Shown in pieces: positions 1-64,000 of a DNA stretch of 64,000 bases. The translations under genes and the position numbers were made by a program. The stretch is from assembly GCA_025808555.1 (NCBI GenBank), contig CP075526.1, forward strand, positions 124,001-188,000, given 5' to 3'. The notes beneath the pieces were generated by a model that was not told the DNA's origin, did no database searches, and saw nothing but the letters and a program-made list of their open reading frames with translations. Numbering within the stretch: the stretch's first letter is position 1; the number at the start of each line of letters is the position of its first letter. This DNA comes from Anaerolineales bacterium (lineage in GTDB: Bacteria > Chloroflexota > Anaerolineae > Anaerolineales > UBA11579).

Positions 1-37
1 TGTAATTGCGAGCCGCTTGCTTTCCTACAGAGAACCC

Positions 38-73
38 TAGGTCATGAAAACCTGGTCGGCTTTTTATGACCTA
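38..73. repeat. Inverted repeat downstream of maeB
   Basis: Two 8-base arms (TAGGTCAT and ATGACCTA) are separated by 20 bases. The repeat lies just past the maeB stop on the minus strand. No T-run follows in the maeB direction, so it is not a textbook terminator; it may belong to an extragenic repeat. Confidence 0.4.
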
Positions 74-76
74 AAG

Positions 77-111
77 GATTCCTCCTCGGCTACGCCTCGT
101 CGGAATGACTC
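77..111. repeat. Short palindromic repeat of the GGATTCC...GGAATGAC type
   Basis: An imperfect hairpin has GATTCC and GGAAT arms around a CTCGGC/GCCTCG core. It resembles the short extragenic repeats common in many bacterial genomes, and the segments at 20087-20211 and 21376-21450 have related wording. The family assignment is inference. Confidence 0.35.
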
Positions 112-113
112 TC

Positions 114-2381
114 TTACCCCTGTTTTCTCTGCTCCGCGTCCAGCACAGCCACAGCGGTCATGTTCACAATGTCCTGCACCTGGTCGCCGGTTTGCAGCAC
201 CTGGATGGGCGCGCCGAGGCCGAGCAGAATGGGGCCAATGGTGTGCGCGCCGCCCAGGCGGTTGAGCAGCTTGTAGCTCACATTGGCTGACTCCAACGAA
301 GGGAAGACCAGCACGTTGGCATTCTTGACCTTGCTGAAGGGGTAGCGCTTCTCAATGATCTCGGGCACTACGGCGGTGTCCGCCTGCATCTCGCCATCGA
401 TCACCAGCTCCGGCGCCCGCGTCTGCACCAGCTCGACGGCCTTGCGCACCTTGAAGGATTGCGGGTGCGGTGTGGCGCCAAAGTTGGAGAACGAGAGCAT
501 GGCCACACGCGGCTCCAGGCCGATCTGGCGGGCAAAATCCGCCGCCAGGATGGCAATGTCGGCCAGATCCTCGGCGCTGGGGTCGATGTTCACGGTGGCA
601 TCCGTGAACAAGTACACGCGGCGCTCAATGATGAGGATGTAGACGCCACAGGCTTTGTTGACCCCGGGGGCGGTGTGGTGAATTTGCAGGGCCGGGCGGA
701 TCACTTCGGGATATTCAAAGGTGCGGCCAGAGATCATCGCGTCGGCATCGCCCATCTTGACCATCATAGCGGCAAAGGCGTTGCGGTCACGCAGCATCTT
801 CTCCGCGCTGACCTGGGTTACACCGCTGCGTTGGCGCAGTTGGTAGTAGGCTTCGTAATAGGCTTCCATCTTGTCAAACTGGCGCAGATCCACAATCTCA
901 GGCTTGTAATCCAGCCCCAGGTCGGCCAGCTGCTGCTCGATCACTTCGGGCCGGGCGATCAGGATGGGATGGGCAATGCCCTCGTCCTCCACCTGAGCCG
1001 CGGCGCGGATGATCTTGCTGTCCTCCCCTTCCGGGAAGACCACGCGGGTGCGCTGCTTGAGCTGCTTGGCCTTGTTGATGAAGTACTGGCGCACCTGCTG
1101 GCCGCGGCCCTGGCGCAACGCCAGCTCTTCACGATAAGCCTCCAGGTCCACCGGCTGCTGGGCCACGCCGGACTGCATGGCCGCTTCGGCCACGGCAGGC
1201 GCCTCCCACAGCAGCACGCGCGGATCGAACGGCTTGGGGATGATGTAATCCGGCCCAAACTTGAGGCTGTCGATGCCATAGGCACGCAGCACACTGTCGG
1301 GCACGTCCTCACGCGCCAGCGTCGCCAGCGAGCGGGCGGCGGCGATCTTCATTTCGTCGTTGATGGTGCGGGCGCGCACATCCAGCGCGCCACGGAAGAT
1401 GGAGGGGAAGCCCAGTACGTTGTTGATCTGGTTGGGATAGTCTGAGCGGCCGGTGGCCACGATCGCGTCCGGCCGGGTTTGCTTGGCCAACTCGTAACCG
1501 ATCTCTGGGTCAGGGTTGGCCATGGCGAAGATCAGCGGCTTCTTGGCCATGGTCTTGACCATTTCGGGGGTCAGCAGGCCGCCCACCGAGAGGCCGTAGA
1601 ACACATCCGCGCCGTTCATGGCATCCGCCAGCGTGCGCGCCTTCGTGTCCACGGCCAGCTCTTCCTTATATGAGTTCATGCCTTCGGTGCGGCCTTTGTA
1701 GACCACGCCCTTGCTGTCCACCAGCAGCACATTCTCCGGCTTGGCGCCCAGCTTGATCGCCATGCGGGCGCAGGTCAGCGCCGAGGCGCCGGCGCCGGAG
1801 ACCACGATCTTGACCTTCTCAATTTTCTTGCCCTGCAATTCCAGGCCGTTCAACAAGCCGGCGCTGGCGATGATGGCGGTGCCATGCTGGTCATCATGAA
1901 AGACGGGGATATCCAGCATTTCGATCAGGCGGCGCTCCACCTCAAAACATTCAGGGGCTTTGATGTCCTCCAGGTTGATGCCGCCAAACGTGGGCGCAAT
2001 GCCGGCGATGATGCGCACCAACTCGTCTACATCGGTTGCGTTGACCTCGATGTCGAACACATCAATGTCGGCGAACTTCTTGAACAGCACGCCCTTGCCC
2101 TCCATCACAGGCTTGGAGGCCAGCGGCCCACGATCACCCAGGCCCAGGATGGCGGTGCCGTTCGAGATCACGGCTACCAGGTTACCCTTGGAGGTGTAGG
2201 TGTAGGCCAGGCTGGGGTCTTTTTCGATCTCCAGCACCGGCTCGGCTACGCCGGGCGAATAGGCCAGCGCGAGGTCACGCTGAGTGTCCAGCGGCTTGGT
2301 GGGCTGGACGGAGATCTTGCCAGGTTTGTTGTTGAGATGGTGATAATCGAGCGCGTCTTGTCGTAGGTCTGCCACTACCAT
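114..2381 (-). CDS. maeB: NADP-dependent malic enzyme with phosphotransacetylase-like C-terminal domain
   Basis: This cytosolic enzyme oxidatively decarboxylates malate to pyruvate. At 755 residues it has the usual MaeB length. The N-terminal malic domain opens with PTKPLATQRD-type wording and the YSPGVAEP motif. The metal and substrate motif [11 protein letters not shown] follows near residue 160, and the Rossmann glycine motif VSGAGAS near 195. From about residue 425 to the end it matches the phosphotransacetylase fold ([20 protein letters not shown]), which in this family usually binds acetyl-CoA as a regulator. The ATG at 2381 lies only about one base from the AAGGAGA ribosome site; the GTG two codons later is better spaced and may be the true start. 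It is transcribed away from recA. Confidence 0.95.
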
Positions 2382-2543
2382 TCTCCTTTAGAACAAAGCC
2401 GGGAAAACAGCGAGGCGAAGGCGCGTCTTCTCTCGGGAGTTCGGCTCTATGATACTACCAACACTGCTTAGAGGAATTCGACGCGATGCCGCGGCGGTAA
2501 GAAAAAAGTCTGCCCGAAAGCCGGCGCCAGCTCGAATAACTGG

Positions 2544-2571
2544 TAGACTTCACTTCACTCCACTCTACACT
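2544..2571 (+). promoter_or_regulatory. Putative recA promoter, leaderless arrangement
   Basis: TAGACT, 16 bases, then TACACT. The -10 ends 8 bases before the recA ATG, and no Shine-Dalgarno is visible, so the mRNA would begin at or next to the start codon. No obvious LexA-type palindrome is seen. Confidence 0.45.
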
Positions 2572-2579
2572 ATCGACTT

Positions 2580-3605
2580 ATGAGCAAAGAAAAAGACAAC
2601 GCGCTGCAAAATGCGCTTGAACAGATCACCAAACGCTGGGGCGAAGGCAGCATCATGCGCCTGGGTGAATCCGAGAGCATGGAGGTGGACGCCATCCCCA
2701 CCGGCTCGCTCTCGCTTGACCTGGCGCTGGGCGTGGGCGGCGTGCCGCGCGGCCGCGTGACCGAGATCTACGGCCCCGAATCCTCGGGAAAGACCACCAT
2801 CTGCCAGCACATCGTGGCCGAAGTCCAGCAACGCGGCGGCACCGCCGCCTACGTGGATATGGAGCACGCCCTGGACCCGAACTACGCGGCCAAGTGTGGC
2901 GTGGACGTCGAAAAGCTGCTGGTCTCGCAGCCGGATACCGGTGAGCAGGCGCTCGAGATCGCCGAGGCGCTGGTGCGCTCCGGCGCGGTGGACGTGGTGG
3001 TAGTCGATTCAGTGGCGGCCCTGGTGCCCCGCTCCGAGATCGAGGGTGATATGGGTGACGCTACCATGGGCATGCAGGCCCGCCTTATGTCGCAGGCGCT
3101 GCGCAAGCTCTCCGGCGTCATTCGTCAGACGAATACGGCGGTAATCTTCACAAACCAGCTACGCCAGAAGATCGGCGTCATGTTCGGCAACCCGGAAACG
3201 ACCACGGGCGGCATGGCCCTCAAGTTCTACGCCTCGGTGCGCATGGATGTGCGCCGAGTGCAGTCTATTAAAGAAGGCCAGGATATTGTAGGCAGCCGCA
3301 CCCGGGTGCGTATCGTCAAAAACAAGGTTTCGGCCCCCTTCCGCACCGCCGAATTTGACATCATGTATAATGAAGGCATATCCAAGGCTGGCGACCTGCT
3401 GGACTTGGCTAGCCAAATGGACATCATCACCAAGCGCGGCTCGCATTATTTGTACGGCGAGGAGCGTTTGGGGCAAGGCCGTGAGACTGCGAAAGCCTTC
3501 TTGCGGGAGAACAAAAACCTGGCCGCCGAGATCGAACAAAAGGTGCGTGCCCAGGCAGACCCCAACATGCTGTTGGGCCCTGCCGAGCCCACTGAGGAAG
3601 ATTAG
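2580..3605 (+). CDS. recA: Recombinase RecA
   Basis: RecA is the DNA-strand-exchange ATPase of homologous recombination and the co-protease that triggers the SOS response. At 341 residues it is typical in length. Walker A is GPESSGKT at residues 65-72. Walker B lies in [12 protein letters not shown], and the L2 DNA-binding loop in [17 protein letters not shown]. The C-terminal tail is short and acidic (EPTEED). The ATG has no ribosome-binding site; a -10-like box sits 8 bases upstream. recX follows after a structured gap of about 300 bases. Confidence 0.98.
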
Positions 3606-3611
3606 GCAGCC

Positions 3612-3640
3612 AGGCCGGCCACAGGCCGGCTAGCTTTTCA
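3612..3640 (+). terminator. recA terminator
   Basis: GGCCGGCC and GGCCGGCT arms with an ACA loop, followed by AGCTTTTC, 6 bases after the recA stop. Confidence 0.65.
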
Positions 3641-3862
3641 ACTGAATTCTGGACGATGTCCAAACAAGCCCGTACCTGCGTGCAGGCACGAGCGGTTTGG
3701 ACGGGCTGATACGTAACGCTACGCACATGATTTCACTCGCGCACCTGTGTACTGCTTCAACAAGGAAACTTTCGCGCCTGTAAAACCTCGGCACCCGCGG
3801 CTCTTGCCGTAGTGTGCCCGTAGCACAACCTATCAGCAGCACATCCTCAGAACCAGCCAAAG

Positions 3863-3894
3863 CAGCCGCGGCCCTGGCCCAGCGGCTGTTTTTT
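3863..3894 (+). terminator. Intrinsic terminator directly before recX
   Basis: Arms CAGCCGC and GCGGCTG with a 12-base loop, then six T. It ends 8 bases before the recX ATG, leaving no room for a Shine-Dalgarno site. It is either an attenuator of recX or the end of an upstream small RNA. Confidence 0.7.
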
Positions 3895-3902
3895 GTTTGG
3901 TT

Positions 3903-4535
3903 ATGGCGACGATCACGGCAATCACTCAACAAAAGCGCAACCCCAACCGGGTCAATATCTACCTGGATGGCGAATATGCCTTCCCGCTGGCCAAGATCGT
4001 GGCCGCATGGCTGAAACTGGGCCAGGAGCTTGCCCCCGAGAAGATCGCCGAATTGCAAGCCAAAGACGGCGTTGAAGCCGCTTTGCAGCGCGCCCTCAAC
4101 TTCATCAGCTACCGCCCCCGCTCCACCGCCGAGGTGCAGCGCAACCTCAAGAAGTTTGAGGTTGCGCCAGACGTGATCGACGCGGTTGTGCAGCGTCTGC
4201 AGGCCAACGGCCTGCTGGACGATGCCGACTTCGCCCGCCGCTGGGTGGAAGACCGCGCCGCCTTCAAGCCGCGCAGCGCCCGCGCCCTGCGCATGGAGCT
4301 GCGCCTCAAGGGGATGCCAGACGCACTTATTGACGATGCCGTGCAGGATATTGACGAGCACGCATTGGCCAGCCAGGCCGCTGAGCGCAAACTGCGCCAG
4401 CTGCTGGGGTTGGATTGGGAAACCTTCCGCACCAAGCTTGGCGCGCACCTGGCCCGCCGCGGCTTCGGCTACGACATCGTAGCCGATGTCTGCCGCGAGG
4501 CCTGGCAGCGCGCCCACTCACAAGAAACGAGGTAA
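3903..4535 (+). CDS. recX: Regulatory protein RecX
   Basis: RecX binds RecA filaments and modulates their activity. The 210 residues contain three tandem three-helix RecX repeats, visible as ALNFISYRPRSTAEVQRNL, then GLLDDADFARRWVEDR with KPRSARALRMELRLKG, then RKLRQLLGLDWETFRTKLGAHLARRGF. The N-terminal segment reads as the usual beta-rich lead (ITAITQQKRNPNRVNIYLDGEY). I chose the ATG at 3903; a TTG two codons upstream is in frame but no better supported. Its neighbours recA and rny are a common context. An intrinsic terminator abuts the start codon. Confidence 0.9.
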   Translation: MATITAITQQKRNPNRVNIYLDGEYAFPLAKIVAAWLKLGQELAPEKIAELQAKDGVEAALQRALNFISYRPRSTAEVQRNLKKFEVAPDVIDAVVQRLQANGLLDDADFARRWVEDRAAFKPRSARALRMELRLKGMPDALIDDAVQDIDEHALASQAAERKLRQLLGLDWETFRTKLGAHLARRGFGYDIVADVCREAWQRAHSQETR

Positions 4536-4545
4536 CACTAAAAGC

Positions 4546-6066
4546 ATGGATAACCAACTCATCATCATTGGCGTAGCGGTGGTCGCCGCCGCCCTGGGCT
4601 TCGTGGTGCGCCACCTACAGGTGCAGAGCGCCAAACGTCGCAACCAGGAGGAGGCCGATCGCATCCTGGCCCAGGCGCGCGAGGAGGCCAAGAACGTAGA
4701 GCTCAAGGCCAAGAACGAAGCGCTGGAGCTGCGCCAGAACGCCGAAGCCGATATCGAGCGCAAGCGCAAGGATCTCAGCCGCGAAGATGACCGGCTGCGT
4801 AGCCGCCGCTCAGACCTGGACAACCGCACCGAGAAACTGGAAGAGCGCGAGCAAACCCTGAACAAGCGCCAGAGCAATCTGGACAAGCGCAACAACGAGC
4901 TTGACGAGCAGCGCGGCGAGATCGTCAAGAAACTGGAAAGCGTCTCCTCCATGACGCGGGATGAAGCCCGCAAAGTGCTGATGGACGAGGTGGAGAAGGA
5001 ATCACGCGGCGATATGGCTCGCATCATCCGCCAGATCGAGGCCGAAGCCAAGGAAGAGGGCGACAAGCGCGCCCGCAACCTGGTGGCGATGGCCGTGCAG
5101 CGCGTCGCCTCTGAGTACGTATCGGAGAACACCACCTCGGTGGTGACCCTGCCCTCAGACGACATGAAGGGCCGCATCATCGGCCGCAACGGCCGCAACA
5201 TCCGCTCCTTTGAGCAGGTGGCCGGCGTGGATGTGATCGTGGACGATACGCCTGAGGCGGTCACCATCTCCAGCTTCGACCCTGTGCGGCGCGAAGTTGC
5301 CCGGCGCACGCTGCAGAAGCTGGTGCAGGACGGGCGCATCCACCCCGCCAGCATCGAGAAGATCCTCAAGAAAGAGCAAGACGAGGTGGATAAGACCATG
5401 GTCGAAGCCGGCGAGAACGCCGTCTACGAAGCCGGTGTGCCGCACCTGCACAAAGAGGTCGTCAAGATGCTGGGCCGCTTGAAATACCGCACCTCCTACG
5501 GGCAGAACCAGCTCGCCCACGCCGTGGAAGCCGCCGGCCTGGCTGGCGTCATTGCCACTGAGCTGGGCGCCAATGTGGAGCTGGCCAAGATGGGCGGCCT
5601 GCTGCACGACCTGGGCAAGGCGATGGACCACAACGTGGAGGGCACGCACGCCGCGATTGGCGCCGAGTTCGCCAAGCGCTACGGCGTCAACCCGCTGGTG
5701 GTCAACGCCATCGCCGCCCACCACCATGAGGTGGAGCAGGAGAGCGTGGAAGCCGTGATCGTGGAGGCGGCCGACGCCATCTCCGGCGCCCGCCCCGGCG
5801 CCCGCCGTGAGAGCCTGGAGCAGTACATCAAGCGCATCAAGGCTCTCGAGGATATGGCCAACTCCTACAAGGGTGTGACGCAGAGTTATGCACTGCAGGC
5901 CGGCCGCGAAGTGCGCATCATTGTGCGCCCCGAGGACGTGGACGATCTGGAAGCCGCCCGCATGGCGCGTGACATCGCCAAGAAGATCGAGGAGACCATG
6001 CAGTACCCCGGCCAGATCAAGGTCACCGTGCTGCGCGAGACGCGTGCCAGCGAGTTTGCGAAGTAA
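4546..6066 (+). CDS. rny: Ribonuclease Y
   Basis: RNase Y is the membrane-anchored endoribonuclease that initiates mRNA decay in many bacteria lacking RNase E. The 506 residues show an N-terminal transmembrane helix (residues about 4-22) and a long charged coiled coil (about 30-190). A KH RNA-binding domain follows with the GRNGRN loop near 213-218, then an HD phosphohydrolase domain with LLHDLGKA near 346-353. The ATG at 4546 follows an ACGAGG ribosome site, 10 bases after the recX stop, so it is probably co-transcribed with recX. The frame is open upstream to 4486, but the membrane helix starts at this ATG. Confidence 0.95.
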   Translation: MDNQLIIIGVAVVAAALGFVVRHLQVQSAKRRNQEEADRILAQAREEAKNVELKAKNEALELRQNAEADIERKRKDLSREDDRLRSRRSDLDNRTEKLEEREQTLNKRQSNLDKRNNELDEQRGEIVKKLESVSSMTRDEARKVLMDEVEKESRGDMARIIRQIEAEAKEEGDKRARNLVAMAVQRVASEYVSENTTSVVTLPSDDMKGRIIGRNGRNIRSFEQVAGVDVIVDDTPEAVTISSFDPVRREVARRTLQKLVQDGRIHPASIEKILKKEQDEVDKTMVEAGENAVYEAGVPHLHKEVVKMLGRLKYRTSYGQNQLAHAVEAAGLAGVIATELGANVELAKMGGLLHDLGKAMDHNVEGTHAAIGAEFAKRYGVNPLVVNAIAAHHHEVEQESVEAVIVEAADAISGARPGARRESLEQYIKRIKALEDMANSYKGVTQSYALQAGREVRIIVRPEDVDDLEAARMARDIAKKIEETMQYPGQIKVTVLRETRASEFAK

Positions 6067-6088
6067 AAAGTACTACAGAGGGTACAAA

Positions 6089-6120
6089 GAGGCAGCCCCA
6101 CCAGGCTGCCTCTTATGTTT
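6089..6120 (+). terminator. rny terminator
   Basis: GAGGCAGCC and GGCTGCCTC arms with a 6-base loop, followed by a T-rich stretch, 22 bases after the rny stop. Confidence 0.85.
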
Positions 6121-6142
6121 GTTATTAATAAAGATCGATGTT

Positions 6143-6895
6143 TTATGAGGTCGAGGCAGCCCGCCCCCAATCTAAGCAGGCATCCCATGCCTCATTACTT
6201 CCGGCGTAATCCTTTGAACCAGCCACAAATACAATGTCATGCTTGTGGCAAAAGTAGAGTTGATTCCATTTCTCATACGCGTTCTCGTATTCCGAAAGGA
6301 TCTTTTTGTGTTCGTCCATTGCTTGTTGATACTTCTTTTCTGGTTCATCTTTGGAATGTATTAAATTTGCAGCTAACACAGCGACTAGCAGGCCAAGAAC
6401 TGGGCCTGCACAAAGGATTGACCCCGCCCAATCCTCGGATGCACGGGACAGTAGGTAAGCCGAAACACCCCAGAAAGGCAAAAATAAGCATCCAATAGTA
6501 GAACCAACTTCATCAAACTCCTTTCGATTCGGCCCTTTGGGTGGTTCCGCAGGCGCCAAGAGTTCTGCAAGCCTGCTTTGACTAAAACTGGCCGACTGAG
6601 TGCTTGAGTGCAAGTAACCCGTACTTAATCTGTTCCCACCAGGCTCACTATAGATATCTGTAGTACCGCTAGATGTAGAACGAGTTGAGGAGTGTGCCGT
6701 CCCAGAGGCAAGGATAGCTGAGACTTTCTGAACATCGAATGGTTTTTCACATAGTGGGCAATCATATGGAGAGGGCTTGAGCTTAACATCAACTTCGAGC
6801 CGAGTCTTTGGCACTTCCGGCTTAGCTCTCCCACAATGCGGGCAAAAGTTAAATGTCTCCTCGTAACTTCCACCACAACCACTGCAAACTGGCAT
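6143..6895 (-). CDS. Zinc-ribbon membrane protein of unknown function
   Basis: I recognise no family beyond the zinc ribbon. The 250 residues start with a zinc ribbon (CSGCGG at residues 4-9, CPHCGR near 18-23), followed by a second CPLCEKPF knuckle near residue 47. A Ser/Thr-rich linker leads to a hydrophobic pair of helices (STIGCLFLPFWGVSAYLL and ILCAGPVLGLLVAVLAANLI), then a charged, coiled-coil-like segment and a C-terminal YFCHKHD motif. The ATG at 6895 has a GGGAG ribosome site, whereas the longer frame to 6955 has none. Its AT content is higher than that of rny, which suggests acquisition. It has its own good promoter and converges with rny. Confidence 0.7.
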   Translation of the reverse strand: MPVCSGCGGSYEETFNFCPHCGRAKPEVPKTRLEVDVKLKPSPYDCPLCEKPFDVQKVSAILASGTAHSSTRSTSSGTTDIYSEPGGNRLSTGYLHSSTQSASFSQSRLAELLAPAEPPKGPNRKEFDEVGSTIGCLFLPFWGVSAYLLSRASEDWAGSILCAGPVLGLLVAVLAANLIHSKDEPEKKYQQAMDEHKKILSEYENAYEKWNQLYFCHKHDIVFVAGSKDYAGSNEAWDACLDWGRAASTS

Positions 6896-6926
6896 AGTAA
6901 TCTCCCAACCCCTGATGACAGCACAA

Positions 6927-6955
6927 AGAGTAAAGCAATCTTGGAGATGTGTCAA
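6927..6955 (-). promoter_or_regulatory. Promoter of the zinc-ribbon gene
   Basis: On the minus strand: TTGACA, 17 bases, TACTCT, placed about 30 bases upstream of the ATG at 6895. A perfect -35 and near-consensus -10. Confidence 0.75.
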
Positions 6956-7195
6956 GAAAAGGTAATTTAGCTACAAGTACGTCTACTCAGCCGTTTGCCC
7001 ACGAGGGCCTTGTCCAACACCTTCATTTTTTGGGGGCACGAGGTCGGCGACTGGGCGGAAAACGTGGGATAACGGCAAAAATTATCCTACCGGCTTGGCG
7101 GACCGGGAGAGCCACACGAGCACAGCTGCAGGTCGCCGCCTGCTGAGCCCAAGGGAGGCCGATAGCTCTGCTTACATGAACAGGGAAACCAAACA
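6956..7195. other. Intergenic stretch, nothing recognised
   Basis: Between the zinc-ribbon promoter and the DinB terminator I see no gene, tRNA or known RNA motif. The only structure noted is a weak stem at 7067-7087 (GGATAA with TTATCC, 9-base loop). Confidence 0.5.
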
Positions 7196-7234
7196 GGCTG
7201 CGGGGCGGGCGCTGCTAACGCTCGCCCCGCAGCC
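7196..7234 (-). terminator. Terminator of the MBL-DinB operon
   Basis: Arms of 16 bases (GGCTGCGGGGCG... pairing with ...CGCCCCGCAGCC, one G-U pair), followed on the minus strand by TGTTTGGTTT. It lies 23 bases after the DinB-family stop. Confidence 0.75.
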
Positions 7235-7257
7235 TGATCAAAACACTAAGCAAAAGC

Positions 7258-7755
7258 TTACGCGGCCTGTTTGCTCATATAGAACAGGGTGTAGTCAATG
7301 TTTCCGGGAGAATAGCCAAATTCAGTCAACATCTGAGCCAGTTCGGCGCGATGCTGCATGCTGTGGAACAGCAGCTGCTTGAGCAGCAACAGGCGCTGGC
7401 GGGTGAACTCTTCGCCGGTGGAGACCTTATAGGTCACGGAACCTTGCAGCTCCTCATCGCTGGCGGCGGCCAGGTACTTGCGCATCTCGGCCTCTTCGGC
7501 CTGCCAGCGCGCCTGTATGGCGGCCAGGTCGGCAAACTGCTCGGGCTTGACTGGTTCGTACGGCTGGCCCATGCAGCGCACGCGGTAGGCATATTCCGCC
7601 GAAAGCGTGTGCACTAGGGTCTCCTTCACGCTCTTGATCGGGAAGCGGGTCTCTTCCTCAAACTGCTCGGGGGTCAGCTTGGCAGCTTGCGCCAGGATCA
7701 GGTCGCGCCCCCAGCAAGTGAAATCGTACATGTCCAACAACAGTTCTTTCAGCAT
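7258..7755 (-). CDS. DinB family protein
   Basis: A 165-residue four-helix-bundle protein of the DinB/YfiT superfamily, which are metal-binding proteins, some of them thiol transferases. The three expected metal-ligand histidines are visible: H49 (KETLVHTLSAEY), H131 and H135 (HSMQHRAEL). The aromatic N-terminal helix MYDFTCWGRD is typical. The ATG at 7755 has an AAGGAG ribosome site, and the upstream MBL-fold gene stops 8 bases earlier, so the two are an operon. The substrate is unknown. Confidence 0.85.
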   Translation of the reverse strand: MLKELLLDMYDFTCWGRDLILAQAAKLTPEQFEEETRFPIKSVKETLVHTLSAEYAYRVRCMGQPYEPVKPEQFADLAAIQARWQAEEAEMRKYLAAASDEELQGSVTYKVSTGEEFTRQRLLLLKQLLFHSMQHRAELAQMLTEFGYSPGNIDYTLFYMSKQAA

Positions 7756-7763
7756 CGTTCTCC

Positions 7764-8402
7764 TTAGTCTTGCAAAAACGGGTTGTGTTCGCGCTCCAGC
7801 CCCACTGTGGTCTCGGGCCCGTGACCGGGCAGCAGACGTACATCGTCCGGCAGGCTGAGGACTTCGCGAAAAATACTATCGATCAAGGTCTTATGGTCCG
7901 CGCCGGGTAGATCGGTGCGGCCAATGCTCATTTGAAAGATGACATCACCGCAGAACATCAGCCCTTCGCTGGGCGCATAGAACATCACGCTGCCGCGTGA
8001 GTGGCCGGGTGCAAAGCGCACCTCCAGCGGGGTCTTGCCAATGTACAGGGTCTGCCCGCCGGCCAGATCGATCGTGGGCTCGGGGCCGGGGTCAAAGCTC
8101 AGGCCATAGTTGCGCGCCCCGCCGCCGGCGCGCCACAGCACGTAATCCTCCGGGTGCAGAGCCACCTGGGGCGGCGTGGGGCTACCGTCGGCCACGGCAG
8201 CCGCGCCGCCGAAGTGGTCCCAATGCGCATGGGTCAGCCAGATAGCGGCGGTGCGCCAGCTGCGCGCCTGCATCTGCTCCAGGATCAGATGCCCATCCCA
8301 TGAGGGATCAATCACCACCGCATCCTTACTATTCGGCTCGGCCACGATGTAGCAATTGGTCTGAGCCGGACCCAGGGTCATTTTCACAATTTCAAGCGAC
8401 AT
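7764..8402 (-). CDS. MBL-fold metallo-hydrolase (glyoxalase II-like)
   Basis: A 212-residue metallo-beta-lactamase-fold hydrolase. The dinuclear zinc motif THAHWDH is near residues 67-73. Further ligands are the His of PGHSRGSV, the Asp of FCGDVIF and the His of LLPGHGPET. It opens with LGPAQTNCYIV, as in hydroxyacylglutathione hydrolase-like proteins. The frame continues upstream to 8918, but this runs through the divergent lyase gene; the ATG at 8402 fits the family start. A TATAAT box lies 9 bases upstream with no ribosome site. Confidence 0.88.
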   Translation of the reverse strand: MSLEIVKMTLGPAQTNCYIVAEPNSKDAVVIDPSWDGHLILEQMQARSWRTAAIWLTHAHWDHFGGAAAVADGSPTPPQVALHPEDYVLWRAGGGARNYGLSFDPGPEPTIDLAGGQTLYIGKTPLEVRFAPGHSRGSVMFYAPSEGLMFCGDVIFQMSIGRTDLPGADHKTLIDSIFREVLSLPDDVRLLPGHGPETTVGLEREHNPFLQD

Positions 8403-8411
8403 AACAGCGGG

Positions 8412-8419
8412 ATTATACT
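8412..8419. promoter_or_regulatory. Overlapping divergent -10 boxes (MBL gene and lyase gene)
   Basis: The minus strand reads TATAAT at 8412-8417, 9 bases before the MBL ATG. The plus strand reads TATACT at 8414-8419, about 50 bases before the lyase ATG. The two -10 hexamers overlap, so polymerase binding would be mutually exclusive. No convincing -35 for either. Confidence 0.45.
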
Positions 8420-8468
8420 TTGCGCAAGGCACACGCCTTTCGTACACCACCACTTCGAAGGAGATTGC

Positions 8469-9839
8469 ATGCCCAAGTACCTGCCGGAACCGTTCCGCAT
8501 TAAGGTCGTCGAGCCTATCCAGCTCATCAGCCAGGCGGAGCGTGAGAAAGCGCTGAAAGCTGCAGGCTACAACGTGTTTGGCCTGCGCGCTCAAGATGTG
8601 TACATCGACCTGATGACCGACTCGGGCACTGGCGCCATGAGCCAAGCGCAATGGTCGGCCATGATGTCTGGAGATGAATCGTACGCGGGGGCACGTTCGT
8701 TCTTCCGCCTCAAAGAAGTGATGGAGGATATTTTCGGCTTCAAGCATTTTGTGCCCACCCACCAGGGCCGCGCCGCCGAAAACATTCTGACCGCCGTGCT
8801 GCTCAAACAGGGCCAGTTCGTGCCCTCCAACATGCATTTCGACACGACCGAGGGCAACATCCTGGCGCGCGGCGGCGTACCCACCAATCTGATCAAGCAG
8901 GTCGCCTACGAGCCGCAAACCGTGGTGGACTTCAAGGGTGACATGGACACTGAGGCGCTCAAGGCCTGGATCGAGGAGAAAGGCCCGTCCAATATTCCGT
9001 TTGGCATGCTGACCATCACCAACAACGCAGGCGGCGGCCAGCCGGTTTCGTTGGCTAACATCCGCGCCGTTTCAAAGATATACCGCAGCTACAACATCCC
9101 CTTCTTTATTGATGCCTGCCGCTATGCTGAGAACGCTTACTTCATCAAGCTGCGCGAGCCGGGCTATGCCGACAAGACCCCGTTGGAGATCGCCCGCGAG
9201 ATCTTTTCCCTGGCCGACGGGGCCACGATGAGCGCCAAGAAGGACGGCATGGTCAACATTGGCGGCTTCCTGGCGATGAACGACGACAAGTTGTTTGAGC
9301 GGGTGCGCGCCGAGCTGATCCTGCGCGAGGGCTTCCCCACCTACGGCGGCCTGGCTGGCCGCGATCTGGACGCACTGGCCGTGGGCCTGCGCGATGGCCT
9401 GCAGGAAGACTATTTGGCCTACCGCCTGGCACAAACCGCATACGCTGCCGACCGCATCCGTGCGGCCGGCATGCCACTGATCGAGCCGACGGGCGGGCAC
9501 GCCATCTATCTTGATGCGGCTGGCCTGCTGCCACACCTCAGCCGCGAGCAGCTGCCCGGCCAGGCGCTGTCTGTGGCTCTGTACCAGTACGGCGGCATCC
9601 GGGCCGTGGAAATGGGCACAGTAGCCTTCGGCCAGCTGGTGGACGGCCAATGGAAGTTCCCCCCGTTGGAGTTGGTGCGCCTGGCCATCCCGCGCCGCAC
9701 CTACACCCAAAGCCACTTTGACTATGCAGCCGAGGTGATCGGCGAGATCAAGGCAGACGCCAGCAAGATCCATGGCATGAAAATGACCTACGCGCCCGAG
9801 TTGCTGCGCCATTTCACCGCCCAGTTTGAGTACCTGTAG
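8469..9839 (+). CDS. tnaA: Tryptophanase-family PLP-dependent beta-eliminating lyase
   Basis: A 456-residue PLP enzyme of the tryptophanase/tyrosine phenol-lyase family, which split the amino acid into indole or phenol, pyruvate and ammonia. Family wording runs the whole length (EPFRIKVVEP, IDLMTDSGTGAM, PTHQGRAAEN, AGGGQPVSLAN, FGF). The PLP lysine lies in SAKKDG (likely K258). Two positions favour tryptophanase: FDTT near residue 120, where TPL has FTTT, and RAVEMG, where TPL has MERG with its phenol-binding Arg. A GAAGGAG ribosome site precedes the ATG. The 66-base upstream gap leaves no room for a TnaC leader peptide. Substrate remains an inference. Confidence 0.85.
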   Translation: MPKYLPEPFRIKVVEPIQLISQAEREKALKAAGYNVFGLRAQDVYIDLMTDSGTGAMSQAQWSAMMSGDESYAGARSFFRLKEVMEDIFGFKHFVPTHQGRAAENILTAVLLKQGQFVPSNMHFDTTEGNILARGGVPTNLIKQVAYEPQTVVDFKGDMDTEALKAWIEEKGPSNIPFGMLTITNNAGGGQPVSLANIRAVSKIYRSYNIPFFIDACRYAENAYFIKLREPGYADKTPLEIAREIFSLADGATMSAKKDGMVNIGGFLAMNDDKLFERVRAELILREGFPTYGGLAGRDLDALAVGLRDGLQEDYLAYRLAQTAYAADRIRAAGMPLIEPTGGHAIYLDAAGLLPHLSREQLPGQALSVALYQYGGIRAVEMGTVAFGQLVDGQWKFPPLELVRLAIPRRTYTQSHFDYAAEVIGEIKADASKIHGMKMTYAPELLRHFTAQFEYL

Positions 9840-9853
9840 AACTGTGTTACAAT
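9826..9853 (+). promoter_or_regulatory. Putative promoter of the TM-helix protein gene
   Basis: TTGAGT, 16 bases, TACAAT. It overlaps the end of the lyase gene and would give a leader of about 145 bases before the ATG at 10006. Confidence 0.5.
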
Positions 9854-9882
9854 AGTTTTAGGGTCGATTTGAGTTGTCAATG

Positions 9883-9925
9883 AGCAGGTCAACGATGATG
9901 AATCGGCTGGCCTGCTTTCTGTTTT
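9883..9925 (+). terminator. Possible terminator after the lyase gene
   Basis: AGCAGGTC pairs with GGCCTGCT (one G-U pair, 18-base loop), followed by TTTCTGTTTT. It lies downstream of the 9826-9853 promoter, so it could also act as an attenuator. Confidence 0.45.
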
Positions 9926-9960
9926 AAGCTGGTTCTCCGGCTTTCCGAAGTTATGTTTCC

Positions 9961-9979
9961 CATCCTGGAAAACAGGATG
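9961..9979 (+). other. Small hairpin in the 5 prime leader
   Basis: Perfect 7-base arms CATCCTG and CAGGATG with a GAAAA loop, 16 bases before the ribosome site of the next gene. Confidence 0.5.
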
Positions 9980-10005
9980 TCAATTCCCTATTTATGGAGG
10001 TGAAG

Positions 10006-11520
10006 ATGTTCGATAACTTCTTCGACCAAATTGCTGGCCTGACTGGGCCAGGTTTGGTCAACTTGCTCACCGCGCTAGCCATTTTGATAGGCGGTTGGGC
10101 CATTGCACGCATTGTGGCGTTCTTTGTGCGCCGCTTGCTGCAGCGCACGCGGGTCGTGGAGCGCCTGCAAGGCACTGTAACCACTCCCGCCGGCAAGAAG
10201 GCCGCCGACCGCCCCAACGTTGAGGGTTGGATCGCGGGCATTGTGTTCTGGGTCCTTATGTTGGTCGTTTTGGTGGCCTTTTTTCAGACCCTCAACCTGA
10301 CGGCTGTTTCCGGCCCGCTGAGCGCCCTGCTCAACCAGGTGGTCACGGCCGCCCCAATGCTCTTGGGCGCAATCCTGATCTTGGTATTGGCCTGGGTGGT
10401 CGCCAGCCTGGTGCGCTTCCTGGTGTTGCGCGCCCTTGAAGCCACGCGCTTTGAGGAGCGCCTGCGCGATAAGGCCAGTCTGAAAGCCGAATCAACCAAG
10501 ATGCGCCAATCCATTGCAGATGGCTTGTTCTGGTTGATCTTCCTGCTGTTCCTGCCAGCTGTGTTGAACACGCTGGGCATGCAGGGGCTGGTGCAGCCGG
10601 TGCAAGGCGTTGTGGACCAGATCCTGGCGGCAGTACCGCGCATCTTTGGCGCAGCCATCATTCTGGTGGTTGGCTGGTTCATTGCCCGCATTGTTCGCCA
10701 GATTGTTACCAATCTGCTGGTGGCGGCCAATGCTGATGCCTTTGGCGCCCGCTATGGCATCAACAGCGAAGGGCGCAGCCTCTCGCAGTTGATCGGCAGC
10801 ATCGTGTATGTGCTGGTGCTGATCCCCGCAGTCATCGCAGCGCTTAACGCTTTGGAGATCGATGCACTTTCCACGCCGGCGATCACCATGCTGACCACGG
10901 TGTTGAACGGTGTGCCGGCCTTCTTTGGCGCACTGCTGGTGCTGACCATCGCCTACTTTGCCGGTAAGCTGGCCGCCAGCCTGGTGACCAACCTGCTGGC
11001 TGGCATTGGCTTTGACACCATCCCGTCCCGCTTGGGCTTTGACGTCAAGCGCGGCAAGGGCCAGGCCTCGCTGTCTGAGATCGCCGGGGTGGTTGTGCTG
11101 GTCGGCGTGATGTTGCTCGCCGCGGCTGAAGCCGCCCGCTTGCTGGGTCTGGTCACTTTGGCTGTGGTCATCACAGGCTTCTCGGTGTGGGCCGGCCAGG
11201 CAGTTGCCGCTCTGTTCATCTTTGCCATCGGCCTGTACCTGGCCAATCTGGCGCGCAGCGTGATCCTCAGCGCCAGCGGTGGCCAGGCCAAGATGGGCGC
11301 CAACATCGCCCGGGTGGCAATTTTGGTCTTTGTCATCGCTCTAAGCCTGCAACAACTTGGGGTGGCAACAGAGACCGTCAACCTGGCCTTTGGCATCCTG
11401 CTGGGTGCGATCGGCATCGCCGCGGCGCTGGCCTTCGGCCTGGGAGCGCGGGATGTGGCTGGCCGCCAGGTGGAAAGCTGGCTGCAAGACTCGCAACGCA
11501 AAACTACGCCACGGAAGTAA
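10006..11520 (+). CDS. Multi-pass membrane protein with conserved TM-helix repeats (CmpX-like)
   Basis: A 504-residue integral membrane protein with repeated hydrophobic units of the conserved TM-helix type, related to mechanosensitive-channel membrane segments. Units such as LVNLLTALAILIGGWAIARI, LLGAILILVLAWVVASLV, IFGAAIILVVGWFIARIV and FFGALLVLTIAYFAGKLA repeat every 90-120 residues, with basic loops between. No MscS beta domain is seen. The ATG at 10006 is preferred because GGAGG ends 5 bases before it; an in-frame ATG four codons upstream overlaps that ribosome site. A role in osmotic or envelope stress is family-based inference. Confidence 0.8.
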   Translation: MFDNFFDQIAGLTGPGLVNLLTALAILIGGWAIARIVAFFVRRLLQRTRVVERLQGTVTTPAGKKAADRPNVEGWIAGIVFWVLMLVVLVAFFQTLNLTAVSGPLSALLNQVVTAAPMLLGAILILVLAWVVASLVRFLVLRALEATRFEERLRDKASLKAESTKMRQSIADGLFWLIFLLFLPAVLNTLGMQGLVQPVQGVVDQILAAVPRIFGAAIILVVGWFIARIVRQIVTNLLVAANADAFGARYGINSEGRSLSQLIGSIVYVLVLIPAVIAALNALEIDALSTPAITMLTTVLNGVPAFFGALLVLTIAYFAGKLAASLVTNLLAGIGFDTIPSRLGFDVKRGKGQASLSEIAGVVVLVGVMLLAAAEAARLLGLVTLAVVITGFSVWAGQAVAALFIFAIGLYLANLARSVILSASGGQAKMGANIARVAILVFVIALSLQQLGVATETVNLAFGILLGAIGIAAALAFGLGARDVAGRQVESWLQDSQRKTTPRK

Positions 11521-11524
11521 ACGT

Positions 11525-11553
11525 AAAAATCCCGCCTTTCGGCGGGATTTTTT
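11525..11553 (+). terminator. Terminator of the TM-helix protein gene
   Basis: AAAATCCCGCC and GGCGGGATTTT arms with a TTTC loop and a T-rich tail, 5 bases after the stop. Confidence 0.9.
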
Positions 11554-11572
11554 ATTTAAGCAGCGCCAACGC

Positions 11573-11578
11573 TATAAT
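11573..11578 (+). promoter_or_regulatory. -10 box of DUF1684 gene, leaderless arrangement
   Basis: TATAAT ends 6 bases before the ATG at 11585 and no ribosome site is present. The expected -35 position falls in the T-run of the preceding terminator. Confidence 0.55.
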
Positions 11579-11584
11579 GCCCGA

Positions 11585-12427
11585 ATGGCCATCACTGAAG
11601 CGTACATTGACGAATTGAGCGCCTGGCGCGCGGAAATGAGTAAACGCCTGCGCTCTCCCTACAGCTGGCTGGCGCTGGCTGGCCTCTTCTGGCTGGACGA
11701 AGGCGAGAACAGCCTGGGAAGTGCCCCCGGCAGCCGCATCCAGCTGCCCGCCCGCGCCCCCACCATGCTGGGCAGCCTGCACCTGGCCAACGGCCAGGTG
11801 TTGCTGCGTCCTGCCCCAGGCGCGGCACTGAGCGCCGGCGCCGACCCGAACGCGGGCGAGCACACGGTGAAAGGCGAGACACATCTGGACGACGATCACA
11901 GCACGCAGCCCACCTTCCTGTTCTGGCAGGATGTGCGCATGCTGCTGCTGAAGCGCGGTGAGCGCTACGCGATCCGCGTGTGGGACCCACAGCGCCCGGA
12001 ACGCCAGACCGCCACCGGCCGCATCTGGTTCTTGCCCGACCCTGCCGCCAGGGTCACTGCCCGCATCGAGCGCTTTGACCCGCCGCTACGCGTGCTGCGG
12101 GATGACATTGTTGGTATCCAGCAAGAGGCTGAAATGCACGCCGCACTGCACTTTGAGTACGGCGGCGTGCTCTGCGCCCCGCAAGCCGAACTGCTTGAGG
12201 ATGGCAGCTACTACCTGCTCTTCAAAGACGCCACTGCCGGCAAGGGAAGCTACGGCGCAGGGCGCTTCCTCACCAGCGAACAGCCCATAGGCGACGAGGT
12301 GGTGCTGGACCTGAACAAGCTCTACAGCCCGCCGTGCGCCTTCACTGAATTCGCCACCTGCCCGCTGCCACAGGCCAGCAATGTCCTGCCCATGGCGATC
12401 GAGGCGGGCGAACGCTACGAGGGGTAA
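11585..12427 (+). CDS. DUF1684 domain protein
   Basis: A 280-residue protein matching DUF1684, a family of unknown function. The diagnostic opening is visible: SPYSWLALAGLFWLDEG followed by NSLGSAPGS. Later motifs are IRVWDPQRPERQ, the YGGVLCAPQAELLEDGSYYL strand pair, and DLNKLYSPPCAFTEFATCPLP near the end. No signal peptide is seen. The frame is open far upstream, into the previous gene, but the ATG at 11585 sits 6 bases after a TATAAT box and begins the domain. Its TAA overlaps the start of the LRR gene (TAATG), so the two are translationally coupled. Confidence 0.85.
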   Translation: MAITEAYIDELSAWRAEMSKRLRSPYSWLALAGLFWLDEGENSLGSAPGSRIQLPARAPTMLGSLHLANGQVLLRPAPGAALSAGADPNAGEHTVKGETHLDDDHSTQPTFLFWQDVRMLLLKRGERYAIRVWDPQRPERQTATGRIWFLPDPAARVTARIERFDPPLRVLRDDIVGIQQEAEMHAALHFEYGGVLCAPQAELLEDGSYYLLFKDATAGKGSYGAGRFLTSEQPIGDEVVLDLNKLYSPPCAFTEFATCPLPQASNVLPMAIEAGERYEG

Positions 12428-13236
12428 TGAGCGACGGCATTTTGAAGCGGCTGGAGCGCACGATTGGCCAACCCGTCCCGCGGGTGGAACGCAGCCACCT
12501 GCATACCCGCAAGATCGCTTACTGCCAGCAGGGCGAGCACATCACCGCCTTCTCGCTGCGGGGCTGCGGCTGGCAGCAGCTGCCGGGCGAGCTGTGGGAG
12601 ATGGACGGACTCGATACACTCTCGCTGGGTGAAGATGAGCTGGCGGAGCTGCCCGCCGCGGTTGGCCGGCTGCAGAACCTGCGCCAACTGTTCTTCTTCG
12701 GCACACCCGCCAGCAGCCTGCCGGCTGAGCTTGGCCGGCTGCACAAACTTGAAGTGCTGGATATTGCCCACAACCAGCTCACCGCGCTGCCGCTTGAACT
12801 TGGCCAGCTTCATAATTTGAAGTTCCTGTATATCAGCGACAACCACCTGACCGCTCTCCCCGATAGCCTTGCAGGTATGCACAACCTGGCTTATCTGAGC
12901 ATGACCGACAATCAGTTCAGCCATCTGCCCGGAGCGGTGTACGCACTGAGCAACCTAACAGAGCTACGTATCTATAACAATAAGATCAAGGATTTGCCAG
13001 CGTCTATTGCCAAGCTGGCCCGTCTGCGCGAGCTGCACGCCCGCAACAACCAGCTAACCGGCCTGCCTGAGGCGATTGGCGAGCTGGCCGAGCTGTACTA
13101 TCTCGACCTGCGCAACAACCGTCTCAGCGACTTGCCAGTAAGCATGCACGCGCTCACACAGCTACGTAAGCTGGATCTGCGCTGGAACCAGTTCATTACT
13201 GAGCCTGTTTTTGAAGACTGCCTGGTGTATATCTAG
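12427..13236 (+). CDS. Leucine-rich repeat protein
   Basis: A 269-residue soluble repeat protein. After about 55 N-terminal residues come about nine LRR units of 23 residues, following LxxLxLxxNxLxxLPxxIxxLxxL (for example LEVLDIAHNQLTALPLELGQ and RELHARNNQLTGLPEAIGEL). Such scaffolds bind other proteins; no catalytic domain, signal peptide or anchor is visible. The ATG overlaps the DUF1684 stop codon, which implies coupled translation and possibly a shared function. Its partner is unknown. Confidence 0.85.
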   Translation: MSDGILKRLERTIGQPVPRVERSHLHTRKIAYCQQGEHITAFSLRGCGWQQLPGELWEMDGLDTLSLGEDELAELPAAVGRLQNLRQLFFFGTPASSLPAELGRLHKLEVLDIAHNQLTALPLELGQLHNLKFLYISDNHLTALPDSLAGMHNLAYLSMTDNQFSHLPGAVYALSNLTELRIYNNKIKDLPASIAKLARLRELHARNNQLTGLPEAIGELAELYYLDLRNNRLSDLPVSMHALTQLRKLDLRWNQFITEPVFEDCLVYI

Positions 13237-13347
13237 CATGACTATATATAAACAATCACGCGTTACTAGCAATGGGAAGTGCAATTTAAAGTGGAATAGA
13301 ATTACTGACTAAAGGGAATATTCGCTTGCCGCGCAGAGGGAAGAGAA

Positions 13348-15051
13348 ATGGCCAAGACAGAAATCTCAATAAGAGAATTAGTAAACAAGGTTGAGCGGGA
13401 GGAATTGCTACTACCAGAAATGCAACGCAAGTATGTCTGGACTAGCTCACGCGTCCGTGACCTGATGGACTCTCTGTACCGGAATTATCCTTCAGGCAAT
13501 ATTCTAGTTTGGGAGACAGATAGCGAAGTTGTCACCAGGGACTTGGCCGTAAGACCAGACAAACATCCCACTACCAATACGCAGCAGCTACTGCTCGACG
13601 GTCAACAGAGAATCACATCTCTTGCAGCCTTGCTTACAGGCAAATCTGTACAGGTTCGAAATTCCAAAAAAAGCATTGACATTCTCTTTAACCTCAACCA
13701 TCCTGAGGGGCCACCTAGCGACCTTCTCGAAATAGCGGACGATGCTGCTTATTCGGTTCTAGAAGAACAGGAGGACGATGACGCAGAAATGACTGGAATT
13801 CAAGAAGAACTAAAGCGGAGAGCTTTTGTAGTCAGCTCAAATGTCCTTAAAGCCAATCCTAATTGGGTTTCTGTTTCAGACATATTCACGAGAGACCGCG
13901 GCGAACTCCTCCGGGAAGCGGGTGTTTCTTCATTCGACGACCCAAACTATCCCAAGTTCTCCGAGCGACTGCAAAAAGTCAAGGATATCGAGAAATATAC
14001 ATATTCAATGCATATCCTTGACAGTAGCATGTCGTACGAGGAAGTTACTGAAATCTTTGTCCGTGTGAATTCCTTGGGAGTCAAGTTAAGGGGTTCTGAT
14101 TTAGCTTTAGCTCAAATCACTTCAAAATGGCCTGGTTTCATCAAAGAGATGGAGGATTTTGTCGAGCAATTCGATCATGACGCTGATTTCCTATTCGACT
14201 GGGTCCTGGTTAGGCTAACAACTGTCTTTGCAACTCAGCAAAGTCGATTCAAAACCATTGGGAGAATTAGCCGGGCAGAGCTAGAGCAAGCGTGGAAACG
14301 AACAAAGGAAAGTCTAGAATTCACAGTTAATTTTCTGCGAAACAACGCTAAAGTTGAGAGTCTAAATTTCCTTTCAGCCGCCTTCCTGATTATTCCAATT
14401 GCTGTTTACACAGATTTGAGCAAGCAAAAGCTTAGCAGCAAAGAAGAGAAGGAACTTTTGAAGTGGTTGTACTTAGCACATTTGCGCGGCCACTATAGCG
14501 GCTCGGCAGAGTCATCCCTAGATGCAGATCTGACAGTACTTTTTAAACAAGGCAGCCTTAAAGATTTGCTCTCTACTCTTTTGGGTAGCATCAAGAAGAC
14601 ATACTTAGATGTGGAAGAGATAGCAGGGAAGAGTATTAGAAGTCCCATCTTTACAATGCTGTACTTTGTATTGCGGAATAATAAGGCGAAGGATTGGCTG
14701 AGTGGACTTGAGTTATCAGAGCGAGTATTGGGAGAGGCGAATAAAATTGAAAAGCATCATATCTTTCCAAAGAGCTTGTTAGCAAAACGTGGTTTAGATA
14801 AACGCGAGATTAATGAGATCGCCAACATTGCGTTCATTAGTGGAAAAACAAATCGGCGCATCCTTGACAAGGAGCCTAATGAATACTTTACCAAAGAGAT
14901 TATTCCAAAACGCGGTGAAGAAGCCCTAACCTCTCAATTAGTTCCAATGAACAAAGAGCTTTGGCAACTCGAGAACTTCAATGCTTTTTTGGACTTTCGT
15001 AGAGCCAAAATTGCAGAATGTATAAATGATTTTCTGAAGAAATATGACTAA
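13348..15051 (+). CDS. DUF262/HNH nuclease protein (GmrSD-like)
   Basis: A 567-residue protein with an N-terminal DUF262 (ParB/sulfiredoxin-like) domain. Its marks are LLLPEMQRKYVW near residue 20, SLYRNYPSGNILVW, and the DGQQR nucleotide-binding motif near residue 82. The C-terminal half ends in an HNH-type region (KHHIFPKSLL near 471, NIAFISGKTNRR near 493). The same pairing occurs in GmrSD type IV restriction enzymes and other phage-defence proteins, so a defence role is likely but inferred. A GAGGGAAGAG ribosome site precedes the ATG. Its composition is much more AT-rich than its neighbours, pointing to horizontal acquisition. No methylase or partner gene is adjacent. Confidence 0.85.
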   Translation: MAKTEISIRELVNKVEREELLLPEMQRKYVWTSSRVRDLMDSLYRNYPSGNILVWETDSEVVTRDLAVRPDKHPTTNTQQLLLDGQQRITSLAALLTGKSVQVRNSKKSIDILFNLNHPEGPPSDLLEIADDAAYSVLEEQEDDDAEMTGIQEELKRRAFVVSSNVLKANPNWVSVSDIFTRDRGELLREAGVSSFDDPNYPKFSERLQKVKDIEKYTYSMHILDSSMSYEEVTEIFVRVNSLGVKLRGSDLALAQITSKWPGFIKEMEDFVEQFDHDADFLFDWVLVRLTTVFATQQSRFKTIGRISRAELEQAWKRTKESLEFTVNFLRNNAKVESLNFLSAAFLIIPIAVYTDLSKQKLSSKEEKELLKWLYLAHLRGHYSGSAESSLDADLTVLFKQGSLKDLLSTLLGSIKKTYLDVEEIAGKSIRSPIFTMLYFVLRNNKAKDWLSGLELSERVLGEANKIEKHHIFPKSLLAKRGLDKREINEIANIAFISGKTNRRILDKEPNEYFTKEIIPKRGEEALTSQLVPMNKELWQLENFNAFLDFRRAKIAECINDFLKKYD

Positions 15052-15067
15052 AGAAGCCAAGCGCGTG

Positions 15068-15098
15068 GCAGCACCGCCAGCAGTAGCTGCATCTTTTT
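15068..15098 (+). terminator. Possible terminator of the DUF262 gene
   Basis: GCAGC and GCTGC arms (13-base loop) followed by ATCTTTTT, 17 bases after the stop. Short stem, so modest support. Confidence 0.4.
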
Positions 15099-15101
15099 AG
15101 A

Positions 15102-15704
15102 TCAAGGCTCTTGCTGAGCAAGCTGTGTAATCAACACGCCGACGAATATATCAAAATCAGCTTCATTCGCCAGGAAATATTGTGAGCGGCCTTTGCCCAC
15201 TCCACCTTGGGGGTAAGAGCTGGCCGAAGGCGTTGCTCCGCTGCAATCTCCGAAGGAGCCTGAGGCCGTGCGGTTCACAATGATGTAGAAGTCGCTCGGA
15301 TACGGCTCGCTGCCATCCATCCAGCCGTCGTGGGCCACGCTGGGGTCGTCCACGAGCTGTGCCACCTCCGGCGCGTTCAGGTTGAAGAAGGCCAGCACCA
15401 CACATTCCCGATACAGACGGGCCACATCCTCGGCGTTCACTTGCGCAACCGCTGCGCCGTCAATGATGACGGCTTCGGCGGGCTGCGAGGCATGCAGCAC
15501 CATCAGGTCGCCCCACTCGCTCACCGCCTGGACGCCCAGGGCGGTCCGCAGCCGGCTCGGCGCCAGCAGACCCGGTTCGGCATCTGTGCGGTATGTGAAA
15601 TACAGAATGCGCGCCTCTGGCTCAGCGGCCGGCGTCTGCGCACAGGCAGCCAGGCTGGCGGCCAGCAGTGCGCACAACACGTAGAGAGAAGCTCCCCGTT
15701 TCAT
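15102..15704 (-). CDS. Putative lipoprotein, unknown function
   Basis: A 200-residue predicted lipoprotein. A basic N-terminus and hydrophobic stretch lead to a lipobox LAAC with the Cys at residue 21. The mature part carries no motif I recognise; short stretches such as ARILYFTYRTDAEP and SDFYIIVNRTASGSFGDC are visible. I chose the ATG at 15704 because the signal sequence starts there. A TATAGT box lies 6 bases upstream and there is no ribosome site. It is convergent with the DUF262 gene and divergent from arsR. Confidence 0.7.
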   Translation of the reverse strand: MKRGASLYVLCALLAASLAACAQTPAAEPEARILYFTYRTDAEPGLLAPSRLRTALGVQAVSEWGDLMVLHASQPAEAVIIDGAAVAQVNAEDVARLYRECVVLAFFNLNAPEVAQLVDDPSVAHDGWMDGSEPYPSDFYIIVNRTASGSFGDCSGATPSASSYPQGGVGKGRSQYFLANEADFDIFVGVLITQLAQQEP

Positions 15705-15710
15705 GCTTCT

Positions 15711-15716
15711 ACTATA
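15711..15716 (-). promoter_or_regulatory. -10 box of the lipoprotein gene, leaderless arrangement
   Basis: On the minus strand, TATAGT ends 6 bases before the ATG at 15704, with no ribosome site and no clear -35. Confidence 0.45.
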
Positions 15717-15760
15717 CCTACCCGACAGTTTGCATCTACCTTTCAATCTATTTATGGCCC

Positions 15761-15789
15761 TTGACATTCCGGCTGGGATAATTTACTAT
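15761..15789 (+). promoter_or_regulatory. Promoter of the arsR operon
   Basis: TTGACA, 17 bases, TACTAT. The predicted transcription start falls near 15796, about 11 bases before the arsR ATG. Confidence 0.75.
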
Positions 15790-15805
15790 TTAGCTAATTA
15801 GCTAA
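15790..15805 (+). promoter_or_regulatory. Candidate ArsR operator
   Basis: Two head-to-tail copies of the perfect 8-base palindrome TTAGCTAA span the predicted transcription start, directly between the -10 box and the arsR start codon. This is the expected place for autorepression. Confidence 0.6.
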
Positions 15806-15807
15806 TT

Positions 15808-16149
15808 ATGCTTCCCGCACATGACACCCTCAGCCTTACTTTTGCCGCCCTGGCCGACCCCACTCGCCGGGCCATGCTGGCGCGCCTGGCGCAAGGCCCC
15901 GCCACTGTAAAAGAACTGGCCGAGCCCTTTGCGCTCAGCATGCCCACCATCTCTAAGCACCTTAAGGTACTGGAGCGGGCGGGCCTGATCCAGCGCGGGC
16001 GTGAGGCGCAGTGGCGGCCGGCGCAGCTGCAGGCCGCGCCGCTGCGCGAGGTATCCACCTGGCTGGAAGACTATCGCCAGCACTGGGAAGCAAACTTTGA
16101 CCGGCTTCAAGACTATCTACGCAAGATACAAAAAGGAGACAAACAATGA
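15808..16149 (+). CDS. ArsR-family winged-helix regulator
   Basis: A 113-residue dimeric winged-helix repressor. The recognition region reads VKELAEPFALSMPTISKHLKVLERAGLI, with a wing at QRGREAQWR. It lacks the CVC metal motif of arsenic sensors and matches the ArsR type found with AHSA1/SRPBCC genes. No ribosome site is visible; the leader is only about 11 bases. Its last codon overlaps the AHSA1 start (ATGA), so the genes are coupled. Likely autoregulated through the tandem palindromes upstream. Confidence 0.9.
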   Translation: MLPAHDTLSLTFAALADPTRRAMLARLAQGPATVKELAEPFALSMPTISKHLKVLERAGLIQRGREAQWRPAQLQAAPLREVSTWLEDYRQHWEANFDRLQDYLRKIQKGDKQ

Positions 16150-16592
16150 GCAACACCGCAGACCGCGAGATCATCGCAACCCGAGTATTCGACGCCCCGC
16201 GTGACACCGTTTTCGCCGCCTTCACCGAGAAGGAGCACGCCGAGCAATGGTGGCTGCCGCCCGGCTCCACCACCCAAGAATGGGACGCCAAGCCCGGCGG
16301 CGTGTGGCGCTACAGCACCGCCACGCCTGACGGCGAGAGTTACGGCTTCAAGGTCACCTTCGTAGAGATTGACAAACCCAGCCGCCTGGTCTACGACTAC
16401 GGTAACGAGGGTGAGTATGCCGGCGACCCGGTGCGCACCAATGTCACCTTCGAGGATGAGGGCGGTAAGACTAAAGTAACCCTGCACCTGGTCTTCGCCA
16501 GCGCTGAAGCCTACCAGGAAGCCGCCAGCTACGGCGCGGTGGCCGGCGCCAAGCAGGCGCTGGAAGGTTTGGCCAAGTACCTGGGCGAATAA
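16146..16592 (+). CDS. SRPBCC/AHSA1-domain protein
   Basis: A 148-residue START-like fold protein of the activator-of-Hsp90-ATPase homology type. The family opening is DREIIATRVFDAPRDTVFAAFTE; HAEQWWLPPGST, VWRYSTATPDG and a C-terminal amphipathic helix (AVAGAKQALEGLAKYL) follow. Such proteins bind hydrophobic ligands; the ligand here is unknown. It overlaps arsR by four bases and is followed by a strong hairpin, then two DUF1801 genes. Confidence 0.88.
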   Translation: MSNTADREIIATRVFDAPRDTVFAAFTEKEHAEQWWLPPGSTTQEWDAKPGGVWRYSTATPDGESYGFKVTFVEIDKPSRLVYDYGNEGEYAGDPVRTNVTFEDEGGKTKVTLHLVFASAEAYQEAASYGAVAGAKQALEGLAKYLGE

Positions 16593-16627
16593 CCCACAGG
16601 CAAGCCTGCGCGTTTGAGAAACTACCA

Positions 16628-16662
16628 TCCCATGCCTGGGCCGCAACGGCCCAGGCATGGGA
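16628..16662. repeat. Perfect 16-base inverted repeat between AHSA1 and DUF1801 genes
   Basis: Arms TCCCATGCCTGGGCCG and its exact complement flank a CAA loop. No T-run follows, so it may limit read-through, protect a 3 prime end, or be a mobile extragenic palindrome. Confidence 0.7.
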
Positions 16663-16685
16663 GCCAATTTGACCAAGAGGTTGCT

Positions 16686-17135
16686 ATGCCCGCAAAGAAG
16701 ACCACCAAGAGCACCAGCGGCTTTACCGCCGAAGAGAAAGCCGCAATGAAAGAGCGCGCCCGTGAGCTGAAGGCGCAAGAAAAGTACGGGAACGACAAAG
16801 CCAAGAGCGAAAAAGACATGCTGGCGGCCATCGCCAAACTTGCGCCGAAAGACCGCGCTATGGCCACCCGTTTGCACGAGATCGTGATGAGGGCGGCGCC
16901 AGACCTGCTGCCCAAGACATGGTACGGCATGCCCGGTTACGCTACCAAAGAAGGCAAGAACATTTTCTTCTTCCAGCCTGCTGATAAGTTCGGCACGCGC
17001 TACGCTACCTTAGGCTTCAGCGATCTGGCCAAGCTGGATGACGGGAACATGTGGGCCAACGCCTTCGCCCTTTTGAAGATCACGCCCGCCGAAGAAGCCA
17101 AGATCATCAAGCTGATCAAGAAGGCGCTGAGCTAA
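16686..17135 (+). CDS. DUF1801-related protein (first copy)
   Basis: A 149-residue protein with a Lys/Ala-rich N-terminal tail (MPAKKTTKSTSG), a charged helix to about residue 40, and a DUF1801-like fold. Its marks are LHEIVMRAAPDLLPKTWYGMPGY, KNIFFFQPADKF and the C-terminal ITPAEEAKIIKLIKKAL. Function is unknown; relatives include YdhG-type proteins once called iron chaperones. An AGAGG ribosome site lies 5 bases before the ATG at 16686. The next gene begins with the same MPAKK sequence and starts 2 bases after this stop. Confidence 0.8.
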   Translation: MPAKKTTKSTSGFTAEEKAAMKERARELKAQEKYGNDKAKSEKDMLAAIAKLAPKDRAMATRLHEIVMRAAPDLLPKTWYGMPGYATKEGKNIFFFQPADKFGTRYATLGFSDLAKLDDGNMWANAFALLKITPAEEAKIIKLIKKALS

Positions 17136-17137
17136 GC

Positions 17138-17632
17138 ATGCCCGCAAAGAAGAGCGCCTCCAGAAAGCAGCCTGCGGCCAAAACCGCGGCTGGCAAGAAG
17201 CCAACCACGGCCCGCAAACCCAAGGCGCCGGCGGCCAACCCGAAGACGACCGCCAAAGAGATCAACGCCATCATCAAAGGCACCGAGGGATGGAAGGGCA
17301 AGAAGCTGACCGAGCTGCGCGCCGTCATCAGTAAGGCCGACCCGGCCCTGGTGGAAGAGGTCAAGTGGAAAATGCCCTCCAAGCCCGAAGGCGTGATCGT
17401 GTGGACACACAATGGCATTGTGTGCCACGCCGATGTGCTCAAGAGCGCGGTGCGTATCAACTTCCACAAGGGCAAGCAGCTCAAGGATCCCAAGAAGTTG
17501 TTCAACGCCCGCCTGGATAGCAGCGCTGTCCGCGCCATTGACTTTGGGGAAGAAGACAGCATCGACAAGGCCGCCCTCACCGCGCTGGTGACTGGCGCGG
17601 TGCGCCTGAACCCAGCCAAGACCAGCAAGTAG
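17138..17632 (+). CDS. DUF1801 protein (second copy)
   Basis: A 164-residue protein whose first 50 residues are a histone-H1-like Lys/Ala/Pro tail (KPTTARKPKAPAANPKTTAK). A DUF1801 domain follows: GWKGKKLTELRAVISKADP, VEEVKWKMPSKPEGVIVW, VRINFHKGKQL. The ATG at 17138 is 2 bases after the upstream stop. The tail may bind nucleic acid or simply be a flexible linker; the sequence does not decide. It is the last gene of the arsR operon before a hairpin. Confidence 0.8.
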   Translation: MPAKKSASRKQPAAKTAAGKKPTTARKPKAPAANPKTTAKEINAIIKGTEGWKGKKLTELRAVISKADPALVEEVKWKMPSKPEGVIVWTHNGIVCHADVLKSAVRINFHKGKQLKDPKKLFNARLDSSAVRAIDFGEEDSIDKAALTALVTGAVRLNPAKTSK

Positions 17633-17635
17633 CCT

Positions 17636-17667
17636 ACAGCCCGCCCAGCGTTCCGCTGGCGGGCTGT
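17636..17667 (+). terminator. Hairpin ending the arsR operon
   Basis: ACAGCCCGCC...AGCG pairs with CGCT...GGCGGGCTGT (one bulged C, TTC loop), 3 bases after the stop. The T-run is poor, so termination may be weak or factor-assisted. Confidence 0.6.
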
Positions 17668-17742
17668 CAAGGCATTGCCCCGACCCATCGCAGCAAAGAG
17701 GGTAAACTTCACCCCCTGCCAAACCCAGACCCAAGAGGAATC

Positions 17743-19974
17743 ATGCCTGAAGCCAGCCAAGACTTTATCCAGATCCGCGGTGCGCGCGAGAACAATCTCA
17801 AGGATATTGACGTACGCATCCCCAAGGACCAGATCACCATCTTTACCGGTGTGTCCGGCTCGGGCAAATCCTCGATCGTGTTCGATACCCTGGCCACCGA
17901 GGCGCAGCGCCAGCTCTACGAGACCTTCAGCATGTTCGTGCGCAACTTCCTGCCGCGCTATTCCCAGCCGGATGCCGATTCGATCGAGAACCTGAGCATG
18001 GCCATCGTGGTGGACCAAAAGCGCCTGGGCGGCGGCTCGCATTCCACCATGGGCACGATCACCGATATTTACACCGCCCTGCGCCTGCTGTTCTCGCGGG
18101 TGGGCAAGCCGTTCGTGGGCTATTCGAATGCGTTCTCGTTCAATGACCCGGCGGGCATGTGCCCGGAGTGCAACGGCTTCGGCCGCAAGTTGCAGCCGGC
18201 AATCAACAAGATCCTGGATATGAGCAAATCGCTCAACGAGGGCCCGATCCGCGTGCCCGGTTTCGGTAGCTGGGTCGGCCTGTACCAGACCAGCGGCTAC
18301 TTCGACAATGACAAGAAGCTCTCCAAATACACCAAGGACGAGATGGAGCTGCTGTTGCACGGCTCGGGGCGCAAGGTGAGCATGGGCGCCTTCAAAGCCA
18401 CGTATGAGGGCATCATCCTCAAGTTCACCAACTCCTACATCAAGCGTGACTTCAAGGCGCTCTCCGAGCGCACCCAGAAGCAAGTCGCGCCATACCTGGA
18501 AGAAGGCCCCTGCCCTGAGTGCAAAGGCGCCCGCCTCAACAAAGCCGTGCTGGGCTGCAAGATCGAGGGCTACAACATTGCCGAGATGGCGGCCATGGAA
18601 GTGGGCGAGCTGATCACGGTGCTCAAGGGTATCAAAGACCCGGTGGCCAAGCCGATCGTGCAGAGCCTGGTGGAGCGCCTGCAGCACGTGGTGGACATTG
18701 GCCTACAGTATCTGACCCTCAGCCGCGAGACCGACACCCTCTCCGGCGGCGAATCGCAGCGCATCAAGATGGTGAAGCACCTGAGCAGCAGCCTGGTGGA
18801 TGTGATGTTCGTGTTCGATGAGCCGAGCATCGGCCTGCACCCGCGGGACGTGCACCGCCTGAACGAGATGCTGCAAAAGCTGCGCGACAAGGGCAACACC
18901 GTGCTGGTAGTGGAACACGACCCCGACGTGATCCAGATCGCCGACCACATCATTGACGTGGGGCCGAAGGCCGGCAGTCAGGGCGGCGAGATCGTGTACG
19001 AAGGCAGCTATACCGGCCTGCTGAAGGCGGATACGCTCACCGGCCAGCATCTCAAGCAGAAGCTGCCGATCAAAAAAGTATTCCGAGAGGCCAAGAAGCA
19101 ATTCAAGCTGAGCAATGTGAGCGTCAACAATCTCAAGAAGGTCAGCGTGAATGTCCCGGCTGGGGTGTTCACCGCTGTGACCGGCGTGGCCGGCTCTGGC
19201 AAGAGTTCGCTGATCAACCAGGCCTTCGTTGAGGCTTATCCCGAAGCGATCGTGATCGACCAGTCGGCGGTGGGCGCCAACTCGCGCTCCAACCCGGCCA
19301 CCTATACCGGCATCATGGACGATATCCGCAAGGCCTTCGCCACCGCCAACAAGGTGAACGCCGGCCTATTCAGCTTCAACTCCAAAGGCGCCTGCGAGAA
19401 TTGCCAGGGCCTCGGCGTGGTGTACACCGACCTGTCATTCTTCGACGTGGTCAAGTCGCCCTGCGAGATCTGCAACGGCAAGCGCTTTAAGGACGAGGTG
19501 CTGGCTTACAAGCTGGACGGCAAATCCATCGCCGATGTGCTGGAGATGACCGTCCAGCAGGCATTGGCGCACTTCACCCAGCCTGAGATCACGCGCCGCC
19601 TGCAGGCGATGAGCGATGTGGGCCTGACTTACCTCAAGCTGGGCCAGCCGCTCAACACACTCTCGGGTGGCGAGTGCCAGCGCATCAAGCTGGCCAGCGA
19701 GCTGCACAAAGAAGGCAGTCTGTACGTAATGGACGAGCCGACCACCGGCCTGCACATGTCGGATACGGCCCACCTGCTGGAGATCATCAACCGCCTAGTG
19801 GACGGCGGCAACACGGTGATCGTGATCGAGCACAATATGGACGTGGTGCGCAACGCTGACTGGATCATTGACATGGGGCCAGAGGGCGGCAGCCGCGGCG
19901 GCCAGGTGCTCTTCGAGGGCACGCCTGCGGAGTTGAAGAAGGCCAAGGGGACGATCACGAGTAAGTATATTTAG
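17743..19974 (+). CDS. UvrA-like ABC ATPase without UvrB-binding domain
   Basis: A 743-residue twin-cassette ABC ATPase of the UvrA class. Walker A motifs are GVSGSGKSS near residue 35 and GVAGSGKSS near 480. Signatures are LSGGESQRIK and LSGGECQRIK; Walker B are VFDEPSIGLHPRD and VMDEPTTGLHMSD. The C-terminal zinc module CENC...CEIC is intact. The roughly 150-200-residue UvrB-interaction and insertion regions of standard UvrA (about 940 residues) are missing, as in UvrA2/DrrC-type proteins linked to resistance to DNA-binding drugs. It is therefore unlikely to be the main excision-repair UvrA. An AAGAGG ribosome site precedes the ATG. Confidence 0.9.
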   Translation: MPEASQDFIQIRGARENNLKDIDVRIPKDQITIFTGVSGSGKSSIVFDTLATEAQRQLYETFSMFVRNFLPRYSQPDADSIENLSMAIVVDQKRLGGGSHSTMGTITDIYTALRLLFSRVGKPFVGYSNAFSFNDPAGMCPECNGFGRKLQPAINKILDMSKSLNEGPIRVPGFGSWVGLYQTSGYFDNDKKLSKYTKDEMELLLHGSGRKVSMGAFKATYEGIILKFTNSYIKRDFKALSERTQKQVAPYLEEGPCPECKGARLNKAVLGCKIEGYNIAEMAAMEVGELITVLKGIKDPVAKPIVQSLVERLQHVVDIGLQYLTLSRETDTLSGGESQRIKMVKHLSSSLVDVMFVFDEPSIGLHPRDVHRLNEMLQKLRDKGNTVLVVEHDPDVIQIADHIIDVGPKAGSQGGEIVYEGSYTGLLKADTLTGQHLKQKLPIKKVFREAKKQFKLSNVSVNNLKKVSVNVPAGVFTAVTGVAGSGKSSLINQAFVEAYPEAIVIDQSAVGANSRSNPATYTGIMDDIRKAFATANKVNAGLFSFNSKGACENCQGLGVVYTDLSFFDVVKSPCEICNGKRFKDEVLAYKLDGKSIADVLEMTVQQALAHFTQPEITRRLQAMSDVGLTYLKLGQPLNTLSGGECQRIKLASELHKEGSLYVMDEPTTGLHMSDTAHLLEIINRLVDGGNTVIVIEHNMDVVRNADWIIDMGPEGGSRGGQVLFEGTPAELKKAKGTITSKYI

Positions 19975-19984
19975 GTGGCAATGA

Positions 19985-20014
19985 GGAGTGAGCAGCCCAC
20001 TCCAGTGTTTTTTT
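19985..20014 (+). terminator. Terminator of the UvrA-like gene
   Basis: GGAGTG and CACTCC arms with a 7-base loop, then AGTG and seven T, 11 bases after the stop. Confidence 0.75.
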
Positions 20015-20043
20015 CGCTGCTTACTTAAGTTGATACAAACCGC

Positions 20044-20071
20044 GTAGGGGCGCAGCATGCTGCGCCCCTAC
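20044..20071. repeat. Perfect 28-base palindrome
   Basis: GTAGGGGCGCAGCA is followed immediately by its exact reverse complement. With no loop and no T-run it is not a terminator; it looks like an extragenic palindromic element. Confidence 0.7.
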
Positions 20072-20086
20072 TAGTATCATCATCAC

Positions 20087-20211
20087 CCCGTCATCGCGAG
20101 CCACGCTACGTAGCAGAGCATGAAGCAATCCCCCAAGCTTCTGAGAGAACAATCCTGGAGATTGCTTCGTTTTTCAGCGGCTGCGCCGCCTCACGTCCTC
20201 GCAATGACGGG
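20087..20211. repeat. MITE-like 125-base palindromic element
   Basis: Terminal inverted repeats CCCGTCATCGCGAG and CTCGCAATGACGGG match at 13 of 14 positions. Internal arms GAAGCAATC and GATTGCTTC pair as well. The wording matches the widespread GTCATTGCGAG...GAAGCAATC class of bacterial interspersed repeats. Confidence 0.65.
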
Positions 20212-20221
20212 CAACATGCTG

Positions 20222-21286
20222 CTATTGCCGCTTACTCTCCTCCCACAGCGCGTTCATCTCGTCCAGCGTTAGCGCGCTCAGCGGGCGCCTTTGCGCCCGC
20301 GCTCCGGCTTCCACAAACGCGAAGCGTTTGCGGAAGCGGGCATTGGCCGCCCGCAGGGCCGCCTCGGCATCGATCTTGAGCCAGCGCGATAAATTCACCA
20401 GCGCGAATAGGATGTCGCCGAACTCAGCTTCTTGTTCGGGGGAACCGGCCGCTTCAACGCGGAACTCCTGGATCTCCTCAGTTACATCACCCAGCACGCC
20501 TTCCAGGTTCGGCCACTCAAAGCCCACACGGGCAGCGCGGCTGGTGTAGGCCTCGGCCTGGCTGAGCGCAGGCAGGGCCGCCGACACACCATCCAGCAAG
20601 CCCTTCTCGGTCCCCTTTTCCTTGCGCTCGGCCGCCTTCAGGTTCTCCCAATTGGCGATGACCGCCTCGGCGTCACCCAGCTCCACATCACCGAACACGT
20701 GCGGGTGGCGGGCGATCAGCTTGGTGATGATGCCGTGCAGCACATCCGCCATACGGAACTCGCCGGCCTCGCTGGCGATCTGGGCGTGCAAAGCCACCTG
20801 CACCATCAGATCGCCGAATTCCTCCTGCATGGCCTTCGGGTCGTTGGCGTCCAGCGCGTCCACCACCTCATAGGTCTCTTCGATCAGATTGCGGCGCAGG
20901 CTCTGGTGGGTCTGCTCGCGGTCCCAAGGGCAGCCGTCGGGGGCCCGCAGGTGAGCGATCAACTCTTGGAATTCTTCGAGCGAGGTGTTGGGGCCGAGGG
21001 GCGGAATATACACGCTGGCTGGGTAGGCAGGCCGCACGCTGGCCAGCTCGGCCAGCGTGGTTGCCTGGCTGTCGAGTTGGAGCCTGTGCGCCGGCGGGTA
21101 CACCAGTAGCATTAGCGCGTGCACCTTGGCCAACAGTTCAGCGGAGTCTATGCCATGGATCAAGGCGGGCATATGCGGCGGGAAAGTGGGATGGTATTGC
21201 GCGGCCATGGTCGGCGCATAGATAAGGCTTAGGTTTTGGGTCGTCGCGTCGGGTAGCTTAGCGAGCAGGGATGCAATATCAGTCAT
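20222..21286 (-). CDS. mazG: Nucleoside triphosphate pyrophosphohydrolase MazG with N-terminal extension
   Basis: MazG hydrolyses NTPs/dNTPs to monophosphates and pyrophosphate, cleaning non-canonical nucleotides or lowering stress signals. The 354 residues carry a double MazG core from about residue 112. Its marks are LRAPDGCPWDREQTHQSLRRNLIEETYEVVDALD and the metal-binding EEFGDLMVQVALH; the second repeat has EAEFGDILFALVNLSRW. The first 110 residues resemble the tail of a tetrapyrrole-methylase domain, which precedes MazG in YabN-type proteins, but are too short for the whole domain. The ATG at 21286 is favoured; a GTG lies two codons upstream. A TATCAT box is 7 bases before it, with no ribosome site. 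Confidence 0.88.
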   Translation of the reverse strand: MTDIASLLAKLPDATTQNLSLIYAPTMAAQYHPTFPPHMPALIHGIDSAELLAKVHALMLLVYPPAHRLQLDSQATTLAELASVRPAYPASVYIPPLGPNTSLEEFQELIAHLRAPDGCPWDREQTHQSLRRNLIEETYEVVDALDANDPKAMQEEFGDLMVQVALHAQIASEAGEFRMADVLHGIITKLIARHPHVFGDVELGDAEAVIANWENLKAAERKEKGTEKGLLDGVSAALPALSQAEAYTSRAARVGFEWPNLEGVLGDVTEEIQEFRVEAAGSPEQEAEFGDILFALVNLSRWLKIDAEAALRAANARFRKRFAFVEAGARAQRRPLSALTLDEMNALWEESKRQ

Positions 21287-21293
21287 GGGCACG

Positions 21294-21299
21294 ATGATA
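21294..21299 (-). promoter_or_regulatory. -10 box of mazG, leaderless arrangement
   Basis: TATCAT on the minus strand ends 7 bases before the ATG. No ribosome site and no good -35. Confidence 0.4.
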
Positions 21300-21375
21300 C
21301 ACCTACTATTCGCCTATCATTCCGAACGGGTTTATAAACCCACATCAGATCGCTGTATCCGGATTAGTGAGGAAT

Positions 21376-21450
21376 CCTTGCTGGCATATCTTCCATGCAG
21401 CGCGTGGTCTGCCGAACAGCCAGCGAGGATCCCTCGCTGCGCTCGGGAAG
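21376..21450. repeat. Degenerate extragenic repeat
   Basis: CCTTGCTGGC and GCCAGCGAGG form near-perfect inverted arms, followed by a CCCTCGCTGCGCTCGGGA segment typical of dispersed bacterial repeats. It lies between the mazG start and the rpsI terminator. Confidence 0.4.
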
Positions 21451-21462
21451 CACAAGTGGCAT

Positions 21463-21493
21463 AAAAAAACCGCTGCTTTCGCTGCGGTTTTTT
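21463..21493 (-). terminator. Terminator of the ribosomal gene block (after rpsI)
   Basis: CCGC and GCGG arms around an AGCGAAAGCA loop, with a long A tract before and T tract after, 15 bases downstream of the rpsI stop on the minus strand. It works in either direction by sequence. Confidence 0.8.
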
Positions 21494-21507
21494 GTTTGAG
21501 CTTGAAA

Positions 21508-21900
21508 CTAGCGCTTCGTATAGGTCGGGGCCTTGCGAGCGCGCTTGAGGCCGGGTTTCTTGCGTTCCTTGGCACGCGCATCACGGCGCAGGTGCTGGTT
21601 CTTGGCCATGGCCGGGTGGTAATCCGGGTTCATCTTGACCAAAGCACGCGCCAGGCCCATGCGCACTGCGCCGGCCTGGCCGGTGCGGCCGCCGCCGCGC
21701 ACGATCACGCTCACGTCCACGGTGCCGGCGGCAGTCGCGTCCTGCAGCACGCCCTGGATCAGGGCCGCATCACCAATACGCGGGAAGTATTCGTCCAACG
21801 GCTTGCCGTTGACCATGAAAGCTCCGGCGCCGCTCATCACGCGCACGCGGGCGCTGCTGGTCTTGCGGCGGCCAACGCCTTCGTAAAATTGTTCAGCCAT
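21508..21900 (-). CDS. rpsI: 30S ribosomal protein S9 (uS9)
   Basis: A component of the 30S head whose C-terminal tail reaches the P-site tRNA. The 130 residues include the opening YEGVGRRKTSSARVRV, the core RGGGRTGQAGAVRMGLARAL and the invariant tail RKAPTYTKR. It is the last gene of the alpha-operon extension, 12 bases after rplM, and is followed by a strong terminator. The S13-S11-rpoA-L17-truA-L13-S9 order is typical of Firmicutes and related phyla. Confidence 0.98.
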   Translation of the reverse strand: MAEQFYEGVGRRKTSSARVRVMSGAGAFMVNGKPLDEYFPRIGDAALIQGVLQDATAAGTVDVSVIVRGGGRTGQAGAVRMGLARALVKMNPDYHPAMAKNQHLRRDARAKERKKPGLKRARKAPTYTKR

Positions 21901-21912
21901 AACTCTCCTACC

Positions 21913-22350
21913 TTACTTCACAGCCAGCGGCTGCGGTTTCTGGGCGGTGTGCGGGTGCTCACTGCCGGCGTAGATCTTCAGTTTCTTGATCAGCTGGCGA
22001 CCCAGTCTGTTGTGCGGCAACATGCCCCACACCGCTTCCTGGATCACGCGGTCAGGGTGAGTCTCCAGCATGCGGCGCAGGCTGGTCTCCTTGAGGCCAC
22101 CCTGGAAACCGCTATAGCGGTAATAGGTCTTGTCAGTCATCTTGGTGCCGGTCACCGTGATCTGGCCGCAGTTCAGCACGATCACTGCATCACCCAGGTC
22201 AACCCCGGGAGTGTACTCAGGGCGATGCTTGCCCAGCAGAACGGAAGCAATGCGGGAAGCCAGGCGGCCCAAATTCTGACCGGCGGCATCCACAATGTAC
22301 CATTGGCCTTCAACATCACCCGCTTTGGGATAATAGCTTTTTTGTTGCAT
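21913..22350 (-). CDS. rplM: 50S ribosomal protein L13 (uL13)
   Basis: An early-assembly protein of the large subunit that binds 23S rRNA. The 145 residues carry WYIVDAAGQNLGRLASRIASVLLGKHRPEYTP, GDAVIVLNC and AVWGMLPHNRLGRQLIKKLKIYAG. A modest ribosome site precedes the ATG. Transcribed with rpsI, as in most bacteria, and separated from truA by 83 bases with no promoter I can defend. Confidence 0.98.
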   Translation of the reverse strand: MQQKSYYPKAGDVEGQWYIVDAAGQNLGRLASRIASVLLGKHRPEYTPGVDLGDAVIVLNCGQITVTGTKMTDKTYYRYSGFQGGLKETSLRRMLETHPDRVIQEAVWGMLPHNRLGRQLIKKLKIYAGSEHPHTAQKPQPLAVK

Positions 22351-22433
22351 CCTAATCCTCAGTTCCTTATTTCATCTCGTAACTGCTTCAGCAGCAGCTT
22401 CCTGCATCGCCGGCGGCATGTGCTCCGCCTACG

Positions 22434-23192
22434 CTAATACTCTACCTTGGTCAGCGCCAACCCCTGCGGGGGCGCCAATTCTCGCACACGCTGCATAGCC
22501 TGCAACGCGGCTTTCACTGCATCTGGCTGAGCCAGGCCCTGCCCCACCTTCACTTGCAGGCCCACCATGCGGCGGACCATGTGATAGAGGAAGGCATTGC
22601 CAGTCACCTCGAAGACGAATTCGTCTCCGTCTGCCCGCCAAGCGGCGGCATGCACGCGCCGTACCGTGTGGCCACCCTTTTGCGGGGCGCTGCCGAAGGC
22701 GGCGAAGTCGTGCTCGCCACGCAACTGCCGGGCGGCGTGCTGCAGCCGCCGCAGTTGCGGCGCCGGCCACACCCGCCATGCAAGCCCCTCCCGAAGTGGG
22801 TCTCGCTGCGGTTGGCAGTAGATGCGGTAGCGGTAGCTGCGCTTGCGCGCATCATAGCGCGGGTGAAAATCACCCGCCGCCACGCTCACCGCATGCACGG
22901 CCACATCCGGCGGCAGCTTGGCATTAAGCGCCTTTTGCAAGCTCTCCGTGGAGTGTTTCCATTCCAGGTCAAAGGCAGCTACCTGGCCGCTGGCGTGCAC
23001 GCCGGCGTCCGTGCGGCCGGCGATCAGTAGTGACCGCCCAGCCCAGCCAAGGGTGCGCAGGGCTTCTTCCAGCACGGCCTGTACGCTGCGGCCGCGAGCC
23101 TGGCGTTGCATTCCACTGAATGCGGCGCCATGGTAAGCCAGAATAACTTTGTAACGTTCTATCTCCACCTCAACAGGCTGGTGGATATGCAT
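22434..23192 (-). CDS. truA: tRNA pseudouridine synthase A
   Basis: TruA isomerises uridines 38-40 in the anticodon stem. The 252 residues contain the catalytic Asp in AGRTDAGVHASGQVAAF, the opening YKVILAYHGAAFSGMQRQ and the C-terminal FLYHMVRRMVG. The ATG at 23192 is assumed; a GTG two codons upstream (23198) is equally possible, and neither has a clear ribosome site. It lies between rplQ and rplM, a common location. Confidence 0.95.
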   Translation of the reverse strand: MHIHQPVEVEIERYKVILAYHGAAFSGMQRQARGRSVQAVLEEALRTLGWAGRSLLIAGRTDAGVHASGQVAAFDLEWKHSTESLQKALNAKLPPDVAVHAVSVAAGDFHPRYDARKRSYRYRIYCQPQRDPLREGLAWRVWPAPQLRRLQHAARQLRGEHDFAAFGSAPQKGGHTVRRVHAAAWRADGDEFVFEVTGNAFLYHMVRRMVGLQVKVGQGLAQPDAVKAALQAMQRVRELAPPQGLALTKVEY

Positions 23193-23218
23193 CGGCACAA
23201 ATGCCGGACATAACGATC

Positions 23219-23596
23219 TTAGTCGACCAGCTCCAGCAGAACCATGGGAGCGCGGTCGCCCTCACGCTGGCCGAGCTTGGTCAGGCGGGTGTAACCGCCC
23301 TTGCGCTCGGTAAAACGGGGGGCAATATCGTCAAACAACTTCTTGACGATCTTGGCGTCGTTCAAGCGCGAGGCCGCCAGGCGGCGGGCATGCACCTTGG
23401 CCGAGGCAGCCTCAGCGGCGTTGCCCTTCTTGGCCAGGGTGATCAGGCGCTCGGCCTGGCCACGGATGGCCTCAGCCTTGGCGCGGGTGGTGGTGATGCG
23501 CTCGTGCTCGAACAGCTGCTTCACCAGGATGCGGCGCAGCGCGGTGCGGGCGCCGACATGGCGGCTGAGTTTCTTGCCTGCTACTTTGTGACGCAT
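23219..23596 (-). CDS. rplQ: 50S ribosomal protein L17 (bL17)
   Basis: A bacterial-specific 50S protein near the exit tunnel. The 125 residues start MRHKVAGKKLSRHVGARTALRRILVKQLFEHERITTT-like and end with DRAPMVLLELVD. The central insertion (AAEAASAKVHARRLAASRLND) is Ala-rich. It follows rpoA by 3 bases, the standard alpha-operon arrangement. Confidence 0.97.
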   Translation of the reverse strand: MRHKVAGKKLSRHVGARTALRRILVKQLFEHERITTTRAKAEAIRGQAERLITLAKKGNAAEAASAKVHARRLAASRLNDAKIVKKLFDDIAPRFTERKGGYTRLTKLGQREGDRAPMVLLELVD

Positions 23597-23599
23597 GCT

Positions 23600-24589
23600 C
23601 TATTCACCTTCTCCATCTGCAGCAGAGGGCGCCTTGGCGTCCTGGGGCATGTAGCCCTTCTCCTGCATTTTCTCTACCAATTCATCCATGCTCTTGTCGC
23701 CAAAGTTGCGGATCGACATCACCGCATCCAGGCCCTTGTCGAGCAGTTCCATCACCTCGCCCACGGTGGTGATGCCGGCGCGCTTCAGGGAGTTGAATAC
23801 GCGCACCGAAAGATCGAGGTTCTCGATCGGGGTGTCATACACCTCGCTGGAGAGGCGGTTGTCGGTGACAACCTTCTCCGGCGCGGGGCTAAGGGCAATC
23901 TCCTTCACGCCGGCAATGTGGCGCAGGTGCTCGATCAAGATGCCGGCCGAGGTGCTCAGCGCCTCTTCAGGGCGCACCGTGCCATCGGTCCAGATTTCCA
24001 TAATCAGCTTGTCATAGTTGGTGCTCTGGCCTACGCGGGCCTGGGTCACTTCCCAGTTCACGCGGCGCACCGGGGTGTAGATGGCGTCCACCGGCAGTTC
24101 GCCGATCGGCAGCTTGCCGGCTCGCTCGTTGGCTGGGGAGTAGCCACGGCCGCGCTCTACGGTCAGCTCGATCTGCAGCTTGGTCTTGCTGCTGTCCGAG
24201 GTGAACAGGTACAGGTCAGGATTGACGATCTCAACCTCGGCCGGCGCAATAATATCGGCGGCGGTCACGGTGCCCTCACCCTTCACTTCCAGGTGCATGC
24301 GGCTGGTCTCGCCCTCATGCAGTATCAGGCGCACCTGCTTGAGCTGCAGCATGATCTGGATGACATCCTCGCGGATGCCAGGGATCTGGCTGTACTCATG
24401 CTGGGCGTCCGTCACGCGGATGGAGGTGATGGCCGCACCCTCCAGCGAGGAGAGCAGCACACGGCGCAGCGAGTTGCCAAGCGTGTGTCCATAGCCGCGC
24501 TCCAGCGGGGCAATGGCAAACTTTCCATAATTACGAGCCTCCGCTTCACGCTCAATGCGGGGCGTCACCATATTGCTTAGTACGATCAC
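23600..24589 (-). CDS. rpoA: RNA polymerase subunit alpha
   Basis: Alpha forms the dimer on which RNA polymerase assembles and contacts activators and UP elements. The 329 residues include the N-terminal domain (FAIAPLERGYGHTLGNSLRRVLLSSLEGAAI), the beta-contact region and the C-terminal domain from about residue 245 (IENLDLSVRVFNSLKRAGITTVGEVMEL, IRNFGDKSMDEL). I chose the GTG at 24589 because GGAAGGA lies 8 bases upstream; the open frame reaches 24661 without a ribosome site. rpsD, usually just upstream, is absent. Confidence 0.96.
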   Translation of the reverse strand: MIVLSNMVTPRIEREAEARNYGKFAIAPLERGYGHTLGNSLRRVLLSSLEGAAITSIRVTDAQHEYSQIPGIREDVIQIMLQLKQVRLILHEGETSRMHLEVKGEGTVTAADIIAPAEVEIVNPDLYLFTSDSSKTKLQIELTVERGRGYSPANERAGKLPIGELPVDAIYTPVRRVNWEVTQARVGQSTNYDKLIMEIWTDGTVRPEEALSTSAGILIEHLRHIAGVKEIALSPAPEKVVTDNRLSSEVYDTPIENLDLSVRVFNSLKRAGITTVGEVMELLDKGLDAVMSIRNFGDKSMDELVEKMQEKGYMPQDAKAPSAADGEGE

Positions 24590-24709
24590 AGTTTCATTCC
24601 TTCCCCAGCCAGGCGGCTGGCCCTGCAGCGCAGAGCTGACCACCGGGTGAGTTCTACGCAACCACCCGCATGCTGCGGGCTACCCGTTTACAACGGGGGC
24701 TGCGTTTGA
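24590..24709 (-). other. rpsK-rpoA intergenic region where rpsD is usually found
   Basis: These 120 bases hold only short hairpins (CCCGTT/AACGGG and ACCCGCA/TGCGGGT) and the rpoA ribosome site. No remnant of an S4 gene is readable in any frame. Confidence 0.6.
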
Positions 24710-25162
24710 TTACATTCTGCGGCGTTTCGGAGGGCGGCAGCCGTTGTGCGGCAGCGGGGTCACATCCGAGATGGAGCGCACGCGCATGCCCATGGTCTGC
24801 ACGGCGCGCACGGCCGATTCGCGGCCGGGGCCGGGGCCTTTCACATACAGCTCCACTTCCTGCATGCCCAGGTCCTGGGCAGCCTTGACGGCGCGCTCAG
24901 TCGCCAGGCGGGAGGCGAAGGGCGTGCTCTTGCGAGAGCCCTTGAAGCCCACCAGGCCAGCGCTGGCCCACGAGATGGTGTTGCCCTGTCCATCGGTCAC
25001 AGTGACGATGGTGTTGTTGAACGAAGCGAAAATATGGATCTGGCCGGTAAGAATGCTGGCGCGCTTGCCCTTCTTGGAAGATGAGCGAGCGGCGCGCTTC
25101 TCCTTGGACTCAGGGGCGGCGCCTTCAGTGGCCTGGGGGTTGGTGTCTTTTTCGTTAGCCAT
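24710..25162 (-). CDS. rpsK: 30S ribosomal protein S11 (uS11)
   Basis: A platform protein of the 30S subunit next to the mRNA E-site. The 150 residues have a charged N-terminal extension of about 35 residues ([27 protein letters not shown]), longer than in E. coli. The conserved core is [20 protein letters not shown], and the conserved end is [18 protein letters not shown]. Lies 21 bases after rpsM. Confidence 0.97.
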
Positions 25163-25183
25163 ATTGGTTCACTCTCCTGGCGC

Positions 25184-25573
25184 TTACTTCTTGGTGGCGC
25201 CACGGCGGCGCCCACGGCCAGCCACGGTCTTGGCCGGGCCTTTGCGGGTACGGGAATTGGTACGGGTGCGCTGGCCGCGCACGGGCAGGCCGCGGCGGTG
25301 GCGCAGGCCACGGTAGCTGCCAATTTCCATCAGGCGCTTGATGTTCAGCTGCACCTCGCGGCGCAGGTCACCTTCCACCTTCAGGTTCTTGGTGATGTAC
25401 TCACGCAACTTGCTGACATCGCCCTCGGAGAGGTCCTTCACGCGGGTGTCAGGATTGATTTCCAGCTCAGACAAAATGTGCTGAGACGTGTTGAGGCCGA
25501 TGCCGTAAATATAGGTCAGCCCGTATTCAACGCGCTTGTCGCGCGGCAGATCTACGCCTTCAATGCGTGCCAT
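25184..25573 (-). CDS. rpsM: 30S ribosomal protein S13 (uS13)
   Basis: A 30S head protein that contacts the P-site tRNA and bridges to the 50S. The 129 residues show [25 protein letters not shown], the central [20 protein letters not shown] and the basic tail [19 protein letters not shown]. Two consecutive ATG codons occur; I use the second because the family starts MARI. It follows rpmJ by 8 bases. Confidence 0.97.
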
Positions 25574-25581
25574 CATTCACC

Positions 25582-25695
25582 TTAACCTTGTCGCTGCTTG
25601 TGTTTGGGGTTGCTGCAAATAACATACAGCTTGCCCTTGCGCTTCACAACCTTGCAGTTGCTGCAGCGTTTCTTGATTGATGCGGTTACTTTCAT
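25582..25695 (-). CDS. rpmJ: 50S ribosomal protein L36 (bL36)
   Basis: A 37-residue zinc protein of the large subunit. The reading [15 protein letters not shown]...[12 protein letters not shown] matches L36 from end to end, with the zinc set Cys11, Cys14, Cys27 and His32, so it is the zinc-binding form. It sits between map and rpsM. infA, which often precedes rpmJ, is not present; the 111 bases before map are too short for it. Confidence 0.95.
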
Positions 25696-25806
25696 TGCAA
25701 CTTACTCCTGCAGCCCAGCCTTTGGCCGCCTACACTGGCGGCGTGCGTCTGGGCGAACGCGTGATTATATCCTTGCTTTCCTCATCCGTCTAGCGTTGCT
25801 ACCACG

Positions 25807-26577
25807 CTAAAGGGCGGTCAATACCAACGGACCATCCTCGGTCACGGCTACGCTGTGCTCAAAGTGAGCGGTCAGCGAGCCATCGGCGGAAACCACCGTC
25901 CACTGGTCCTTGAGGACCCGTGTGCGGTGCGTGCCCGCCAGCACCATCGGTTCCAGGGCGATGGTCATTCCCGGGCGCAGCAAGATGCCCTGGCCGCGCA
26001 CCCCATAGTTGGGCACCTGTGGGCCTTCGTGCATCTTGCGCCCCACCCCGTGGCCTGTGTATTCGCGCGGTACATGGTAACCGTGCGCTTCCACATGCTC
26101 CTGCACCGCGGCCGACACATCCCCCACATGGTTGCCGGGCAGCATCTGGGCGATGCCTAAACGCAGAGATTCCTGCGTAACATCCATCAATTTCTGAGCC
26201 TCGGCTGAAACCTCGCCGACGCCCATGCTAAATGCGGAGTCGCCTACAAATCCTTCGTAGACGGTGCCGCAATCCACCGAGAGGAGGTCTCCCTCTCGCA
26301 ATTCACGCTTGCCGGGCAGGCCGTGCACCAGCTCTTCGTTCACGCTGGTGTTCAGCGTGGCCGGGTATGGGTACGGCCCCGGGTAGTTGAGGAACGCCGG
26401 GGTTGCCCCATGGTCCCGGATCAGCTGCTCGGCGATCTTGTCGAGCTGGCCGGTGGTGATCCCCGGGCGCACATGCTTAGCCACCTCTGCCAGAGCCATG
26501 GCATTGATGTGCCCCGCCTTGCGCATCATCTCGAGCTCTGCCGGAGTTTTGAGCACAATGTTGCGCTCCCAACTCAT
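25807..26577 (-). CDS. map: Methionine aminopeptidase, type I
   Basis: Removes the initiator methionine from nascent proteins. The 256 residues carry the five metal ligands in order: two Asp in LLSVDCGTVYEGFVGDSAFSM, His in TGHGVGRKMHE, Glu in IALEPM and Glu in VAVTEDGP. The ATG overlaps the adk stop by four bases (ATGA), giving coupled translation. The secY-adk-map order is standard for the spc/alpha junction. Confidence 0.97.
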   Translation of the reverse strand: MSWERNIVLKTPAELEMMRKAGHINAMALAEVAKHVRPGITTGQLDKIAEQLIRDHGATPAFLNYPGPYPYPATLNTSVNEELVHGLPGKRELREGDLLSVDCGTVYEGFVGDSAFSMGVGEVSAEAQKLMDVTQESLRLGIAQMLPGNHVGDVSAAVQEHVEAHGYHVPREYTGHGVGRKMHEGPQVPNYGVRGQGILLRPGMTIALEPMVLAGTHRTRVLKDQWTVVSADGSLTAHFEHSVAVTEDGPLVLTAL

Positions 26578-27233
26578 TTGGCTTGCCCCGGCAGCGCCTT
26601 CAGCAGATCCTCGGTCACCTGAGCGATCTCCTGCGCCCCATTCACATCCACCAGGCGGCCTTCGCCACGGTAGTGCTCGATCAGGGGCGCGGTCTGCTCA
26701 AAGTAGACGCGGATGCGCTTTTCAACCGTTTCACGTTTGTCATCATCGCGCTGGTACAACTCCGAGCCGTCAATGTCGCAGACACCAGCGGTCTTCGGCG
26801 GGTTGGAGTTGGCGTTGTACACGTGGCCGTGGGCTCGGCACACCCAGCGGTCAGACAGCCTATCGATCAGCTCGGCCTCTTCCACCTGGATGTACGGCAC
26901 CACGTCCACTTCGCCGCCAAACTCAGCCAGCATGCCGTTGAGGGCCTGCGCCTGCGCCGGCGTGCGTGGGAAGCCATCCAGAATGGCGCCGTTGGCGCAG
27001 TCTGGCTGCTTGAGCCGCTCGCGGATCATGGCGATGGTGACATCATCGGGCACCAGGTCGCCGCGCTTCAAAATGGCGTCAACCCGCTTGCCCAAGTCCG
27101 TTTGGTTTTTAATGTGCTCTCGGAACAGATCTCCAGAGGAGATATGCGCCAAGCCCATGGCCTTGGCCACGATGCCCGCCTGGGTGCCTTTTCCTGCACC
27201 CGGCGGCCCCAGCAACACAACATACACCGGCAC
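26574..27233 (-). CDS. adk: Adenylate kinase
   Basis: Interconverts ATP plus AMP with two ADP. The 219 residues open with the P-loop GPPGAGKGTQ. They contain ISSGDLFRE, the AMP-binding LDGFPRTPAQA and the long LID (bacterial long type). The LID carries CRAHGHVYN and GVCDIDG, so the four candidate zinc positions are Cys, His, Cys and Asp instead of four Cys. Overlaps map. Confidence 0.97.
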   Translation of the reverse strand: MPVYVVLLGPPGAGKGTQAGIVAKAMGLAHISSGDLFREHIKNQTDLGKRVDAILKRGDLVPDDVTIAMIRERLKQPDCANGAILDGFPRTPAQAQALNGMLAEFGGEVDVVPYIQVEEAELIDRLSDRWVCRAHGHVYNANSNPPKTAGVCDIDGSELYQRDDDKRETVEKRIRVYFEQTAPLIEHYRGEGRLVDVNGAQEIAQVTEDLLKALPGQAK

Positions 27234-27253
27234 TTAGCCCTCGCTAGCTTCGC

Positions 27254-28597
27254 TTACCGAACCAGCAGCGACTCTTCGTATCCGTGCAGCTTCAGCTCAG
27301 CATCAATGTTGAAGAAAGCTTCGCGGATCGTACCGACCATGATGAGCAGACCTGACGCGCTCACCAGGAACATGCCCTGCCCGCCCGTGGCCAGGAACGG
27401 CATGGCCAGGGTCATCAGGAAGGGCAGGATGGCGATAAGCCCCAGAAAGACCGCGCCGGGCAACGTGATGCGACGCAGCACAGACGTGAGATAGCGCTGG
27501 GTTGGAGCGCCGCGGTTAACGCCAGGGATCTGGGCGCCAACCCGCTTCAGGTTCTCGCCATAGTTTTGCTGGGCGAACAGCACGTCTGTATAGAAGAAGG
27601 CAAAGCCCACCACCATGATGAAATACATGGTCCAGTAGCCCGGGCCAGCCGGATTAAAGAACGTGGTCAGCGTGTTTGACACGCTGGCCACCCACGGCGT
27701 GGTGGAACTGGCGAAGAAGCTGGCCAAAATGGAGGGCAACTGTAGGATCGCCTGGGCGAAGATGAGCGGGATCATGCCGGACATGTTGACCATGAGCGGC
27801 AGGGTGCCTTTGACCGGCATGGACATGCGATTGCCCATGCGGCGGCCAGGGTACATCACCGGCACATTGCGGCGGCCCTGCTGCACATACACGATCACGA
27901 AGATGGTGACCACCATGATGAGCAGGATCACCAGCACGGAGATCCAGCCTGCGGCCTGATTCTGCAGCAGCGAGGCAAAGTTGCCCGGAATGCGTGAGAT
28001 GATGCCGGCGAAGATGATGAGCGAGAGGCCCTGGTTACGGATACCGTACTCAGAGATCAGCTCGCCCAGCCAGATGGCGAACATGGTGCCGGCCGTCATG
28101 CTGATGATGATGGTGATGGAGCGCAACAGCTGGCCCTCGCCAAAGCCGAAGCCCTGGATGACCGCCCCACCCGCCAGGGTGGAGAAGATGTTGATCTGGC
28201 CGACCGCGCTCAGGATCGCCATAGGCACCGCCAGATAGTAGGTCCAGCGCTCCATGAACTTGCGGCCCTCACGCGGATCCTCTTCCATGCGCTTCTGCAG
28301 CGAAGGGATGAGGGGCATGAGCAGCTGCAGAATGATCTGCGCAGTAATGTACGGGTACACGCCCATCGCCAGCACGGAGAACTGCAGCAACGTACCGCCG
28401 GAGATGAGGTCGATCAGACCCACCAGCGTGCTGCCCGCCCCACCCTGCGCCATGAACTGAGAGATCAGATCGCGGTCTACGCCGGGCACGGGGATGTGCG
28501 ACACAAAGCGATACAGGATCAGGATCGCCAGCGTGATCAGCAGCTTGCGGCGAATATCTGGAGCGGTCCAGAGAAAACGCCAGGCGCCACGTTTCAT
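27254..28597 (-). CDS. secY: Protein translocase subunit SecY
   Basis: The pore subunit of the SecYEG translocon in the cytoplasmic membrane. The 447 residues contain about ten transmembrane helices, the plug region after SHIPVPGVD, the cytoplasmic loop with QQGRRNVPV and GRRMGNRMSMPVKG, and the C-terminal FFNIDAELKLHGYEESLLVR tail. The ATG overlaps the rplO stop by four bases. Confidence 0.97.
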   Translation of the reverse strand: MKRGAWRFLWTAPDIRRKLLITLAILILYRFVSHIPVPGVDRDLISQFMAQGGAGSTLVGLIDLISGGTLLQFSVLAMGVYPYITAQIILQLLMPLIPSLQKRMEEDPREGRKFMERWTYYLAVPMAILSAVGQINIFSTLAGGAVIQGFGFGEGQLLRSITIIISMTAGTMFAIWLGELISEYGIRNQGLSLIIFAGIISRIPGNFASLLQNQAAGWISVLVILLIMVVTIFVIVYVQQGRRNVPVMYPGRRMGNRMSMPVKGTLPLMVNMSGMIPLIFAQAILQLPSILASFFASSTTPWVASVSNTLTTFFNPAGPGYWTMYFIMVVGFAFFYTDVLFAQQNYGENLKRVGAQIPGVNRGAPTQRYLTSVLRRITLPGAVFLGLIAILPFLMTLAMPFLATGGQGMFLVSASGLLIMVGTIREAFFNIDAELKLHGYEESLLVR

Positions 28598-29067
28598 TTA
28601 GCGGACTCCTCAGAACCCTTCATCGGCAAAATGGTGATGCTGCCGCCGGCCTTCTCGATCTTGGCCTTGGCCGAAGCCGTGGCGCGGTGCACGCTCACCT
28701 TGAGGGCAGCTTTCACTTCACCGCGGCCCAGCAGAACGATCGGGCGGTTGGTCTTGGGCAGCAAGCGGGCGGCGCGCAGTGTATCCGGCGTCACCTCGCT
28801 GTTGTCTTTGAAATTCGCCAGCTGGTCCAGGTTGATCTCGTTGTAGGTCACCTGGAACGGCTTGTTGAAACCGCGCTTGAACGGCAAGCGGCGGAAGAAC
28901 GGCAGGTTGCCGCCCTGGTGGTACGGGCCAGCCCCACCACCGGTGCGCGCGCCCTGGCCCTTGGTGCCGCGGCCAGAGGTCTTGCCGCTGCCAGAGCCAG
29001 TGCCGCGGCCCACACGGGTGCGGCGAGTGATCTTGCCCGGGTTGGGCTTAAGTTCATGAAGCTTCAT
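28594..29067 (-). CDS. rplO: 50S ribosomal protein L15 (uL15)
   Basis: A late-assembly 50S protein. The 157 residues begin MKLHELKPNPGKITRRTRVGRGTGSG, continue with the Gly/Arg-rich loop KTSGRGTKGQGARTGG and include LPFFRRLPFKRGFNKPF. Overlaps secY downstream and follows rpmD by 3 bases. Confidence 0.97.
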   Translation of the reverse strand: MKLHELKPNPGKITRRTRVGRGTGSGSGKTSGRGTKGQGARTGGGAGPYHQGGNLPFFRRLPFKRGFNKPFQVTYNEINLDQLANFKDNSEVTPDTLRAARLLPKTNRPIVLLGRGEVKAALKVSVHRATASAKAKIEKAGGSITILPMKGSEESAK

Positions 29068-29070
29068 TGC

Positions 29071-29268
29071 TTACGCCTCTTCCACTTTCAATAAATGCGT
29101 AACGCTTTTCACCATGCCGCGCACGGTGGCGTTATCCTCAGCCAGCACGCTCTGGTGCATCTTGCGCAGGCCCAGGGCCTTCACGGTGCGCTTGTGGCGC
29201 TCGGTGGCCCCGATCGGGCTGCGCACCAGCGTGATCTTGATCTTCTTGCCAGTGCCTTTAGCTGCCAT
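29071..29268 (-). CDS. rpmD: 50S ribosomal protein L30 (uL30)
   Basis: A 65-residue single-domain 50S protein. KIKITLVRSPIGATERHKRTVKALGLRK and the HQSVLAEDN turn are typical. Its ATG lies 11 bases inside the end of rpsE, so translation is coupled. Confidence 0.96.
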   Translation of the reverse strand: MAAKGTGKKIKITLVRSPIGATERHKRTVKALGLRKMHQSVLAEDNATVRGMVKSVTHLLKVEEA

Positions 29269-29833
29269 TCTTCTTGCCTCGGTCCCAGAAGGGCTTGAGC
29301 TCCTTCACGTCCTTGCCGCGCATGCGAGCCTGCTCATCAACAGACTTGAGCTGGTCCAGCGCGTCCAGGGTGGCCATGACCACGTTGTGAATGTTGCCGC
29401 TGCCCATTGATTTGGTCAGAATGTCACGCACGCCCACGGCCTGCATCACGGCGCGCACACCGCCGCCGGCGATAACACCGGTACCCGGCGAGGCGGGCTT
29501 GAGCAGCACCACCGAGCCGCCCACGCGGCCGATGACTGCATGCGGAATGGTGCCGCCGTACACGTTCATGCGGCGCAGTTGCTTGCGAGCACGCGTGGTG
29601 GCCTTGCGGATCGCTTCGGGCACGGTGGTAGCCTTGCCCACGCCGGCGGCCACCTGGCCGCTGTGGTCACCCACAACCACGGTCACGCGGAAGGCGAAGC
29701 GGCGGCCGCCTTGCACCACTTTGGATACACGGCGGATCTCAATGGTCTTCTCTTCAAGCTCGAAGCCTGCCTCGTACGAGGCCGGAGCTTCGCTCTTGCG
29801 ATCCTTTTTGGTTCGTTGTTTCGTATCAGCCAT
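29258..29833 (-). CDS. rpsE: 30S ribosomal protein S5 (uS5)
   Basis: A 30S body protein important for decoding accuracy. The 191 residues contain the N-terminal dsRNA-binding-like domain (IRRVSKVVQGGRRFAFRVTVVVGD) and the C-terminal domain (VLLKPASPGTGVIAGGGVRAVMQAVGVRDILTK). A charged N-terminal extension of about 30 residues precedes the core. Confidence 0.97.
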   Translation of the reverse strand: MADTKQRTKKDRKSEAPASYEAGFELEEKTIEIRRVSKVVQGGRRFAFRVTVVVGDHSGQVAAGVGKATTVPEAIRKATTRARKQLRRMNVYGGTIPHAVIGRVGGSVVLLKPASPGTGVIAGGGVRAVMQAVGVRDILTKSMGSGNIHNVVMATLDALDQLKSVDEQARMRGKDVKELKPFWDRGKKNGS

Positions 29834-29875
29834 AGGTTTCTCTCCTACTTGAATTTTTGTTTTGCGTAAGCAAAA

Positions 29876-30241
29876 CTAAAATTCAAGACCTTCCTTGCGG
29901 GCGCCATCGGCCAGGGCCTTGATGCGGCCCGCATAGCGGAAGCCGCCGCGGTCCATCACCACTTGCTTGATGCCTTTGGCGACCGCGCGCTTGGCCACCG
30001 CCTCGCCTACCAGGCGAGCCTGTTCAGTCTTGTTCTTGCCCTTCAGCGTGCCGCGCAGCTCGCCATCGATGCTGGAGGCCGACAACAGCGTGTGGCCGGC
30101 CACATCATCGATCAGCTGAACGTAGATGCCGCTCAGGCTGCGGAAAACGTTGAGGCGCGGGCGGGCGGCCGTGCCGCTGATCTTGCCGCGTACACGCTTG
30201 TGCCGCTTCTGACGGGATTGTGCTCGTGTTTTAGTAGCCAT
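29876..30241 (-). CDS. rplR: 50S ribosomal protein L18 (uL18)
   Basis: Binds 5S rRNA and joins it to the large subunit. The 121 residues show [37 protein letters not shown] and end [25 protein letters not shown]. Located between rplF and rpsE as in the standard spc operon. Confidence 0.97.
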
Positions 30242-30256
30242 ATCTCAATCTCAACC

Positions 30257-30805
30257 TTATCCGGAGGCAGCCTTAGCAGCCTTACCAGCCTTGAGGCGGA
30301 CAAACTCGCCCTGGTAACGAATACCCTTGCCCTTGTACGGCTCGGGCGGACGCACCTTGCGGATGCGGGCGGCAGTCTCACCCACCAGCACCTTGTCGTG
30401 CCCGCTCACAATGATTTGGCCGCCTTCCGCCGTGGCGTAGGAGATGCCCGCAGGCGGCTCCACTTCCACCGGGTTGGAATAGCCAACATGCAAAACCAGG
30501 TTCTTGCCCTTCACTTCGGCGCGGTAGCCCACGCCCTGCACTTCCAGCGTCTTGCTAAAGCCGGAGCTGGTGCCCAACACCATGTTGCTCACCACCGCGC
30601 GGGCGGTGCCATGGATGCTGCGGCCGAACTTCTCCTCGCTGTTGCGCTTGACGTGCAGGTTGCTGCCTTCCTTCTCAAAGCTGATCTCAGCCGGGAAGGT
30701 ATGCGAAAGCTCGCCCTTGGGGCCTTTTACTTTTATTGTTGAGCCATTGATGCTCACTTCCACACCGGAAGGGATCTCAATTGGCAAACGTCCTACTCTA
30801 GACAC
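30257..30805 (-). CDS. rplF: 50S ribosomal protein L6 (uL6)
   Basis: Lies near the factor-binding site of the 50S subunit. The 182 residues form two related domains: SRVGRLPIEIPSGVEVSINGSTIKVKGPKG and, from about residue 80, VQGVGYRAEVKGKNLVLHVGYSNPV. They end RPPEPYKGKGIRYQGEFVRLKAGK. The GTG at 30805 is chosen because GGAGG lies 7 bases upstream and homologues begin MSR; the open frame extends to 30859. Confidence 0.96.
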   Translation of the reverse strand: MSRVGRLPIEIPSGVEVSINGSTIKVKGPKGELSHTFPAEISFEKEGSNLHVKRNSEEKFGRSIHGTARAVVSNMVLGTSSGFSKTLEVQGVGYRAEVKGKNLVLHVGYSNPVEVEPPAGISYATAEGGQIIVSGHDKVLVGETAARIRKVRPPEPYKGKGIRYQGEFVRLKAGKAAKAASG

Positions 30806-30830
30806 GTATAAACCTCCAAACCTGCGAGCC

Positions 30831-31238
30831 TTACCAAACCTTGCACAGGATCTCGCCACCCACGCCCATCTGGCGGGCGCGGCGGCCGCTCATCACGCCC
30901 TTGGGCGTGGAGAGGATGGCCGTACCCAGGCCAGACAGCACCCAGGGGATCTCGCTGCGCTTGGCATAGATGCGGCGGCCAGGGCTGCTGACGCGCTCCA
31001 GGCCGGAAATGACAGGGCGGCGTTCACGGCGCTCACCCACATACTTCAACTGGATGCGCAGCACCTTGAACGGGCCGTCTTCTACAATTTCAAAGTCCTC
31101 AATGAAACCTTCTTCTTTGAGGATGCCCGCAATGGCCGCCTTCAGGCGGGAGCTGGGCATGCCCACCAGGGCATGGCCGGCCATCACGCCGTTGCGGATG
31201 CGGGTGAGCATATCGGAGATCGGGTCAGTCATTGCCAT
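30831..31238 (-). CDS. rpsH: 30S ribosomal protein S8 (uS8)
   Basis: Central-domain 16S rRNA binder and, in E. coli, translational repressor of the spc operon. The 135 residues contain [20 protein letters not shown] and the conserved [33 protein letters not shown], ending [10 protein letters not shown] did not find a convincing S8-site-like helix near the rplX-rplE junction. Confidence 0.97.
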
Positions 31239-31254
31239 GATCGTTCCTCCGCGC

Positions 31255-31437
31255 CTACCAAGACGCTTTCACCACGCCGGGGATCTTGCCTTCCAGTGCA
31301 AACTGGCGGAAGCAAATGCGGCACAAACCAAAACGGCGCATATAGCCACGCGGGCGGCCGCACACTTTGCAGCGGTTGCGCACCTGGTTGGCAAACTTAC
31401 GGCGAGTTTCGCGCGTAATGATCGATTTTTTGGCCAT
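31255..31437 (-). CDS. rpsZ: 30S ribosomal protein S14, zinc type (uS14)
   Basis: A 60-residue zinc-binding S14. The CxxC pairs CKVCGR and CRICFR coordinate zinc, and the ending [11 protein letters not shown] is invariant. This is the short form expected in thermophile-related and Gram-positive-like lineages. It follows rplE by 3 bases. Confidence 0.97.
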
Positions 31438-31440
31438 TGT

Positions 31441-31989
31441 CTAGCCTTCCTTCTTGAAGGGCATGCCCATCAACTGCAGCAGAGCGCGGCCTTCGTCGTC
31501 GTTACGGGCGCTGGTGACGATGGTCACTTCCAGGCCGCGCACTTGTTCAATGTTGTCGTACTGGATCTCAGGGAAGATCAGCTGCTCCGTGAGGCCCAGG
31601 GTGTAGTTGCCGCGGCCGTCAAACGCGTCCGCAGACACCCCGCGGAAGTCACGCATGCGCGGCAGGGCAATGTTCACCAGGCGGTCGTAGAACGACCACA
31701 TGCGGTCGCCGCGCAGGGTGACCTTGGCGCCAATGGCGCGGCCGGCGCGCAGGGCAAAGTTGGCAATGTCCTTGCGAGCCTTGGTCACCAGCGGCCTCTG
31801 CCCGGTGATGATGGTGAGGTCGTTCACCGCCCCATCCAGCGCCTTGGAATCGTCCTTGGATTTGCCCAGGCCGATGTTCAAGACGATCTTCTCAATGCGC
31901 GGCACTTGCATCACGTTGGCCAAGCCTAGCGCCTTCAACAGGGCCGGGCTGACCTCTTTCGTGTACCGCTCTTTCAAATAATGAGCCAT
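31441..31989 (-). CDS. rplE: 50S ribosomal protein L5 (uL5)
   Basis: Binds 5S rRNA and forms the bridge to the 30S head. The 182 residues contain [35 protein letters not shown], the [21 protein letters not shown] segment and [21 protein letters not shown]. The rplX stop is 36 bases upstream. Confidence 0.97.
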
Positions 31990-32025
31990 TCAGTTACTCC
32001 TAGATCAAACTATGCCCTGTTGGGC

Positions 32026-32364
32026 TTAGTCGATATCCTTGCCGCAGTTCTTGCACACGCGGTGGGCCACGCCCTTGTCATCACGCTTGAAACCTACCCG
32101 GGCCGGCTTGCTGCAGGCCGGGCACACCAGCATCACGTTGGAGATGGAGAGCGGACCCTCGAACTCCACGATGCTGGCTGGCACCTGGCGCCCGCCCTGT
32201 TGGGTGGCGCGCTGGTGGCGCTTGCGAATGTTGACGCCCTGGACGACCAGACGGTTGGTCCTGGGCAACACGCGAATCACTTCGGCGCGCTTGCCCTTGT
32301 CAACCTCTTTGCCGGTTACCACTTCCACCGTATCGCCCTTGCGAATTTTCAGCTTAATCTTCAC
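32026..32364 (-). CDS. rplX: 50S ribosomal protein L24 (uL24)
   Basis: An assembly initiator near the tunnel exit. The 112 residues have the KOW motif region ([28 protein letters not shown]) and [16 protein letters not shown]. The C-terminal part contains two CxxC pairs (CPAC and CKNC) that form a zinc ribbon, which is found in only a subset of bacterial L24 proteins. Confidence 0.97.
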
Positions 32365-32373
32365 GCTGTTCTC

Positions 32374-32745
32374 CTACAAAACTTCAGGCGCCAGGGAAAC
32401 AATGCGCATGAAGCCCTTATCGCGTAATTCACGGGCAACCGGCCCGAAGATGCGGGTGCCCTTGGGATTGGTGGTGCTACCTTCCAGGATCACGGCGGCG
32501 TTGTCGTCAAAGCGAATGTAGGAGCCGTCTTCACGGCGCCATTCCTTGGAGATGCGCACGATCACGGCGCGCACCACTTCACTTTTCTTCACTGCCCCGG
32601 CCGGGATGGCGCTCTTCACCGTGCCTACCACAATGTCGCCAATGCTGGCGTAGCGACGGCGGGTGCCGCCGACAACGTGAATCACAAGCAGCTCACGCGC
32701 GCCGGTGTTATCGGCCACGCTCAGCCGAGTTTCGTGCTGGATCAT
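32374..32745 (-). CDS. rplN: 50S ribosomal protein L14 (uL14)
   Basis: Forms an inter-subunit bridge. The 123 residues contain [24 protein letters not shown], the variable loop and the conserved [30 protein letters not shown]. It starts one base inside the rpsQ stop codon region, so translation is coupled. Confidence 0.97.
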
Positions 32746-33005
32746 TACACAACCTCTTCTTTGACCGAGCTGTTGATGATCTCTACCACCACCCAGCGCT
32801 TGGTCTTGGAGATCGGGCGGCTTTCAATGACGCGCACGGTATCGCCGATCTTGCAGCCCAGTTCATCATGGGCTACCAGCTTGTGCTGGGCTTCCACCAC
32901 TTTGCCGTACACGGGGTGGCGGAAACTGCGGGTTGTGCGTACGACCACGGTCTTCTGCATCTTGTTGCTGGTCACTACGCCTTCAATTTGGCGGCGCTTG
33001 TTCAT
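32745..33005 (-). CDS. rpsQ: 30S ribosomal protein S17 (uS17)
   Basis: A primary 16S rRNA binder. The 86 residues contain [33 protein letters not shown] and [26 protein letters not shown]. Its ATG overlaps the rpmC stop by four bases. Confidence 0.97.
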
Positions 33006-33268
33006 GCTTCACCTTCTGTCTTCTCCCCGGCGCTCTTGGCGGCGGAGTTCGTAGCGGCTATAGCCGCTACGCCGCCCTTTTCCTTCAAGATCGTCATCAG
33101 TTGGGCGATCTTGCGGCGATGGGCACGCGGTGCGTTTTGGTCCTTCAGCTCGCCGGTAGCTTTCTGGAAGCGCATGCGCATTAATTGCTCACGGGCTTCG
33201 TCGATCTGCTCGACGATCTGCTGGTTGCTCAGTTTGCGCAGCTCGGCTGCTTTGGTCGCTTTAGCCAT
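33002..33268 (-). CDS. rpmC: 50S ribosomal protein L29 (uL29)
   Basis: Surrounds the tunnel exit and helps bind SRP and trigger factor. The core (AAELRKLSNQQIVEQIDEAREQLMRMRFQKATGEL and NAPRAHRRKIAQLMTIL) is standard. At 88 residues it carries an Ala/Ser-rich C-terminal tail of about 20 residues beyond the usual 60-70. Confidence 0.95.
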   Translation of the reverse strand: MAKATKAAELRKLSNQQIVEQIDEAREQLMRMRFQKATGELKDQNAPRAHRRKIAQLMTILKEKGGVAAIAATNSAAKSAGEKTEGEA

Positions 33269-33273
33269 CTCGG

Positions 33274-33696
33274 TTACTCGCTCAGAAATTCAATGCGCTT
33301 GATGATCTTGGTGCGGATCGGCAGCTTGGCTGCCGCCAGCTCCAGGGCGCGGGTGGCCACCTCGGGCGGCATACCGGCTACCTCGAACAACACCGTGCCA
33401 GGGCGCACAACCGCAGCGTAGAACTCCACACTGCCCTTGCCCTTACCCATGCGGGTTTCGGCGGCGCGCTTGGTGATCGGCTTGTCCGGGAACACACGGA
33501 TCCACACCTTACCGCGGCGGCGAGCCTCACGCACAATGGCGCGGCGGCAGGCTTCCAGCTGGCGGCCAGAGATCCAATGCGGCTCCAGCGCCTGCAGGCC
33601 ATACTCGCCAAAATGCACGTCGGCGCCGCGGCTGGCTTTGCCACGCATGCGGCCACGGTGCATCTTGGGAAACTTGAAACGTTTTGGTTGCAACAT
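33274..33696 (-). CDS. rplP: 50S ribosomal protein L16 (uL16)
   Basis: Needed for tRNA positioning at the A-site. The 140 residues begin [24 protein letters not shown] and contain [26 protein letters not shown] and [22 protein letters not shown]. Follows rpsC, precedes rpmC by 5 bases. Confidence 0.97.
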
Positions 33697-33723
33697 GTTC
33701 TGTCCTAAGTCCTAACCGCCAGC

Positions 33724-34401
33724 CTATTCGCTGACGTACACGCCTTCGGTTGCCTCGGGCTCAGCTTCTGTCTCGGCTTTGCCTTCCCCGCGGTACACCC
33801 ACACCTTGACGCCAATCGAGCTGTACTGCGTGTGAGCCTCAACTACTGCGTAATCAATATCGGCACGCAGGGTGTGCAGAGGCACACGGCCTTCGCGCAT
33901 CCAAACACGGCGGGACATGTCCGAACCGCCCAAGCGGCCTGCCACCTCCACCTTGATGCCGCCGGCGCCGGCCCGCATTGTCTGCTGCAGGGCGCGGTTG
34001 ATGGCGCGGCGGTAGCTGATGCGGCGCTCCAGCTGGTCCGCAATGTTCACGGCGATCAGCCTGGCATCCAGATCGGGCTGCTTGATCTCTTTGATGTCCA
34101 GTTCGATCTTCATGCCCACCAGGGCTTCCAGCGATTTGCGCAATTCCTTGACGCTCTCGCCCTTCTTGCCGATCAAAATGCCCGGCTTGGCGGTGTGCAC
34201 GGAGATCTTCACACTGCCCGGGAAGCGCTCAACCTCCACCTTGGAAATGCCGGCGCGCGGTGCTTTGTTCTGCACCATCTTGCGAATGGCAAAATCCTGG
34301 TGCAGGCGGTCTACATAGTCTTTGCCCTCGGCAAACCAGCGGCCGTCCCAGGTCTTATTAATCTTGAGGCGAAAGCCTCGCGGATCTACTTTACGACCCA
34401 T
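33724..34401 (-). CDS. rpsC: 30S ribosomal protein S3 (uS3)
   Basis: Lines the mRNA entry channel. The 225 residues include an N-terminal KH domain with GILIGKKGESVKELRKSLE and a C-terminal domain with ISYRRAINRALQQTMRAGAGGIKVEVAGRLGG. They end in an acidic tail. Located between rplV and rplP as expected. Confidence 0.97.
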   Translation of the reverse strand: MGRKVDPRGFRLKINKTWDGRWFAEGKDYVDRLHQDFAIRKMVQNKAPRAGISKVEVERFPGSVKISVHTAKPGILIGKKGESVKELRKSLEALVGMKIELDIKEIKQPDLDARLIAVNIADQLERRISYRRAINRALQQTMRAGAGGIKVEVAGRLGGSDMSRRVWMREGRVPLHTLRADIDYAVVEAHTQYSSIGVKVWVYRGEGKAETEAEPEATEGVYVSE

Positions 34402-34410
34402 CTACGTCTC

Positions 34411-34809
34411 CTACTTCTCGGCCTTGGCCGCAGGTTGCTTGGCGGCCGGGGCGGTGGTCTGCGCGGCGGCCACTGCGCGCTGGCGCAGCGTGACCGTCAC
34501 GTGAGAGGTGCGGCGGAACACGGGCTTGAAGCGGCCGCGGGCACCAAAGCGGCGCCATTTGCGGGTCGGCGCCTCGTCAGCGCTGATCGCATGCACATAC
34601 AGCTCCTCGATCGCCACGCCCTGGTTCTTGGCGGCGTTGGCAACGGCCGATTTCACCAGCTTCAAGAGCGGCTGGGCCGCCTTGCTGGGGGTGAAGGTGA
34701 GGATGTTGACGGCCTGCTGGGCGCTCTTGCCGCGCACCAGGTCCACCACCAGACGCATCTTCTGCGCTGAGACGGAGGTATTGCTCAGGGTTGCTTGAAA
34801 GTCAGCCAT
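34411..34809 (-). CDS. rplV: 50S ribosomal protein L22 (uL22)
   Basis: Lines the exit tunnel; its hairpin loop is a macrolide-resistance site. The 132 residues contain MRLVVDLVRGKSAQQAVNILTF, the loop region SADEAPTRKWRRFGARGRFKPVFRRTSH and VTVTLRQR. An Ala/Lys-rich C-terminal extension of about 20 residues follows. Confidence 0.97.
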   Translation of the reverse strand: MADFQATLSNTSVSAQKMRLVVDLVRGKSAQQAVNILTFTPSKAAQPLLKLVKSAVANAAKNQGVAIEELYVHAISADEAPTRKWRRFGARGRFKPVFRRTSHVTVTLRQRAVAAAQTTAPAAKQPAAKAEK

Positions 34810-34817
34810 GCCTTACC

Positions 34818-35099
34818 TTACTTTCCTGAATCCGAGGCTTTCTCATTAACGTGGCCGCGGAAGGTGCGCGTAGGCGCAAATTCACCCAGGCGGTGCCCCA
34901 CCATGTTCTCAGTGATATAGATCGGCACATGGCGGCGGCCGTCATGCACCGCAATGGTGTGACCCACCATTTGCGGGAAGATCTGGCTGGCGCGGCTCCA
35001 GGTGCGGATTACTTTCTTCTCTTTGCGCTCGTTCATGGCCTCGATCTTCTTTAGAAGCTTCGGCTCAACAAACGGCCCTTTTTTTAGTGAACGTCCCAT
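34818..35099 (-). CDS. rpsS: 30S ribosomal protein S19 (uS19)
   Basis: A 30S head protein complexed with S13. The 93 residues start [23 protein letters not shown] and contain [33 protein letters not shown] and [14 protein letters not shown]-like wording ([15 protein letters not shown]). Located between rplB and rplV. Confidence 0.97.
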
Positions 35100-35122
35100 A
35101 TCAAAAATCTCCAGCCGTTAGC

Positions 35123-35962
35123 TTAGCGGCGCTTGCTCTTGGCGCGGCCACGTAGAATGAACTTGTCCGTGCGCTTGTTGCGACGGGTCTTCTTGCCCAG
35201 GGTGGGCTTACCCCACGGGCTCTTGGGGCCGGGCATACCGATCGGTTGGCGGCCTTCGCCACCACCGTGGGGATGGTCACGCGGGGTCATGGCAGAGCCA
35301 CGCACCGTCGGGCGAATGCCACGATGGCGCTTGCGGCCAGCCTTGCCCAGCTTGACGTTGCCATGGTCCACGTTGCCCAGCTGGCCAATCGTGGCATAGC
35401 AGTTCTGCCCCACCAGGCGCACTTCGCCCGAGGGCATGCGGATCTGGGCATACTCGCCTTCTTTGGCGGCGATCTGCGCGCCAGAGCCGGCCGAGCGAAC
35501 CATCTGGCCGCCCTTGCCCTCTTTGATCTCAATGTTGTGCACGATCGTGCCGGTGGGAATGTTGGCCAGCGGCAGGGCATTGCCCACGCGGATGTCGGCG
35601 TTAGGCCCGGTCACCACGCTGTCGCCCGTCTTCAGGCCCAGCGGCGCCAGGATGTAGCGCTTCTCGCCATCGGCATAGTGCAGCAGCGCCAGGTAGGCCG
35701 TGCGGTTCGGGTCGTACTCGATACCGGCCACCTTGGCGGGGATGTCGTGCTTGTCGCGGCGAAAGTCCACAATGCGCAGGCGCTGGCGATGTCCGCCGCC
35801 GCGGTGGCGCACGGTGATCTTGCCGCGCACGTTGCGGCCGCCGCTCTTGGTCTTCTTGGCCAGCAGCGAGCGCTCAGGCTTTGACTTGGTTATCTCGTCA
35901 AACGTGTAGCCACTCGCGCCACGGCGACCTGGGGTCGTAGGCTTGTAAGTTTTAACAGCCAT
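35123..35962 (-). CDS. rplB: 50S ribosomal protein L2 (uL2)
   Basis: Required for subunit association and peptidyl transfer. The 279 residues contain [41 protein letters not shown], the conserved His region [21 protein letters not shown] and the basic end. The ATG overlaps the rplW stop by one base. Confidence 0.98.
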
Positions 35963-36264
35963 TACTTCACACCTTCAAAAATATCGACGGACTCGCCAGG
36001 CATCAGCGTGACCAGGGCTTTCTTGTAGCCGCCCTTGCGAACGCGCATCTGGCGGTTGCGCGCGTGACGGCCACGCTTGGGAGCCACCTTGATGACGTTG
36101 ACGCGCTGCACCTTGACCCCGAACACCAGCTCAATGGCGTCCTTGATCATGGCCTTGTTGGCGTCTTTGTGCACTTCAAACGTGATCTGGCGCAGCTTGC
36201 TGGTCTGATAGTTGGTCTTCTCAGTAACCAGCGGGCGAACCAGGATGTCGTAAACGGTAGTCAT
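35962..36264 (-). CDS. rplW: 50S ribosomal protein L23 (uL23)
   Basis: The main docking site for trigger factor and SRP at the tunnel exit. The 100 residues contain [47 protein letters not shown] and the basic loop [25 protein letters not shown]. Confidence 0.97.
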
Positions 36265-36282
36265 TTCAGCTCCTACTCCGCC

Positions 36283-36921
36283 TTATTCCAGCGCACTTTC
36301 GATGGCCTTGATGGCATCCAGCGGCAGGATGAGCTTGTCGTAACCCAGCAGGTCACGGATGTTCAAGTAGTTCGCCAGCAGGGTCTTGCAGCTCTCTAGG
36401 TTGCGGCTGGAGCGAACCACACGGGTGTAATTCTCATCCTTGGCCGGCATCACTAGCAACACACTGCCTTCGCCCACCAGCTTGTTAAGGGATTCGGCCA
36501 CCAGCTTGGTCTTGGGCTCGTCCCAGTTCAAGTTTTCTACCAGCACGATGCCCTGGTCAGCCGCCTTGGAGGACAAGGCCGAGCGCAGCGCAGCCTTGCG
36601 CATCTTCTGCGGCATGTCCTGTTCAAAGCTCTTGGGGCGCGGGGTGTGCACCTTGCCGCCGCCCACCCACTGCGGCGAACGGATGGAGCCCTGGCGAGCG
36701 CGGCCGGTGCCCTTCTGCTTCCACGGCTTGCGGCCGCCGCCGCGCACTTCGGCGCGGTTCTTGGTCTTGCGGGTGCCCAGGTGCGCATTCGCCATCTGGC
36801 GCGTGTACGCCTGGTGCATCAGGTCCACATTGATCGGCGCTTCAAACACGCTGGCCGGCAGTTCAACCTGCTTGTCCAGCTTGGTGCCTTTGAGGGTATA
36901 TACGTCGAGTTTCATCTTCAA
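36283..36921 (-). CDS. rplD: 50S ribosomal protein L4 (uL4)
   Basis: Extends into the tunnel; in E. coli it also represses its own operon. The 212 residues contain the tunnel loop NAHLGTRKTKNRAEVRGGGRKPWKQKGTGRARQGSIRSPQW and C-terminal LANYLNIRDLLGYDKLILPLDAI (both quoted in part). No macrolide-type deletion in the loop is apparent. Confidence 0.97.
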   Translation of the reverse strand: MKMKLDVYTLKGTKLDKQVELPASVFEAPINVDLMHQAYTRQMANAHLGTRKTKNRAEVRGGGRKPWKQKGTGRARQGSIRSPQWVGGGKVHTPRPKSFEQDMPQKMRKAALRSALSSKAADQGIVLVENLNWDEPKTKLVAESLNKLVGEGSVLLVMPAKDENYTRVVRSSRNLESCKTLLANYLNIRDLLGYDKLILPLDAIKAIESALE

Positions 36922-36933
36922 TCTCTCGCAGGC

Positions 36934-37563
36934 TTACGCCTTGCGCGCCTCACGAATGGTCACAATCGCACCTTTGCCGCCGGAGACGGCACCATGCAGG
37001 CCGATCAGGTTCTTCTCGGTGTCCACAAAGGCCACCTTGAGGTTGAGCGTGGTCACTTGGCGCACACCCATGTGGCCGGGCAATTCCTTGCCCTTCCACA
37101 CACGTCCGGGGTTGGTGCCGGAACCGATGGAGCCCACCGCGCGCTGGCGGTCAGATTGACCGTGCGACATAGGGCCACCACCATAACCATGGCGCTTCAT
37201 CACACCCGCAAAGCCTTTACCCTTGCTGACGCTGGTGACATCTACAGTGTCGCCAACAGCAAAGCTATCCACCTTCACGGTGTCGCCTTCTTTAAGTTCC
37301 ATCTGTTTGGTGCGGAATTCACGCAGGTAGCGCAAGGTTGGCGCCTTGACGCGGTTAAGGTGGCCCAACTGGCCACCGCTCAGGTGCTTCGCCTTCGTTT
37401 CGCCAAAGCCCAGCTGTACCGCGCTATAGCCCTCAACATCGGGGCGGCGGATCTGGGTGACAAAGCAAGGCCCAGCTTCGAGAAGCGTAACCGGCACAGC
37501 GCGGCCTTGCTCGTCGAAAATCTGGGTCATACCGATTTTCTTGCCAATAAGCCCTTTAAACAT
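36934..37563 (-). CDS. rplC: 50S ribosomal protein L3 (uL3)
   Basis: An early-assembly protein near the peptidyl transferase centre. The 209 residues start MFKGLIGKKIGMTQIFDEQG and contain GKGFAGVMKRHGYGGGPMSHGQSD, GSIGSGTNPGRVWKGKELPGHMG. It is the first gene of the S10-type transcript here, because a terminator separates it from rpsJ. A GGAG ribosome site precedes the ATG. Confidence 0.97.
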   Translation of the reverse strand: MFKGLIGKKIGMTQIFDEQGRAVPVTLLEAGPCFVTQIRRPDVEGYSAVQLGFGETKAKHLSGGQLGHLNRVKAPTLRYLREFRTKQMELKEGDTVKVDSFAVGDTVDVTSVSKGKGFAGVMKRHGYGGGPMSHGQSDRQRAVGSIGSGTNPGRVWKGKELPGHMGVRQVTTLNLKVAFVDTEKNLIGLHGAVSGGKGAIVTIREARKA

Positions 37564-37789
37564 CTCAGTTTGTCTCCTACAAAATTTGGTTGGGACTGTC
37601 AGTCTGGGCTAGACCGCATCATCCCGCAGCAGCGTAGTCAGTTGCCGGCACGTGGGTGGCGCCTTGGGCCACCTCGGCTGGCAGCTCTTACACTGCCCCT
37701 ACTCAAAACTTATGCCTGCCCGCTTTGCAGCGGGCAGGCCATTACACACAGCCTGTAACTATACCAAACAGTTGGCAATCCGTCCAGAC
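37564..37789 (-). other. rpsJ-rplC intergenic region
   Basis: 226 bases. They hold a strong terminator hairpin close to rpsJ (37714-37739), a second stem near the middle (GGTGGC with GCCACC), and the rplC ribosome site. A separate promoter for rplC must lie between the terminator and 37564, but no convincing -35/-10 pair is visible. Confidence 0.5.
37714..37739 (-). terminator. Terminator between rpsJ and rplC
   Basis: Perfect 11-base arms (GCCTGCCCGCT and its complement) with a 4-base loop, followed on the minus strand by ATAAGTTTTG. It divides the tuf-rpsJ transcript from the rplC transcript. Confidence 0.75.
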
Positions 37790-38104
37790 TTAGATCTTGA
37801 TCTCAATGTCCACGCCGGCCGGCAGGTTGAGGCGCATGAGCATATCAATGGTCTTGGAGTCGGGCTCCATCACATCGATGATGCGGTTGTGCGTGCGGAT
37901 CTCAAAGTGCTCGTGCGAGTCCTTGTCGATGAACGGCGAGCGGCGCACGGTGAACAACTCACGCTTGGTGGGCAGAGGTACCGGCCCCACCACGCGGGCG
38001 CCCGTGCGCTCCGCCGTCTCGACGATGCGCTTGGCCGACTGATCGATCACGCGGTGATCGTAAGCCTTGAGACGAATACGAATTTTCTGCTTGGTAGTAG
38101 CCAT
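37790..38104 (-). CDS. rpsJ: 30S ribosomal protein S10 (uS10)
   Basis: A 30S head protein, also the NusE transcription antitermination factor. The 104 residues contain [43 protein letters not shown] and [14 protein letters not shown]-type wording ([17 protein letters not shown]). It follows tuf by 7 bases and therefore belongs to the str transcript. Confidence 0.97.
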
Positions 38105-38111
38105 CTATATC

Positions 38112-39314
38112 CTAGGACAAGATCTCGGTGATGACGCCAGCACCCACGGTGAGGCCGCCTTCACGAATGGCGAACTTGGAGCCCTGCTCCAAGGCCACCG
38201 GGGTCTGCAACTGCACCTGCAGGTTCACGTTGTCGCCCGGCATCACCATCTCCACACCGTCCGGCAGCGTCACTTCACCCGTCACATCCAACGTGCGAAT
38301 GTAGAACTGCGGCTTGTAACCCGTGAAGAAGGCCTTGTGGCGACCGCCCTCTTCCTTCTTCAGCACGTACACTTCGCTCATGAACTTGGTGTGCGGCTTG
38401 ATGCTGCCCGGCTTGGCCAATACCATGCCGCGCTCCACACCTTCACGGTCCACACCACGCAGCAGCAGGCCGGCGTTGTCACCCGCCATGCCCTCATCCA
38501 GCTGCTTGTGGAACATTTCAATACCGGTCACGACGGTGCTGCCCGGCTGCTCACGCAGGCCCACAATGTCCACCGCGTCGTTCAGCTTCACTACACCGCG
38601 GTCAATGCGGCCGGTCACTACGGTGCCACGACCCTTGATCGAGAACACGTCTTCGATCGACATCATGAACGGCTTGTCGGTCTCGCGGGTCGGCTCAGGA
38701 ATGTACTCATCCACCACACGCAGCAGCTCACGGATGGGAGCATACTCTTCGGCGTCGGGGTCAGTGGAGGTGCTCTCCAGCGCCTTCAACGCAGAACCGC
38801 GCACGATCGGGGTCTCGCTGCCAGGGAAGCCCTGACTGGTGAGCAGCTCGCGCAGCTCCAGCTCGACCAGCTCCAGCAGTTCGGGGTCGTCCATCATGTC
38901 AACCTTGTTCAGGAAGATGACAATGCTGGGCACTTCCACCTGGCGAGCCAGCAGGACGTGCTCGCGGGTCTGGGGCATGGGGCCATCGGGGGCCGCTACC
39001 ACCAGGATGGCGCCGTCCACCTGGGCTGCACCGGTGATCATGTTCTTGATGTAGTCGCGGTGACCCGGCATGTCCACGTGGGCGTAGTGACGCTTCTCGG
39101 TCTCATACTCCACGTGGGTGATGTTGATGGTGATACCGCGCTCGCGCTCTTCCGGCGCGTTGTCGATCTGGTCGTAGCCGCGGAACTCAGCCTTGCCCAT
39201 CAGAGCCGCTACTTTGGTGATCGCCGCCGTCAAGGTCGTCTTGCCGTGGTCGATGTGTCCCATCGTTCCCACGTTCAAGTGCGCCTTGCTGCGATCAAAC
39301 TTTGACTTCGCCAT
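38112..39314 (-). CDS. tuf: Elongation factor Tu
   Basis: The GTPase that delivers aminoacyl-tRNA to the ribosome. The 400 residues carry G1 GHIDHGKTT near residue 19, G3 DMPGH near 81, G4 NKVDM and G5 SALK. Domain II begins near residue 215 and domain III near 310. Followed by rpsJ and preceded by fusA (33 bases). Confidence 0.98.
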
Positions 39315-39347
39315 TTACTTTTCTCCTTGACTCTTTCTATATAAGTT

Positions 39348-41417
39348 CTAGTTGGCTTTGATCAGCTCTTCGGCCAGCTTCTCCGAGACCTGAGTGTAGT
39401 GATCGAATTCCATGGTGAAGGCGCCGCGGCCCTTGGTGGCCGAGCGCAGTTCCGTGGCGTAACCGAACATCTCCGAAAGCGGCATCATGGCGCGGATCGC
39501 CTGCACGCCACCCGGGCGCATGTCCATACCCTGGATCTCGCCACGGCGGGCGCTCAGCTGGCCCACGATATCGCCCAGGAACTCCTCGGGCACTGTAACT
39601 TCCACCTTCATGATCGGCTCCATCAGCACGGCTTTACCAATGCGCATGCCTTCCTTGAAAGCCATGGAGGCAGCCATCTTGAACGCCATTTCATTGGAGT
39701 CGACTTCGTGGAACGAACCGTCATACAGGGTTACCTTGACGTCAACAACCGGGTAGCCGCCCACAATGCCGGACTCAGCGGCTTCCATAACGCCCTTCTG
39801 TACAGCCGGGATGTATTCCTTGGGAATAGCACCACCCACGACCTTGTTCTCGAAGGTCACGCCCTTGCCGGGCTCATCCGGAGCCATTTCGAAGACCACA
39901 TGGCCGTACTGGCCGCGGCCGCCGGACTGCTTGGCGTAGCGCATTTCGGCCTTCTTAACTTCGCGGGTCATCGTCTCACGATAGGCTACACGCGGGCGGC
40001 CTACGTTGGCCTGCACGCCGTATTCGCGCATCATGCGGTCCACCAGGATCTCCAGGTGGAGCTCACCCATGCCGGCGATAACCGTTTGGGCCGTCTCAGG
40101 GTCAGACTTGACGCGGAAAGTCGGGTCTTCTTCGGCCAGGCGGTGCAGAGCTTCGGCCATCTTGTCCTGGTCAACGGCGGTCTTGGGTTCCACCGCGATG
40201 GAGATCACCGGTTCGGGGAAGCTGATGGCTTCGAGCACGATCTGCTTGGTCTCGTCACACAGGGTGTCACCCGTGATGGAGTTCTTGAGGCCGAGCACGG
40301 CGCCAATGTCGCCGGCTTCCACCACATCGATCTCCTCACGGCGGTCAGCATACATACGGATCAAGCGGCCCACGCGTTCACGCTGGCGCTTGACCGGGTT
40401 ATAGATGGAGCCACCCTTCTCCACCTTGCCGGAGTACACGCGGAAGTAGGCCAGGCGGCCCACATACGGGTCAGCCACGATCTTGAACACCAGCGCAGCG
40501 GCCGGCTCATCATTGGTGGCGTGACGCTCGATAACTTCCTCAGTGCGCGGGTCAATGCCCTTGACCGCCGGAACATCCAGCGGGGAAGGCAAGTAATCGA
40601 TAACTGCGTCCAGCACGGCCTGCACACCACGGTTCTTTAAAGAAGAGCCGCAAAATACAGCATTGGCTTTGCCGGCGATGACGGCGCGGCGCAGGGCTGC
40701 CTTCATCTCGTCGATGCCGATCTCCTGGCCGTCCAGGTACTTGACGGTCAGCTCGTCGTCGGTTTCGGCGATGGCTTCCACCATGCGCTCGCGCTGCTCG
40801 GTGGCAGCCGCCACCAGGTCAGCCGGGATCTCGCCTTCGACCGGCTTGCTGCCGTCGTCGGTCCAGATGATCGATTTCATCGACAGCAGGTCAACCACGC
40901 CCTGGAAGCCGGATTCGGCGCCGATGGGCAGCTGCATGTTGATCGGGTTGGCGCCCAGGCGGGCGCGAATGCTCTCGACACTGCGCTCAAAAGAGGCGCC
41001 GATGCGGTCCATCTTGTTGATGAAGCAGATACGCGGCACGTTGTAGCGATCAGCCTGGCGCCACACGGTTTCAGACTGCGGCTCCACGCCCATCACGGCG
41101 TCAAACACAACCACACCGCCGTCCAGCACGCGCAGGGAGCGCTGCACTTCAGCGGTGAAGTCAATGTGACCCGGGGTGTCGATCACGTTGATGAGATGGC
41201 CCTTCCACTCGGCGGTCACTGCGGCCGATACGATCGTAATGCCGCGCTCGCGCTCCTGCTCCATCCAGTCGGTCACAGTGTTGCCTTCATCCACATCACC
41301 CAGGCGGTGCGTCTTGCCGGTGTAGAACAAGATACGCTCGGTGGTGGTGGTCTTACCAGCGTCAATGTGGGCAATAATGCCTATGTTTCTAAACTTCTCG
41401 AGTGGGTAATTAGCCAT
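39348..41417 (-). CDS. fusA: Elongation factor G
   Basis: The translocase GTPase of protein synthesis. The 689 residues include G1 AHIDAGKTT near residue 17, [16 protein letters not shown], domain IV with [17 protein letters not shown], and the C-terminal [23 protein letters not shown]. Lies between rpsG and tuf in the usual str order. Confidence 0.98.
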
Positions 41418-41440
41418 TCTTTTCCAAATGCTCCAACGAA

Positions 41441-41911
41441 CTAAATGCGGTAATGGGAGAAGGCGCGGTTGGCCTCTGCCATTTTGTGGGTTTCTTCTTT
41501 TTTGCGTACCGAAGCGCCCTGCCCCTGTGCCGCCTCGCTCAGTTCGCCAGCCAGCTTCTCGGCGAACGATTTGCCGCCACGGCTGCGGGCCGAAGCCACG
41601 ATCCAGCGAGCCGCCAGCGCAAAGGAGCGCGCGCTGTTCACTTCCATCGGCACCTGGTAAGTGGAGCCACCCACACGGCGAGGGCGCACTTCCATGCTGG
41701 GGCCAACGTTCTTCAGAGCGCTCTGGAAAACTTCCAGCGGGTTCTGCTTGGTCTTGGCCTCGATCAGCTCAAAAGCGTCATAGATCAAGCGGGTGGCGGT
41801 GCTCTTCTTGCCATCCAGCATCATGCGATTAATAAAAGCCTGCACCTCAGTGCTGTTGTAACGCACATCCGGGGTGCTAATGCGTTTGTCAGGGCGTCTG
41901 CGTCGTGCCAT
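41441..41911 (-). CDS. rpsG: 30S ribosomal protein S7 (uS7)
   Basis: Nucleates assembly of the 30S head. In E. coli it also represses the str operon by binding between rpsL and rpsG. The 156 residues begin [10 protein letters not shown] and contain [28 protein letters not shown] and [26 protein letters not shown] strong hairpin lies in the 64-base gap upstream. Confidence 0.97.
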
Positions 41912-41940
41912 TTACTCTGTTCTCCACTTTAAATGCGGCA

Positions 41941-41973
41941 AGCTCATCAGTGAGCGAGCTCGCTCTATGAGCT
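41941..41973 (-). promoter_or_regulatory. Hairpin between rpsL and rpsG, candidate S7 target
   Basis: Outer arms AGCTCAT and ATGAGCT enclose a 14-base palindrome (GAGCGAG followed by CTCGCTC). The position matches the S7-binding site of the E. coli str operon, but the sequence similarity to that site was not assessed. Confidence 0.45.
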
Positions 41974-41975
41974 AC

Positions 41976-42401
41976 TTACGCGCCCGCCTTGGGGCGCTTG
42001 CTGCCATACTTGGAACGGGCTTGCTTGCGGTCATTGACACCGGTGGTGTCCAGCGTGCCGCGCACGATGTGATAGCGCACACCCGGCAGGTCCTTCACAC
42101 GGCCGCCGCGCACCAAAACCACGGAGTGCTCCTGCAGCGTGTGGCCTTCACCCGGAATGTAGGCAGTGACTTCCATGCCGTTGCTCAGACGCACACGAGC
42201 GATCTTGCGCAAGGCAGAGTTAGGCTTCTTGGGGGTCATGGTGCGCACGACTGTGCAAACACCACGCTTCTGCGGCGCGCCCTTGGGCTGGCGGATGCGG
42301 CGTTGCTTGTACGTGTTCAGCACGTACTGCAGCGCAGGCGCCTTGGTTTTGCCGCGCTTGGTCTTGCGGCCCTTGCGAACTAGCTGATTGATTGTCGGCA
42401 T
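41976..42401 (-). CDS. rpsL: 30S ribosomal protein S12 (uS12)
   Basis: Central to decoding accuracy and the target of streptomycin resistance. The 141 residues contain [16 protein letters not shown] with the two Lys that mutate in resistance, both wild type, and [28 protein letters not shown]. About 15 extra residues follow KAPAL compared with E. coli, the insertion also seen in Firmicutes S12. The ATG at 42401 begins the family sequence [12 protein letters not shown]; the longer frame to 42452 does not. Confidence 0.97.
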
Positions 42402-42721
42402 TACTCCGTTCCTTCTATTCCTTCTTGCTTTACATGCACAGCAAGCAAACACTTGCTGTTGGTTAGGGCCGGGACCCTGGGTATTCCGTTGTGTGTACTG
42501 CCCCGGGCTGCTACCACCCGGCGCCGTACTACTCTGTGACCCGGCAGCTTCGCTGCCCGCTCACAGAGTACGAGGCCACCGATGTTCGTGATGGCCTCGT
42601 TGTATTACTTGGCTCTGTTCCGCATTTGCATGCGGTATTCAGTTTCGCCGCCTGAAAGCGGGCACAAGGCCCATTTTCAATCGTACGCGAGGGCGGATTT
42701 TAACCGCACTCGTTACACCCG
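42402..42721 (-). other. rpoB-rpsL intergenic region lacking rpoC
   Basis: 320 bases without a gene, at the place where rpoC normally stands. Three hairpins are present: 42570-42600 (ACGAGGCCA/TGGCCTCGT), 42531-42569 (ACTCTGTGA/TCACAGAGT enclosing GGCAGC/GCTGCC), and 42438-42459 (ACAGCAAG/CTTGCTGT) in the rpsL leader. None has a T-run. I could not identify a clear promoter for rpsL. Confidence 0.6.
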
Positions 42722-46654
<3,933 letters not shown>

Positions 46655-46682
46655 TCAGCGCCTCCTAGAATGATGTACAACG

Positions 46683-46725
46683 AAAAAAAGACCAGCCGCT
46701 CCTAAATTCACAAGGGGCGGCCAGC
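46683..46725 (-). terminator. Terminator-like hairpin in the rpoB leader (attenuator candidate)
   Basis: On the minus strand the arms GCTGGCCGCCCCT and AGGAGCGGCTGGT pair at 12 of 13 positions (some G-U), followed by seven T. It lies between the rpoB promoter and its GGAGG site, so termination here would stop rpoB before translation starts. Confidence 0.7.
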
Positions 46726-46737
46726 TTGCGACAGGTG

Positions 46738-46767
46738 ATTATAGAGCATGCGGTCTAGAACTGTCAA
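46738..46767 (-). promoter_or_regulatory. rpoB promoter
   Basis: TTGACA, 18 bases, TATAAT: consensus -35 and -10, with the start near 46731 and a leader of about 77 bases. Confidence 0.85.
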
Positions 46768-46803
46768 GGTTAACTAAGGAAGAATGCGGCTTGCAAGCAC
46801 AGT

Positions 46804-46833
46804 TTGACGCCACCCTACCCCGCACGGTATCAT
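46804..46833 (+). promoter_or_regulatory. rnpB promoter
   Basis: TTGACG, 18 bases, TATCAT, with the predicted start at about 46840, coinciding with the P1 arm of the RNA. Confidence 0.75.
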
Positions 46834-46837
46834 ACCA

Positions 46838-47195
46838 GCTTCCAGGTTGGTCGGATGATCGCTGGGAGCTACGCCGCTTTGCGGCGTGGGTTCCTGGAGG
46901 AAAGTCCGCACTCCATAGGGCATGGCGCCGGGGAAACCCCGGGGCGGGGAAACCTGCCGGATTAGGGCCACAGAAATACACCACCGCGCAAGCGGCCAGG
47001 GTGAAATGGTGAGGTAAGAGCTCACCGGCGCGGCAGTAATGTCCGCGGCCAGGCAACCCCCGCCCGGAGCAAGGCCAAACAGAGGTGAGCAGCGGCCCGC
47101 TACGCTTGAGCCTCGGGTAGGCTGCACAGATAGATGATCATCCACGCCCGCTATGCGGGCGGGACAAAATGCGGCTTATAGACCAGCCTGGAAGC
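46838..47195 (+). ncRNA. rnpB: RNase P RNA, bacterial type A
   Basis: The catalytic RNA of RNase P, which trims the 5 prime leader from pre-tRNA. Conserved blocks occur in order: GAGGAAAGTCC at about 46897, CACAGAAATA, AGGGTGAAA, GGTAAGAGC, GAGCAAGGCCAAACAG and AATGCGGCTTATAGACCAG. The P1 arms GCTTCCAGGTTGGTC and GACCAGCCTGGAAGC define the ends. It is transcribed divergently from rpoB and has its own promoter and terminator. Confidence 0.96.
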
Positions 47196-47238
47196 AATGC
47201 AGCTGCACCCCTCCCCGGGGGCAGCTGCATTGCTTTTA
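47192..47238 (+). terminator. rnpB terminator
   Basis: AAGCAATGCAGCTGC and its exact complement with a C/G-rich loop, followed by TTTT. It overlaps the last four bases of the mature RNA. Confidence 0.85.
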
Positions 47239-47277
47239 AGCTGGTCTACAGCCATCGTGGTGTTCTGCAGAGAACGG

Positions 47278-47541
47278 CTATTCGCCGAAATTGTTGCTCA
47301 CCAACTCGCTGAGCGCGGCAAGCGCCGCCTCGGCGTCCTCGCCCTCCGCCGCCACCGTGATCACCGAGCCCTTGGTAACCGCCAGGGTCAGCAGCCCCAG
47401 CAGGCTCTTGGCGCTCACGCTCTTGCCGTCAAAGCTCACCGTGATCTCGGCCTGATGCTTCTGGGCCGTCTTTACAAACAATGTAGCCGGGCGGGCATGC
47501 AAGCCCACCTCGTTGGCTATCGTCAATTCAATGGAATTCAT
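47278..47541 (-). CDS. ptsH: Phosphocarrier protein HPr
   Basis: Carries the phosphoryl group from enzyme I to the EIIA proteins of the PTS. The 87 residues contain the phosphorylation site His15 in GLHARPAT and Ser46 in AKSLLGLL, the position phosphorylated by HPr kinase in Gram-positives. It ends the operon begun by the phosphomannose isomerase gene. Enzyme I is not in the window. A GAGGAGAG ribosome site precedes the ATG. Confidence 0.95.
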   Translation of the reverse strand: MNSIELTIANEVGLHARPATLFVKTAQKHQAEITVSFDGKSVSAKSLLGLLTLAVTKGSVITVAAEGEDAEAALAALSELVSNNFGE

Positions 47542-47612
47542 AGTCCGCTCTCCTCAGCGGGAGCCGTAGCACGCTCTCTGTTTTTCAAAAACTGGGTGGA
47601 GCTGCCAAGCGT

Positions 47613-48383
47613 TTAGTACTTGACGTAGTAGCGGTACTCTCGGCCCACGTAGTAACACGTGTTGTACTCAGTAAACAGCCGGTCGGTGCTGTGGCTGATC
47701 TTGACGCTCTTGAGCACCGGCTCAGACTCGGCAATGCGCAACTTCTGCGCCACTTCGGCCGGGGGCAGCATCGCCTCCAGATAATCCAGCGCGGATGTGA
47801 AAAAGATGCCGAACTGGCCCAGGTATTCGTAGAACGACTCGAAGTAGTCTTCAGGATTCGTGGAAAAATCACGCGTGAATGGGAAGGTGTTGATCGAGTA
47901 ACCAATGATCACCCCACCCTCGATCGCCCGCACGCGCTTGAGCTGGATGATGCGGTGCCCCTCCGGAATGCTCAGGATGCCCGATTGGATCCTGTCCGCT
48001 TCCGTGACCGTCAGCTCCACATCGATCGTGATCGCCTTCTTGCCCAGGGCGTGCATCTCGTTCGTGAAGCTCTTGAGCACCGGGCGCTCTTCCAGGTTCT
48101 CCTGCCAGTCAGTGACAAAAGTGCCTTTGCCGCTCTGGCGCACCAGGTAGCCGGCATTCTCAAGTTCGTTGATGGCTTTGCGGATGGTGATGCGGCTGAC
48201 CTTGTACTGCTCGCACAGTTCCATCTCGGTCAGGATCTGGTGACCAGGCTTCCAATGCCCAAACAAGATCTTATACCGCAGCTCTTCTTCGATCTGGCGG
48301 TACTTGGGCAGCGACGTTTTCGAGCTTTGGCTCTGCATAGGGTTGTCGTCAAACTGTGGAAACCGAATGCCCCACAAGCCCAT
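47613..48383 (-). CDS. GntR/HutC-family transcriptional regulator
   Basis: A 256-residue regulator. The N-terminal winged helix (YRQIEEELRYKILFGHWKPGHQILTEMELCEQYKVSRITIRKAINEL, quoted in part as MELCEQYKVSRITIRKAI) is followed by a UTRA ligand-binding domain from about residue 95. It is the likely local repressor of the PTS-mannoside operon, comparable in position to MngR of E. coli. The ATG at 48383 overlaps the EIIA stop (TAATG); an ATG at 48338 would give a 241-residue protein closer to family length. Confidence 0.9.
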   Translation of the reverse strand: MGLWGIRFPQFDDNPMQSQSSKTSLPKYRQIEEELRYKILFGHWKPGHQILTEMELCEQYKVSRITIRKAINELENAGYLVRQSGKGTFVTDWQENLEERPVLKSFTNEMHALGKKAITIDVELTVTEADRIQSGILSIPEGHRIIQLKRVRAIEGGVIIGYSINTFPFTRDFSTNPEDYFESFYEYLGQFGIFFTSALDYLEAMLPPAEVAQKLRIAESEPVLKSVKISHSTDRLFTEYNTCYYVGREYRYYVKY

Positions 48384-48820
48384 TACGCCAGCAAGGCCTC
48401 GACAATTTCCTGCTTCGAAGGAGACTCTTCGATTAACTGCCTGATTTTATCATCAAGCAATTTCTTGGCCACATTGGCAAGGATCTTCAAATGCAGGTTG
48501 TCTGCATTGTCATCCGGCACGGCGATCCCGAACACCAGCCGGGCCTGCTCGTCCTCGTTCCAGGCGATCGGCGCCGCCAGGCGCACGAACACCAACCCAG
48601 ACTCCCCTACTCCGGCCGAGCGCGCATGCGGGATTGCGATCAGGTTGCCGATGCCGGTCGGCACCATCGCCTCACGCTCGTACACATCCTTGATGTATTG
48701 CTCGCGGTCCTTTAGGCGGCCGGCGGCCTGCAGGATGTCGGCGATCTGAGCGATCACCGCCGCTTTGTCCGCCAAAGCCACATCCAGCGCCATCAGGTCC
48801 TGGGTGATGATGTCGTTCAT
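48383..48820 (-). CDS. PTS fructose/mannitol-type EIIA
   Basis: Accepts phosphate from HPr and passes it to EIIB. The 145 residues contain the active-site His65 in LIAIPHARS and the EREAMVPTGIGN loop typical of the EIIA-2 family. The ATG at 48820 starts the domain; the frame is open to 48862 with no better start. It lies between eiiC (76 bases upstream, with a hairpin) and the gntR gene. Confidence 0.93.
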   Translation of the reverse strand: MNDIITQDLMALDVALADKAAVIAQIADILQAAGRLKDREQYIKDVYEREAMVPTGIGNLIAIPHARSAGVGESGLVFVRLAAPIAWNEDEQARLVFGIAVPDDNADNLHLKILANVAKKLLDDKIRQLIEESPSKQEIVEALLA

Positions 48821-48846
48821 GGTTCGAGCGCTCCGTTCACCCTCAG

Positions 48847-48878
48847 CCTGGCTGGCTGACAAATGCCAGCCAGCCAGG
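48847..48878 (-). other. Intercistronic hairpin between EIIC and EIIA genes
   Basis: Perfect 12-base arms (CCTGGCTGGCTG and its complement) with an 8-base loop and no T-run. Likely an mRNA-processing or stability element that separates expression of the two genes. Confidence 0.6.
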
Positions 48879-48896
48879 TCTCAAGGAGGGTGTACT

Positions 48897-49940
48897 CTAC
48901 TTCTTCTTCTCTTCAGTAGCGTTGGGCAGCAGCATACCCATCATGACCGCCGCCACCAGGGTACCGATGGCGCCAAACAGCAAGTACAGCGGGACATTGT
49001 TCACCAGGGGGATCGTGAAAATGCCGCCGATGGGCGCGCTGAGGGTGATGCCGGTCAGGCCGGCCAAAGCACCGCCAACCGCCGCACCCGTCATGATGGA
49101 GGGCAGCACAACCTTGGGGTGAGCGATCACGAAGGGAATTGCGCCTTCAGCAATGAAGCTCAGACCCATGATGGTGGCCGCCTTGCCCGCATCACGCAGT
49201 TCCTCCGTGAACTTCTTGGGGAACAGGATGGTGGCCAGGGCGCAGCCACCGCTGATGGCGAAGGCCGCCGTGGCAATCGAGCCCATCGCTACCGAGGGAA
49301 CCGCGCTACCATCCGCGCCGGTCAGGGTGGCTACCGAGAACAGGTAGGCCGCCTTGTTCACCGGGCCGCCCACATCGAACGCCGCCATGGCGCCCAGCAC
49401 CGCACCCAGCACCGCCGCATTGCCGGTGCTCAGGTTCTGCAGGAAGCCGTTGACCGCGTTGTTGAGCGGGGCCACGAAGGCGTTGATGGCGATCATGCCC
49501 AGGGCCACCAGAATGGTGCCCACCACGGGGTAGATGATCAAGGTCTTGGCGCCTTCAAACGAGCGCGGCAAGCCCTTCAGGGCGCCCTTCAGCAGGTTGA
49601 TGATCCAGCCCGCAAGGAACGCGCCGGCGATGGTGCCCAGGAAACCCGAGCCGCCATCGCGGGCCAACAGACCCACAACCACACCGGCCAGCAAGCCCGG
49701 GCGATCAGCGATGGAGTAGGCAATGTAACCGCCCAGGATGGGCAGCATCATGCCGATGGCCGTGGCGCCGGTGCTCAACAGCCAGGCCGAAACCGGGTTG
49801 CTGGCGCCGAAAGTCGCCGTGCCAGAGTTGGCCGCATCGAACAGGAAGGCGAACGAGATAAGCACGCCGCCGGCCACGATGAACGGGATGAAGTACGAAA
49901 CACCCGACATCAAATGACGATATATAGCTTTACGATCCAT
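48897..49940 (-). CDS. PTS fructose-family EIIC permease
   Basis: The membrane channel subunit of the sugar PTS. The 347 residues contain about nine hydrophobic segments, the opening HLMSGVSYFIPFIVAGGVLI, AFDVGGPVNKAAYLF and the sugar-binding-region motif FIAEGAIPFVIAHP. It is unfused to EIIB, unlike many fructose PTS proteins. An AAGGAGAAG ribosome site and a small hairpin precede it. Confidence 0.95.
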   Translation of the reverse strand: MDRKAIYRHLMSGVSYFIPFIVAGGVLISFAFLFDAANSGTATFGASNPVSAWLLSTGATAIGMMLPILGGYIAYSIADRPGLLAGVVVGLLARDGGSGFLGTIAGAFLAGWIINLLKGALKGLPRSFEGAKTLIIYPVVGTILVALGMIAINAFVAPLNNAVNGFLQNLSTGNAAVLGAVLGAMAAFDVGGPVNKAAYLFSVATLTGADGSAVPSVAMGSIATAAFAISGGCALATILFPKKFTEELRDAGKAATIMGLSFIAEGAIPFVIAHPKVVLPSIMTGAAVGGALAGLTGITLSAPIGGIFTIPLVNNVPLYLLFGAIGTLVAAVMMGMLLPNATEEKKK

Positions 49941-49956
49941 GTCTTCTCCTTATAGA

Positions 49957-49977
49957 GCTGGCGTCTTTTGCGCCAGC
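49957..49977 (-). other. Small hairpin before the EIIC ribosome site
   Basis: GCTGGCG and CGCCAGC arms with a 7-base A-rich loop, 17 bases before the EIIC start. Confidence 0.5.
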
Positions 49978-50035
49978 CAAGCGAAACCTAAGCGTTAGAT
50001 TGCTCCTCGGGATATCTCTTTTTTTATACAGCCTC

Positions 50036-50368
50036 CTATGGGTTATAAACTTCAGCTTTGCCGTCTACGATCTGTTGAATTACCTGCTCGCCACGATGAA
50101 TGGCATCAGAGGATGACACAGTCAACACCGGCTTGCCGCGGAAGCGTTCCATTTCCACCATCGTGTCAACGGCTAACACAATGGCTTCGGCTTCCTCGAT
50201 ATCTTCTTCGGTCAGGCGGTTTTCAGTGCCGCCAGCCCCATTGGTCTCCATCTTCAAGTCATAGCCGTGCTTCTTGGCGAACTTGATCAGGGTTTCAGCT
50301 GCAATGTATGTGTGGGCAATGCCTGCCGGGCAGGCGGCCACGCCAACCAGCTTCTTCATCTCATTCAT
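50036..50368 (-). CDS. PTS fructose-family EIIB
   Basis: Transfers phosphate to the incoming sugar. The 110 residues carry the phosphocysteine loop VAACPAGIAHTY with Cys13. The ATG at 50368 overlaps the GH38 stop codon (ATGA), so translation is coupled; an ATG three codons later is also possible. A 95-base gap separates it from EIIC. Confidence 0.95.
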   Translation of the reverse strand: MNEMKKLVGVAACPAGIAHTYIAAETLIKFAKKHGYDLKMETNGAGGTENRLTEEDIEEAEAIVLAVDTMVEMERFRGKPVLTVSSSDAIHRGEQVIQQIVDGKAEVYNP

Positions 50369-53046
50369 CCTTTCTTCTGGCTGATCACCAGGTTCAGCAA
50401 TTCGCCGGCCTTGAACTCCTCAGCCAGCTTGTCTTGCGGGGCATGCGTCTCTTCCATCAAATCGGTCTTGGCGGTCACGCGCAGGTCGCTGCCCAAGCGC
50501 AACGCTCCGGCCTTCACCGGCTCAGCCTCGGCGTTGAACAAGCGCAGCACGTAGCCTTCGCCGCCGTCTGATTTGATCAGCGTGCCAAAGCTCACCCCGG
50601 GTTCGATCGAGCCAAAGGTGTAGTGCGCCGGCAGCGGCGGGTTCCATGGATTGATGGGGAAGTAACTAATAAGGAAGAAGGTCGGGTCGATCTTCTGCTT
50701 CTGGCTGTAGATCGGGTCTACCGAGAAGACCGCATATTCGCGGAATAGCTTGTTGCCATCCAGCTTGGCGGAGAAGCCAATGCCAAAGTCGAACTCCACC
50801 GTGCCCTGCATCTGGTGCGTGGGCGCCGGCAGCAGCCGTTCTGGCATGCCGCTGGGGCGGCCGGGGCGGCGACGACGGTCAGGCAGGCCCACGTAGCCCA
50901 TGGCGCGCAGCACCGTCAGCATCAGGTCGCCAAAGCCGTCGCCCACGAACTCATATTCCTTCAGGCTGCGGGTGAACACGGTCAGCACGCCCTTGTCATC
51001 CTGCGTGGAGACATGGTTCAGCAGCGGGCCGGTGGCGCTGGGTTCTTCGAAGTATTTCTTTTCCTTCCAGATCGCCATTTCTTCGCGCACACACGGGCGC
51101 TCGATCAGGCTGTATTGCGCCCCAGCGTGGAAGCTTTCGATGCGCTTGCCGGTGCGGATGCCAATGCGCAAGCGGTGGTCTATGCTGCCGTTCACCACTT
51201 CGCCTTGCACCCGCAGGATGCCGCTGTCATCCAGGCTCAACTTCAGCCAGAACGGCAGTTTGTGGTCAGCGATCTTGTTCTTGCGCTGCTCCAGCGTGCT
51301 GGGGATCTTCATCTCGCCTTCAAAGTGCATCTCGGCGTGCAGCTCGGTCTGGATGCTGCTCTTGAAGTCAGCCGCGGTGATCTCACGCGTCACCAGCCAC
51401 TCGTCCTCAGGGGCCGGATAGTCATAGTCGTAGCTGTCGCCCTCATCGCCGCCATCCTGGAAGAACAGGCTCTTCTGCACGGTCTGGCCGGTCAGCTTGT
51501 CCGTGATGGTGATGCCATCCGCGCCGCAGCTCACGCTCAGGTACTCGTTCTCAATTGTGTGCTTGTTCTGGGAAGGGGCTGCTTCGGGGGCTTTGTCGCC
51601 CTGCTCTACTACTGAGAGGGTCTTGTATGAAATACCGTCAAATTCACCAAGGTTACAAAGGATCTCCGTGCGGTAGAACCACACATCTTCATTCATATCT
51701 GCCGGGTTCTTGCGCACCACGCCCCAGTAATGCTTGACCTGCTCCAGCACGGTATACGGCAGGGTTTTGCCTTCAAGCTCCAGGGTGAAGCCCGGCCCAC
51801 GCGTCACGATCGAAAGGCGCTGCACCAGCTCGCGCTTCCACGGCAGGCTGTTGACCACCACCAGCGGCATGCCGGGCAGCCCACTGTCATCCACCGAGAA
51901 CGACAGCAGGCGGCACAAATAGTCCCGCGTGCCGCGCATGATGTTGTACGAGATGCTGGCCATATCCTTGATGGCTTTGTTGGTCACATCCCCATGCGTG
52001 GCCGAGCCGTGCGTCTGGCAGTTGACCAGCTTGTACCAGGTCTCGTCGATGATGCCCTGGTCATACGGAATACCCACCGCGTCCAGCAGCGCCATCATGG
52101 GCTGCACTTCATAAATGGCGCGCCGCTCGACCCGGTCGATCAGGGTCTTGATGTCTGAGCGGGCCGAATGCATGCCGTTCATGTGCAGGCGGTGGTACTG
52201 GGGAGAAAGGATCTCGCCCACGTGGGTCTTGAGGTCCTTGCCGTTCTTGCGCACATGCTCAAAGTATTCGGCCCAGGTGGTGTACTTGAACTCGATCCGG
52301 TCCTGAATGCTGTTGTAGTGCTTGATCTTTTCAGGGATGTCGAGCATGACAGGGTTCTGGTCAAAGCCCAGCGGGAAGACGAACTCGTTCTTGATCGTGC
52401 TGCGCTCTACCAAACGGTCGATCAGGCGGGCAACATCGATCTTGTTGTAATCCTCAGCCTCATTCGTGAACAGCTTGCCGTCACGGAAGGCGTGCGCCCC
52501 ATATCCATAGCCAGACAGCAGCACATTGCACAGCACTTCGCTGCCATCGTTAGACTTGAAATAGAACTCATTGCCCAGCCCGTAAATGTCGCCCACTCCG
52601 CGCGTGAACACAAATTCCTTGATGCTGAATTGGTTGTAGATCTTGGGCATGTCGCTGGCCGCCCCAAATGGGTCAGCCAGATAGGCAATGCGGGAGGCCT
52701 TGCCGAGCTTCTTGGCATTCTTGATGCCCAGGCGCAGGTTGTTCACCACCGATTCGGCCGAGCTCATATACGTATCCAGCTGCGACACGAACGGCCCGAT
52801 CACCAGCTTGTCGCTGCTCACCAGCCCGCGCACTTCCTCGGTGTCTTCGGGGTGCAGTTGCAGGTATTCGTCGATTGCCACGGTCTGGCCGTCGAAGAAA
52901 AAGTCCCGGATCTTGCCATCCCGGAAGGCGCGCAGCATCTCGCGCATGTTGTAGGCGAACACTACCATCGACTCCTGCGAGGTGAACCACCAGTACGGGT
53001 CCCAGTGGGTGTGGTGTATTCCGTGAGCGATCAACTTCTCAGCCAT
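50365..53046 (-). CDS. GH38 alpha-mannosidase (MngB-like)
   Basis: A cytoplasmic retaining alpha-mannosidase that would split the phosphorylated mannoside delivered by the PTS. The 893 residues contain the zinc motif HTHWD at residues 12-16, the nucleophile region LADPFGAASDMPKIY near 120 and the GH38 C-terminal beta domains. E. coli MngB, the mannosylglycerate hydrolase, belongs to the same family and sits beside PTS and GntR genes in the same way; substrate identity here is inference. The frame is open upstream to 53220, but the ATG at 53046 begins the catalytic domain and overlaps the preceding stop by 8 bases. Confidence 0.9.
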   Translation of the reverse strand: MAEKLIAHGIHHTHWDPYWWFTSQESMVVFAYNMREMLRAFRDGKIRDFFFDGQTVAIDEYLQLHPEDTEEVRGLVSSDKLVIGPFVSQLDTYMSSAESVVNNLRLGIKNAKKLGKASRIAYLADPFGAASDMPKIYNQFSIKEFVFTRGVGDIYGLGNEFYFKSNDGSEVLCNVLLSGYGYGAHAFRDGKLFTNEAEDYNKIDVARLIDRLVERSTIKNEFVFPLGFDQNPVMLDIPEKIKHYNSIQDRIEFKYTTWAEYFEHVRKNGKDLKTHVGEILSPQYHRLHMNGMHSARSDIKTLIDRVERRAIYEVQPMMALLDAVGIPYDQGIIDETWYKLVNCQTHGSATHGDVTNKAIKDMASISYNIMRGTRDYLCRLLSFSVDDSGLPGMPLVVVNSLPWKRELVQRLSIVTRGPGFTLELEGKTLPYTVLEQVKHYWGVVRKNPADMNEDVWFYRTEILCNLGEFDGISYKTLSVVEQGDKAPEAAPSQNKHTIENEYLSVSCGADGITITDKLTGQTVQKSLFFQDGGDEGDSYDYDYPAPEDEWLVTREITAADFKSSIQTELHAEMHFEGEMKIPSTLEQRKNKIADHKLPFWLKLSLDDSGILRVQGEVVNGSIDHRLRIGIRTGKRIESFHAGAQYSLIERPCVREEMAIWKEKKYFEEPSATGPLLNHVSTQDDKGVLTVFTRSLKEYEFVGDGFGDLMLTVLRAMGYVGLPDRRRRPGRPSGMPERLLPAPTHQMQGTVEFDFGIGFSAKLDGNKLFREYAVFSVDPIYSQKQKIDPTFFLISYFPINPWNPPLPAHYTFGSIEPGVSFGTLIKSDGGEGYVLRLFNAEAEPVKAGALRLGSDLRVTAKTDLMEETHAPQDKLAEEFKAGELLNLVISQKKG

Positions 53047-54823
53047 CGATCTTGTCCTCTCGTACAAATGCCTTGTGCAGCACCACCGGCTGCTTGCCTT
53101 GCGCCAGCACCTCGTAGCGCCCCAGGCTGGCCGGCACCAGAATGACGTCAAGATACTTGGCGTCGTAATACTTGCTGGGGTCCTCAAGGGATTGAATGCG
53201 GGCGGCTTCGCCATCCACAATGGTCAGCACGCAAAAGCCGTCACCGTTATCCCCTTCGTAGCGGCTGCCGGTTTCCATTTCTACCCGGTGGGTCTCAAAG
53301 TAGATCTCGTCATACTGCCCCACCAATAGCTCTTTCCAGCCCGGCCCTTCGGCAAACGGGCGCGGCTCAAAGGCGATGTTCTGCATCACCCAGTCTTCAT
53401 CGCGCTCAAAGCGCAGCGCCTGCTCGGCCAGCTTGGTGTGCAACGGGCGCGGCTTACCGGTGATGTCCATGCGGGTGTAGTCGTAGATCTTGTAGGTATA
53501 AGCGCTCATCGTCATGGTACCTAGCTCCAGCACCAGTTGGTTGCGCCCGGAGCCGTGCACCGTGCCAGCTGGTAGCAGGATCTGCCGCCCCACGCTGGAG
53601 GGGATGCCATGAATGTACTTTTGATAGTCCACGATCGAGGCGTCCTTCTCAGACTGGCGCGCCAGGTCAAGGAACTCGTGCGGGTCCTTGTCCTTCTTGA
53701 AGCCGCAATAGGTCGCCGCACCGTGCCCGGTCAGCACTACGTAGTAGCCCTCATGCTGGGCGGCAAAATCGCCATATAGCTCGCGCGCCATTGCATCGTT
53801 CGGATGGCACTGGATCGACATGTTGCCGTTGCTGTGCCAGGTATCGTCATAGTTGAAGCGGATCGGCAGGTAACCGCCAAATTGCTTGAACATGTGCTTA
53901 CCCACAATGCTCTCGGCCACCGCATCCATCATCGTCAGGAAAGGAATATCCAACAACTGCTCGCCGGCCTTGACCATGATGCTGGCCTCGGTATGAATTA
54001 GCTCGAACGACCAGGCCACCTTGTCCACCAGATGCTTGGGCACATTGCGATAACGCCGAAGGAACTGACCGCCCCACACGCCTTCCACATACACAGGCTT
54101 GGCGCGCAGCGGGCGGCCCTGCAGTTGCGCAAACACCGTTTGCAACTCCGCCTTGCCCATCATGCTGAACGACAGGCTGGAGTCCAACAGGTAATAATCG
54201 ATCGCTTGGCTGGTGATCAATTCCTTACGCGTCTTCACCGCCAGCTCGTTGTCAATAAAGAAGGTCTGGCGCACGATACTGTCCAGATCGGCACCCGGCT
54301 TTGCACCGATGCACTGGTAGCGCCCGTCAAACACGCGCAGCCCCAGATCCTTCGGGGTCACATCAATATAGGCGATCGCCTTGGCCGCCGTGCGGAACAT
54401 CGGCGCCGCGCTGCCAAAGCCGTACAGCAGGGTGGTCTTGTCCGCTGGCAGACCGCTCAAAAAGTTTTCGATGGCCTCCAGGTCAAACAAAGCTTCAAAG
54501 CCCTGGTCGAACAGCTTGCCAAAGATCAGTTCAGGATCCGTCTCGCGATCCATCGGCAGATACGGGGCAAGCAATGCCTGGATCTGCTCAGGGGAGCGAT
54601 AGAATTGGGCTACATGGGTGGCAGCGATCTGCTGGCCCAGGTGGCCTACCAAACTGGCAAAGTTCGCCGAAGGGAAGCCATCCAGCACCACCAACCCCCT
54701 GGGAAGTTCGCCAGTCAGGGTGCGCGCAATTTCATCGATCGAGGTTTTGAGCCCAGCGATGGGAGCAACAGTGTTGATGGCCGTTAGATCATCGAATGGA
54801 ATTGGTTTGTACGCGAAACCCAT
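53039..54823 (-). CDS. manA: Class I mannose-6-phosphate isomerase with extra N-terminal domain
   Basis: Converts mannose 6-phosphate to fructose 6-phosphate, linking the pathway to glycolysis. The 594 residues are longer than standard ManA (about 310-390). The isomerase core is C-terminal: VEGVWGGQFLRRYR near residue 250, the zinc motif SIQCHPNDAM near 340 and PAGTVHGSGRNQLVLE near 420. The first 240 residues have no isomerase motifs and look like an alpha/beta domain (LPRGLVVLDGFPSANF, TTLLYGFGSAAP) without a clear P-loop. First gene of the operon. Confidence 0.87.
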   Translation of the reverse strand: MGFAYKPIPFDDLTAINTVAPIAGLKTSIDEIARTLTGELPRGLVVLDGFPSANFASLVGHLGQQIAATHVAQFYRSPEQIQALLAPYLPMDRETDPELIFGKLFDQGFEALFDLEAIENFLSGLPADKTTLLYGFGSAAPMFRTAAKAIAYIDVTPKDLGLRVFDGRYQCIGAKPGADLDSIVRQTFFIDNELAVKTRKELITSQAIDYYLLDSSLSFSMMGKAELQTVFAQLQGRPLRAKPVYVEGVWGGQFLRRYRNVPKHLVDKVAWSFELIHTEASIMVKAGEQLLDIPFLTMMDAVAESIVGKHMFKQFGGYLPIRFNYDDTWHSNGNMSIQCHPNDAMARELYGDFAAQHEGYYVVLTGHGAATYCGFKKDKDPHEFLDLARQSEKDASIVDYQKYIHGIPSSVGRQILLPAGTVHGSGRNQLVLELGTMTMSAYTYKIYDYTRMDITGKPRPLHTKLAEQALRFERDEDWVMQNIAFEPRPFAEGPGWKELLVGQYDEIYFETHRVEMETGSRYEGDNGDGFCVLTIVDGEAARIQSLEDPSKYYDAKYLDVILVPASLGRYEVLAQGKQPVVLHKAFVREDKIDG

Positions 54824-54868
54824 GTCCTGCTGCGCTCACCCCTGCACGCAAGCCTCCCGTGGTGATAA

Positions 54869-54878
54869 TGTTATAACA
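54869..54878. promoter_or_regulatory. Candidate GntR operator
   Basis: Perfect palindrome TGTTATAACA centred on the predicted transcription start of the manA operon; it is also upstream of the divergent dehydrogenase gene. Confidence 0.45.
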
Positions 54879-54880
54879 AT

Positions 54881-54909
54881 ATACTATTACGAGCTCAAAA
54901 ACCTGTCAA
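54881..54909 (-). promoter_or_regulatory. Promoter of the PTS-mannoside operon
   Basis: On the minus strand: TTGACA, 17 bases, TAGTAT, with the start near 54874 and a leader of about 50 bases. Confidence 0.65.
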
Positions 54910-54975
54910 GGGTGAAAGGTGTAACCCTCGCCCTTGCACAGAATTTCAACTAGCAGCACAGAGGAGATTCCCAAC

Positions 54976-55872
54976 ATGGCAAACAAACCCACCCTCGGCT
55001 TCATCGGCCTCGGCCTCATGGGCAAACCCATGGCCGCCCACCTGCTGAAAGCCGGTTTCCCCCTCTGGGTGCACAACCGCAGCCAGGCCGCCGTGGACGA
55101 GCTCGTCGCCCAGGGCGCCCACAAGGCGGCTTCCGTCGCAGAAGTGGCCCAGCACGCCAGCATCATCCTCACCTGCCTGCCCGACTCGCCTGATGTCGAG
55201 GCCGCCGTGCTCGGCCCGGCTGGCATCCTCGAAGGCGCCCAGCCCGGCCTCATCGTCATCGATCATTCCACCATCAAGCCAGCCACCGCCCGCCACCTGG
55301 CCGCGGCCCTCGCCGAGCGCGGCATGCACTTCCTCGATGCGCCGGTCAGCGGCGGCCAGGTGGGCGCCCAGAACGGCACCCTCACCACCATGGTCGGCGG
55401 CGATGCTGCCGCCCTGGAAACGGCCCGCCCGGCCCTCGAAGCCTTCAGCAAAGCCATCACCCACATCGGCGGCCCGGGCGCCGGCCAGGTGGCCAAGTGC
55501 TGCAACCAGATGATGGTTGCAGCCCAGATGGCCGCCATGGCCGAGCTGCTCATCCTGGCCCGCAAAGCCGACGTCGACCCGCAGAAGGTCGTCGCCGCCA
55601 TCCGCGGCGGCGCGGCGCAATGCTGGGCACTGGACAATAAGCCCCAGCTGCTTTTCGAGGGCAACCGCCAGCCCGGCTTCAAAGCCTATATGCAGGTCAA
55701 GGACATGGGCATCGTGATGGACACCGCCCGCGAACTTGGCATGCCACTGCCGGCCACCGCCGCCAACACACAACTCTTCAACGCCATGATGGCGCTCGGC
55801 ATGCAAGACCTTGACAACTCCGCCATTGTAGGCGTGATGGAGCAGTTGGCGGGCGTAGAGTTGTTGGATTAA
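54976..55872 (+). CDS. Beta-hydroxyacid dehydrogenase (GarR/3-hydroxyisobutyrate dehydrogenase family)
   Basis: A 298-residue NAD(P)-dependent dehydrogenase. The Rossmann motif GFIGLGLMGKPMA begins at residue 8, the substrate motif DAPVSGGQVGAQNGTL is near 117, the catalytic Lys region GAGQVAKCCNQM near 168 and KDMGIVMDTA near 238. Relatives reduce tartronate semialdehyde to glycerate or oxidise hydroxyisobutyrate. Its divergence from the mannoside operon would suit glycerate metabolism, but this is inference. A GAGGAG ribosome site lies 9 bases before the ATG. Confidence 0.88.
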   Translation: MANKPTLGFIGLGLMGKPMAAHLLKAGFPLWVHNRSQAAVDELVAQGAHKAASVAEVAQHASIILTCLPDSPDVEAAVLGPAGILEGAQPGLIVIDHSTIKPATARHLAAALAERGMHFLDAPVSGGQVGAQNGTLTTMVGGDAAALETARPALEAFSKAITHIGGPGAGQVAKCCNQMMVAAQMAAMAELLILARKADVDPQKVVAAIRGGAAQCWALDNKPQLLFEGNRQPGFKAYMQVKDMGIVMDTARELGMPLPATAANTQLFNAMMALGMQDLDNSAIVGVMEQLAGVELLD

Positions 55873-55875
55873 AAG

Positions 55876-57865
55876 ATGACAAAGACTTATGCGTACCCAA
55901 GGGCATACTACGCCGCTTCCATCCAAGATTTCCTACTGCAATCAAGAGATGAAGTCCTTGGCGTCATACATTCGAATGACATCTCGGCAGAGACAAGGAT
56001 CCAACAAAAAAATGCGTGGAAGGCAGAAGTTAGTATTCTAAAAGATCAGCTATCTGAGCTTTCGGATGGTAGGGTAATTTTTGAATACACAATTCCACGG
56101 ATGGGAAAGCGCGTCGACTCAATCATTCTCTACAAAAATATTGTATTTCTACTGGAATTCAAGAACGGAGACACAGAGTACCTGGCATCTACATACGATC
56201 AAGTTTACGACTACGCATTAGATCTCCGCAACTTCCAAAAAGAAAGCCACGACAAATTGTTGGTGCCTGTTATGGTCTCAACCCATGCACCCAACTACAA
56301 GAATGTTTTGCACGAACATTACCGCATTTTGGAACCTATTCGCTGCAACGCAACCAATATCGGCGCAATAATTAGGCTTGTTGCCGAACAGTTCAATGAG
56401 CCCAATTTTGATTACATTGAGTGGCAAAATTCAGAATATCTACCTACACCAACAATTATAGAAGCCGCCCAGGCACTATATCGTGGGCATAATGTCCATG
56501 ACATTACGCGTAGTGATGCGGGTGCCGAAAATCTGACAATTACCACTGCTGAGATCAACAAGATCATCGAATACAGCAAGGCAAAAAACCGAAAGTCAAT
56601 TTGCTTCCTGACTGGTGTGCCCGGTGCAGGCAAAACACTGGTTGGACTGAACATTGCTATTCAAAGGTCCAATGCCAACCAGGGCGAGCACGCCGTATTT
56701 TTATCTGGCAATTTTCCACTGGTTACAGTGTTACAAGAAGCTCTTGCCCGAGACAAGGTAGAGCAATCTCGCGTGCATGACGACCGAACTAGCAAAAAGG
56801 AAGCTTTGCGCAGCACCACCGCATTTATTCAGATTATTCATAAGTACAGAGACTCTTTTGTAGGTAACGAAAACTCGCCGCCTGAGCGCGTAGCCATTTT
56901 CGATGAGGCGCAGCGCGCTTGGACCCATGAAATGATTAGACGGTTCATGCATACCAAGAAAGGAGTTCCTGATTTCCAATACAGTGAACCAGAATTTTTG
57001 ATAAGCACGATGGACAGGCATAAAGATTGGGCCGTCGTCATATGTCTGGTTGGAGGCGGGCAAGAGATCAATACAGGCGAAGCCGGTCTACCGGAGTGGT
57101 TTAACTCACTGCGAAGGTCTTTTGCCGACTGGGATGTATATGTGCCTCCGCAGTTAAGTGATAACGAATATCGCCGCGGTAGCAGCTGGAGCAACATGAT
57201 TTCTGGCCTTAGGATTTTCGAGCGCGAAAAACTGCATCTCGCTACTTCTATACGGTCGTTCCGCACTCCAGATCTAGCAGCATTTGTAAAAGCAATTTTG
57301 GATGCAGATACAGACACGGCAAAGCGCTTACAGCAGTCCATCAAAGACAAATATCCGATTGTGATTACGCGTGATTTAGAATTGGCGAAGAAATGGGTAC
57401 GGGAACAATGTCAGGGCACCACCCGCTACGGCCTACTGGCAAGTAGCGGCGCACTACGCCTAAAGCCGGAAGGTATCTTTGTAAAAAATGATATTTCCGT
57501 CGCCAACTGGTTCTTAAACGGGAAAGATGACGTTCGGTCCAGTTATGCGCTGGAGGATGTGGTCACAGAGTTCGACATTCAAGGTTTAGAGCTGGATTTT
57601 GCCATTGTTGGTTGGGATGCAGATTTTCGCTTTTCAGATGGGGAATGGGTATACAAAAGTTTTATTGGAAACCGCTGGAACAGCATTTCGTCTGAGGAGC
57701 GGCGTATATACCTAAAAAACACTTATCGAGTGCTTCTAACTCGCCGCTCGTCAAGGTATGGCAATCTTCGTCCCTTCTGGCATTGAAACTGACCACACCC
57801 GCAAGCCAGAGTACTACAATGGAATCTATAGCTATCTGCAAGCAATCGGAATCAGTGAACTGTGA
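55876..57865 (+). pseudogene. DUF2075 ATPase with PD-(D/E)XK-like N-terminus, frameshifted near the end
   Basis: A helicase-like ATPase with an apparent N-terminal nuclease motif (RVDSIIL then LLEFK near residues 79-97). Walker A is GVPGAGKT near 246 and Walker B VAIFDEAQRAW near 339. The last recognisable motif YRVLLTR is followed in frame by an unrelated tail ending at 57786. Dropping one C at 57744-57745 restores TRARQGMAIFVPSG and a family-like end (YYNGIYSYLQAIGISEL) closing at 57865, 662 residues in all. Either a real frameshift mutation or a sequencing error. AT-rich relative to flanking genes; it starts 3 bases after the dehydrogenase stop without an obvious ribosome site. Confidence 0.8.
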
Positions 57866-57904
57866 CCGGATTGCAAGCCATTCTATTTCGTTTCTCCAGA
57901 AGCG

Positions 57905-58621
57905 CTAAATAAACTCCCTGTACACAAAGAACGCGCCCACCACCATCAACAGCACGCCCGCCTGCAGCGCCAGGCGCCGCAGCCAAGGCGCCACCACCTG
58001 CTGGCGCAGCAGCACGCTCCACCCCCACCACAGCTGCGCCACTGCCAGCAGCAGACTGCCGCCGGCCGCCGCATACGCGCTGAACATCGGCCAGCCGCGG
58101 TCCACCATCTTGAACAGCGCCGCATACAACAGTACGCCAATGCACACAATATACAAGTTGCGCCATTGCACCTGCGCCGGGCTGGGGTTGCGTCGCCCGC
58201 GCTTGGCCGTCGCTAGGCGGCGGCTGGCCTGCGCCGCCACTGCCAGCACCAGCACAGCCAATATCGCTGCGGGCACGTACGCATAGTCGTCCGGACGCAG
58301 CAAGTCAAAACCCAGCGCAAACAGCAGTGCCGCCAGCGGCGTGGCGGCCGGGGCGCGGGCCAGCCGCCGCCTAGCGACGGCCCAGCCTGCGGCCAGTTCG
58401 CCAGCGGCCAGCCCCGCCAGCCCGATCACAAAATAGCCCATCAAGTGGCTCTCGGAGCCGCTGAAAGCGTGTGACCCGGCCTGGCCCACTATCCACAGCG
58501 CCAGCAATCCATACGCCGCTGCCGCCGCACCGTGCGCCAGTCCGCGGCGCTCATCCGCCGCGGCCCACGCGCTGGTCGCCATGGCGGCCGCGGCCAGGCC
58601 CAATACCAGCCACCATTGCAT
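57905..58621 (-). CDS. Integral membrane protein of unknown function
   Basis: A 238-residue Ala/Leu-rich protein with seven or so hydrophobic segments (for example LMGYFVIGLAGLAAGELAAG, AILAVLVLAVAA, LYIVCIGVLLYAALF) and no motif I can assign. A short basic loop (RRLATAKRGRRNPSP) lies mid-way. Its ATG overlaps the era stop (TGATG), so it is co-translated with era. Confidence 0.75.
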   Translation of the reverse strand: MQWWLVLGLAAAAMATSAWAAADERRGLAHGAAAAAYGLLALWIVGQAGSHAFSGSESHLMGYFVIGLAGLAAGELAAGWAVARRRLARAPAATPLAALLFALGFDLLRPDDYAYVPAAILAVLVLAVAAQASRRLATAKRGRRNPSPAQVQWRNLYIVCIGVLLYAALFKMVDRGWPMFSAYAAAGGSLLLAVAQLWWGWSVLLRQQVVAPWLRRLALQAGVLLMVVGAFFVYREFI

Positions 58622-59523
58622 CAGTCTTTCCTCCGCGCATAGCCCAGGCGCTCCAGCTGGCCTTCGTCGTCGCGCCAGCCTTCATTAACCTTGACGCGCA
58701 ATTCCAAAAATATCTTGCGCTCGCTCATGCGCTCAATTTCCTCCCGTGCGCTCTGGCCGATCTTCTTGATCATGCGTCCGCCCTCGCCCACTACGATCCC
58801 CTTGTGCGAGTCGCGCTCGACAAAGATCGTGGCGTCGATCTTGGCGCCGCTCTCGCCACGCTCGAGAAATTCATCAATACGCACCGCTATTCCATGCGGC
58901 ACTTCCTCGCGCAGGTGCTGCAAAGCCGCCTCACGGATCAGGTCGGCGGCGATCTGGCGCTCCCAGAAATCGGTCACCTGGTCCGGCGGGAAGAACGCCT
59001 CGCCCTCCGGCAGCAGCCCCTCCAGCGTTTGCAACAACTCAGCCAGGCCCTCGCGTTTTACTGCTGAAAGCTCCACGATCTTGGTAGCCTCCACCAGGGC
59101 GCCATACTGCTCGCGTCGGCCGTCGCGCTCATCGCCGGCCAGCAGGTCCACCTTGTTGAGCGCCAGCAGCAGGGGTCGCTGGCGCTGGCGGACGGCCAGC
59201 CGCCCAGCCAGGGCGCGGTCCTCTTCCGTCGGCGAAACCGAGGCGTCAACCAGGAACAACAGCACATCGCCGTCATCGGCGGCAAACATGGCATCCGCGT
59301 TCATAAAATCGCCCAGCTTGCTGCGGCGCTCATGCACGCCCGGCGTGTCGACAAAAACGATCTGGGCCGTCTCCGTGGTCAGGATGCCCAGCTGGTTGCG
59401 CCGCGTGGTCTGTGGCTTGGGGGAGACAGCCGCCACCTTCTGCCCCAACAGGGCATTCATTAATGTGGATTTACCCACATTGGGGCGGCCAAGTACGGTT
59501 ACATAACCTGCTTTAAATGTCAT
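58621..59523 (-). CDS. era: GTPase Era
   Basis: A GTPase needed for 16S rRNA maturation and 30S assembly. The 300 residues show G1 GRPNVGKST at residues 12-20, G2 TTRRNQLG, G3 DTPGV, G4 NKVD and a C-terminal KH domain with GIVVGEGGRMIKKIG. The ATG at 59523 begins the family sequence; an ATG three codons upstream is in frame. A TAGAAT box lies 7 bases before 59523, and GAGG within that gap may act as a ribosome site. Confidence 0.95.
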   Translation of the reverse strand: MTFKAGYVTVLGRPNVGKSTLMNALLGQKVAAVSPKPQTTRRNQLGILTTETAQIVFVDTPGVHERRSKLGDFMNADAMFAADDGDVLLFLVDASVSPTEEDRALAGRLAVRQRQRPLLLALNKVDLLAGDERDGRREQYGALVEATKIVELSAVKREGLAELLQTLEGLLPEGEAFFPPDQVTDFWERQIAADLIREAALQHLREEVPHGIAVRIDEFLERGESGAKIDATIFVERDSHKGIVVGEGGRMIKKIGQSAREEIERMSERKIFLELRVKVNEGWRDDEGQLERLGYARRKD

Positions 59524-59530
59524 CAACCTC

Positions 59531-59536
59531 ATTCTA
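59531..59536 (-). promoter_or_regulatory. Possible -10 box of era
   Basis: TAGAAT on the minus strand, 7 bases before the ATG at 59523. A GAGG in the spacer makes a leaderless reading uncertain. Confidence 0.3.
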
Positions 59537-59621
59537 TCAGGCTGAGGCCAAGCGAGCAGTGATCAGGCAGCAGTGAACAGGGCTTTAAGGCCAGCGTGGT
59601 TGCAGAGCACTTTCAACAGTT

Positions 59622-59663
59622 GGCTGTAAACTGTTTACTGTCAACTGTTGACTGTTCGCTGTT
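59622..59663 (+). repeat. Six tandem 7-base repeats (NNCTGTN) overlapping the rpsT promoter
   Basis: Consecutive heptamers GGCTGTA, AACTGTT, TACTGTC, AACTGTT, GACTGTT and CGCTGTT. The -35 of rpsT lies inside the fourth and fifth units, and a complementary CAACAGT precedes the array. Confidence 0.65.
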
Positions 59664-59676
59664 CATCATGTAGAAT
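59648..59676 (+). promoter_or_regulatory. rpsT promoter
   Basis: TTGACT, 17 bases, TAGAAT, giving a leader of about 30 bases before the TTG start. Confidence 0.75.
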
Positions 59677-59713
59677 TCAGCCCGCTTTCATATAGGATTC
59701 GGAGGAATTTACT

Positions 59714-59989
59714 TTGGCAAACATTAAATCTGCCATCAAGCGCAATCGGCAGAACGAAAAGCGCCGCCAGCAAAACCGCATCTACCGCGGCAGCGCCAAC
59801 ACCTTTGTACGCAAGGCCAATGTCGCCCTCGCCGCCGGCGATGTCGAGCAGGCCAAGGAAGCCACCAAGGCGGCCGCTACGGCGCTGGACAAGGCCGCCA
59901 AGAAGAAGATCATTCACGCCAATAACGCCGCCCGCCGCAAGGGCGCACTGATGAGCAAGCTCCACGCGCTCGAAGCCGGCAAGAAGTAG
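59714..59989 (+). CDS. rpsT: 30S ribosomal protein S20 (bS20), TTG start
   Basis: Binds the foot of the 30S subunit. The 91 residues read ANIKSAIKRNRQNEKRRQQNRIYRG at the start and IIHANNAARRKGALMSKLHAL near the end. No ATG is available, and the start is TTG, 8 bases after GGAGG. E. coli rpsT also starts with a UUG codon, which takes part in its autoregulation, so weak initiation may be conserved. Confidence 0.96.
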   Translation: MANIKSAIKRNRQNEKRRQQNRIYRGSANTFVRKANVALAAGDVEQAKEATKAAATALDKAAKKKIIHANNAARRKGALMSKLHALEAGKK

Positions 59990-60018
59990 CCTGGCACCGA
60001 GTGCCGCACCCGAACGCC

Positions 60019-60047
60019 AAAGAGCCTGCGCAATGCGCAGGCTCTTT
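60019..60047. terminator. Bidirectional terminator between rpsT and the ABC ATPase gene
   Basis: AGAGCCTGCGC and GCGCAGGCTCT arms with an AAT loop, A-rich on one side and TTTTT on the other. It serves rpsT strongly and the convergent transporter operon more weakly. Confidence 0.85.
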
Positions 60048-60060
60048 TTGTTGTGCACCC

Positions 60061-61371
60061 TTATTCGCTTTTAGGTGCCGGCTGCTCCAACTCGAGGTAA
60101 AGCCGCTCATCGTTGTGGTCATAAGCTAGCAACTCTGCGTATCGCCCCCACTTCACAATAATCCCAATCTGTTTGGCAGCCTCTGGAGCCGAGAATTCAA
60201 GCTCCAATGCGGTTTGCACCACCTTCGCCTGCAGCTTCTGCCCCTCAGCCGCGCCAAGCAAAGCTAAAAGCCATTGAAAAACTGGCAACCGTCGCAAACG
60301 CGAGGCAAAGATCTCCTTCCGCGCCTGAATGCCGGCATCCGCAAAAGTTTCGCCTAAACTGGTCAGGGCAATGTCGCCCTCTGAGATAGTCGCCAAGCTG
60401 AGCAGTTCAGTTGCCTGAACCAGACGTAGTAAGTGATCGGAGTCCAAGCCAAGATCTTCGGCAAGGCGATAGATATCCTCGCGGTCCCCTGGTGCGGCAT
60501 TAAGGTGTTCAAGAAGACCAGCCAAGTCACTGATGCTGATCTCAGGCAAGGCTGGCGTGTGACCCGTTTGCCCGGGGGCAGTACCTAGTTCCATCCATTC
60601 GGGTTGAGTGTGGCCAGCCAAGAGGGCATAAAGCCTATCCACCTCGACCTGGAAGGCAGTAGACTTGCGTTGCCGCGGATGCAGTAGGTCAATGCGCATT
60701 TCCGCCACGATCCGCCCGGGGTTCTTCTCCATTACTAGCACGCGGTCTGCCAGCGCCACGACTTCTTCGATATTGTGACTGACTAACAAGATGGCTTTGG
60801 TAGGCAAATTGCCTTCGAGCCACAACTCCAGCAACTCGCCTCGCAAAGCCTCAGCGCTAAGCACATCCAGGGCGGAGAAGGGCTCATCCAAGCAGAGCAG
60901 CTCGGGCTCGGTGACCAGCGCACGAGCAAAGCCAACCTTCTGCCTCATTCCACCGGATAACTCACGGGGATAAGCACTCTCGAAGCCATCCAGGCCTACT
61001 CGATCGATAGCCTCCAGGGCTAATTGACGCCGCTGATCTGCTGGCCTCCCCTTGGCCTTCAACGGCATCTCGACGTTTTCCTGCACCCGCAACCAGGGAA
61101 ACAGGGCAAAGGTTTGAAACACAATGGTGGCGTGTGGATTCACGCCGTGCAATGGCAAACCTCGATACATAACCTGCCCCCGGCTGGGTTTTTGGAGTCC
61201 CGTGATAATTCGTAACAAGGTGCTCTTTCCACAACCAGAGGGACCCAACAATGCGACGAGCTCACCTTCACGAACATCCATAGCAACATCTTCAATAGCC
61301 GTGAATGAGCGTTCGGCACTTCCATAGATCTGTGAAACGCCACTCAGGCTTGCGAGAATTGGTTTTTCCAT
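60061..61371 (-). CDS. ABC transporter ATPase with AAA-associated C-terminal domain (nitrate/sulfonate type)
   Basis: A 436-residue ATPase for an import-type ABC transporter. Walker A is GPSGCGKST at 43-51, the signature LSGGMRQKV near 142, Walker B LLCLDEPFSALD near 163 and the H-loop SHNI near 198. The NitT/TauT-type cassette ends near residue 260. The remaining 170 residues match the AAA-associated C-terminal domain found on some of these ATPases, which is probably regulatory. Follows the permease gene by 3 bases. No substrate-binding protein is in the window, so the substrate is unknown. Confidence 0.88.
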   Translation of the reverse strand: MEKPILASLSGVSQIYGSAERSFTAIEDVAMDVREGELVALLGPSGCGKSTLLRIITGLQKPSRGQVMYRGLPLHGVNPHATIVFQTFALFPWLRVQENVEMPLKAKGRPADQRRQLALEAIDRVGLDGFESAYPRELSGGMRQKVGFARALVTEPELLCLDEPFSALDVLSAEALRGELLELWLEGNLPTKAILLVSHNIEEVVALADRVLVMEKNPGRIVAEMRIDLLHPRQRKSTAFQVEVDRLYALLAGHTQPEWMELGTAPGQTGHTPALPEISISDLAGLLEHLNAAPGDREDIYRLAEDLGLDSDHLLRLVQATELLSLATISEGDIALTSLGETFADAGIQARKEIFASRLRRLPVFQWLLALLGAAEGQKLQAKVVQTALELEFSAPEAAKQIGIIVKWGRYAELLAYDHNDERLYLELEQPAPKSE

Positions 61372-61374
61372 GGC

Positions 61375-63093
61375 TTACTCCATGCGATAGATTTCTTCGG
61401 AGGCGGTATATAAGCGGCGCCAAAATATACGGTTGATCAGCACCACGGAGACGACCATGGCCATAGTCGCAGCTATCAATTGGGGATAGCGGCCATCCGC
61501 AGTGGCCTGCGCAATGATGGATCCGATTCCAGTTGTGGAGAGCGTCTCACCGCCGAATTCGATGTATTCAGCAACAATACTTGCATTCCATGCTCCGCCG
61601 CTGGCTGTGATTGCCCCAGTGACTAAGTATGGAAACAGCGCAGGCAAGATTAGCGTACGCCAGCGCTCACTACGAGAGAGATTCAAAAGGGTTGCCGTGT
61701 ACCGCAAGTCTTCAGGAATGGCATTGGCGCCCGCGATTACGTTGAAAAGCAGGTACCACTGCGATCCAGTGAGCATGAGCAACACCGCGGCCAGATTCAA
61801 ACCGCCCGGCATACCGATGATAAAGAGAACGAAGACAGGAAAAAGGGCAGTGGAAGGAACGGATGCCATGATTTGCGCCAATGGCTGAAAGAATGCAGAT
61901 AAGCGGCGATTGGTAGCGATGGCCACCCCAACTGGGACCGTCCAGAGCAAAGCAAGAACCAAGGCCACACTAACCCTCAACAGGGTTGCCCCTAGCCCAA
62001 TCAGGATTAACCGCCAATCCTCAAACGGTACTGCAATCAAAGAGGCAGTCATGAAGTACGTCAAAATCGCAAAGAAAACAACCATACCGAACTTTAGCAG
62101 CCGCCATCCCAAAGATTTTCTTACCACCTCTGTCCTTTTGGAAGATTCCTCCGCTCGTCCCTCCATCCAGCGGTCAATGGCATTTTCGGGTCCTGCCAGC
62201 CAAAGGGACTTCAGCCATGCAAACAAGTTTGACCCTCGCATAAACTGTAGAAACCAGGAACGATTCTCTTCTTCTGTTTGGGCCATCCCAAGTTTGAAGC
62301 GGTTGGTCCAATTAAGCAATGGTCGCCACACAAATTGGTCAAGTATCACAATGACTAGCACCAGCGCACCTAAGCCAAAGAGTATCGCAGACAAATCGTT
62401 CTGGTTGGCGGCTTCCTGCAAGTACGCCCCCAGTCCGGCCAAGCGGAAATCTCGCTGCCCAACGGTGAACATTTCGGCAGCCATTAGGAAGAACCAGCCA
62501 CCGGCCCAACTCATTAAGCTGTTCCATGCCAGCGGAATAGCTGCAAAGGGTAGCTCCAGAAAACGGAAACGCAACCAGCTATTGAGGCGGAAAATTGAAC
62601 TGGCTTCTTGCAGTTCCCCCGGAAGGGTTGTAAGGGACTGATACCAGGCAAAGGTCATGTTCCACACCTGGCTGGTAAAGATTAGAACTACCGAAGCCAG
62701 CTCAGCAGCCCAAGCAGTTGGTAGAACTGCGCTCAGACCTAGAAGAACAACCGGCAAGAAAGAAAGGATGGGTACGCTTTGAAGTACGTCTAGCAGCGGC
62801 AGCATGACGCGCTCTGCAACTCGGCTGTTTGCAGCAACTCGGCCATAAATCAAGCTAAACACCAATGATAAGGCGTAGGCAGCGATCATACGCCCGATAG
62901 AAAGAAATGCATACCAGGGAAGTGCCGAGGGCTGCAGGGAAATGGTTGGGCCGCTGACTTCTTCAGGCGCATTAAATGCCAGGCGCAAACCGATGTAAAG
63001 GACGCCTGCCACGCCCGTCAGCACAAGGAGATCTCCCGCGGTAAGGCCACGGCGGCGCGGCCCCTCAACTCGAAAGTAACGGCTGACCCCCAT
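61375..63093 (-). CDS. ABC transporter permease, two fused membrane domains
   Basis: A 572-residue permease made of two BPD-type transmembrane domains in tandem. The first spans about residues 60-280 with EAA loop ELQEASSIFRLNSWLRFRFLE, and the second about 340-560 with DLRYTATLLNLSRSERWRTL. A basic loop joins them. Together with the ATPase this gives a complete membrane core from two genes. The ATG at 63093 follows GGAAGG by 6 bases; it lies just past the uspA stop. Confidence 0.88.
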   Translation of the reverse strand: MGVSRYFRVEGPRRRGLTAGDLLVLTGVAGVLYIGLRLAFNAPEEVSGPTISLQPSALPWYAFLSIGRMIAAYALSLVFSLIYGRVAANSRVAERVMLPLLDVLQSVPILSFLPVVLLGLSAVLPTAWAAELASVVLIFTSQVWNMTFAWYQSLTTLPGELQEASSIFRLNSWLRFRFLELPFAAIPLAWNSLMSWAGGWFFLMAAEMFTVGQRDFRLAGLGAYLQEAANQNDLSAILFGLGALVLVIVILDQFVWRPLLNWTNRFKLGMAQTEEENRSWFLQFMRGSNLFAWLKSLWLAGPENAIDRWMEGRAEESSKRTEVVRKSLGWRLLKFGMVVFFAILTYFMTASLIAVPFEDWRLILIGLGATLLRVSVALVLALLWTVPVGVAIATNRRLSAFFQPLAQIMASVPSTALFPVFVLFIIGMPGGLNLAAVLLMLTGSQWYLLFNVIAGANAIPEDLRYTATLLNLSRSERWRTLILPALFPYLVTGAITASGGAWNASIVAEYIEFGGETLSTTGIGSIIAQATADGRYPQLIAATMAMVVSVVLINRIFWRRLYTASEEIYRME

Positions 63094-63094
63094 G

Positions 63095-63568
63095 TTAACC
63101 TTCCACATGGGGCGCGTCACGGACGACAAGCAAGGGTCGATCTACCTTCTGCAGAATGGCGCTGCACACCGAGCCGTAGAAAACTCGCTTCAGGTTGCTA
63201 CGCCCATGGCTAGCGATCACAATTAGATCGGTGCGCGTAACGCGGGCTTGGTTGATTATCGAATCGACCACGTACCCTTTCACCACACTGGCGCTGACTA
63301 ATACTCGAAGCTGAGAGATTTCATTGGCCTTAGCGCCTAGATATCTTGTAATCTCCTCTTCAGCCTGCTCAATGCGCAAACGATAGAGGCTCCACTCTTC
63401 CATGGTGCGCATCTTCCCCACCTTGGGGATGAACAAATCCGAGGCAAAGTCGATTACATGCAACAGTATGATCTCTGCACTCATGGCCCTGGCCAACGCG
63501 ATGGCATGTTCCAAGGCCAATTCTGCGGTTTCGGAGCCGTCTAGCGGCACAAGAATCTTCTTGTACAT
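63095..63568 (-). CDS. Universal stress protein UspA family
   Basis: A 157-residue nucleotide-binding USP-fold protein. The opening MYKKILVPLDGSETAELALEHA and the ATP-binding loop IVIASHGRSNLKRVFYGSVCSAIL are typical, as is the closing RPLLVVRD. A GAGG site lies 5 bases before the ATG. It is the first gene of an operon with the transporter genes, so it may sense or gate the transporter through ATP. An intrinsic terminator stands only about 21 bases upstream of the start codon. Confidence 0.92.
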   Translation of the reverse strand: MYKKILVPLDGSETAELALEHAIALARAMSAEIILLHVIDFASDLFIPKVGKMRTMEEWSLYRLRIEQAEEEITRYLGAKANEISQLRVLVSASVVKGYVVDSIINQARVTRTDLIVIASHGRSNLKRVFYGSVCSAILQKVDRPLLVVRDAPHVEG

Positions 63569-63589
63569 TTGAACCTCAATCACTGGTTT

Positions 63590-63630
63590 AAAAAAAAAGC
63601 CCCGGCTGCTATGCACTGAGCAACCAGGGC
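63590..63630 (-). terminator. Terminator in the uspA leader (attenuator candidate)
   Basis: On the minus strand, GCCCTGGTTGCT pairs with AGCAGCCGGGGC over 12 positions (two G-U) with an 8-base loop, followed by nine T. It lies between the promoter and the uspA ribosome site. Confidence 0.8.
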
Positions 63631-63651
63631 CAGACTTATACAAATAATCGT

Positions 63652-63720
63652 TTAGCCAAGCGTAAACAGGCCGCGCAAAATGCTGCAAGCTTTCTTAGTA
63701 CTTAATGGATCACAATCCAT
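63652..63720 (-). CDS. Possible 22-codon leader peptide upstream of uspA
   Basis: ATG to TAA, reading MDCDPLSTKKACSILRGLFT plus LG. It sits between the promoter and the terminator, with its stop 22 bases before the terminator stem. The ribosome site is weak. It contains two Cys codons and no run of one amino acid, so a classical amino-acid attenuator is not obvious. Confidence 0.25.
   Translation of the reverse strand: MDCDPLSTKKACSILRGLFTLG
63705..63720. promoter_or_regulatory. Inverted repeat in the uspA leader
   Basis: ATGGAT and ATCCAT separated by CACA, about 40 bases after the predicted transcription start. It may be an operator or part of the leader structure. Confidence 0.35.
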
Positions 63721-63763
63721 GGTTATCACAGCTTCTTTCACAATACCTGACCGTTTCCTGAAC

Positions 63764-63792
63764 AGCTTACTGCACATTAAAAGGCTTGTCAA
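63764..63792 (-). promoter_or_regulatory. uspA-transporter operon promoter
   Basis: TTGACA, 17 bases, TAAGCT on the minus strand, giving a leader of about 190 bases that contains the small open frame and the terminator. Confidence 0.6.
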
Positions 63793-63822
63793 CGTTCAAC
63801 ATCGTAGCTTACGGCTAACAGC

Positions 63823-63828
63823 TATAAT
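63823..63828 (+). promoter_or_regulatory. -10 box of the right-edge gene, leaderless arrangement
   Basis: TATAAT ends 8 bases before the ATG at 63837; no ribosome site and no clear -35. Confidence 0.5.
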
Positions 63829-63836
63829 AATTTCTT

Positions 63837-64000
63837 ATGTTCAACGCAGAAAAAGCCGCCGTCGAAGCGCGCATCGCCGAATATTGCCAAGCCGAAGGCT
63901 TACCCGCGCCCACTCTCACCTGGAGCCAGATCCCCTTCTCCGGCGAATGGGGCATCGCCACCTCGCTCTTCCAACTCGCCTCGCAAGAGGCCAAACAAGG
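63837..64000 (+). CDS. argS: Probable arginyl-tRNA synthetase, N-terminal fragment (runs off the window)
   Basis: Only 54 codons are present. The pattern AEYCQAEGLPAPTLTWSQIP followed by GEWGIATSLFQLASQEAK resembles the N-terminal Add-1 domain of ArgS, where a GDYATNVALQLAK-type motif is usual. No catalytic motif is in view, so the call is tentative. The ATG is preceded by a TATAAT box at 8 bases. Confidence 0.45.
   Translation, partial: MFNAEKAAVEARIAEYCQAEGLPAPTLTWSQIPFSGEWGIATSLFQLASQEAKQ

Follow-up and report, generated by a model that had tools for sequence, protein, structure and literature searches.

Short leader open reading frames (ORFs) with acidic and proline residues are known from enterobacterial Mg2+ transporter genes. 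MgtL is such an ORF of mgtA in Salmonella and E. coli (PMC11282234), and both CorL and MgtL are found upstream of Mg2+ transporters (PMC11552253); translation of the MgtL ORF is impaired at low Mg2+ (PMC11282234, PMC11552253). In Salmonella mgtCBRU, the acidic residues of the short ORF MgtQ shift competing stem-loops and free a Mg2+ transporter gene (PMC8092293). These Mg2+ leader systems use Rho or translational control, not an intrinsic terminator. In the literature searched, we found nothing relevant on leader peptides of Chloroflexi and no function for the PF09821 ABC transporter family. Here we describe the leader of an operon encoding a universal stress protein (USP) and such a transporter in a 64,000-nt stretch of an Anaerolineales genome (contig CP075526.1, positions 124,001 to 188,000; "the window"). 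We read it as a leader-peptide transcription attenuator that was acquired with its operon and has low Mg2+ as its likeliest signal; to this reading as a whole we assign a probability of about 0.5.

The leader is located between the ATG of usp (63568, minus strand) and that of the divergent argS gene (63837, plus strand). On one predicted transcript, the operon is preceded by a short ORF and, behind it, an intrinsic terminator (Table 1). The leader peptide starts with MDCDP and thus has acidic and proline residues near its start, as in MgtL/MgtQ-type ORFs; over its whole length, Asp and Ser occur twice each and Pro once. No Shine-Dalgarno (SD) sequence was evident before the leader ORF.

Table 1. 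Features of the leader, the operon, and the inserted block (window coordinates)
Feature	Position	Strand	Basis and remarks
Promoter-like TTGACA-17-TAAGCT	63764..63792	-	Sequence; 9/12 matches; inside inserted block
TTGACA hexamer	63792-63787	-	Sequence; 17-nt spacer, then TAAGCT at 63769-63764
Leader ORF, 22 codons, MDCDPLSTKKACSILRGLFTLG*	63652..63720	-	Sequence; relatives' type of acidic core present
Inverted repeat ATGGAT-TGTG-ATCCAT, 16 bases, 6-bp arms	63705..63720	-	Sequence; over leader start codon
Putative antiterminator 5' segment	63669..63683	-	Predicted fold; near leader ORF codons 13-18; pairs with 63625-63613
Intrinsic terminator stem-loop, 13 pairs including G-U	63598..63631	-	Predicted fold, shuffles; -23.6 kcal/mol
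Nine-T run	63590..63598	-	Sequence
SD-like GAGG of usp	63574..63577	-	Sequence
Universal stress protein Usp, 157 aa	63095..63568	-	PF00582, 8.1e-30
Fused double ABC permease, NrtB/CmpB-like, 572 aa	61375..63093	-	PF00528; weak match to CmpB and nitrate permease
ABC ATPase with C-terminal PF09821, 436 aa	60061..61371	-	PF00005 and PF09821
Inserted block, about 3.75 kb, approximate ends	~60054..63806		Empty-site comparison with congeners

All elements named in the original prediction (promoter, inverted repeat, 22-codon frame, and strong terminator with nine T before the usp SD) were present. For comparison, the 268 bases of the region were dinucleotide-shuffled. The promoter hexamers were equalled in 360 and the inverted repeat in 352 of 1,000 shuffles. 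While any ATG ORF of 14 to 36 codons arose at the leader position in 52% of shuffles, one with the relatives' type of acidic core was seen in 16 of 3,000 (0.5%). None of 1,000 shuffles yielded a terminator as good. Chance was thus exceeded by the terminator and the ORF content, but not by the promoter hexamers or the inverted repeat. Among the terminator-like hairpins of the window the usp terminator ranked second; the top-ranked one was found at about 7100-7400 on the minus strand.

Comparison with congeners revealed that leader and operon occupy an insertion. The rpsT region was found in 10 of 11 same-genus genomes searched (own genome included), and in all nine congeners holding it argS directly follows rpsT at a distance of 97 to 577 nt, without the operon. 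In alignments to these empty sites, the native rpsT terminator extended up to ~60053 and the native argS promoter started at ~63806. The block in between comprises the leader including TTGACA, usp, permease, and ATPase, and has a G+C content of 51 to 56%, versus 59 to 67% in the genes that flank it on the rpsT side. No permease homologue was detected in the same-genus or same-family genomes searched. Judging from these comparisons, the operon is a horizontal acquisition, and the leader, being part of the inserted block, arrived with it.

The leader had been predicted to control USP together with the ABC transporter. At an E value of 1e-30, no homologue of the window USP was found in 298 genomes of the class, and among 164 distinct upstream regions, collected from 219 transporter loci, USP stood before the permease in no more than L001, L103, and L054/L133 (L054 and L133 apparently represent one locus). 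USP as the conserved target was therefore rejected, because it stands 5' of the transporter in only a few loci. By gene context, the conserved unit is the transporter, with USP outside it, so only the transporter part of the predicted target was retained.

Upstream of related transporters, about 30 loci contained a 15- to 32-codon ORF with an acidic/proline N terminus, mostly in Anaerolineales, but also in Brocadia (L067) and Myxococcota (L095, L097). Their N-terminal cores read DPDH, DSDYH, DPLRT, DDPLPS, DDPH, and similar; examples of complete ORFs are MDGLLSLDPDHSTARTPSQLETLRQV, MKPHSTDPLRTLPTLVRSV, MDEILTDDPLPSKILSRFPSVDA, and, in Thermanaerothrix daxensis (L035, same genome as L007), MDEIVGLDSDYHSCTLLPHDISG. 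An acidic core of fixed definition was present in 22 of the 32 members of the leader set, compared to 3 of 132 other upstream regions and 1.7% of shuffles; because the set was picked partly for acidic cores, the first figure is not independent. Two of the three positive "others" (L172, L185) turned out to be further copies of true leaders. In residues 2 to 13 of the leader peptides, Asp was the most enriched residue (20.1%, versus 3.4% Glu), an enrichment that is partly circular for the same reason. Nonsynonymous change was lower than synonymous change in 14 of 15 leader ORF pairs, some of which overlap; this is an indirect hint at translation of the relatives' ORFs. The leader ORFs of L003, L008, and L010 start ~10 to 20 nt past the -10 box without an SD sequence; these transcripts may be nearly leaderless.

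In most relatives, the last codons of the ORF or the surroundings of its stop codon were complementary to the 5' arm and loop of the terminator. The ORF/terminator duplexes had a mean energy of -19.2 kcal/mol when matched versus -14.7 kcal/mol when mismatched, and the antiterminator energy gain over shuffled upstream sequence had a mean z of -1.94 in 25 leaders. Seven of nine antiterminator pairs (11 leaders) exhibited compensatory changes on both sides; since the 5' segments in this count were chosen for complementarity, the duplex-energy and z tests are the fairer measures. When the window transcript was cut at the terminator loop, the predicted fold (-20.5 kcal/mol in total) paired the putative antiterminator 5' segment with its partner in the terminator. 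The search for an antiterminator pairing was clearly positive in the relatives, whereas the window leader by itself had the expected topology with a gain that was not individually significant (z -1.04, p 0.155). A second helix in the relatives, between the terminator base and the SD sequence of the permease (SD-masking), covaried at four of nine pairs. No terminator was detected in the clade formed by L016, L020, L023, L025, L095, and L097, where control may be translational.

The search for homologous leaders thus found similar leaders before related operons, but no demonstrable homology to that of the window. A covariance model (R1) built from the leaders of 12 relatives, with the window left out, recovered further relatives at E values of 2e-17 to 1e-5, and matched neither the window nor genome G000. 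Likewise, nhmmer detected no DNA homology between the window leader and other leaders. The window permease forms a long branch outside the leader-bearing clades, and the permeases nearest to it are without such leaders. Because of the missing R1 match and the position of the permease, we regard the window leader as analogous to the relatives' leaders in its layout, with common descent unproven. It shares with the PF09821 transporter leaders of Anaerolineales, Brocadia, and Myxococcota its position, the acidic/proline start, and the complementarity between ORF and terminator; the relatives' leaders, however, precede the permease, whereas that of the window precedes usp and escapes their covariance model. 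When R1 was used to look for a regulon, the transporter leader was the single strong site in most genomes searched. Weaker second matches (L317, L318, L319; E 0.004 to 0.005) were noted in G062, G090, and G113. As a finder of leaders, the promoter/ATGGA pattern proved too loose.

As to the signal, the genes adjoining these transporters were informative. mgtE adjoins the transporter in ~20 loci of many lineages (including L054/L133, L095, L097, and L143-L149). The gene order is mgtE-usp-permease in L054/L133; in L095 and L097, an acidic leader and permease-ATPase are followed by an MgtE-like gene (31% identity over 210 to 237 residues). In a Tsukamurella plasmid relative (L324), the end of an MgtC/SapB gene lies 23 nt 5' of the permease, and a Paraburkholderia plasmid relative has genes for a VIT-family and a universal stress protein downstream. 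In family f11, CorA type-2 genes (L246, L247, L249, and L252-L255) are preceded by short acidic/PP ORFs of their own (MFHQDDSQPPSF, MFTNESTSGNTESQPPS, MSSESDRSGAAESQPPS), several of them with ESQPPS or DDSQPPS, and no acidic leader ORF was present at their type-1 paralogues in these genomes. The mgtE genes of G000 have no such leader. The mgtE neighborhood suggests a link between the uncharacterized PF09821 ABC transporter and divalent cations. Because acidic leaders have precedents at Mg2+ transporters, and because of the mgtE, MgtC/SapB, and CorA context, we infer low Mg2+ as the best candidate for the signal, by analogy a leading guess. The sequence kin of the transporter are nitrate/bicarbonate permeases, so that Mg2+ is not established as its substrate. 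Against the Mg2+ reading, general acidic destabilization does not predict a bias of Asp so far above Glu.

From these features we infer that the ORF is translated and that its translation would switch the operon as follows. RNA polymerase would transcribe the acidic 22-codon ORF. A ribosome that reaches the stop codon would cover the 3' end of the ORF, the terminator would form, and the operon would be off. If ribosomes stalled or dropped off at the acidic/proline sequence MDCDP, the 3' end of the ORF would be freed and could pair with the 5' arm of the terminator, allowing transcription into usp-permease-ATPase. The likeliest signal would be a condition under which acidic/proline nascent chains are elongated less well, with low Mg2+ as the best candidate, as for MgtL/MgtQ.

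Several other explanations have to be weighed. The leader could be degenerate, a weak terminator that acts constitutively or a mere 5' untranslated region, which no longer switches and carries an acidic ORF by chance; its failure to match the covariance model, the nonsignificant antiterminator, the chance-level promoter, and the nearest permeases lacking such leaders all fit this, but a terminator unmatched among the shuffles and the rarity of the acidic-core ORF do not, and a terminator just 5' of the first gene is uncommon in loci without a leader. We regard degeneration as unlikely, though deserving serious attention. Less probable still is an attenuator that monitors the aminoacyl-tRNA of Asp, Pro, or Ser, as those of amino acid operons classically do. 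Its ORF/antiterminator/terminator logic would be identical, and Asp is the residue most enriched in the leader peptides; yet single-codon runs are absent from the leader ORFs (L173 has one Asp and L170 none; the window counts are given above), and the neighbors of the transporter loci are cation transporters, not amino acid genes.

Two further readings carry little weight. The original prediction had left the choice between a riboswitch and a peptide-controlled attenuator, and a ligand-binding riboswitch of an undescribed class would agree with a terminator just before the ribosome site of an operon that encodes a transporter. Rfam covariance models, those of Mg2+ leaders included, gave no match to 63500-63900 at gathering or relaxed thresholds, in line with the original remark that the leader matches no familiar class; the sole exception, NsiR1 at E 3, fell far short of its threshold. 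Moreover, what recurred among the relatives was limited to the ORF core, antiterminator, terminator, and SD-masking helix, and no conserved aptamer-like core was seen in their leaders. A riboswitch is accordingly very improbable, whereas the attenuator gained from the recurrence of acidic leader ORFs in ~30 operons, most of them with antiterminator and terminator and with compensatory changes. (The Rfam scan of the window also identified a bacterial RNase P class A RNA at 46843-47194 on the plus strand.) Finally, intergenic terminators commonly end upstream transcripts, and the terminator might do so here without regulating usp. Since argS is transcribed in the opposite direction and the leader is part of the inserted block, no same-strand upstream gene reads in or could own the terminator, and we give this explanation next to no credence.

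More broadly, and with the odds against it, the leader of the window may be a diverged, horizontally acquired example of a family of Mg2+-sensing attenuators in Chloroflexota and some Planctomycetota and Myxococcota. Independently of MgtL, such attenuators would respond to the destabilization of ribosomes on acidic/proline peptides and control an uncharacterized family of ABC transporters (no binding-protein gene in the operon) in divalent-cation homeostasis. If so, a mode of sensing described for enterobacterial Mg2+ genes, ribosome destabilization by the nascent peptide, would reach into distant phyla and also work through intrinsic termination, and there would be a first functional handle on the PF09821 ABC transporters.

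Like MgtL, the window ORF is short, has an acidic/proline N terminus, and sits in a 5' leader ahead of transporter genes; no sequence relation between the two was found. In MgtL, efficient translation keeps the gene off and poor translation turns it on (PMC11282234, PMC11552253), and the same logic is proposed for the window; MgtL, however, acts via a Rho-dependent terminator, whereas the window leader has an intrinsic one. With MgtQ the window leader has in common a short ORF with acidic residues and, as proposed, competing stem-loops. MgtQ exerts translational control from an intergenic site, whereas the window ORF belongs to a 5' leader and precedes an intrinsic terminator; in many relatives of the window transporter, an SD-masking helix occurs beside the intrinsic terminator. 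In trp-type amino acid attenuators, an antiterminator and an intrinsic terminator compete, and the end of the ORF reaches into one side of the former, as proposed here, but the window ORF is without a run of a single regulatory codon, and the genes are not those of amino acid synthesis.
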